DNA from: Mycoplasmataceae bacterium
GTDB lineage: Bacteria > Bacillota_I > Bacilli_A > Mycoplasmatales > Mycoplasmoidaceae
Reading direction: 5' to 3'
Assembly: GCA_031281575.1 (NCBI GenBank)
Contig: JAITFD010000039.1
Location: 1-39,521 of the forward strand
Length of the DNA stretch: 39,521 nt
Below, in pieces: positions 1-39,521 of the stretch. A program made the translations under genes and the position numbers. The number at the start of each line of letters is the position of its first letter. Positions within the stretch are counted from its first letter, which is position 1. The notes beneath the pieces were generated by a model that did not search any database, had not been told where the DNA came from, and was given only the letters and a program-made list of their open reading frames with translations.

Positions 1-38
1 AGTAATGAAAAGACTGAATTTCTATTTGGTGTAAAGAA

Positions 39-1949
39 GTGATGCAATTTTATAACGATATTATTCAAGACACAAATGATCATTATTTCATTGGTTTTAT
101 CACGTGTAAAGTAAATAATAATGAATATGAAATAATTGACGGGCAACAACGATTAACAACACTTTATTTAATTCAATTAGCTATAGGCGATGAAAATATT
201 TTTAAACTTTGTAAAAAAATTAGGTACGAAAATCCAGAATGGAATGATTGACTAGAAAAATTTGAAAATCGTGTAAAAAGAAACGAAAAAATTGATGAAA
301 ATGATTCCAAAAATTACTACCAAAATAATATTATCTCAACATTAAATTATTTTAAAAAAAATAAAATTGAAAAAAAAATATTGGATAAATTGATAATCGA
401 TATAACCGATATGTCATACTTAGAAGGAGAAAATAATGAAAATATTAAGATTAAACTTGATAATCATATTGTTTTTGATAAAATTAATTCAAGAGGAAAA
501 GCACTTACATATTTAGAAAAATTAAAAAATAGGCTGATTGCAATTACAATAAAATTAGGCGAAAAAAATAAAAAAATAGAAAAAGAAATTACGGAGGAAA
601 TAAAAAATATCACCGACTCATTCAACGATATATATGAAAATCTTGGAGAAATTAATACAAATGGATATGATGATAAAATGCTTTTTTCGCATTGATTATG
701 TTATGAAGAATTTCATTATACAAGAAGCTATGCTAATCCATGAATAATTGAGTTATTCGATTTTTATTTCAATCTTCAACGAATTGATTTAAGTTTAGAT
801 AAAGACCAACAAGATCATCAAATTATAACTGATCTCAAGATTGAAATCGAAAAATCTAAATATAGTAAAACAAAAGATCGACTTACAGATAAAATAAAAA
901 CTATTCAAAAAATTTATCATTTTGTTCAAGGACATCCTTCCGCAGAAATGAAAAAAAATAATAAAGGGTGAGAGTTCGTGACAAAATATAAAACAATTAG
1001 AGATTATGTCAATAATGAATTAATGGAAAAACCAATCAATCAAAATGACATTAAAAATTATTTAGTATCGCTGAAAAAATTTAGTGAAAATTATTCTAAA
1101 ATTTTTACATTAAAAGATTTAAAATCCAGTGAATTATTGCTCGAAGTTGCAAAAATTAAAGCCACAGAAAGTTACGGTAATTATTACGGCATTTGCGCTT
1201 GAATATTAAGCGAACATAAAAACATTTCCAATCAAATTAAATGCATTAATAAATTAAATAAGAAATTTCTATATGATTGTTTTTTATACAATAAATCAAA
1301 AGATACACCGGATAAAGAAAGTTTAATTGAGCCAATAAAAAAATTCATGAAAAATAAAAATGAAAATGTTTTTTTGAATGTGTTTGCAAAAATAGAAAAA
1401 TATGACAAAAAAAATAAAAAAATAGATTTTAACTACAAAATTAATTTTTATCAAACTCATCATATTACTAAATGAATATTATTGAACTACGAATTATTCA
1501 GATCAAAAAAAGAAAAAAATAATTTTTATCACGATGTTGAAAAATTAATACGATATATAGATAATTTTAGCACACTTGAACATTTAATGGCAAAAACTAA
1601 TAGCAGAAATGCAGGAATAGATGATAAAATAATAAATTATATTGGAAATTTAATTATGTTGCATATCGATACCAATGCTTTCCGCGGTGATAAAATCCTT
1701 CTTGATAATGCAGATACTAAAGGAAAAATTAATTTATCAAAAACCAATCAATCAAAATGACACTATGCAATGAATGACGAAAAATATGCATCACTAACCG
1801 AACGGTATATTGCTAAGAAATATAAAGAGTGAAACGAAGAGCAAATAAAGTTGTTTGCTAAAGATATTTGAAAATCACTTGACTTAGATCAAGATGAAAA
1901 AAATGAATTGATTGAACGAATAAATACTGATTTAGTAAAAAATAAATAA
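39..1949 (+). CDS. DUF262/DUF1524 protein, GmrSD-like (5' end uncertain)
   Basis: One reading frame with TGA as Trp. The N-terminal DUF262 part carries the DGQQR nucleotide-binding motif (about residue 34 counted from the GTG at 39) and a later F-D-K-I-N-S-R-G-K-A-L-T segment typical of the family. The C-terminal DUF1524 part has an E-H-L element and I-G-N-L-x-M-L...N, resembling the His-Asn nuclease region of GmrSD-type enzymes. Known members are modification-dependent restriction or anti-phage proteins; DNA cleavage here is inference. GTG 39 and ATG 42 are possible starts, but residues encoded just upstream (27-38) still fit the domain and an in-frame TAA lies at 3-5. The true N-terminus is therefore outside the window or shifted in frame. 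No partner gene is visible. Confidence 0.75.
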
Positions 1950-1998
1950 AATTATTATTAATATTTGTAATTAATTCATTCACTTTTTCTCAATCCCT

Positions 1999-2004
1999 TA
2001 TAAT
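1999..2004 (+). promoter_or_regulatory. -10 box of pgi
   Basis: Perfect TATAAT with 13 bases between it and the pgi ATG. The predicted 5' leader is only about 5-8 bases, with no Shine-Dalgarno sequence. Confidence 0.7.
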
Positions 2005-2017
2005 ATAAATGTTAGTC

Positions 2018-3292
2018 ATGGCTGAACGTATCAATTTCCAAATTGATTACTTAAAAAGCATCAACCAAGCCAAGTTAATTTCACTATACCAAAAGAAAGT
2101 TGATACCATCTATCAACAAATTGATCAGAAAAAAGCAGTTGGATCAAATAATTGAATGGGTTGAAGAACATTAGCATTAAATTATCCGGCCGATTGAATT
2201 AAAAAGATTAAATGACAAATTGCTCAATGAAAGAAATTAAAAATTAAACAAATTGTCGTAATTGGGATTGGTGGGAGCTTTCTTGGTACTAAAGCCGCAA
2301 TCGAAATGTGTTATCAAGATGTTAACGATGTCCAATTAATTTGAATTAACTGTTTAAGTCCGGATTATATTGCAACCCAAATTAAACGATTGAAATTTCC
2401 GTTTGGCATTGTCGTTGTTTCCAAATCGGGAACAACATTAGAACCAGCCGTTGGTTTTAAAATCTTTCAAACGGAATTAGCTAAATTCACAAAAAATTAT
2501 CATCCATATATTACCGTTATTACTGATGCAAATAAAGGCATCTTGTTAAAACAAGCGCAACAACATCAATGATTTACCTTACCAATTCCCGATGACATTG
2601 GTGGGCGGTTTTCCATGTTGACAGCAGTTGGCATGTTTGTGATGATGTATGTTGGTTTAAATTATCAACAAATATTAAATGGTGCAAAACAAGCATACAA
2701 TGATACACTTAAGCCAAATTTAACTAATAATAGTGCGGCATTGTATGCTTGTATTCGTCATTATTTATCAACCGTCAAGAAATGCCAATTTGAAAATATT
2801 GTTTTTTATGAACCGCATTTATATGGGCTTGGTGAACAATGAAAACAAATGTTTTGTGAATCAACTGGTAAAAAACATAAAGGATTATTTGAATCCGCAT
2901 CAATTTTTACAACTGATCTGCATTCATTAGGTCAATATTTTCAAGAAGGCACACGCAATTTTTATACTTTAAACATTTATTTGCAAAAACCGCAAAATGA
3001 TTATCGTTTAAATTTTAAAAATGATCCAAACTTCGGTTTTTTAAATGGAAAAAAATTATCAAGTATTAACCAAGCAGCATTTCTTGGTACATTAAAAGCG
3101 CATACTGAAGAAGGGAAGATTGATAATTTAATTATTGAATTGCCCAAAGCGAATGCCTATTATTATGGCTATTTATCCATTTGGTGTGCAATGGCCGTAG
3201 CAATTGAAGGATATCTGCTTAATCTTAATCCATTTGATCAACCAGGAGTTGAAGCATATAAGAAACGGATGATGGAAGGATTAAGACGATAA
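2018..3292 (+). CDS. pgi: Glucose-6-phosphate isomerase
   Basis: Interconverts glucose 6-phosphate and fructose 6-phosphate in cytoplasmic glycolysis. The 424 residues match the length of low-GC Gram-positive PGIs. Visible motifs are the G-I-G-G-S-F-L-G phosphosugar loop (about residues 80-90), S-K-S-G-T-T-L-E-P (about 132) and the PGI signature D-I-G-G-R-F-S (about 192-198). Several Trp are TGA codons. The ATG at 2018 is chosen because a TATAAT box lies 13 bases upstream and the N-terminus is complete. The stop TAA shares its last base with the ATG of pfkA, so the two consecutive glycolytic enzymes are likely translationally coupled. Confidence 0.96.
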
Positions 3293-4254
3293 TGAAAATT
3301 GCCATCTTAGCTTCGGGAGGGAATTCCCAAGCGATGAACAATACGATCATCACGATTGTTGATCAAGCAATAAAGAATAAAATTAAAGTCGAATTAATTC
3401 GGGATGGATATAAGGGATTAATTAATGAATGATTTATCCCGGCTGATCCAGTCTTTTTAGATAACTTTGTTAATCGGGGCAATGTTGTAATCGGTTCCGC
3501 TCGTTGTTTAGAATTTTTAAAACCCGAAGTACAAGCTAAAGCGGCGAAGATTTTAAAACAACATAAGATTGATGTTTTAATTGTGATTGGTGGGGATGGA
3601 TCATATAATGGTGCATATAAGTTATCATTATTAGGTGCCAAGGTGATCACATTGCCCGGAACCATTGATAATGATATTGCTTCAACGGAATATTCAATCG
3701 GCTTTGATACATCGCTCAATCAAATTGTTAATTCGCTTGATGCCTTAAAAGATTCGTTTGGTAGTCATGACGGAATTTGTTTTTGTGAAGTCATGGGTCG
3801 CCATTACAGTGATCTTGCAATTCGTTCATGTATTGCTAATCATTGTCAAGCCGTTGTCACCATTGATAATGTTAAAACCGCTGCTCAATTTGCCAAAATT
3901 GCGCAACAAGCAATGGCCAATGGTGTGCGTGGTGTAATGTTTATTGTTACGGAAAACATTTATGGTAAAAACGGTTTACCATCACTTGAACAAATTGCCA
4001 AAGAAGTTGAAACAATCACGGGTAACGGTATGTGTCGAGCCGTGGTGCTAGCGCACATTCAACGTGGTGGCACAACTGTCGCTTCGGATCGATTTAAATC
4101 ATCATTAATGGGTGCATATGCGATTACTTGTGTTAAAAATAATCAATTAAATGTCGCGATTGGTTTAAAACACGATGCATTAATTACCACGCCAATTGAT
4201 AAAGCCGTAACAATGCCAAGAAAGAAACATAATTTTTATTTCTTAGAAGAATAA
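3292..4254 (+). CDS. pfkA: 6-phosphofructokinase
   Basis: Phosphorylates fructose 6-phosphate with ATP, the committed step of glycolysis. It has 320 residues, the standard bacterial PfkA length. G-G-D-G-S lies near residues 100-104; glycine at this site is the ATP-type signature rather than the PPi type. Catalytic T-I-D-N-D lies near 124-128, followed by E-V-M-G-R-H and H-I-Q-R-G-G. The ATG overlaps the pgi stop in TAATG, and a purine-rich GAAGGA lies inside the end of pgi. The stop TAA abuts the stop of the convergent DivIVA-like gene with no base between. Confidence 0.97.
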
Positions 4255-4572
4255 TTATTTTTCTTCTTTATTATTGTGTAATTCATTACGCACAACCGTA
4301 TAACCTTCAGATTTATAAACCTTTAATTCGTTCTCAATACTTTTTAAACGTTCATTTAATGTCGTAATTGTTGATTTATTTTGATCGTTAATTTCTCGTA
4401 ATTTAACATTCTCACGTTCCGTGTTTTGATTTAATTCAATCGTGCGATTTAAATCATTGATAACTTCATCGTTAAAATGATCAACATCTTCCATATCATA
4501 TCCAGCGTGTAAAGTTTTTTTAAATTTTTTATTTTCAATTTTGTTAATTAATTGTGTGATTGCCTTACTCAT
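4255..4572 (-). CDS. DivIVA/GpsB-like coiled-coil protein
   Basis: A 105-residue protein. The N-terminus has the DivIVA signature: F-K-K near residue 20, then G-Y-D-M-E-D-V-D-x-F, followed by a heptad-rich coiled coil and a short basic/acidic tail. DivIVA and GpsB proteins mark curved membrane or division sites in Firmicutes; the role in a wall-less cell is not evident from sequence. The start is either ATG 4572 or an in-frame TTG at 4584. The -10 box at 4597-4602 sits 12 bases from the TTG and 24 from the ATG, so the TTG would better fit the leaderless geometry of this window. Confidence in the domain is fair. Confidence 0.75.
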   Translation of the reverse strand: MSKAITQLINKIENKKFKKTLHAGYDMEDVDHFNDEVINDLNRTIELNQNTERENVKLREINDQNKSTITTLNERLKSIENELKVYKSEGYTVVRNELHNNKEEK

Positions 4573-4596
4573 TATTGGTACCAATTACTATCTTTA

Positions 4597-4602
4597 ATTA
4601 TA
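4597..4602 (-). promoter_or_regulatory. -10 box of DivIVA-like gene
   Basis: TATAAT on the minus strand, 24 bases from ATG 4572 and 12 from the alternative TTG 4584. It diverges from the gap promoter. Confidence 0.5.
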
Positions 4603-4642
4603 TCCAAATCAACAATTAAAATGCTTTTTCCACATAATATGA

Positions 4643-4648
4643 TATAAT
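4643..4648 (+). promoter_or_regulatory. Extended -10 box of gap
   Basis: TGATATAAT, an extended -10 element. It lies 13 bases from the gap ATG, the same spacing as at pgi. Confidence 0.7.
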
Positions 4649-4652
4649 ATAA

Positions 4653-5663
<1,011 letters not shown>

Positions 5664-5679
5664 TTTTCAGCAAAGAATC

Positions 5680-6915
5680 ATGGCCGTTAAAACTCTAAAA
5701 AATATTAATCCAAAGAATAAAAGGGTTATTGTTCGAGTTGATTATAATGTTCCGTTGAAAGATGGGAAAATTACGAATAATAAACGAATTGAGGCTTCAT
5801 TGCCAACTTTAAAATATCTTTTGGACCACGGTGCAGCAATTATTTTATTGTCACATTTAGGTCGAGTGGAAAAATTAGAAGATATTACAAGTAATAAAAA
5901 AAGTTTAGCACCAGTGTTTGCTGAATTAAAACGTTTATTACCAAAAGTTAATGTAAAATTTTGTAAATCTTCAACTGGTTCATTAGTTGATAATGCGGTA
6001 AAAGAATTAAAACCAGGCGAGATTCTATTGTTAGAAAATACCCGTTATAATGATGTGGATGAAAAAGGTAATGTCACAAACCGTGAATCGAAATGTGATA
6101 ATTCATTAGGGAAATATTGGGCATCATTAGGCCAAGTTTTTGTGAATGATGCTTTTGGTACTGCCCACCGAAAAGCCGCAAGTAATTATGGTATTGCAAA
6201 AAATATTGAAGAAAGTTGCATTGGCTATTTAATCCAATTAGAATTGGAAAATTTAGATCGGATTGTTCAAAAACCCGAAAAACCAGTGGTGGCAATTTTA
6301 GGTGGAAGTAAGGTTTCAGATAAATTAGCAATTATTAAAAATTTATTAAAAGTTGCAGACAAAATTTTAATTTGCGGGGGCATGGCAAATACATTCTTAA
6401 CTGCCAAAGGTTTTAACTTAGGTAATTCATTAGTTGAAACATCAATGATTGATACAGCCAAAGAAATCCTTGCTAGTGATAAACGTAAGAAAATTGTTTT
6501 ACCAGTTGATTTCTTATGTGCAAAAGAATTTAAGAATGAACCAAAAATTAAACCAATTGAACGTCAGATTGGTGATAATTTTGCTGGTTTAATGGCCCTG
6601 GATGTTGGGACAAAAACGATTGCGGATTTTCAAAAGCAATTAACTGGGGCAAAAACGATTTTTTGAAATGGACCAGCTGGTGTATTTGAATTTGATCATT
6701 TCCAACATGGAACAAAAGCCATTTGTGAAATCTTAAAGAAATTAACCAAAAATGGTAGTTATACCTTAATTGGTGGTGGTGATAGTGCTGCAGCGGCATT
6801 AAACTTAGGTTTTAAAGAATCAGACTTTAGTTTCATTTCTACTGGTGGCGGTGCTAGTTTAGAATATATCGAAGGCAAAGATTTACCGGGTGTTAGTTCA
6901 ATTCAAAAACGTTAG
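5680..6915 (+). CDS. pgk: Phosphoglycerate kinase
   Basis: Transfers phosphate from 1,3-bisphosphoglycerate to ADP. It has 411 residues, close to the usual length. Motifs are R-V-D-Y-N-V-P-L near the start, [23 protein letters not shown] and the C-terminal nucleotide loop G-G-G-D-S-A-A-A, followed by S-T-G-G-G-A-S-L-E. One Trp is TGA at 6664-6666. The gene lies 16 bases after gap and has no recognisable promoter of its own, so it is probably cotranscribed with gap. A perfect palindrome follows the stop. Confidence 0.96.
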
Positions 6916-6928
6916 TTCTTTATTGGAT

Positions 6929-6948
6929 CTATTATCTTAAGATAATAG
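6929..6948. terminator. Perfect 20-base palindrome between pgk and tRNA-Lys
   Basis: CTATTATC-TTAA-GATAATAG, which can fold as an 8-bp hairpin with a TTAA loop. It sits between the convergent pgk and tRNA-Lys genes, so it could end transcription from both sides. It is AT-rich and lacks a T-run, so terminator function is only a possibility. It is the one convergent junction in the window with real intergenic space. Confidence 0.4.
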
Positions 6949-6960
6949 AAATAATATGAA

Positions 6961-7036
6961 TGGTGCACCATGAGGGGCTCGAACCCCCGACCCAATGATT
7001 AAGAGTCATTTGCTCTACCAACTGAGCTAATGGTGC
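6961..7036 (-). tRNA. tRNA-Lys(CUU)
   Basis: A 76-base cloverleaf on the minus strand. The acceptor stem GCACCAT pairs with ATGGTGC, and CCA is encoded. The D stem is GCTC/GAGC. The anticodon stem is AATGA/TCATT with loop CTCTTAA, giving anticodon CTT. The T arm GGGGG/CCCTC carries TTCGAGC and has one G-U pair. CUU reads the AAG lysine codon. Confidence 0.95.
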
Positions 7037-7046
7037 TACTAATTAA

Positions 7047-7052
7047 ATTATA
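7047..7052 (-). promoter_or_regulatory. -10 box of tRNA-Lys
   Basis: Minus-strand TATAAT, 10 bases upstream of the mature tRNA 5' end, predicting a precursor leader of only a few bases. It lies just beyond the stop codon of the NUDIX gene. Confidence 0.6.
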
Positions 7053-7056
7053 TAAA

Positions 7057-7545
7057 TTATCAATTAAAATTAAAGTAGTAAATGCCTTTTTGATAATTCA
7101 CTAACGCTTGTTTACGATCAGCAATCAATTGCTTTGGTAAATGTTTGATGTTAAATCATTTTAATTCGCTGCATTTATTTGGTTCACCAATTTTAATTGT
7201 TTTTTTTCATTTATTACAAACAAAGTAAGCAATATAATAGGCTAAATCTTTTTTGGATTGTGGAGTAGTAAATTGATAATTAGCCACATTTTTACAATTT
7301 AAACAAGCAAATTGCAAATCAGTTGCTTTAAGTTCAATCCCTAATTCTTCTTTTGCTTCATGGACTAATGCTTGTGTCATGTTTTCGCCATGATCAACGT
7401 GTCCAGCTGCTCCCGCTTCTCATCAGCCATCAGCAAAACCAGTATTTTGGCGTTTTTGTAATAGAACAAATGTTTCTTTGCCGGTTTTTTTCGTCAAAAA
7501 CAAACAAACTGATGAAACATATCGAGCATATGGTTTTTTAATCAT
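7057..7545 (-). CDS. NUDIX hydrolase
   Basis: A 162-residue protein. The NUDIX box has the pattern G-x5-E-x7-H-E-A-K-E-E-L-G-I, so the usual Arg before the first Glu of REUxEE is His while the metal-binding glutamates are kept. Such enzymes hydrolyse nucleoside diphosphate derivatives; the substrate cannot be read from sequence, and a MutT-like sanitation role is only possible. Three Trp are TGA. ATG 7545 is chosen because TATAAT lies just 6 bases upstream. The stop is TAA at 7057-7059, next to the tRNA-Lys promoter. Confidence 0.85.
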
Positions 7546-7551
7546 ATTTTT

Positions 7552-7557
7552 ATTATA
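7552..7557 (-). promoter_or_regulatory. -10 box of NUDIX gene
   Basis: Minus-strand TATAAT only 6 bases from the ATG, the shortest spacing in the window. It predicts a leaderless mRNA. Confidence 0.65.
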
Positions 7558-7628
7558 TAAGAAGATTCATGCATTAATTGCTTATATAAATAGCTTCTGG
7601 CGCTTTGTTTTAATGATTATAAACAATC

Positions 7629-9005
7629 TTATGTCTCACGACCGTTTTCACCATAAATAACTTTTAGGGTTGGAAAACGTAAACTTGGTTTGCCGGTTTT
7701 TGAATCAATTGTTTCTTCAAAATATTGGATTGTGGCAATATGATTGACGACTAATTCTGGATGGGCTAATCATAAAACGCGTTGCTCATCGCTTAACCCA
7801 GATCCAACTGCAACTTCGTTACCTTGATCATCGAGTTGAACGACCAATGCACTTACACATTGTGTTTCGGCCATTTTACCAGTGGTAGGATTTAGCATTT
7901 TCTTTGTGCCAATTTCCGTTCGGAGAATTCGAAATTCACGATCGACAAAGTTTTTTACTTTTTGAATATCATAACTACGCTTACCGTTGTATACCGAATT
8001 CTCATCCCGTAAAATTAAACCTTCTCATCCTTGTTCAACTTGTTTTTGTTGTCAAGCGATGAAATCATTTTCCGTAATTGAATTTTGGTGTTCAACAATT
8101 TTCAGATATGTAAAATCATGCAAAGTAATTAAGTGTTCTAATTTTTGCATTCGTGTTGCAAATTTTTCATTACCAATCGTATTCTCAAATTCACTCCGTT
8201 TAATTAAATCAAATAAAATATAACGTGGATCAGCGACTAAGTGGTTTTTCCGGGTGATTTCTTTCATGATCGCATTAAAGTCATCTTTATTATCTTTGAT
8301 AATACAAGTCTCACCATCTAACACATATTCTTCCCCGTATGCTTTTTTGGCACTAGCTAAAAACGCCTTTACTTCATCATTCATTTTTTTTAATGTGGGA
8401 AATAATGAACCGGTTCGACTATAAAATTCAATTTCATCATGATTATTAATTGCTAATGTTCGAACCCCATCTAATTTTCGACTGATCATTCATTTTTGTG
8501 TTTGAAAATTAATTTTATGTACCGCTGGAGCATCTTCACCATAACGTTCCGCTAACGCCACCCGAAATTCTTTAACTGATTGCGGTGAGATTTCATTAAT
8601 TAGTGCTGCGTTAACATTTGCTTTTAAATCTTTATCAATCAGGCAAAATAATGCAGCACGTTGTTCGTCATTATTTAATCATTTAATTAATTGAATAATA
8701 TATTGTAATGCGGCATGGCCAGTATATTCACGATTAATAATGCGATCAAGTACGGTAAATAAATTGTCTTGATCAGTAAAGGTAAAATGTTTAACATCAT
8801 CAAATTTTTTATCATATGTCTTGATGATATTCTTACTTGTTAATCAATATTTTTTATCATAAGAATACGTATAATCCATTAAACGATTAAACAAATCTTG
8901 ATTCAAATTTAAATATTTATTTAAAATCGCTTTTTTATTTAATGATGAATTGCTACTCTTTAATTCCCCAATTAGATTATTTAAAAAGGTTAATGCACGA
9001 CGCAT
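7629..9005 (-). CDS. ATP-dependent DNA ligase, phage T4 type
   Basis: A 458-residue protein. It has nucleotidyltransferase motif I K-L-D-G-V-R with the adenylated Lys at about residue 177, motif III V-L-D-G-E, motif IV E-G-L-I-L-R-D and motif V K-V-K-N. An OB-like C-terminal region follows. The N-terminal 170 residues (short helices, including an L-T/Y-S...K-Y-W stretch and a T-G-H-A-A-L helix) follow the order of the T4 ligase DNA-binding region as I recall it. It seals nicks using ATP. Mollicutes normally rely on NAD-dependent LigA, so a phage or other horizontal origin is plausible. The start lies 1 base after the gatB stop, so it is the last gene of that operon. Confidence 0.88.
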
Positions 9006-9006
9006 T

Positions 9007-10428
9007 TTATTTTTGTCCCTTTAACAATTCATCAAGAATTTTTTTAGCTAATACCGGATTCGCTTGACCTTTGGTTTCCTTCATTAAACCGCCAAGTAAA
9101 AATTTTTCCACACGTTCTGGACGCGTTGGATAATCTTTAATAACCGTTTGATTGTCCGCAATTAATTTTTCTAAAATTGTTTTAAGATGATTGTCATCGC
9201 TAATTTGTTGCACATTTAATGTTTCAACAATTTGCAGCGGATCAACTTTTTCATTATAAACTTTTTCGAAAATTACTTTGGCTTGTTTGCCATTAATTCG
9301 TTGTTGCTTAATCAATTTGATTAAACTAATTAAATGATCCAAAGTAGCGGGGTCGACATTTTCAATTTTGACATTATTAGCCCGTAATTTCGCCACAAGT
9401 TCAATCACGATTCATGTGACCGTTAATGCCGGATCATTCACCGCTTTATTCACATAGTCATAAATCCGATATAATTCATGATTCGTTACTAATTGATCAA
9501 CAAGATCACGATTAATCTTTTGGGCTAATAATGTTTCACGAATATGATCGGGTGTAGTTTTTTCATCCAGTTGTGTTCGATCAATTAGTTTTTGAATATT
9601 AATATTAATAATATTCGGTTCAGTAAAATAACGGTATCCAATGGCATCCGCTTTTGCACGCATAAAAATTGTTGTTTTAGTTACATCATCTCATCTTCGT
9701 GTTGCTTGATCAACTTTTTCGTTTTTTGTTAAAAGCGCAACTTGACGTTGGAATTCGTAATCAATCGCTTGACCAACGTTATTAAATGAATTAATATTTT
9801 TAATTTCAACTTTTGTGCCTAAGTGCTCATTATTCGAAACAGAAATATTTAAATCAACTCGCAATGAACCATTTTCCATCTTTCCATCCGAAATATCTAA
9901 ATGGGTTAAAATTGCGCGTAATTTTTCTAAATATTTAATGCAATCATTTTTCGAATGAATCACTGGTTTGGAAACAATTTCAATTAATGGTACACCAGCT
10001 CGATTGTAATCTAATTTTATTACATCGCCTTCTTTTGTTTGTTTACATGTATCTTCTTCAATATGAATTCGTTCAATTGCAATTACTTGGCCGTTATCAA
10101 TTGCTAAACTACCATTTTTACCAATTGGAAAATATTGTTGTGTAATTTGATAACCTTTTGGTAAATCACGATAAAAATAATTTTTCCGATCAAAAATTAA
10201 ATTTGGATCGATTTCCATTTTTAACGCTTTCGCTAATTTAATCGCTAACACTACTCCATGTTCATTGGGCGCAGGTAATGTACCAGGCAAGCCTAAATCA
10301 ATTTCGTTAACTAGTGTGTTTGGAACGCATTCTTGATCAATTTGTGCTGGTGCACTTGAAAACATTTTTGAACGTGTTTTTAGCTCAGTATGAATCTCAC
10401 ATCCAATTGTTAGTATATAATCACTCAT
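9007..10428 (-). CDS. gatB: Asp-tRNA(Asn)/Glu-tRNA(Gln) amidotransferase subunit B
   Basis: Subunit B of the GatCAB complex, which converts Glu-tRNA(Gln) (and in some bacteria Asp-tRNA(Asn)) to the amide form. It has 473 residues. The N-terminus has I-G-C-E-I-H-T-E-L-K-T, the GatB signature with Cys where Leu is common. Next come D-Y-N-R-A-G-V-P-L-I-E-I and E-I-K-N-I-N-S-F. The C-terminal YqeY-like tail ends near the stop. TGA Trp codons interrupt it under the standard code. gatA and gatC are not in the window, so the complex must be encoded at more than one locus. Confidence 0.96.
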
Positions 10429-10438
10429 CGTTAAATAT

Positions 10439-10444
10439 ATTATA
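10439..10444 (-). promoter_or_regulatory. -10 box of gatB
   Basis: Minus-strand TATAAT, 10 bases before the gatB ATG. It overlaps the stop codon of the upstream RNase M5 gene. Confidence 0.6.
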
Positions 10445-10958
10445 TAATATATTTAATTTTCGCTTGATTAAATTTTAATAAATTTAGGATTTTAAAAAGT
10501 TGCAAATGATTAAAATACGGAATCGAAAGTTTTGCGCATAACTGAATCCGGGCATTCCGTGTGTCCAATGGCAATGCTTGATAATCGTTTCATGTTAATG
10601 TTGGTTTGACAGTTAACTCGCCGATCAAATCGTTAAATAAATTTCGCATGTGCTTTTCATCTAATTCAGCTAAGCCGATTTTGCTTTGGTTTTTAAATCA
10701 ACGTTTATCAATCGCGATTACTTTTGCATTCGGCAATGCCGCAAGCAAACGTGCAGTAATCTTTTTACCCGGTCCGTCAGGATCTAAACATAAAATAATT
10801 CGATAATGCTGACTAAGTAATTTTAAGCAATTGATTAAGCGTTGTGATACCGCGAATCCATTCGTTGCAATAGTCAACACATCAAAATACCGTTGTAATT
10901 GTTGGGTATCGGTTTTACCTTCAACCACAACAATACCATTAACCGGAATTTTGACCAT
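10440..10958 (-). CDS. rnmV: Ribonuclease M5 (Toprim domain)
   Basis: A 172-residue protein, close to the usual size. RNase M5 matures 5S rRNA in low-GC Gram-positives. The Toprim signature is V-V-V-E-G-K-T-D with the catalytic Glu at residue 13, and C-L-D-P-D-G-P-G with the metal-binding Asp pair at 59 and 61, then K-K-I. In many Firmicutes rnmV sits beside ksgA; here it sits before gatB. ATG 10958 is preceded by TATAAT at a 7-base gap. The stop overlaps the gatB -10 box. Confidence 0.88.
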
Positions 10959-10965
10959 TACCTAA

Positions 10966-10971
10966 ATTATA
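10966..10971 (-). promoter_or_regulatory. -10 box of rnmV
   Basis: Minus-strand TATAAT, 7 bases before the ATG. It directly adjoins the stop codon of the upstream small protein gene. Confidence 0.65.
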
Positions 10972-11268
10972 TTAAAAATCAATGAAAATTGATGAGCGCA
11001 TTGCGTATGGACTTAATTTAACCGATCCCACATCGGATAAAAAATTTGGTTTTGGTATTGCGGTCAGCGATTTGGTTGTAACACCATTGGCTTGATCTTG
11101 TTCAGCTCGTGCTAAAGCGTTACTATATTCGATTGATTGTCAAATATTTAATCCACCATTGACCAATGTACTAATTGCCATAACGGCTAATGTTCCAATT
11201 GTTCAAATTAAACTAGCCGCAATTCCACCCGATACCGCTGCTTTTTGCGCTTGAGTTAATTTTGTCAT
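10972..11268 (-). CDS. Small one-TM protein with possible double-glycine leader
   Basis: A 98-residue protein I do not recognise. A short polar start (M-T-K-L-T-Q-A-Q-K-A-A-V-S-G-G) is followed by one hydrophobic stretch at about residues 15-38, then a polar C-terminal half ending I-F-I-D-F. Two Trp are TGA. An unusually strong ribosome binding site lies 5 bases upstream. An in-frame ATG at 11286 could add six residues. It follows the SPFH gene by 63 bases and precedes rnmV by 13. The Gly-Gly before the hydrophobic segment resembles class II bacteriocin leaders, but no exporter or immunity gene is nearby. It may instead be a partner of the SPFH protein. Confidence 0.7.
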
Positions 11269-11273
11269 CAGTT

Positions 11274-11281
11274 CCCCTCCC
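11274..11281 (-). promoter_or_regulatory. Strong Shine-Dalgarno sequence
   Basis: GGGAGGGG on the minus strand, 5 bases before ATG 11268. It supports that start over ATG 11286 and stands out because most transcription units here have no ribosome binding site. Confidence 0.7.
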
Positions 11282-11331
11282 TTCATACCATATATGGCGG
11301 AATTAAGGTAAATTATTTTCTCAAATTACTT

Positions 11332-12342
11332 TTATTCGTTTGATCCAGTATTAGTTTTAGCAATATTTAACACCGGTTGAGCATCTTTGTTTGAACATAA
11401 TACAATTAATAAATTTGATACCGTTGCGGCTTTGGCTGATTCATCAAATTTGCAAATTTTTTCTTGTTCTAAACGTTTAAGTGTTGTTTCTACCATTCCA
11501 ACTGCACCTTCGACAATTTTTTGACGGGCTTCAATAATTGCTGTCGCTTGTTGACGTTGTAACATCGCTGAAGCAATTTCTGCCGCATAAGCTAAATGGG
11601 CAATTCGTGCTTCAATAATTTCAATTCCTGCGGCTTTTACCCGTGATTGTAATTCAATTCGTAATAATTTTGCAATCTCATTGGTAGATCCTCGTAATGA
11701 TTTTTCTCCACCTTCTTCACTATCATATGGATATAAACGTGCCACGTGACGCACTGACGAATCAGCTTGAATTGAAATAAAGTCATTATAGTTATCAACA
11801 ACAAAACAAGCACGAGCAGTATTAGTAATTCTTCATACAACAATGACACCAATTTCAATTGGATTACCTAATTCATCATTAACTTTTTGAATTCCGTTAT
11901 TTAAAGTTAACATTTTTAATGATGTTTTTGCGCCACAACGTCAAAATGGATAAACCCAATATGCACCTGGTTTACGTAATGTTCCGATATATTTACCGAA
12001 GAATGTATAAACATTAGCTTCATTAGGATAGATTGTTGTGAAACGACAAAAACAACAAAATCCAACAATTCCTAAAACAATTAAGACTGGTCCAAGGGCA
12101 ACTAAAAATGCGAGTCCGTCAACACCAAGATAAGTTGCACCAATACCAAGAATTATTGCGAATAACGAAGCAATTGTCAATACTAAACCGACAATTCAAG
12201 ATTTTAGTACAACATTATTTTCGGTAATATCAATTTGTTTAACTTCGGGATTTGCTTGAAAGTATTCGCTATCAGTTTGTGCTTCAATTGCCGGTTTTTC
12301 CGCTTTTTCTTTAATCTTCTTAATCGTTCCAGTTTTTCCCAT
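11332..12342 (-). CDS. SPFH/Band 7 (prohibitin-homology) membrane protein
   Basis: A 336-residue protein. A polar N-terminus of about 48 residues precedes two closely spaced membrane segments (about residues 50-105). A Band 7 domain follows, with the family's Y-P-N-E-A-N-V-Y-T-F-F-G-K-Y-I-G-T-L-R entry, G-N-P-I-E-I-G, and the coiled segment A-Y-A-A-E-I-A-S-A-M-L-Q-R-Q-Q-A-x-A-I-I-E-A-R. The last motif is typical of the flotillin-like class found widely in bacteria. Such proteins form ring-like or clustered scaffolds on the cytoplasmic membrane; a specific client is not known. ATG 12342 has TATAAT 12 bases upstream. Confidence 0.9.
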
Positions 12343-12354
12343 ACTTATACAATA

Positions 12355-12360
12355 ATTATA
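12355..12360 (-). promoter_or_regulatory. -10 box of SPFH gene
   Basis: Minus-strand TATAAT, 12 bases before the ATG. It is likely the main promoter of the SPFH, small protein, rnmV, gatB, ligase run. Confidence 0.6.
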
Positions 12361-12398
12361 TACGAGATATTTTTTTTTGTAATTTAATTTTAAAAAAT

Positions 12399-12404
12399 TA
12401 TAAT
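12399..12404 (+). promoter_or_regulatory. -10 box of tRNA-Thr
   Basis: TATAAT with 8 bases to the first base of the mature tRNA. Transcription should begin at or one base before the mature 5' end. Confidence 0.65.
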
Positions 12405-12412
12405 TTAATTAG

Positions 12413-12486
12413 GCTGAATTAGTTAAGTGGCATAATAAAAGCATGGTAAGCTTTCGTCCCAAGTTCGATTCTCGGATTCAGCACCA
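12413..12486 (+). tRNA. tRNA-Thr(GGU)
   Basis: A 74-base cloverleaf. The acceptor GCTGAAT pairs with ATTCAGC, followed by A and encoded CCA. The D stem is GTTA/TAAT. The anticodon stem is AAAGC/GCTTT with loop ATGGTAA, giving anticodon GGT, which reads ACC and ACU. The T arm is CCAAG-TTCGATT-CTCGG with one A-C mismatch. The CCA end touches the stop codon of the convergent glycosyltransferase gene with no spacer. Confidence 0.92.
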
Positions 12487-13572
12487 TTAAACGTTTGATT
12501 CGCGAATTGCTTTAATCATCCCTTTTTTCATGCTCCGATAAACAATTCGAAAAACATAAACAATAATTTTTACATTCTTTTGATAAATTAATCAAATGAG
12601 CGGATTTGATGATAAAATATGTTTACCAACTTTTTTACTCATGTTTTTAAATAAGACATCGATTAATTGGCCGATTTCTTGTTTCTTTTCAACATCCGTA
12701 CTGTTGTAGTCTAATGAAAAAATGAGAACGGCATAATAAAACATTGAACGAATAAAACGATATAAAATTTTTCGCCGTAAATGCCCGACAGAGTTTAAAA
12801 TCGGAATTGAAGAAATATCATTAATCACATTGACATATTTGCCTTTATTACGCATAATATTATTTAATGCCGTTGATTGTTCGGGATTTTCAACATTATA
12901 AATATAGAGCGGACAATCAATTGGTAAAAAGGCGATTGTTTTTGAACGCATGATACACTGATAAACTAAACAATTATCGGCGGAATAAATGTAACCCTCA
13001 GGCAACGGGATTAAGGTCTGAAACAATTCATTGCGAATGGTTAAATAGTGATGAGTGACAATCTTAAAATGAAAAATAAAACTGTCAAAAGAAGATAAAA
13101 TAATGCCTTTTTTATTTAAACGAAAACTATTTAATGTATCAAAATTTGATTTTAAATGGCGCATTAAATAAGGGGTAATTACTAAATCGGACTTTTGCAC
13201 TTTTTCACTTTGTAAGTATTCTAAGTATCGCGGAAAATTACCAGTCACAATTTGATCATCGGAATCAATAATTTTAATTCAACAACCATTTAATAATGGT
13301 TTAACATAATTAATAACCGATCCCCAATTGCCGTTTTTTTTGTAAAAATATTTAATACATTGAAAACGATCTAATCACGGTTTAACTTCATCATAAAACG
13401 ATTCGGTACTACCATCATCAATAATATAAATTTCAAAATATGAATGGTAAGAAAAATCAATCGATTCAAGTAATTTGTTAATTCATTTTTTACAATTGTA
13501 GGCGGGCACAACAATTGATAGTAAAAGTTTGTGCGAACTCCAGCAATCGGGATTTGAATTAGTTTGGACCAT
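12487..13572 (-). CDS. Family 2 glycosyltransferase
   Basis: A 361-residue protein. The N-terminal GT-A fold has L-S-I-V-V-P-A-Y-N (about residues 17-25), I-I-D-D-G-S-T-E (about 48) and the I-I-D-S-D-D-Q metal-binding element (about 97). A C-terminal basic, partly hydrophobic region may be membrane-associated. Members move sugars from nucleotide sugars onto lipids or polysaccharides; in a wall-less cell a glycolipid or capsule product is likely, but the substrate is unknown. It starts 7 bases after the rplT stop, so it is probably cotranscribed with the ribosomal protein genes. The stop abuts tRNA-Thr. Confidence 0.88.
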
Positions 13573-13579
13573 AAATTAG

Positions 13580-13924
13580 TTAAGCAAACGCTTTATCAAC
13601 TAATGCTTTAAATTCATTTTGATTATTTAGTGCTAATTCAGCAATAATTTTCCGATTAACTAAAATCTTTTTTTTGGTTAATTGGCTAATGAAAGTTGAA
13701 TAGTTATGCCCTAACGGTTTTAATCCAGCAGTAATTCGGGTAATTCACAATGCGCGAAAATCACGTTTTTTTGCCCGACGGTCACGTAATGCATATTTCG
13801 AAGCACGAATTAATGTTTGACGGGCAATCTTATATGAAGTATGTTTTGTCCCCCATGCGCCTTCAACACGGCGTTTAATTGCTTTACGACGGCGTCTTGT
13901 CGTTGGTCCGTTTGTAACACGCAT
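13580..13924 (-). CDS. rplT: 50S ribosomal protein L20
   Basis: A 114-residue basic protein with the canonical start M-R-V-T-N-G-P-T-T-R-R-R-R-K and the internal K-H-T-S-Y-K-I-A and R-D-R-R-A-K-K-R-D-F-R segments of L20. It binds 23S rRNA early in 50S assembly. The start lies 3 bases after the rpmI stop, the conserved rpmI-rplT order. infC, the usual upstream partner, is absent. No leader long enough for the L20 autoregulatory RNA described in other Firmicutes is seen. Confidence 0.97.
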
Positions 13925-13927
13925 CTT

Positions 13928-14146
13928 TTATTTTCGTTTTCCCTTCATTTTACGATATGGTAATGCCCGACCAATCAAGTCAGCAGATACGGGATTTAAA
14001 ACAACTTCTTTACGTAAATGACGTTTTTGCTTTGTGGTTTTACCAAAAGCCCGGTGGGAACGATTAGTTCGTTTATGAATAATTTTCCCAGTCCCACTGA
14101 CTTTAAATCGTTTACTAACTGCTTTTTTTGTTTTTAATTTTGGCAT
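13928..14146 (-). CDS. rpmI: 50S ribosomal protein L35
   Basis: A 72-residue very basic protein with M-P-K-L-K-T-K-K-A at the start, the usual K-R-F-K-V-S-G-T-G-K-I and R-S-H-R-A-F-G-K core, and a K-G-K-R-K end. It is a structural part of the large subunit. It is the first gene of the rpmI-rplT-glycosyltransferase run. Confidence 0.97.
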   Translation of the reverse strand: MPKLKTKKAVSKRFKVSGTGKIIHKRTNRSHRAFGKTTKQKRHLRKEVVLNPVSADLIGRALPYRKMKGKRK

Positions 14147-14168
14147 AGAATATGCGATATATACATAT

Positions 14169-14174
14169 ATTATA
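14169..14174 (-). promoter_or_regulatory. -10 box of rpmI
   Basis: Minus-strand TATAAT, 22 bases before the rpmI ATG. The implied leader of about 15 bases is longer than most in this window. Confidence 0.5.
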
Positions 14175-14226
14175 TAAGAAAAACAGGATCCAAATCATAA
14201 ATTAATCCGAAAAAAATCAGCCAAAG

Positions 14227-14232
14227 TATAAT
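14227..14232 (+). promoter_or_regulatory. -10 box of surface paralog 1
   Basis: TATAAT exactly 8 bases before the ATG, the same spacing as at the three following paralogs. Confidence 0.65.
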
Positions 14233-14240
14233 TAAATTGG

Positions 14241-15863
14241 ATGAGAGCCCGCAAATTGATTAACTGCATAATTGCCTTGGCCGGATCGTTTTTTAGTTTT
14301 TTTATTGCCCAACATTATTGACCAAATTCTAATGATAATAACATTGGCTATGTTCGCATCGCGAATGCTGCACAAACTGCCGCAGCCGTTGACGATATAT
14401 TTGCCATTGATTCGCAACAATTAGCTTACGCTGGTTGAGGTGCGACATCGGGATCGATTCAATTCCAAATTACCGATGATAGTGCTGATCATCCGGCAGT
14501 TAAAATTATTGGGGGAATTGATAATTTTGGGGCAAATAATTTTGCTGTCCAATCAGTCATTAATTATAACAGCATTCCTTATCAAGTTACCGCCATTGGT
14601 GAAGCAGCATTCCAACGGAATGGATCAAACAATTTATTACGGGGTAATTTAACATTCCCGAGTGATAATGAACCACTAATTAATTTCGTGATTGATAATG
14701 ATGCATTTGCCAATCAACAACTGGCATCCGTCATTATTCCTAGTGAAAATATTTTCCAGATTGGCAACCAAGCATTTAGCGATTGCACAATTGATGACTT
14801 AGAAATTGAAAATAATAATGCGATCACAATTAATCAATCAGCATTTGACAATTCAAGTATCGGGATCATCAAACTCGATTTTCAAGTGTGAAATACCCAT
14901 GCTTGTTTTTGCAATTTAATCAATACGGGAATTGTTGACTTACCATACTATTCAAGCATTACGAAACAAAATTTATTTAATGCCCAAAATGATTGAATAA
15001 TTACCTATAATTCACCAATTCCAGCTGGAAAAGGTTTTACTTTAAACCAAAGCCAATTAACGACATGAGGCGTGATCGATGGAAGTATTAATTTTATTGT
15101 TGGTCCTGATGAATCAACCGTTTTAATTCAAGAAACTAGTGTTAGTTTTACTGCCCAAAATTTAAACATCCATAACTTTGTAACATACGGTGCTGGCAAA
15201 TGAAAAGTCTATGGGATTAATCAAAACGCATTTACCAATAAAAATCTGACTGGAACTTTAACCTTACCAGAATCACTTGGCACAATTAATAATGGCGCAT
15301 TTAGTTCAAACCAATTTAGCGGTGAATTAATTATTCCGGAAAATATGTTACTAGTTGGAATATGAGCGTTTGATACAACAACTTTTTCGACATTAACAAT
15401 TAATTCCAACCAAACAACATTTAATACGCAAGCTTTTTTAAATATGGCAAATCTGCAATTAATTAATTTACCATTTATGGATTGACCGGAAAAAAATGAT
15501 GGGATTTTTGCTTTATTAAATTCAAGTTTGAATGGAACCGTGCGTGTCCCAACTGGTTCAACCATTACCTTAGAACAATTAGGTTTGGCGGCAAGTGGTA
15601 AATGGGCAATTGAATATTATGAACCAACGCCGCCAGTTAATCCGGATCAACAAGACAGTCTGTTGTGAATTTATATCGCTATTGCTGCAGGAACATTCGT
15701 TTTATTAGCAGCAACAATTATCATTATTATTATTAAACGTAAAAAAGGAAAAGGGAAAGCGAAAGCAGCAAATAATAAAAACGAAAAAGTGCAAAAAACA
15801 AAAAAAATCGCAAACCCGAAAGCCAAAAAAGCTCCGACAAAGAAAAAACAAAAACGGAAATAA
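14241..15863 (+). CDS. BspA-like leucine-rich repeat surface protein, paralog 1
   Basis: A 540-residue predicted surface protein. A hydrophobic signal or anchor (about residues 6-24) is followed by two copies of a module that begins F-x-(L/I)-x-x-x-Q-L and contains W-G and G-S-I. Each copy is followed by LRR_5/BspA-type repeats, for example L-T-G-T-L-T-L-P-E-S-L. A T-L-E-Q-L-G-L element precedes a C-terminal membrane helix (about 475-498) and a tail of about 45 mostly Lys/Ala residues. BspA-type repeats in other bacteria and protists mediate adhesion; that role here is inference. It is the longest of four tandem paralogs and the only one with two modules. Confidence 0.82.
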
Positions 15864-15864
15864 T

Positions 15865-15881
15865 TAATTATTATATAATTA
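15865..15881. repeat. AT-only palindrome over the paralog 2 promoter
   Basis: TAATTAT-TAT-ATAATTA, two 7-base arms containing the -10 box and starting 1 base after the paralog 1 stop. An identical copy lies before paralog 3 at 16870-16886, so the junction was duplicated with the gene. Confidence 0.5.
15874..15879 (+). promoter_or_regulatory. -10 box of surface paralog 2
   Basis: TATAAT 8 bases before the ATG, only 10 bases after the stop of paralog 1. The -35 region must therefore lie inside that gene's lysine-rich 3' end. Confidence 0.65.
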
Positions 15882-15887
15882 GTTTAT

Positions 15888-16868
15888 ATGTATAAAATCA
15901 TTAAATGTTCAATTTGTTTAATGTGATTGGCACTTTTTTCTTTCCTTTGTTTTAATCCAAAACAAACGGAATTTAAATTAAACGAAACGCCAAAAAGCCA
16001 AAAATTAAATGCCGCAGCCGTTGATGATACTTTTACATTAAATGCTGATCAATTAGCGAGTTGAGGAGTTACGAGCGGATCAATTACATTTACAATTACG
16101 GCAGTTGGTAAAGTTAATACCGTCGCTATTACTGATGCAAAAACTAATTTGGTTGAAGCGAATGATTTTATTATTCCTGATACCGTAATTTATAATGATG
16201 TTGAATACTGAATTACCGATATCGGCGTTCTTGGCGGGGAGAAAAGAATCACCGTTACTGGCGAATTAAAACTGCCTGCTGCACTCACCGAACTTGCCGA
16301 GAATGCTTTTGCTTGGGTTAATTTTACTGGCGAACTGATTATTCCAAGCCACGTTAAATCAGTTGGATGACGCGCATTTTTTCGCTGCGGATTTTTTGAT
16401 ACATTAACAATTAAAGATAATAATACATTAATTGACTACCTTGCATTTTCTGGTTGTGATTCACTGACGAAAATTAATTTGCCATTCACGAAATGATCGT
16501 CAGAAAATAAGAACTGTTTTTCGTCTTTAGCACCAACTACTGGACTAACACGATCGATTGTTGTGCCGAAAGGATCAAAGATTACATTAGATCAATTGGG
16601 ATTGGCTAATTCAAATTGAACAATGGAATACGTTGGTTCCGATAATTCCGGATCAAATAAATTATGAATGTACATTGTTATTCCTGGTGGTGCAGGTGTA
16701 TTATTAGCAGCGGGCATATATATCATTATTAAACGTAAAAAAGGAAAAGGGAAAGCAAAAGCAGTAAATAATAAAAACAAAAGCAAGAAAACAAAAAATA
16801 AAATCAAAAAAATAGTAAGGTCAAAAACCAAAAAAGCTCCCGCAAAGAAAAAAGCAAAACGGAAATAA
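15888..16868 (+). CDS. BspA-like surface protein, paralog 2
   Basis: A 326-residue protein. The signal segment starts M-Y-K-I-I-K with a conserved F-L-C at residues 19-21, which could be an atypical lipobox but lacks the usual small residues. Next is one F-T-L-N-A-D-Q-L-A-S-W-G module (about 48), then LRR_5 repeats (T-G-E-L-K-L-P, T-G-E-L-I-I-P, T-L-T-I). An I-T-L-D-Q-L-G-L element precedes a C-terminal membrane helix and a tail of about 45 residues dominated by Lys. The 5' and 3' ends are nearly identical in DNA to the neighbouring paralogs. Confidence 0.82.
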
Positions 16869-16869
16869 T

Positions 16870-16886
16870 TAATTATTATATAATTA
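16870..16886. repeat. AT-only palindrome over the paralog 3 promoter
   Basis: Exact copy of the 17-base palindrome at 15865-15881, again starting 1 base after the preceding stop and containing the -10 box. Confidence 0.5.
16879..16884 (+). promoter_or_regulatory. -10 box of surface paralog 3
   Basis: TATAAT 8 bases before the ATG, directly after the stop of paralog 2. Confidence 0.65.
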
Positions 16887-16892
16887 GGTTAT

Positions 16893-17795
16893 ATGTATAA
16901 AATCATTAAATGATCGATTTGCTTAATGTGAATAACGTTTTTATCTTTCCTTTGTTTTAAACCAAAGCAAACGGAATTTAAATTGAACGAAACGCCAAAA
17001 AATCAACAATTAAATGTTGCGGCAGTTGATGATACTTTTACGCTAAATGCCGCTCAATTAGCGAGTTGAGGAGTTACGAGCGGATCAATTACATTTCGCG
17101 TGACCGGAGTTGGTGAAACCAATACCGTGACAATTAACGATGGCCGAAGTGATCGCATTAACGCCAATAATTTAACAATTCCTAGTACTGTGGCTGATGG
17201 GGATGGAGTCAAATATCAAATTACCGCAATTGGTAGTGGTGCGCTCGGTGGTGAGCAACCAATATCGGTCACTGGAAAATTAACGCTACCAGCATCGCTA
17301 AAAAGACTTGAATATGCGTCATGCGGCAGTATCCGATTTACTGGTGAATTAATTATTCCTGTTAACGTCGAATCAATTGCGACATATGCATTCTACATGT
17401 GTGGTTATTTTTCCACATTAACATTCAAAAACAATAACACCGTCATTTCAAATGCTGCTTTTTCGTCATGTAACAGTGTTCGTAAATTAAATCTACCATT
17501 TATGGAATGACCAACAGTTAACCTTAATTGTTTTAGTAGTTTATCGAATCGTGACGCTGAACCAACACCACCAATCGTGGTTGTGCCAGTCGGCTCAAGT
17601 ATTACATTGGATCAATTAGGATTAAGTGGAAGCAACTGAATTCTTCATTATTCAGACGGTAGTAATCCACAAACAAGTCATTTATCATGATTGCATATTT
17701 GTTTGCCGCTTTTGATGGGTGGATTAATTGGTTTTATTGTATATACGATTTATAAAAGACGTTATTCGATAAACAAATTATTGCCGGAGAAATAA
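16893..17795 (+). CDS. BspA-like surface protein, paralog 3
   Basis: A 300-residue protein with the same order of parts as paralog 2: signal segment with F-L-C at 19-21, Q-L-A-S-W-G module with G-S-I-T-F, LRR_5 repeats (T-G-K-L-T-L-P, T-G-E-L-I-I-P), I-T-L-D-Q-L-G-L, then a membrane helix near residues 267-288. The cytoplasmic tail is short (K-R-R-Y-S-I-N-K...) and lacks the long Lys-rich stretch of paralogs 1 and 2. A probable type I surface protein. Trp residues at conserved positions are mostly TGA codons. Confidence 0.82.
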
Positions 17796-17813
17796 AAAAA
17801 TTAAAGAATTATT

Positions 17814-17819
17814 TATAAT
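17814..17819 (+). promoter_or_regulatory. -10 box of surface paralog 4
   Basis: TATAAT 8 bases before the ATG, as in the other paralogs, but the surrounding palindrome is shorter (AATTAT-TT-ATAATT). Confidence 0.65.
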
Positions 17820-17827
17820 TAATTTAT

Positions 17828-18739
17828 ATGTATAAAATCATTAAATGATCGAGCTGCATAATGTGATTTGTGCTTTTTTCTTTCCTTTGTTTTAAGCCAA
17901 AGCAAACGGAATTTAAATTAAATGAAACACCAAAAAGTCAACAATTAAATGTCGCAGCCGTTGGGGATACTTTTACATTAAATGCTGATCAATTAGCAAG
18001 TTGAGGAATAACTAGCGGGTCAATTACCTTTACAATTATTAAGACTGGTTTATTTAATAACGTCGCCATCACTGATGGAAGAACCAATTTGGTTCATGCG
18101 CACAATTTAACAATTCCGGATACAGTAATCGGTGATGATGGGATTGAATACCAAATCACAATTATTGATGATAAAGCATTTGGTAGCAATACACCAGCCA
18201 AAATTAGTGGCAAATTAACCTTACCAAATAGTCTTATCGAAATATACTCAGATGCATTTAGTTATACCGAAATTACTGGTGAATTAGTTATTCCGCAAAA
18301 TGTCCGATACATTGAATATGCATTCAGAAATTGCGAATTAATCGAGACGATAACATTCAAAAATCAATGTCTATTATTAACAAACTATAGTTTTAACAAC
18401 TGCATTGGGATCAAACAAATTAATATACCTTTTATGCAATGACAACCAGTGAACCTTGAAATCTTTAAATGTTTACAAGGAAACACCGGAACAACTGCAC
18501 CACCCGTTGTTGTTGTGCCAAAAGGATCAAGCATTACATTAGATGAATTAGGATTGGCCTGGACAAATTGAACGATCCGCTATTCGGGTTTTATTATGCC
18601 AACATCATGAATGTACATTACTTTCCCACTGGTTGGGGGAATATTGATTGTGTTTTGTTGCGTTAAAATTTATCGAAGAAAATATCCATATGCTACACTA
18701 ATTTTACTCCATAACGGTAAAAAAATTAAAACTTTTTAA
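17828..18739 (+). CDS. BspA-like surface protein, paralog 4
   Basis: A 303-residue protein with the same layout: M-Y-K-I-I-K signal segment with conserved F-L-C, F-T-L-N-A-D-Q-L-A-S-W-G module, LRR_5 repeats (S-G-K-L-T-L-P, T-G-E-L-V-I-P, T-I-T-F-K), I-T-L-D-E-L-G-L, then a C-terminal membrane helix near residues 262-281. The tail (about 20 residues) is unlike the other three. It ends the array; the next gene is unrelated. Its middle part is the most diverged from paralogs 2 and 3, while the first 110 bases stay nearly identical. Confidence 0.82.
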
Positions 18740-18770
18740 GATTTTTAGCCATTTTTAACACATATATATT

Positions 18771-19868
18771 ATGATGGGGCAAACCGCGCTTTTTGACCAG
18801 CAAAAAACTAAAGAAAAACCGGATAAAATATGGATATGGTTGTTTTTTACTAGCTTGATTTTCTGCATTAGTTTAAATGATGTTGATTATTTTTGTTTAT
18901 TGATTTTGCCGTGTGCTTATGGAATGATGTACAAAATTTATCAGCAAAAGCATTTTTGGTTTTATTGTTGCTTGCTTTTATTGCCAATCGGGGCATTTTG
19001 TTTATTGAATAATTTTAATATTTTCAAATACTTACCGAATGATTTCTTCATCAATCATTTATCCAATTATACGCAGCAAATTTATCCCGAAAATGTTGCT
19101 GGGTGAATCATGATGACGATTTTTAATCAACGCGAATCGGAATTTGCCCAATTGATCTATCAACAATCACAAGAACTTTCCGTTGCTTATTTATTATCCG
19201 TTGGTGGATTTCAAGTTGTACTGATTAATTATTTAATTAATTGATTATTTAAAAAACAAAGTAAATTGAATCAAATTATTAAGTATCTGACGATTGCATT
19301 TTATACATATTTATTAGGTTTTAGTGCCGGAATTTTACGAGTCTTCATTGCCAAAAATATTCGGTGATTTTTCCCACGCAAAAATCGCGAAGAAGTGCTT
19401 GGAATTGGTGGAATAGTTACATTAATTATTTTACCCAATGCAAGTACGCAATTTGGGTTTTTATTAAGTTATTTATGTACCTATGGAATCATTGTTGTTA
19501 GTCAATGAAAAATTAACAGCAAACTGATTAACATCTTATTGATTAATTTAATTTGTGAAATAATTGCGATTCCATTTGTCATTAAAATGCAAAACGGGAT
19601 TAGCATTACCAATTTAATTTTTGGTCCAATCATTGCTGGCTACTACACACTGACATTTGCTTGATTCTTTTGTACTTGATGATGCTGATGACTTGCAGCA
19701 ATCCATTTAATTTGGATTAATTTTTTTCACGATTTATTTAATTGGTGTTTATTAATTAATGTCCAAATTAACTTTTCCCAAATTTCCATAACTGATGAAA
19801 TTCTACTCGGATTGACCATTGGATCATTATTGCTTTTTAGCCAAAATTTTGCCAAAAGCCAACATTAG
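18771..19868 (+). CDS. ComEC/Rec2-like membrane protein, reduced
   Basis: A 365-residue polytopic protein with about eight hydrophobic segments. It matches the ComEC competence domain: Q-E-L-S-V-A-Y-L-L-S-V-G-G-F-Q-V-V (cf. the family's H-L-L-A-I-S-G-L-H), G-I-L-R-V-F-I-A-K, and T-Q-F-G-F-L-L-S-Y-L-C-T-Y-G-I. ComEC is the inner-membrane channel for imported single-stranded DNA. The N-terminal OB-like part and the C-terminal metallo-beta-lactamase domain of full-length ComEC are missing, and the usual Ser-Gly-Leu-His is Val-Gly-Gly-Phe. ATG 18771 and 18774 are both possible. The last 4 bases overlap the convergent Asp23 gene. Confidence 0.72.
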
Positions 19869-20155
19869 TTACTATTACTGCTATAAACACATTTAATATT
19901 TACTTTTAATAAATTGTGATAAATATTTAATAAACGGGATAAACGTTCATAGACAGCCGATTGAATTTTGCGCGAAATATCCACGACATTAACAGTTTCA
20001 GATAATGATGAATAAATAATGTTAATTACGCAATTTTCGGCATCAATATCAATCCACACTTCTTTGCTTTTATCGACACCCGGTGTCATGGAAATGATTT
20101 CGGTGACAATCGTATTAATAATCTTTGGATCAAAAATAATTGTGTGGTAAGCCAT
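19865..20155 (-). CDS. Asp23/Gls24 family protein
   Basis: A 96-residue protein with the Asp23/Gls24 (YloU/YqhY-like) pattern: an I-I-x-x-I-V-T-E helix, a G-V segment, an I-N-I-I-Y-S-S-L strand, N-V-V-D-I-S-R-K-I-Q-S-A-V-Y-E-R-L and a final V-N-I-K-C-V strand. Family members are envelope-associated or linked to fatty-acid and cell-wall homeostasis in Firmicutes; the role here is unknown. Its promoter region overlaps that of the divergent rpmF. The stop lies inside the end of the ComEC-like gene. Confidence 0.72.
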   Translation of the reverse strand: MAYHTIIFDPKIINTIVTEIISMTPGVDKSKEVWIDIDAENCVINIIYSSLSETVNVVDISRKIQSAVYERLSRLLNIYHNLLKVNIKCVYSSNSN

Positions 20156-20165
20156 GGATTCTTAT

Positions 20166-20171
20166 ACTATA
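20166..20171 (-). promoter_or_regulatory. -10 box of Asp23-like gene
   Basis: Minus-strand TATAGT, 10 bases before the ATG. A TATAAT at 20176-20181 is an alternative at 20 bases. Both overlap the rpmF promoter and start. Confidence 0.45.
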
Positions 20172-20173
20172 AT
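20168..20173 (+). promoter_or_regulatory. -10 box of rpmF
   Basis: TATAAT with 7 bases to the rpmF ATG, so the start codon should lie at the 5' end of the mRNA. Confidence 0.65.
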
Positions 20174-20180
20174 ATATTAT

Positions 20181-20360
20181 ATGGCAATTGTAGCTCAACG
20201 ACGAACAAGCAAATCGCGAAAAGGAATGCGCCGTTCCCACGATGCATTAACCGCAGTTAAAACGGCAAAATGTCCGAAATGTGGTAAACCAATTAAACCA
20301 CATCGTGTTTGTCCCTATTGTGGTTATTACCGAAATCGAAAGGTTTTAGATATTAAATAA
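20181..20360 (+). CDS. rpmF: 50S ribosomal protein L32
   Basis: A 59-residue protein: M-A-I-V-A-Q-R-R-T-S-K-S-R-K-G-M-R-R-S-H, then a zinc ribbon C-P-K-C...C-P-Y-C-G-Y-Y. It is a structural protein of the large subunit and keeps all four zinc ligands. ATG 20181 is preferred over an in-frame ATG at 20154, which would add nine non-homologous residues and place the promoter inside the gene. It heads a four-gene run ending at 22259. Confidence 0.96.
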   Translation: MAIVAQRRTSKSRKGMRRSHDALTAVKTAKCPKCGKPIKPHRVCPYCGYYRNRKVLDIK

Positions 20361-20362
20361 TC

Positions 20363-20587
20363 GTGGCCAACAAAGCTTTACACGTAGAAAAAATCGTTAG
20401 TGTTGATTTTGATGAAATTAATCGTTTAATTTCGCCTTCGTCAAATTCGAATATTAAATCGCAAAGCAAACGCACCGCGCTGAATTTTATTTATATTTTA
20501 ATTTCCATTCTTATTGGTGCGGCAATCGGGATTACTGCATTCCTTTTAATTACAACATTGTACATTGATCCCAGTGGGAATATTTAA
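20363..20587 (+). CDS. Small membrane protein, unknown function
   Basis: A 74-residue protein I do not recognise. A polar, partly acidic N-terminal half (about residues 1-40) is followed by one strong hydrophobic segment (about 42-67), so it is probably a C-terminally anchored protein facing the cytoplasm. The start is GTG, 2 bases after the rpmF stop; no ATG alternative exists. The next gene starts 5 bases after its stop. Confidence 0.7.
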   Translation: MANKALHVEKIVSVDFDEINRLISPSSNSNIKSQSKRTALNFIYILISILIGAAIGITAFLLITTLYIDPSGNI

Positions 20588-20592
20588 GGTAA

Positions 20593-21717
20593 ATGATTAA
20601 GATCGTTGTATTAAAAGAAAATCAAGACGATAATCGGGTTAGCTTTACACCAAATGATCTATCGGTGTTAACCCGTCGTTATGAAATTTATGTTCAAAGT
20701 AAAGCCGGAGAAGCATCAGGTTTTACTGATGAACTATATTTGCAAGCCGGGGCAAAAATCTTTATTAATCCCAAAATCGTTTTACCAAAAGCTAATTGCA
20801 TTTTTAAATTATCACCGTTAACAGCAAAAGAATTAAAATTAGTTAACCAACAACAATATCTTTTTACCAATCCCTATTTCCTTAGCCATCCCGAAATTTT
20901 AAAGCAATATTTATTTAAGGGATTGAGCGTTATTGCATTAGAAAAAATTAATTTAGCCAGCGGAAATTACCGCGATGCTTACCAAAAAATTCTTGGGAAG
21001 TTCGGGGTTATTACTGGTTTATTTTATACATCAAAGTTATTTAATAAAAATAGTATTGGCCGGGCTTTTTCCAAAGATTTTCGAGCACTGGTTGTAAACT
21101 ATTCAATTGCCGCCCATGAAGCGATTCATTATTTATTAGGATTAGGTGTTGATGTGACACTAGCGGAAATTGAACAACCGCTAATTAATCGCGTTAAAGA
21201 TGATGAAATATTTAATGGTTTAATTCAACTCAACGCCAATCCGTTACATATCATTAACAATACATTTGATGAATTAAGTAAGAATAGTCATCAGTTTGAT
21301 TTAATCATTAACACTTGTGATCTTGCAAATAAGAATAAATTAAAGATTACTTATGATATGATTACTGGATTACATAACGGCGCGGTGTTTATTGATTTAG
21401 GTACGGATTTAGGTTTCGGTTCCGATTTAACCGAAAAACCAAATAATGCCAAAAAACCGTACACGGTTTTTAATAACAAAGTTTGTGTTAGTATGGAAAA
21501 TGTTGCATCATTATATCCCGCTGATTGTTCAAGTGTGATTAGCCAAATTTACACAAAATTATTGAACGATAGTGATGCGAATCAAACCAATATCGTTGAT
21601 TTTATCAACGCTAATCATCAGTTTGCACATGCTCAAGTTTTATCCGTTGATCAAAATGGTAAAGGCATCATTGTTGATCAACCATTAGCCAAAGACCTTG
21701 ATCTAAAATTTAAATAA
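20593..21717 (+). CDS. Alanine dehydrogenase/PNT-like protein, degenerate
   Basis: A 374-residue protein, the length of alanine dehydrogenase. The N-terminus follows the AlaDH/PNT pattern: K-E-N-Q-D-D-N-R-V-S-F-T-P, A-G-E-A-S-G-F-T-D-E-L-Y, then F-K-L at the position of the substrate Lys. The equivalent of the catalytic His (family T-Y-L-H) appears as T-N-P-Y. The Rossmann Gly-x-Gly-x-x-Gly loop is replaced by N-Y-S-I-A-A. I-D-L-G-T-D-L-G recalls the family I-D-Q-G-G segment. The frame is fully open, so it is maintained, but NAD-dependent activity is doubtful. The start has AAGG 5 bases upstream. Confidence 0.65.
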   Translation: MIKIVVLKENQDDNRVSFTPNDLSVLTRRYEIYVQSKAGEASGFTDELYLQAGAKIFINPKIVLPKANCIFKLSPLTAKELKLVNQQQYLFTNPYFLSHPEILKQYLFKGLSVIALEKINLASGNYRDAYQKILGKFGVITGLFYTSKLFNKNSIGRAFSKDFRALVVNYSIAAHEAIHYLLGLGVDVTLAEIEQPLINRVKDDEIFNGLIQLNANPLHIINNTFDELSKNSHQFDLIINTCDLANKNKLKITYDMITGLHNGAVFIDLGTDLGFGSDLTEKPNNAKKPYTVFNNKVCVSMENVASLYPADCSSVISQIYTKLLNDSDANQTNIVDFINANHQFAHAQVLSVDQNGKGIIVDQPLAKDLDLKFK

Positions 21718-22259
21718 TGACATGACAAGTCACAAAAATTAAAGTCAATTATCCCGCGGGTTTTCAACCGACTTTAATTATTCCGCAACAATATGGTCCG
21801 GTGCGATACGTATTAGGTAAACCGGGAAAAAATAATTTAGTTTGCATCGGCATGAACCCCAGCGCTGCGAGTGATCAAACTTCCGATCGTACCGTGACCA
21901 AAATCATTAATTTTGCCATTAAACAAAATTACGACGGTTATTTAATGTTGAATATTTATCCGTTTCGTGCGACGGATGCGAAACAACATTTAAATGCTGA
22001 ACCCGATTGAACAATTCATCAGCAAAATTTAACAACATTAGCCAAATTGATTAAACAATATCAAATTAAAGAGATCTGGGGTGCATGGGGCGATATTGAT
22101 TTAAAACGTACCTGATTAAACCGAATTAAAAATGATGTCATTGCTTGTTGCAAACAAAACCATGTCCGGATTTTTTATTTTGGCCAATTAACCAAATTAC
22201 ATAATCCGCGTCATCCGTTATATTTACACCTTGATCCAAACGATAAGCATTATTACTAA
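21717..22259 (+). CDS. DUF1643 protein
   Basis: A 180-residue protein matching DUF1643: C-I-G-M-N-P-S-A-A...D-R-T-V-T-K-I, then a G-Y-L-M-L-N-I-Y-P-F-R-A-T-D core and a W-G-A-W-G strand with a later H-P-L-Y. The molecular function of the family is unknown to me. The ATG overlaps the preceding stop in TAATG, so it is probably translationally coupled. The stop is followed by the fhs stop after 2 bases, in TAAGCTTA. Confidence 0.82.
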
Positions 22260-22261
22260 GC

Positions 22262-23836
22262 TTACATTTTTGTCGCTTCGGGAATTTTCGGCAATCCGGG
22301 CATGCGGAAGATATTTCCGGTCATGACGATGATAAATTGCGCACCATTCGCGATTAAAATGTCTTTAACGTGAATTTTAAACGGTTGGTCAACATAAAGT
22401 TTTTTCTCATCATCGGTAATGCTAATCGGGGTTTTAGCCATACAAACATAATACGGTAGTTTTTCATATTGCTTTAGTTTCACTAAAGCATCAGATGTAT
22501 ATTCAACCCCGCTTGCCCCATAACAGCGTTGACAAATTTTACTAATTTTTACACTTAGCGGTTCAGTTTTTCGATACACCGGTTTTAACTGGTGTTTGAT
22601 TTTTGCTTGTTGAACCACTAATTTTGCTAAATCAGCACAGCCTTTTGCCCCTTTGGAATACGAATCATTCAACGCAAAAGCAATTTTTTGCTTTTTTAAC
22701 CAGTTTTGCACGAACTGTAACTCCACTGGTAATGAAATATCAAGTTGGGTGATACTAACAATGAGCGGAATATTGAATGCTAAGAGATTTTTCACATGTT
22801 GCGCTAAATTGGTCAAACCTTTGGTTAAAGCATCAAGGCTTTCCTTTTTTAGCTCGTCCTTGGTCAATCCCCCGTGCATTTTCAATGAACGAGTTGAAAC
22901 GACTAGGACAACGGCGGCTGGTTGAAATTTACCAATGTCACAAACAATATCGCAAAACTTCTCGGCACCTAAATCACTACCAAAGCCCGCTTCGGTAACA
23001 ACATATTCCGCTAAATTAAGTGCGGTATTGGTGGCATAATAACTATTACAACCATGGGCAATGTTGGCAAATGGTCCACCGTGAACAATCGCTAAATTTC
23101 CCGCGAGACTTTGCACCGCATTGGGAAATAAAGCGTATTGGAGAATTTTAATCAATGCCCCAGTAATTTGTAAATCTTTACCATAGACTGGCTGATTTTT
23201 TTGATCATAAGCCACGATAATCTGGTCAATGCGTTTTCGCAAATCTTGTTCGCTGGTTGCTAGACATAAAATCGCCATGATTTCACTCGCTACCGTGATA
23301 TCAAAACCGCTGCGATATTTTAACCCTTTTTTGCTACTAATCGTAATTTCCACTTCCCGTAACGAACGATCATTCATATCCAATACGCGTTTCCAAATAA
23401 TCCGGGCTGGATCAATTTTCAATTCATTTCCGTGGTAGATATGATTATCCACACATGCCGCGATTAAATTATTCGCCGCTGTAATTGCATGCATATCACC
23501 AGTAAAGTGGAAATTGATATCATCTTTTGGCACAATTTGGGCAGCGCCACCACCATTGGCTCCGCCTTTAACCCCAAAAACTGGTCCCATTGATGGTTCA
23601 CGTAATGCCACAATCGAACGTTTACCAATCGCATTTAAACCATCGTTTAAACCAATTGAAGTGGTTGTTTTCCCTTCTCCAGCTGGCGTTGGACTAATCG
23701 CGGTAACTAGGATTAATTTTGCCGTTTTTGGCGGTTTGCGTAAAATTGGAGCAATTTTAGCGATATATTTTCCGTAATTAATCGTTGTTGATAAATTAAC
23801 TTTAAAACGTTTTAAAATTGCGTTGATTGGGCGCAT
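22262..23836 (-). CDS. fhs: Formate-tetrahydrofolate ligase
   Basis: A 524-residue protein. It ATP-dependently condenses formate with tetrahydrofolate to 10-formyl-THF, feeding purine synthesis and initiator tRNA formylation. The P-loop T-P-A-G-E-G-K-T-T lies at about residues 50-58. Also visible are E-P-S-M-G-P-V-F-G-V-K-G-G-A, F-T-G-D-M-H-A-I and the C-terminal G-N-I-F-R-M-P-G-L-P. No TGA Trp codon is needed within this gene. folD and glyA are not in the window. ATG 23836 follows TATAAT at 8 bases. Confidence 0.96.
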   Translation of the reverse strand: MRPINAILKRFKVNLSTTINYGKYIAKIAPILRKPPKTAKLILVTAISPTPAGEGKTTTSIGLNDGLNAIGKRSIVALREPSMGPVFGVKGGANGGGAAQIVPKDDINFHFTGDMHAITAANNLIAACVDNHIYHGNELKIDPARIIWKRVLDMNDRSLREVEITISSKKGLKYRSGFDITVASEIMAILCLATSEQDLRKRIDQIIVAYDQKNQPVYGKDLQITGALIKILQYALFPNAVQSLAGNLAIVHGGPFANIAHGCNSYYATNTALNLAEYVVTEAGFGSDLGAEKFCDIVCDIGKFQPAAVVLVVSTRSLKMHGGLTKDELKKESLDALTKGLTNLAQHVKNLLAFNIPLIVSITQLDISLPVELQFVQNWLKKQKIAFALNDSYSKGAKGCADLAKLVVQQAKIKHQLKPVYRKTEPLSVKISKICQRCYGASGVEYTSDALVKLKQYEKLPYYVCMAKTPISITDDEKKLYVDQPFKIHVKDILIANGAQFIIVMTGNIFRMPGLPKIPEATKM

Positions 23837-23844
23837 ATGCTTTT

Positions 23845-23850
23845 ATTATA
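23845..23850 (-). promoter_or_regulatory. -10 box of fhs
   Basis: Minus-strand TATAAT, 8 bases before the ATG. It lies in the short gap after the stop of the preceding small gene. Confidence 0.65.
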
Positions 23851-23867
23851 AAGCAAAGCTTAATTAA

Positions 23868-24215
23868 TTACTTTTTTCGTAAATTTTTTAAATAATCATC
23901 ACGTTTCATAAATCAATCAGGTGCATCACCGGCATAAATTTTACCTTTATTTTTTCAGCGTTCATCGCGGAATTTATTTCATTCTTCGTCACTCATTGCC
24001 TTAATTGTTTCTGGTTCTAATGCAATCCGCTTATTCCCTTTTTCTTTTTGCTTACTAATTCATTCGGCATAAGAATCTTTTGATGCTAAAAAATAACCAG
24101 GAACTGGTTTAGCGTAGTCAACTTTTTTTGACTCTCATTTTTCCCGACGGTACTTTTCCCATTCAGCTTCATTCATTCGCTTTACTTGATCAATCGTAAC
24201 TTTGTTAATCGCCAT
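23868..24215 (-). CDS. Small internally duplicated Trp-rich protein, unknown
   Basis: A 115-residue protein I do not recognise. It is built from two related halves: one has M-N-E-A-E-W-E-K-Y-R-R-E-K-W with a later P-G-Y-F; the other has M-S-D-E-E-W-N-K-F-R-D-E-R-W with a later P-D-W-F. Each half appears to contain a charged helix, a short loop and an aromatic turn. It is soluble and highly charged, and most Trp are TGA. An in-frame ATG at 24221 would add two residues and sits 8 bases from a TATATA box, which fits the leaderless pattern better. Confidence 0.7.
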
Positions 24216-24229
24216 AAACATGCATTCTT

Positions 24230-24235
24230 TATATA
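24230..24235 (-). promoter_or_regulatory. -10-like box of small duplicated gene
   Basis: TATATA on the minus strand, 8 bases from ATG 24221. A TATAAT at 24237-24242 is an alternative. It overlaps the divergent dinB promoter region. Confidence 0.4.
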
Positions 24236-24238
24236 TAT

Positions 24239-24244
24239 TATACT
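24239..24244 (+). promoter_or_regulatory. -10 box of dinB
   Basis: TATACT, 9 bases before the dinB ATG. No LexA-type operator is recognisable. Confidence 0.5.
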
Positions 24245-24253
24245 ATATATAGT

Positions 24254-25315
24254 ATGGAACACCGGGAAATTCTGCATGTGGATATGGATGCTTTTTTCGC
24301 GGCAGTGGAAGAAAAAAAAGATCCAACGCTGAAAAATTTACCGTTAGTGATCGGGATGAATAATAGCAAGTCGGTTGTGTCCACCGCAAACTATTGTGCC
24401 CGAAAATACGGAATCCATTCCGCAATGCCGATCTATAAAGCAAAGCTTTTATGTAAAGATTTAATCATTCGGGAACCGCATTTTTCCGAATATGAAGATT
24501 ATCATCATCGCATTATCGATTTATTGCGTACGGAATTTACGGATCAAATTGAAGTTTGTTCGATTGATGAATGCTATCTTGATATTACTGATTTATCTAA
24601 AGATAAAACTCCAAAATATATTGCTTTGATGATTCAAAATCGTATTCGGCAAAAAATCGGTTTATCTTGTTCCATTGGAATTGCCCATAATAAATTCCTG
24701 GCCAAAACCGCAACCGATTTACATAAACCGAATGGAATTACCACCCTTTATCGTGATGAATTAATGGAGAAATTTTGACCATTAAAAATTGAAAAAATGC
24801 AGATGGTGGGACCAAGTACTGCCCTTTTTTTGCACCAAAATAATATTCATTTAATTAGCGATTTAGCAAAGCTAAATAAAAAACATTTAATCAAATTACT
24901 CGGAGCCAATGGAGCACATATTTATGAATGTGTCCATGGCATCAGTTCTGACCGCGTGGTATGGCAAAAGCAATTACCCAAATCAATTTCCTCTGGCAGT
25001 ACGTTCTATCGCGATACAAACGATGAAAATGAAATTACTCGCACATTAGCGGAACATGTGCAAATCGTTACATCGCGTTTATTGCACGAAAAAATCTTGG
25101 CAAAACGGATTACTTTACAAGTGAAAAGTGAGCGAAGACGAATGATCGGAAAATCTGTTACCTTCGCCACACCAACCCAAGATTGCGAACAACTGCTTTT
25201 TATCATCAACCAGCTGTACGAACAAAACTTCATCAACCACACATTACGCTACGTTGGTGTTGCTGTATCACAAATCATTCCGATCCGTGATAATCCGGCC
25301 CACTTATTTCGTTAA
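24254..25315 (+). CDS. dinB: Y-family DNA polymerase IV
   Basis: A 353-residue translesion polymerase. The catalytic metal ligands are D10 and D12 in H-V-D-M-D-A-F-F-A-A-V-E and D105-E106 in S-I-D-E-C-Y-L-D. Further family features are Y-C-A-R-K-Y-G-I-H-S-A-M-P near 47-59, S-C-S-I-G-I-A-H-N-K-F-L-A-K and a helix-hairpin-helix region, then the little-finger domain. One TGA Trp at 24776-24778 splits it under the standard code. The length is typical, and all catalytic residues are kept. Confidence 0.95.
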
Positions 25316-25375
25316 AAAAAGTGCATTAGATTAGTTTTCCTACAAAAAAATTGTTGTTAACCTATTTCGTTATAG

Positions 25376-25381
25376 TATAAT
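25376..25381 (+). promoter_or_regulatory. -10 box of giant coiled-coil gene
   Basis: TATAAT, 10 bases before the ATG. It is the only recognisable promoter for the three-gene run to 31712. Confidence 0.65.
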
Positions 25382-25391
25382 ATAAATATAT

Positions 25392-28300
25392 ATGTCAGTA
25401 ACAAGTGGCAAAGTCGAAGCATTAAAACAACGTCGAAAACACTATTGAGATCAATACCAAGCGCACATTCGTAACCTGCTGGCAATTGACAAAAAATTCT
25501 ACGATGAAAACACTTCGTATGCCGCATTTGAAGATCCAAAAAAAGTTTTTGATACACAAATTCTACATAAACGAAAAATGACGGCATGACGTGAAAGTGT
25601 TGACGTTCATTACCTAAACATCATCAATCTTTTGGATTATCGAATCAAATTAGTTGAAGCGGAAAGCCAATACACCAAAAAAATCAACGACTTGACTAAC
25701 GAATTCCAAAAAACGCATGGTGGACTATTTGGTGACCAACGCATTCTTGATCGTTGAGATAAATTAAATTTCAAAAACACTTCACGAGTTGACTATATCG
25801 CCATTCGTAATATCTATAAAGAAATTCATTTGATGAAACAAAAATACATTTATGCGATGACTGTATTGAACAACAGTACTGAACGTAGTGTTTTATTAAT
25901 CAAAAACAACCGTAGCTATACACAACAACAACGGGAAGCTGAGATTAAACGTGTATTTGATGAACAAGCGCATTATGAAGCTGACTTACTTCGTCAATAT
26001 CACAACAACTTAGTGGCGGCAATTTCGGAAATGAAATTTGACCAAAAATCACCAGAATATTTCCGTAAACTACGAGCGAATGTTAACGAATATTTAAATT
26101 CGCAAATTAAAAAGAACAACGAAGTTTATGATCGTTACCATAAACACGCGAAAACAACATTAAATAATTTGATTACGCGTAAAGAAGATGCTGTTAAACA
26201 ATTAAAGGAAAACCGTTACAATGTATTAAATAAACAAAACAAAGAAGATATTGAAACAATCGAAAACCGCATCAAAATCCTTGATAACCATTTTGATCAA
26301 GCGATTAAAATTCACAAAAATACGATTGATTTATTAGATGCTGATAAAAAATTAGTTGATCAACAATATAAAGACACATTAGCAAAAATTGATGAAATGT
26401 TTGATGCTTTAAATGAAAAGAATTCAAAAAAGATCGACAAATTAGAAGAAAATTTAAAAACTGCTCAAGCCAAATTAGATGCGTTATACAAAACTGAATT
26501 AGATAATTTAGATAAAAAACGTGAGCATGATGAAGAAAAATATCAAGCGGATGTTCTAGCATATGAACAAAAACATCAAGCTGCTGTAGAAAAAGCGAAA
26601 GCGGAAGATGCAAAAAATCTTGCAGCATATGAAGCTAAATGTGCAGCATTACATGCCCAAAACGAAAAATCAATAGAAAAGATTACTGTCCCGTTTAAAA
26701 AACAAGTTGTAGAAGTTGAACGCGAAACTGAAGCAGAAAAGAAACATCAACTAGTTGCGATTAATGAATTAGAAGCAAAAGTTGAAGGTTCACGGAAAAA
26801 ATTTGAAACACAATCAAATAAAATTACCGCTGATTTTAAAACTAAAATTGATGAATTAGCCAAAAAATGTAAACTGGATGTTGAAAATGCTTCAAAAAAG
26901 AAATCAACCTTTATTAAAAATAACTTTGCCGAAAGTAGTGTAACAAAGGTTGATACTGAATCAAACCTTGCTCGTTTAGATTTATGATACCAAAAATCTG
27001 TTGATTCAATTAATGCAAAAACTGATTTAGCCGTTGATAAGCTTAATAAAGAGTTTAAAGCCCAAAAGAATCTAATCATTACACCGATTGAAGTTAAAAA
27101 AATTACTGCAATCCATGACCAAAACTTAGAAAACTTAAAAACTGTTTCCAAAGAAAACTTAGAAAACTTACGTAAAGAATATGAAGCAAAACGTGCCGTA
27201 TTAAAAGAAAAAATCGAAATTGATACCAAAAATAAAAAACGAACAAAAACATTATTACCAAAAGTTGAAGTTGATGTAAAAGTTTTAACGGCATTAGAAG
27301 TTAAAACAAATATTTCGGCCATTAAATACCAACACGAACTGGAAGCTCAAACATTAGAAGTTAAATATAATGAAGAAGTTGCAGCGCTTTCACGAAAACA
27401 TGAAGCCGAACTAACACCAGCATTAGCAAAATTAAATGAAGCGAAAGCCCAACTAGATGAATTTGTTGCAAAACAAAATTTAAAAGTATCAGAAATTCGC
27501 AATAACGAACTAGTTGCAATTGAACACGCCCGTTTAGAATTACCAGCAAAAACAATTGAACCATTTGTTGCAACAGCAAACAAAGTTGCCGAAGCATACG
27601 TTTTACCAGAAAAGAAATATATTGAAGAATTTAAAGTTGCGACACGAGCTGTTCATGATGCTTATACCCAAAAAGTTAAAAAGTTAAATGAACAATCAAA
27701 AAACAATATTGAAAAACAAAAACAAATGAACAAAATTGAAGCGGACAATTTTGCTTATGATATCTTAGTCGCAAAAGCGAAAGATATTAATGAAACAGTT
27801 GTTGAAGAAATTAATCAAAAACGCGAAAAAGCAGAAAATGCCTTTGCCGAAGCAAAGAAAAAATATGAAGCAGATATCGCGGAATTAGAAAGTAAATTAA
27901 CAACATTACGTAACATTCACCGAAAATATGAAGATAATCTTGCGGAAGTAATTAAAGATGATATCGCACAAGTTGAAAGTAAATTCAATGTTCATATTGA
28001 TCATATTAATGCCGAATTAAAACAACATGAAAACACTTTAAACCGCAATAATGAAAAAGTTAAAGCCGAAGTTGCTGATTTATTGAAAAAAATTAGTACG
28101 AACGAATTTAATTCATCCGTTGAATTACGTCGTCGAATCGGTTACGACCGTGTTGATGAGTTAGGTCGTCAATATGCCATTAATCCCGCAACAAATAAAG
28201 CATTAGCCGTTGATAGTATTAACCGACCACGTCGTGGTTTCTCCCAAAAATTCTATAACGACTTGTGACTTTACGGTGTTATTTCGGCAGTTTTATTAAT

Positions 28301-30047
28301 CATTGGTCTATGTGAACGTTTACATTTATTTGATCGTTTATTCTCCCACTTCGATAATTATGAAAACGTTGAACAAATGTTGAGTGTTGTTGGTGTGATT
28401 GCTTTATTTATTGGGGGGTTTGGGGCAGTCATTATTACTTTAGGATCAATCTTTGCGTTCTTTGCTGCTGGACGACGTGAATTGAGCCGTTTCGCTTTCC
28501 CAAATAAATTAACCGAATTAAAATACTATGCCGATTCAGCAAAAATTTTCTATGATTGCGTTCAAGATTATCCATCATATACCAAATATATTAAAGCAAA
28601 AAATCGTTATTTAGTTGCCAAAGCACAAAAAGATCATAATGATGCAATCGCCCATGCAAAATTAGCCTATTTAAGCGAACACAAACGAATTCTTGATGCT
28701 AAACCAAAATATTTATATACAAAAGAAACAGCAAAACGTTTCCATTTATTATCACGAGCTTATGCTTTCCGAAATGGATTACGAAAAATTAAACGCGAAT
28801 ATGCGATTGAAATTCAACAAATTAAACACCGAAAACATTTACGGGCACAAAAATACCACAACGCTATGCACGCTGCAACAACTAAAATTAAACGTCAAGT
28901 CGTTTTTGAAGAATACGAATTAGCGAAACGAACATTTGCTTTCCAAGATCGCCTTGATATTGAAAATGCCCACCGTAATTTTGTGAATAAATACAACCGT
29001 TTATGCATCCAATGTCGTCACGAAAAAGCCGTTTCACCAATCGTTCAATTAGGAATTTTGAAACATCACAAAATGACAAGTGAGTTCCAAAAAGTGCGTG
29101 AACAATCAGCAAACACATTGGCATTATTAAAAACACGAATTGATGAAACCGAAGGTATTGCTCGAGAAGCTGACCGAATTGAAAATGCGAAAAAGGTTGT
29201 GCGAAATGCGGAAAAATTAGTTAATACAGCAACTGTATTATTAATCATCTTTGCCATTTTCTTAATTGTTGGTACTGAAGCTTACATCTTCTTCCCCGGG
29301 ACTTTAAATCAAGAATTGTTCACTGGCTTTACAATTCTACACTTAGCCATTGTCCTAGCTAGTATCTTATTCGTTTTCGTTTTAATTTATTCACTGGTGG
29401 CTAGTGCAGCAAAAAGTCGTGCCGCAAATGTGAAAAAATTGAATATCGATTTATACCGAGTGCAACAAGATAAGATTGCGAAATTGAAAAACTTAAATCG
29501 TTTAATTGTCAACGAAGTTGCTAACGTTTGTAACATTGCGATTGATGTGGAAAAAGACAATTACAATATGGCTCACGACGCTTACCTTGAATCATTACAT
29601 GATCTTGAAGATCAAATGAATAGCATTGAAGCAGCCAACGTTTCAATTCAACAAAAAATTCACGAATACCACAACGAGAAAAATGCGCTATTACGTTCTG
29701 AACACAAGAAAGTGTTGGAAACAATTCATGAATTATATGTTAAACAAGTGAAAGCGTTCCAAGAAAAATATCGTGTATTGATGCAACGTAAAGACAGTGA
29801 ATTTAGTAACTATTCGGCAAAATTAAAAGCGGAATTAATGGCATTAAAACAACGTAAAGAAATGATTATGAATCACGACGGAACTGACATTTCTTACGAC
29901 CAATTGTTATTAGAACCAAATAAAGTTGGAGCATTCACAAGCACCATTGAAGAAAACGTTGAAGAAGCCGTTGCTGATCAAGTTGTTCCAGCAAGTGCAG
30001 ATGTCCAAGTTGATGCGAGCGAACCGGAACAACCAGTTTCTAAATAA
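25392..30047 (+). CDS. Giant four-helix-anchored coiled-coil protein
   Basis: A 1551-residue protein in one frame, with TGA Trp codons at several sites. Residues 1-955 are nearly all charged heptad-type sequence rich in Lys, Glu, Ala and Asn. Two hydrophobic segments (about 960-980 and 995-1027) form a hairpin. About 250 further charged residues follow, then a second hydrophobic pair (about 1278-1300 and 1311-1340), another coiled region and an acidic tail from about 1520. Two membrane hairpins imply that all three charged regions lie on the same, probably cytoplasmic, side. I recognise no named family. A cytoskeletal or membrane-organising role is inference. It overlaps the next gene in TAATG. 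Confidence 0.85.
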
Positions 30048-31018
30048 TGGTTTCATTGTTTCTTTACATTAAGAATCAGCACGATCAACTCGTTAATTGT
30101 TTAAACAGTATTACGCAACAAACCAATCATGAATTTGCTTTACATTTATGTTTAGATGGAACTAATCAAGCCGTTAATGAATTAATCAGCCAGCACGATT
30201 TCCGGGGCATTAAAGCGGTCATTGTGCATAAAACCGATACCGCAGTTGGGAACGGGTTCTTCTACCATTTAGCTAAAACAATTGGCGATGGAGACTATGT
30301 TTGGTTTGGCAATAGCTATTGTACATTTGCACCAAATTTTATTGCTTTAATCACCCAAATCACGACCACTGATCATCCCGAACTAATTGATTTCTCGCGC
30401 AACCACAATGCAAAAAATCATACCGTTGATATCTTTAATATCCGGGATTTGTTTTTTCATCAAGATCAAGTTACCCCATTTATTTATGATAAATTATTTT
30501 CCACCACCTTTTTAAATGCCCACAACATCTGTTTTAATCAATTACACACCCAACCGTTAGCCTTCATCTATGATGTCTTTGCTTGTGTCGAAAATGTTTA
30601 TAAAGTTAATGAACCAGTCTTTACCTATATTCATAATCGCCAAGAATTTGATAATATCTATGATATTATTTATATGGCACAAAACATTGTTAAGCAAAAC
30701 CAAAATACCGATTTCTGAAAAAATTACTATGTTTTAATTGAATATGTGGCAATTGTCCATATTTTATGTATCTTCTTGTACAATATCTACAAAAACAACG
30801 ATGATCCAATTATTTTAAAAAATGCCGTGAATAGTTGTAAAGCGTTATTTGATGAAACATTTAAGAATTGACGTGATAACCAAATTATTCAACAAAAAAA
30901 TCAATTAAACGATGATGTTTGTCATTTGTTACGGAATTTTAATTTCAAAAAGAAAGACATTAATGCCTTAATCAATTTATTAGATCAACAATATTATTCA
31001 AGCCAAGCCAATGAGTAA
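30047..31018 (+). CDS. Glycosyltransferase-2-like protein, degenerate
   Basis: A 323-residue protein. The N-terminus follows the family 2 layout (a V-S-L-F-L-Y-I-K-N strand, L-N-S-I-T-Q-Q-T-N-H-E-F) but the usual D-D-G-S is L-D-G-T. A clear D-x-D metal site is absent; G-D-G-D-Y-V-W-F-G-N-S-Y stands near its place. The C-terminal third is helical, with one moderately hydrophobic stretch (about 230-250). Catalysis is doubtful. It starts inside the stop of the giant coiled-coil gene and overlaps the RDD gene by 8 bases, so the three are probably made together. Confidence 0.65.
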
Positions 31019-31712
31019 ATATTTTTTAGCTTCAGCCTGAATTCGCAGTTGTTGCCGGGTTTTTGATTTGCTTGTCGCATCCGGTATAAGCATTGGCGTG
31101 AATGTGCTTGTTATCTATTTTTGTAATCCTGATCATACCTTAAATTTAGCTTCAGCCTGATATTTAGCTTTAATCATTGTTGTCACTTTGCTTGTATTTA
31201 TTACCTATTTTATTTTGATCCCACTAGTCGCTCACGGTAAAACATTGGGAAATCAAATTACTAAAACCCGCACGATTGTCGTTGATCAAACTCCCACCTT
31301 TTTTGCATTAATTAAAAAAGAACTATTTATTTGAATGGATGGATTGTTCATCTATTTATTACTATCATTGATCATTATTGGGTTTACACCGGAGCAATTT
31401 AATGAAGTAATGCAAGAACTAATGATGCGCTTTTCTTTTGATTATGCTTATCAATATGGTGCCATTGTTGGGACCTTTGGTCCATTAACGGCATTTTATG
31501 CCTTATTCACCGTGATTATTTTTGGCAACATGTGCTTTAAAAACCGCCACCGTTGTTTAAATGATGTTTTTAGTCATACCGCAGTGATTAAAAATGTCAA
31601 AATTACCAAAACCAAAACCCCAAAACAAAAACCGAGTAATTTTGTCTTACCCGGCACCCTATCAAATGATTCGCGACGGGAATTAGATAAAATTGATGAT
31701 CAGAAATATTAA
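31011..31712 (+). CDS. RDD family membrane protein
   Basis: A 233-residue protein with three or four membrane segments. The family's Arg and Asp occur in the first segment (R-S-C-C-R-V-F-D-L-L-V-A), and the post-TM2 loop has the typical G-K-T-L-G-N-Q-I-T-K-T-R. The C-terminal 50 residues are polar and basic. RDD proteins are small transporters or membrane partners of mostly unknown role. ATG 31011 lies 8 bases inside the upstream gene's end, an overlap in a different frame. Confidence 0.75.
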
Positions 31713-31725
31713 ATAATTTAATCAA

Positions 31726-31731
31726 TATAAT
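31726..31731 (+). promoter_or_regulatory. -10 box of YmdB-type gene
   Basis: TATAAT, 17 bases before the ATG. It is followed by AAAGGG, a plausible ribosome binding site 7 bases from the start, so this unit has a short true leader. Confidence 0.5.
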
Positions 31732-31748
31732 AAATTAAAGGGATCAAC

Positions 31749-32561
31749 ATGAAACACAATGCAACATTAAACATTTTATTTATCGGTGACATTTTTGGCA
31801 GTAATGGTCGGCGAGCAGTTAAAGCATTATTACCGAAGTTAATCCAAGAATACCAAATTGATTTAACGATTGCGAATGCGGAAAATACCACCCATGGTCG
31901 TGGTTGTTCATTTGCCCATTACCAAGAATTAAAAAAAGCCGGAATTAACTTTTTTACCTTCGGTAATCATACTTGGCAAGTGCCGGACTATCCTCGCGTT
32001 TTAAATAATGATGACGTGATTCGTCCAGCCAATTTAAACCAAAGTCATCCTTATGCTAAAGTCGGAAAAGGATCCATGTTAATCAACGTCAAAGGTCAAG
32101 CGATTCGGCTAACCAATTTACTTGGTTCATCAATTGATTTTAAAACGCCACTGACCACCAATCCGTTCCTTTACTTACAAGCAATGCTCCACCAACAAAA
32201 AAGCGCTCAACCGGTTTTACATATCATTGATTTTCATGCGGAAACAACCAGTGAAAAAAATGCATTAATTGCACAATTTAATGGTCAAGTTAGTGCGATC
32301 ATTGGAACCCATACCCATGTCCAAACCAATGATGCTAAAATCGTTAATCATACCGCTTACCTAACTGATGCGGGCATGACGGGCGGGTATGAAGGGATTA
32401 TTGGTGCAGAAGCAAAAACCATTATTGCAAAATTTAACGAACAAGTTACCCGTTTTACTTTAAAACCCGCCAAAGGTAAATACCAATTCAATGCTGTGCA
32501 TATTAAATTTGTTAATCAGCAACCAACAGCAATTACGCCAATTCAAATTGTCGAAAAATAA
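31749..32561 (+). CDS. YmdB-family metallophosphoesterase
   Basis: A 270-residue protein of the TIGR00282/YmdB family, bimetal phosphodiesterases described in Bacillus as acting on cyclic nucleotides. Metal-site motifs are visible in order: F-I-G-D-I-F-G (Asp near 14), N-A-E-N-T-T-H-G-R-G, F-G-N-H-T-W, D-F-H-A-E-T-T-S-E-K and G-T-H-T-H-V-Q-T, with D-A-G-M-T-G following. All expected metal ligands appear present. The stop TAA touches the stop of the convergent PAP2 gene in the hexamer TAATTA. Confidence 0.92.
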   Translation: MKHNATLNILFIGDIFGSNGRRAVKALLPKLIQEYQIDLTIANAENTTHGRGCSFAHYQELKKAGINFFTFGNHTWQVPDYPRVLNNDDVIRPANLNQSHPYAKVGKGSMLINVKGQAIRLTNLLGSSIDFKTPLTTNPFLYLQAMLHQQKSAQPVLHIIDFHAETTSEKNALIAQFNGQVSAIIGTHTHVQTNDAKIVNHTAYLTDAGMTGGYEGIIGAEAKTIIAKFNEQVTRFTLKPAKGKYQFNAVHIKFVNQQPTAITPIQIVEK

Positions 32562-33545
32562 TTAATCCATTAATTGGTGTGTTCGACGGTGGTGCACATT
32601 ACGACGTTTTACCAATCATTGACTAATTGCTCATGTTCCAATCCCGAGTAAATAAGCAAAACAAACATCGGTTAAGAAATGGGCACCATTTTCAATTCGC
32701 ATTCAACCAATAAGCAATAAATAAAGTAATACATAAAGATTAATTTTCCGTTGACGTTGCACGCTAATTCCCGGTAATGTTAATAACATTAAACAACCCA
32801 TATTCGTTAAAACATGACCACTGGGAAATGATTGAATTCAATCAATTGGATAATCATGATAAAATTCATATCACTTTGGATCAACCACAAAAATTGGCGT
32901 AAATAAAACTGACTCATTTAACAAATTGATTGCTCGGAATCGATAACGTGGCATGCTATATTTAATCACTAACGTTAATACTAACAAGGTGATGATTAAA
33001 GTGATTGTTTGTCAACATCATTGCCGATAACTATCTAATTTTTCTTTATCAATCCGATTAACCCGTTTTAATAATCAATATGTTAATAAAGTTCCGCCAA
33101 TCATTCCGCCAATAAAACTAATAATGCTCGTTCATCCTGCCGCCGTTTTTAATGGATATGCTTGATCAGGATTATAGAATAATGTACTAATTAACGGATT
33201 AAAACAAAAAAATTCTAAAGCTAAAATATTAATTGTGCTAATTAAAATTAACAATAAATTGGCTTTATTAAATCCGGTTTGATAATGTTGATACTGATAA
33301 TTAACCGTTAAAATCATCAAACTCGCACTAAATAGTAATAAAACCGGAATCCAGCCAAAAATTTCCACAATTAAACTAATTGGTTCATAATAACCATAAT
33401 AATGTTGATCCAATAATGGTGCCGCGATTGCTTTAGAAATTGCTAAATCATAAAATACACCAATCACGAATAAACCGATGATTAGGGCAATAATTAATGT
33501 TCAAACTAAATGTTTTTTTGAATAACGTCAACGGAAAGCACCCAT
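32562..33545 (-). CDS. PAP2 superfamily membrane phosphatase
   Basis: A 327-residue polytopic protein with about seven hydrophobic segments. The C-terminal half has the PAP2 signature in part: F-P-S-G-H (motif 2) and G-A-H-F-L-T-D-V (motif 3). The first motif is weak, with K-Y-S-M-P-R-Y-R in place of K-x6-R-P. Such enzymes dephosphorylate phosphatidic acid, phosphatidylglycerol phosphate or isoprenoid phosphates; the substrate is not clear here. ATG 33545 has TATAAT 10 bases upstream. Several TGA Trp codons are present. Confidence 0.82.
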
Positions 33546-33555
33546 AATCAATTTT

Positions 33556-33561
33556 ATTATA
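33556..33561 (-). promoter_or_regulatory. -10 box of PAP2 gene
   Basis: Minus-strand TATAAT, 10 bases before the ATG. Confidence 0.6.
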
Positions 33562-33609
33562 AATTAAGTTAAAGGCATTAAAGCCAATTATTTAACCGTG
33601 AAAACCCTA

Positions 33610-33672
33610 AATTGGCACCTCTGGAAGAAAATATTATATTAAATTGAAATGATTGTTTTAGAGGTGCCAATT
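33610..33672. repeat. 13-bp perfect inverted repeat bounding a 37-base spacer
   Basis: The left arm AATTGGCACCTCT (33610-33622) and right arm AGAGGTGCCAATT (33660-33672) are exact reverse complements. The spacer holds a minus-strand TATAAT at 33633-33638. It sits in the 268-base gap between the PAP2 gene and the permease gene. It could be an invertible promoter segment, a tiny mobile element remnant, an operator pair or a structured RNA; the sequence alone does not decide. Confidence 0.6.
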
Positions 33673-33783
33673 ATTTTATATCATAAAAAAGCAAAACTGG
33701 TTAAAATAAGATGCGAAGATAATGTAGGAAACGTTTTTTTGATCGCTTCGAAACATGGGTAGAAAAATGGGTTTTGGGCTAAA

Positions 33784-33800
33784 TAACATGTAATATGTTA
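33784..33800. promoter_or_regulatory. Candidate operator at the permease promoter
   Basis: TAACAT-GTAAT-ATGTTA, 6-bp arms with a 5-base spacer. The right arm overlaps the first bases of the -10 box, a position where a bound repressor would block RNA polymerase. Confidence 0.35.
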
Positions 33801-33804
33801 TAAT
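33799..33804 (+). promoter_or_regulatory. Extended -10 box of permease gene
   Basis: TGTTATAAT, an extended -10 element, 9 bases before the ATG. Confidence 0.65.
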
Positions 33805-33813
33805 AATAGTGTT

Positions 33814-35895
33814 ATGGGTAACACAAAAAAGGTTCCTTCTACTACAACAATTTCAGCAAAAACAACGTCAATTAAGACGCCAAATGCAACTGTTAAGGTT
33901 ACCGTTGCTAATGCCACAATTAATTCCGAAAAACCACCAGTTGCATTGGCAAAACTGTTAGATACAAAAAAATTATCAAATGCAACAACAATTAATGCAA
34001 AGCAAATTAAAACAGCATCAACTCCAACTGTTAAAGTAACTCCGGTTAATAATCAAGCAGCAATCGCACACAAGAAACCCGTTGTGAATAATGCCGCTGT
34101 TGCTGCCAAAAAACCAACTGCTGTTCGTCCAGCGGCTAGTGTAACGAACCGTGTGAATTTTAAATTTGATGAACCAACCAAGAAAGTTGTTCATGCTCAA
34201 CCAACTAAAAAAGTTGTGCACGATCAACCAACAAAAACCCAAAAAATTATTTCGCATAAATCCGAAACAAAGAAAGTTACTCACCAAACTAAAGCAATTA
34301 GTGGAGCATCAAGTGCCGCATTCGATAATAGTAAACCACGTAAACAATTAAATTTATTCCAAGCCATTATTTTCTTAATTGGTACAGTAATTGGAATTGG
34401 AATCTTCTTAAAAAATGGAACAATTTTCAAAATTAATGCTGATGCTAACAACGATGTTAATGGATGGGGAGTGTTATTTTCGTGGGTGATTGGTGGATTA
34501 ATCGCGATTGCAACTTGTGTTTGTTTTATTGAAATTGGTTCGGTAACTTTAAAACACCGTAATACTGGGTTTAGCGGATGAGTTGAAGCGTTTAATGGTC
34601 ACCGTGTTGGCCGATTTGCCCAAATTTTCATGCCTTTTTGCTATTTTTGTTTCTTATCATTAATTATTTTGATATTTGTTGTCGAGTTGATATTTTTCTT
34701 CATTTGAAATTTAATCAAGCAAGCTGATTCAAGTTTTGATCTAGCTGGTACATTCCCACACATTGGATATATCTTATTGGTTACTTTTGTGTTATGATTT
34801 GCATTGGTTGCATTCAACGTTTACAAACAACATGCATCAAATTTAACTGTTCAAATCCTAGCGTATGTTAAATTTGTTCCATTGTTTGCTGCCATTATTT
34901 TAGGAATTGTTTTTTTAGGTAACGGTGGAGCTGATTCAGTAAATAACCTTTTTACAAAATTTACCGAAAACGGGCAAACTAAAAATGATGTTGCAACAGT
35001 AATTTCTGGTGTTGATTTGTTTGCGCTATGTGTTTCATTACCACCAATCTTCTTTGCGACTGATGGATTTACTGTAACTGGATCAATTTCAACTCGAATT
35101 AAAAATGGTCAACGCAATGCACCATTAGCTATTACCATCGGAATGTGTATTATTATTTTCATCTATATTGCAATTACTGTTGCCCAAATTTTTACTGGCG
35201 CAGGAAGTATTTCAGCTTTAATTCCAGTTGTCATCAATAACGATGTTGGAGCTTATCTTGGAATAATTGTCTGGTGTTTTATTGCCTTCTCGGCGTTTGC
35301 AACAGCAAATGGAATGTTAATGAGCGGAATTAGTCAAGCACACGATGCAATTAAAGGTAACTATGTTGTATATAGTGAAAAACTATTACAAAAAACAAAA
35401 GGGAAAGATTTAGCGGCTGGTGGAATTGCGATTAGTGTCATTGGTTTTATTTTTGCTTTAGCTTTCTTTATTCCAGCAATCTTTGTTGAATCAGATGCAT
35501 TTATGGACGTTGGAACATCAATTCCTTCGTTAGTTGCATTCTTGTTATATGGAATTGTTATTTTTGGTGCATTATTAAATCGTTATACTAAAAAAGTCGC
35601 TGTACAACGTTCAAAATTCTTATTACCTTGTGGAATTCTTGCAGTGATCGGTATTGCTTTCTCAGTTGCCTTTACTTTCTTCTATGATAACTTATATACA
35701 GCATTCATTGAAAAACCATTTGAAATAAATACAAGTGTTGGTGGATTTAACTATGGATATAACATGATTAACTATCTAACAAAGGGAATTTTAACTTGAT
35801 TGATTTTAATCTTATTTGCCGCTGTCCCATTTGTTAATGATCTATTAATCAAATTGACGAATAAAAAATACGGTCAAAAATTAATTTGACAATAA
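33814..35895 (+). CDS. APC-family amino acid permease with long basic N-terminal extension
   Basis: A 693-residue protein. From about residue 181 it is an APC transporter with about twelve membrane helices; the first has the substrate-binding G-T-V-I-G-I-G-I-F-L-K. Ordinary members of this family start near here. The preceding 180 residues are low-complexity Lys/Ala/Thr/Val/Pro sequence, with a 9-10-residue repeat (P-T-K-K-V-V-H-A-Q, P-T-K-K-V-V-H-D-Q, P-T-K-T-Q-K). This part is predicted disordered and cytoplasmic. ATG 33814 is supported by the promoter 9 bases upstream, so the extension is likely translated. The transported amino acid is unknown. Confidence 0.88.
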
Positions 35896-35897
35896 TC

Positions 35898-36299
35898 ATG
35901 GGTTTGGTTAAACAAAAAAAAATTTGATTAATTAATTGAACAAAAGTTAGTTTTGGGGCAATTATCATTTGTCTATTAACTTCATTAGTTCTACAAATCC
36001 TTGGTTTATCGCCATTTGCCATTAGTCAAAAAGCATGATATTGACTAACAACCGGAATTATTATCTTTGCTGCTGATTGTGTGGCATTAGCTTTATTAAT
36101 TAAAAATAAACAATACAGTTTAGTAATTTGATTAATTGCCGTTATCATCATTGATTTAGTTTGAGTTGGTTATGATGCAGCAAGAATTATTAACCGAAAA
36201 ATTAGCATTCCGTATGATGTTTTAAACTATTGCTCATGATTCAATGTTGGTAGTTTATCGGCACTAACAATCATTAATTCTTATCGTTTATTCCATTAA
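35898..36299 (+). CDS. Small four-TM membrane protein, unknown
   Basis: A 133-residue protein I do not recognise. It has four hydrophobic segments (about residues 14-34, 45-66, 72-90 and 110-126) and many TGA Trp codons, which is why it is fragmented under the standard code. It begins 2 bases after the permease stop, so it is probably cotranscribed. It may be an accessory membrane subunit, but nothing in the sequence proves this. Confidence 0.7.
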
Positions 36300-36335
36300 T
36301 TGGTTAAACAGCATTATTATTTACCAATAATTATT

Positions 36336-36341
36336 TATAAT
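36336..36341 (+). promoter_or_regulatory. -10 box of ffh
   Basis: TATAAT, 17 bases before the ATG. A weaker TATAGA at 36347-36352 lies 6 bases from the ATG and would fit the leaderless pattern. Confidence 0.4.
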
Positions 36342-36358
36342 TAAATTATAGAGTCATT

Positions 36359-37699
36359 ATGCTAAAATCAATGTTAAGTTCGATCATTACGAAGCATTTT
36401 AAAAAGAAGCTTGATGGTCTAACAATTAAAGAAGAAGATATCGCAGAAGTATTGCGCGAAATTCGCATTGCTTTACTTGATGCCGATGTTAATCTTTTAG
36501 TTGTTAAAAATTTAATTAAAAGTATTAAAGAAAAAGCGGTGGGACAAATGGTGCAACCAGGCCAAGATCCCCAAGCGATTTTTTTAACCATTGTCAAAGA
36601 TGAATTAACCAATATTCTTGGTCAACACGATGCACCAATTACAACCAATAAAACATTTATTAATGTGATGATGGTTGGTTTACAAGGATCAGGAAAAACA
36701 ACCACTTGTGCCAAATTAGCAAATTGGTATCAACAAAAACACCAAAAGAAAGTCTTATTGGTTGCCATTGATGTTTATCGTCCAGCCGCAATTGAACAAT
36801 TACAAACATTAGCGAAAGAGATCAATGTGGAATGTTTTGCCCGTGGTACCCAAGATCCCGTGGTAACAGCTGATGAAGCATATACCTATGCCAAACAAAA
36901 TGGCTTTAACGTTGTCATTTACGATACGGCCGGTCGTTTGCAAACAAACCAAGCATTAATGGATGAATTAAAGCATGTGCGAAATAAAATTAATCCCGAT
37001 GAAATCATCATGGTTGTTGATGCAATGAGTGGTCAAAACATTATTGATGTCGCAACAACGTTTAATCAAGCATTAACCTTATCTGGTTTTATTATTACCA
37101 AATTAGATGGTGATGCACGAGCCGGAGCAGCTTTATCATTAACAGCTTTATTAAACGTACCAATTAAATTAGTTGGTACTGGTGAACGCATTGGTTCAAT
37201 TGATCAATTTCATCCGAGTCGAATGGCCGAACGAATTTTAGGGTTGGGAGATATTTTAACATTGGCCGAAAAAGCGCGGGATGTTGTGGATGAAGGACAA
37301 ATGAAAAAAATCTTTACCCGGATGTTAAGTGGTAAAATTAATTTGGATGATCTATTAGTATTGATTACCCAAATGAAAAAAATGGGACCAATGAATATGA
37401 TTATGGGCATGATGCCTGGAGCACTCCAACAAAAAGTTAGTGGGGCAAATTTAGAAGAAGCCGAAAAGAAAATTGATAACTATACCATTTTAATGAATAG
37501 TATGACGTTATTAGAACGCCGGAATCCGGCTTTATTTAAAAAAGAACCGAACCGGAAAATGCGGGTAATTAAAGGTAGTGGCAAAAAACCGGAAGATTTT
37601 AATAAATTATTGAATGAATGGGAACGTATGCGGGACCAAATGGCGGAAATGGGTAAGATGATTCGCGCTGGCAAAAATCCCTTGGCTGGGATGATGTAA
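36359..37699 (+). CDS. ffh: Signal recognition particle protein Ffh
   Basis: A 446-residue SRP54 GTPase that binds signal sequences and SRP RNA to direct membrane and secreted proteins to the translocon. The N-domain covers about residues 1-95. The G-domain has G-L-Q-G-S-G-K-T-T (about 107-115), V-A-I-D-V-Y-R-P-A-A, I-Y-D-T-A-G-R-L-Q and T-K-L-D-G-D-A-R-A-G. The M-domain is methionine-rich (M-K-K-M-G-P-M-N-M-I-M-G-M-M-P-G), and the end is M-A-E-M-G-K-M-I-R-A-G-K-N-P-L. No TGA is used within the gene. It stands alone between membrane protein genes. Confidence 0.97.
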   Translation: MLKSMLSSIITKHFKKKLDGLTIKEEDIAEVLREIRIALLDADVNLLVVKNLIKSIKEKAVGQMVQPGQDPQAIFLTIVKDELTNILGQHDAPITTNKTFINVMMVGLQGSGKTTTCAKLANWYQQKHQKKVLLVAIDVYRPAAIEQLQTLAKEINVECFARGTQDPVVTADEAYTYAKQNGFNVVIYDTAGRLQTNQALMDELKHVRNKINPDEIIMVVDAMSGQNIIDVATTFNQALTLSGFIITKLDGDARAGAALSLTALLNVPIKLVGTGERIGSIDQFHPSRMAERILGLGDILTLAEKARDVVDEGQMKKIFTRMLSGKINLDDLLVLITQMKKMGPMNMIMGMMPGALQQKVSGANLEEAEKKIDNYTILMNSMTLLERRNPALFKKEPNRKMRVIKGSGKKPEDFNKLLNEWERMRDQMAEMGKMIRAGKNPLAGMM

Positions 37700-37745
37700 A
37701 ATTTTAGAATAATATATATATATATTATAGGAATGAAAAATAGTA

Positions 37746-37751
37746 TATAAT
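37746..37751 (+). promoter_or_regulatory. -10 box of repeat surface protein
   Basis: TATAAT, 25 bases before the ATG, giving a longer leader than usual here. A run of alternating A and T lies just upstream (about 37713-37727). Confidence 0.45.
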
Positions 37752-37776
37752 ATAAATATTAACTAATCAGTAGCAT

Positions 37777-39521
37777 ATGATAAAAAAATTAGCAAGTATG
37801 ATCAAAAACACGTTTAATCGGGCAACGTTGATTTGATCGATCATCGCCGTATTTCTATTAACTGGTGGTGGTGTTGGGACTTTTTTCATTGTTAATGCCA
37901 ATAAGAGTACAACCAGTTTTATAACTGATACAGTTATTACCACTAGTACTAATGATTTAAATGTTGTTTACGGTAATACGAAAACTATTACCTATCACGC
38001 GAGTGAAAAAGGTCAATGACATTTTACGACCGATGCAACCAATTTTCTCGATTATTCAATTGATGAAAATAACGATTTAACTGTTGTTTTATCAGCCAGT
38101 GCTAATGTTGGGCAATATCCATATACGGTTAGTTTCAGCCCACCCCCTGAGAAATATGCATTTAATCCCGAAACCATTGATGCTGTAATTACGGTTTTAA
38201 CTAGCGATGCAATTAAGATCGTGCAAGGCAGCAATGTCGTTAATGAGCAAATTTTTGGTGCGGAAACTAAAAACACATATACAATTGAAAAAGATCAACA
38301 ACAATTAACGGGTGGAACTTGATCACTTAGTCCAAAATTTACTAACATTGACTGTGATCCACAAAACGGAACAATCACTTATGGAACAAATTTAGCGGTT
38401 GGGGTTTACAATTTTGCCATTCAATGTGTTTATAATCCTAATTATGTTATTGCTGAATTACCCATTGAATTTGCGGTTAATTTAGCAACGCCAGTAATCG
38501 GAATTGAAGGTGATAATTTTACGATAAGTAAAGTTTATGGCGCTTCAACATCAAAAAAATTTAATAGTAGTGTTCCTAGTGGTAAATGAACGATAATCGC
38601 TAATCCACATGCGGATATTACACTTAACGAAGATAATGGTGATTTAACGGCGAAAGCGACTTTACCGGTTGGTGAATATCCATTCACTGTTAACTATTTA
38701 ATTAATGAGGCCAATCCCGACTACCGCGATGCAACAATCCACTGTATGGTTATTGTTCAATCAGGTACGACAACAATTAATACGCAAGGTAACGATTTTA
38801 CCATTACGAAAGTTTATGGTGGTGATGTATCGAAAACATTTACTGGTAGTGTTAGTGGTGGAACATTTAGTTTAACAGGTAATACAAACAATGATATTTC
38901 AATTACTCAAGGTGGAGTATTAACAGCGAAAGCAACACTGCCGGTTGGTGAATATACTGCATCGATTAAATATGCACTTAACAATTATACTGATGCAACT
39001 GCAACATGTACAATTGTTGTTCAACCAGGTACAACAGCCATTAATACAGCAAACAACGATTTTACCATTACGAAAGTTTATGGCGCTCCGGCGGCATCAC
39101 GAACATTTACTGGCAGTGTTAGTGGTGGAACATTTAGTTTGACAAATAATCCCCATAATGATATTGCAATTACACAAGCTGGAGTATTAAGCGTTAAAGC
39201 GACGGTGCCGGTTGGTAATTATTCAGCAAATATTAAATATACATTAGCGAATTATACTGATGCGACGAAAACATGTACAATCGTTGTTCAACCAGGTACA
39301 ACAACCATTAATACAGCAAACAACGATTTTACCATTACGAAAGTTTATGGTGCTCCGGCTGCATCACGAACATTTACTGGTAGTGTTAGCGGTGGAACAT
39401 TTAGTTTAACAGGTAATACAAACAATGATATTTCAATTACTCAAGGTGGAGTATTAACAGCGAAAGCAACACTACCGGTTGGTGAATATACTGCATCGAT
39501 TAAATATGCACTTAACAATTA
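37777..39521 (+). CDS. Repeat-rich surface protein (3' end beyond window)
   Basis: 581 residues are visible with no stop before the edge. A basic N-terminus and one hydrophobic segment (about residues 18-40, with G-G-G-V-G) form an uncleaved signal anchor or signal peptide. The rest is beta-rich repeats of about 85-90 residues, each with an F-T-I-x-K-V-Y-G entry, G-G-T-F-S-L, a V-G-E-Y strand and C-T-I-V-V-Q-P, resembling bacterial Ig-like or MBG-type modules. At least six units are seen: the first three are diverged, the last three nearly identical in DNA. Adhesion or host interaction is inference. Confidence 0.8.
38764..39027 (+). repeat. Tandem repeat unit A (264 bases)
   Basis: First of the near-identical units, 88 codons, beginning at the G-T-T-T-I-N-T codons. 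It has G-G-D-V-S-K after the V-Y motif. Its second half nearly equals that of unit C. Confidence 0.8.
39028..39294 (+). repeat. Tandem repeat unit B (267 bases)
   Basis: 89 codons, one codon longer than unit A, with G-A-P-A-A-S-R after the V-Y motif. Its first half nearly equals that of unit C; its second half differs from A and C. Confidence 0.8.
39295..39521 (+). repeat. Tandem repeat unit C (partial)
   Basis: 227 bases are visible before the edge. The first half is B-like and the second half A-like, with only about two mismatches to unit A over the last 140 bases. Confidence 0.8.

Follow-up and report, generated by a model that had tools for sequence, protein, structure and literature searches.

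In the window (the whole stretch of DNA analysed, 39,521 nucleotides), a 1551-codon open frame runs directly into a glycosyltransferase-like (GT-like) gene and an RDD membrane-protein gene. This raises the questions of whether the giant frame encodes a real protein, what kind of protein it would be, and whether the two linked genes are its dedicated partners.

The giant gene and the one ortholog found

Reading TGA as Trp (translation table 4) is required to open the frames, and the window is mollicute DNA; its genome (G000) comprises 775,766 bases in 52 contigs and is 85% complete. Under table 4 the giant frame proved open over its whole predicted length (Table 1). We found an ortholog of 1754 aa in one other genome, G030 (G030:C54:10953-16217; record JAITWZ010000052.1, 'Mycoplasmataceae bacterium isolate Zx50_bin17'). 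The two proteins were 30% identical overall, and their four membrane segments lay at corresponding positions. By part, identity was 37% for the first 250 residues, 24% for the long coil, 34% for the centre and 37% for the C-terminal coil, and the similarity exceeded that of shuffled sequences with z values of 59, 9.8, 47 and 34, respectively. An ortholog with similarity above shuffles indicates that the giant is not a chance frame. The gene is real and not previously described, and its product, known from only two species, looks like a lineage-specific structural protein. A promoter-like site lies ahead of it, which is only suggestive because the promoter scan as a whole was at chance level.

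Table 1. Positions in the window of the giant gene, the parts of its product and the neighbouring genes
Feature	Position	Strand	Evidence
dinB-like DNA polymerase IV gene, upstream neighbour	24254..25315	+	PF00817, 1.9e-51; kept in G030 by synteny
Promoter-like site TTGTTA-16-TATAAT	25354..25381	+	10/12 consensus matches; ends 10 bases 5' of the giant ATG
Giant gene	25392..30047	+	1551 aa; open frame in table 4 with 5 TGA=Trp; ortholog in G030
Head, residues 1-250	25392..26141	+	37% identity with G030; z = 59 against shuffled sequences
Long coil, residues 251-905, hendecad-rich	26142..28106	+	period 3.66; self-similarity peaks at 11 and 22 residues
Membrane hairpin 1, residues 962-980 and 999-1017	28275..28442	+	hydropathy; same places in G030
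Basic helical centre, residues 1031-1270	28482..29201	+	34% identical to G030
Membrane hairpin 2, residues 1276-1294 and 1318-1336	29217..29399	+	hydropathy; same places in G030
C-terminal helix, residues 1346-1490	29427..29861	+	37% identical to G030; single long helix in low-confidence model
Acidic tail, residues 1491-1551	29862..30044	+	net -11 (residues 1496-1551); different tail in G030
GT2-like gene, probable pseudoenzyme	30047..31018	+	323 aa; family matches PF00535 in 13/18 members; DxD absent
RDD membrane-protein gene	31011..31712	+	233 aa; PF06271, 1.1e-10, 42.4 bits against a cut-off of 24.1
ymdB-like gene, downstream neighbour	31749..32561	+	matched by BLAST at many loci of the genus and family; common cluster member elsewhere

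The original prediction had not recognised the architecture of this protein, and the searches bore this out. Nothing in Pfam or NCBIfam scored above cut-off, and no significant match was obtained in PHROGs, in PADLOC or in PDB sequences, the last searched with profiles of the whole protein, the N-terminal part and the membrane part. A single-sequence search of GTDB contigs found no relative, a search with the two-row alignment returned G030 only, and IMG/VR viral contigs and phage records gave no match. Foldseek with the low-confidence models of the giant and of the GT-like protein found no match below 0.001. With profiles of the membrane part and the head, run on up to 320 genomes, the giant was present in 2 of the 320 genomes of the order. 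Profile A2 also matched G227 (6.4e-4, 17 bits) and G290 (0.007, 13 bits), in short stretches only, and we discarded both as composition matches. A phage tape-measure protein was considered and rejected, as phage records, PHROGs and viral contigs gave no match to the giant and its neighbours were housekeeping genes.

Parts of the giant protein and its likely role

Residues 251-905 contained 8 Pro and Gly in 655 residues, and 37% of the residues were charged. The strongest hydrophobic period of this long coil was 3.66 in the window and 3.64 in G030, exceeding 100 of 100 shuffles, and self-similarity peaked at shifts 11 and 22 in the window and at 14, 25, 29 and 7 in G030. These periods and shifts indicate a mixed heptad/hendecad or hendecad-rich pattern rather than plain heptads. 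The region thus shows a 7- or 11-residue helical repeat above chance, the general mark of a coiled coil. It may form an oligomeric supercoil, of which a period near 3.65 alone is no proof, a single amphipathic helix being possible as well.

Neither residues 1-250 nor the centre (residues 1031-1265) had significant periodicity against shuffles. The claim of about 955 heptad-like residues therefore overstated the coil: periodicity above shuffles was found in residues 251-905, but it was not plainly heptad, and residues 1-250 had no such period. We treat these first 250 residues, among the best-conserved parts, as a putative separate helical head. Likewise, the 250-residue "central coil" kept its helical character, in a weak model, and was strongly basic (net charge of residues 1031-1265, +22; G030, +9), but not its coil periodicity. 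The predicted acidic tail is present in the window and is not common to both proteins, since the tail of G030 differs, being about 290 aa long with several K-K-x-V-V-V-N-K-like motifs (read by eye).

Both predicted hydrophobic pairs were recovered, at the same places in the two orthologs. An AlphaFold2 model of residues 903-1538, built from the two-row alignment, was all helix, with turns at both hairpin loops and with segment 4 continuous with the C-terminal helix; given a mean pLDDT of 54, we take it simply as agreeing with the sequence reading. No hydrophobic signal was found at the N-terminus of the giant, and the hairpins in the window had positive flanks and acidic loops. The positive-inside bias was clear in the window and weak in G030. 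Because the protein has four segments and no signal-like N-terminus, the positive-inside rule places its head, centre and C-terminus most likely on the cytoplasmic side, in line with the two-hairpin topology proposed originally.

We favour the view, at a probability of about 0.55, that the giant, specific to its lineage, serves in the cytoplasm as a helical scaffold or tether anchored in the membrane. This is supported by a domain plan kept at 30% identity, by the matching positions of the membrane segments, by a coil period stronger than in all shuffles with self-similarity at shifts 11 and 22, by the all-helical weak model, by the lack of any match to enzyme, phage, defence or structural families, and by the position of the giant, within one clade, where other genomes have a small gene ahead of GT-RDD. 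The frames, the conservation in two species, the membrane pattern, the helical and hendecad character and the operon context with its history are observed, whereas topology, oligomerisation and scaffold function are inferred. The head, the coil of about 650 residues and the C-terminal helix would lie in the cytoplasm, while the two membrane hairpins and the intervening basic helical region would pin the protein to the inner membrane face. Oligomerised coils would then keep a fixed spacing between the membrane and a partner, which could be a protein, the nucleoid or a second region of membrane; alternatively, the coils could form a submembrane filament. Wall-less bacteria need internal proteins for cell shape and organisation, and, a few model species aside, such proteins are unknown; the giant is a well-defined candidate for such a protein, with no previous description and with a domain plan that is conserved.

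EzrA-like and SMC-like division and chromosome proteins have long coils associated with the membrane or the chromosome. The giant shares the long coils, but no family match or ATPase head was found for it, and its membrane segments differ in number and place. An SMC or Rad50 protein was rejected on the same ground, no ATPase head being found by Pfam or NCBIfam.

A likeness to the coiled-coil proteins of mollicute attachment and gliding structures had also been suggested. HMW2 has 1818 residues, 1257 of them in coils (PMC4669176), and the giant resembles HMW2 and the attachment-organelle coils of Mycoplasma pneumoniae in its mollicute origin, its length (1.5-1.8 thousand residues), its make-up of mostly long coils and its proposed structural role (PMC4669176). 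It could accordingly be an HMW2-like rod of such a structure with a membrane anchor added, and EAGR-bearing genomes do occur in the family of the window's genome. However, no EAGR-box proteins were found in the 36 genus genomes, including G000 (85% complete) and G030, whereas the same search matched 6-18 times per genome in three members of another genus in the family (g21). This absence from the genus, set against presence in g21, weakens the comparison and speaks against an attachment organelle of the Mycoplasma pneumoniae type; in favour of the comparison are the similar size and the long coil. Moreover, the giant profiles A2 and A3 were unmatched in the EAGR-bearing genomes G064, G073 and G082, and HMW2-type rods are not described as membrane-spanning (PMC4669176), in contrast to the two membrane hairpins of the giant. 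We consider such a rod quite improbable.

The operon headed by the giant gene

The predicted junctions are both present in the sequence: TAATG contains both the stop codon of the giant gene and the start codon of the GT-like gene, and the end of the GT-like gene runs 8 bases into the RDD gene. The scan detected no terminator-like site separating the three genes on the + strand. The order dinB-giant-GT-RDD is identical in the window and in G030, so the three genes are also adjacent in the only other giant-bearing genome. The gene downstream of RDD in the window is ymdB-like.

We assessed the distribution of the GT-RDD pair. A single-sequence search found the GT-like gene in 28 of 36 genus members, and with an 18-row profile 85 of 119 genomes in the order gave a match, although the weaker matches may be other GT2 enzymes. 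RDD directly followed GT in 22 genus loci by sequence and in 2 more by position and size, both giant-bearing genomes being excluded from this count, and in 16/16 further loci (genus, other genera and other families). Across the order, 38 loci carried GT-RDD by sequence without the giant. In G008 an lgt-like gene stands after GT in place of RDD, and one further contig stops at this point. Elsewhere the pair is followed by a helicase gene of about 730 aa with the AGAG(T/S)GKT motif of UvrD/PcrA, confirmed by PF00580 in G023, and often by a ymdB-like gene. In one f5 genome (L076) the order is GT, RDD, helicase and a gene that, from its sequence, we take to encode HPr.

In JCVI-syn2.0/syn3A, _0697 is a 318-aa GT2-family protein, the next gene downstream, _0696, encodes an RDD protein that is classed as essential, and 0694 encodes a PTS component (PMC6755753, PMC6609329). 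The gene types and their order are the same as here, with a PTS gene two places on as in L076, but there is no giant. The GT-RDD pair therefore appears to correspond to _0697/_0696, a correspondence drawn from gene order and annotation, not from direct sequence comparison. Its presence across the order, together with the agreement with JCVI-syn2.0/syn3A, indicates that the pair is old. As judged from these comparisons, GT-RDD is an old operon that is conserved without the giant, a persistent uncharacterised operon of the order.

The place taken by the giant is usually held by another gene. Most genus members have, directly ahead of GT, a gene for a protein of about 105 aa, with a gap of about 0-5 bases in most; the protein has a strand-like K-x-K-L-N-I-E-I-D start, then a helix, and a charged tail at the end. 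At E <= 0.1 its profile had matches in 31 of 36 genomes, weak ones in a few cases, and gave no match in G000, G030, G007, G015 or G016. We considered whether the giant C-terminus is a fused remnant of this gene and rejected the idea, as no homology was found (HMMER with filters off, BLAST). A possible second giant, encoded by a gene for 1802 aa that precedes GT in G065, was likewise rejected, since the product is an unrelated aromatic, acidic repeat protein. In the GT tree, G000 and G030 formed one group (100/98), and in both genomes the strongest UvrD-family match was on another contig. The simplest account is a single event in a shared ancestor: the usual first gene disappeared or was moved out of place, and the front of the operon passed to the giant, with dinB ahead of it.

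These findings bear on the proposal that the GT-like and RDD genes form a dedicated partner set, in which the giant would be the structural core of a machine and the other two products its membrane partners. The three genes are adjacent in both giant-bearing genomes despite 30% identity, and TAATG and the 8-base overlap suggest coupled translation. However, genomes across the order keep the pair while lacking the giant, the giant sits where most of the genus has a small unrelated gene, and the giant-bearing genomes are sisters, so the adjacency may be simple inheritance. The partner-set claim was not supported, and we regard a dedicated machine as unlikely. A bolder version of the scaffold, a new submembrane skeleton, is less likely again: a hendecad-rich rod with two hairpins would have displaced a small adaptor from the front of an operon for an essential membrane protein, and the synthesis of its filament would be coordinated with that of the RDD protein, to which the filament would attach. 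For the anchored scaffold or tether that we favour, binding to the GT-like or RDD product would be unnecessary. As the giant heads the old GT-RDD operon, it is probably cotranscribed and, through TAATG coupling, cotranslated with an essential membrane protein.

The neighbours and the charge of the centre could also point to a chromosome-membrane linker, whose basic centre would bind DNA at the membrane while the coil reached into the nucleoid. The centre is well conserved and basic in both orthologs, dinB lies upstream in both, and the operon usually includes the PcrA-like helicase gene. Nevertheless, no SMC, Rad50 or DNA-binding family was found, the positive-inside rule explains basic charge beside membrane segments equally well, and the pcrA-like gene is on another contig in both giant-bearing genomes. 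We consider this linker very improbable.

The GT-like protein as a probable pseudoenzyme

The GT-like gene had been described as degenerate. PF00535 matched 13 of 18 relatives (best 2.3e-16), with the window copy below the Pfam threshold. At the motif position, DxD was found in none of 44 syntenic GT-like sequences, and a single Asp was kept in 7; the position commonly reads G-S-N in the genus and K-E-G-N or K-E-G-D in f5. As a control, the ordinary GT2 of the window (12487-13572) keeps IDDGS and DSDD in the same alignment. An AlphaFold2 model of the GT-like protein from a two-row alignment had a pLDDT of 43, and many of its structural matches were glycosyltransferases, none below 0.001. With low confidence, the strand-helix order in the first part of the product fits the GT2 family (PF00535), from which the linked family differs in lacking DxD.

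The GT-like family is thus a probable pseudoenzyme. In JCVI-syn3A, 0697 has been assumed and modelled as Gal-DAG synthase (PMC6609329). This protein, apparently of the same family by gene order and annotation, may not be a metal-dependent glycosyltransferase.

The GT2-like – RDD operon and two small genes

The gene order GT2-like – RDD – UvrD/PcrA-like helicase, often followed by a ymdB-like gene, forms an order-wide operon (window 30047-31712; L034-L058 and L068-L083). The DxD motif was absent from the GT2-like family in all 44 sequences compared. Judged by gene order, JCVI-syn3A 0697 appears to be a member of this family; a metabolic model assumed that 0697 acts as Gal-DAG synthase (PMC6609329).

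In most of the window's genus, the GT2-like gene is directly preceded by a gene for a ~105-aa protein, which has a strand-helix start, a charged tail and often N-L-K-N at its end. This gene is missing in both genomes that carry the giant, the 1551-aa membrane-anchored helical protein. In these two genomes, dinB adjoins a ~116-aa protein whose copies are 51% identical and share the repeated motif E-W-x-x-[YF]-R-x-x-[RK]-W. Neither small protein matched a Pfam family.

Features of the window and related loci (L, loci from genomes of the order; g21, another genus of the family)
Feature	Location	Strand	Remarks
~116-aa protein	window 23868-24221; L003:9390-9737	-; -	beside dinB
~105-aa protein	L036:10645-10968		equivalents in most genus members
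1802-aa protein	L072:7379-12787	-	G065, another genus of family; upstream of GT2-like gene, same strand
516-aa protein	L036:613-2163	+	low Pro/Gly, highly charged
619-aa and 660-aa proteins (two genes)	L071:7067-10990; L083:7064-10993		two g21 genomes; divergent from GT2-like gene
Band 7/SPFH (flotillin-like) protein	window 11332-12342	-	9.3e-23
Four tandem genes, related proteins	window 14241-18739
Repetitive protein with signal	window 37777-39521	+	continues past window end

Other large proteins near GT2-like loci

The 1802-aa protein, which contains many acidic, aromatic E-Y-F-D-like repeats, is unrelated to the giant. The 516-aa protein, with two membrane segments close to its C-terminus (residues 442-460 and 478-496), represents a further coil-plus-hairpin design within the giant's genus. 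The 619-aa and 660-aa proteins each carry two C-terminal membrane segments.

Likely surface proteins and a repetitive protein of the window

The four tandem genes likely encode surface proteins, because their products have an N-terminal signal-like segment and a C-terminal membrane segment; the first contains BspA-type leucine-rich repeats (LRR_5, 7.3e-23). The repeats of the protein at the window end are of the type NDFTITKVYGAPAASRTFTGSVSGGTFSL.
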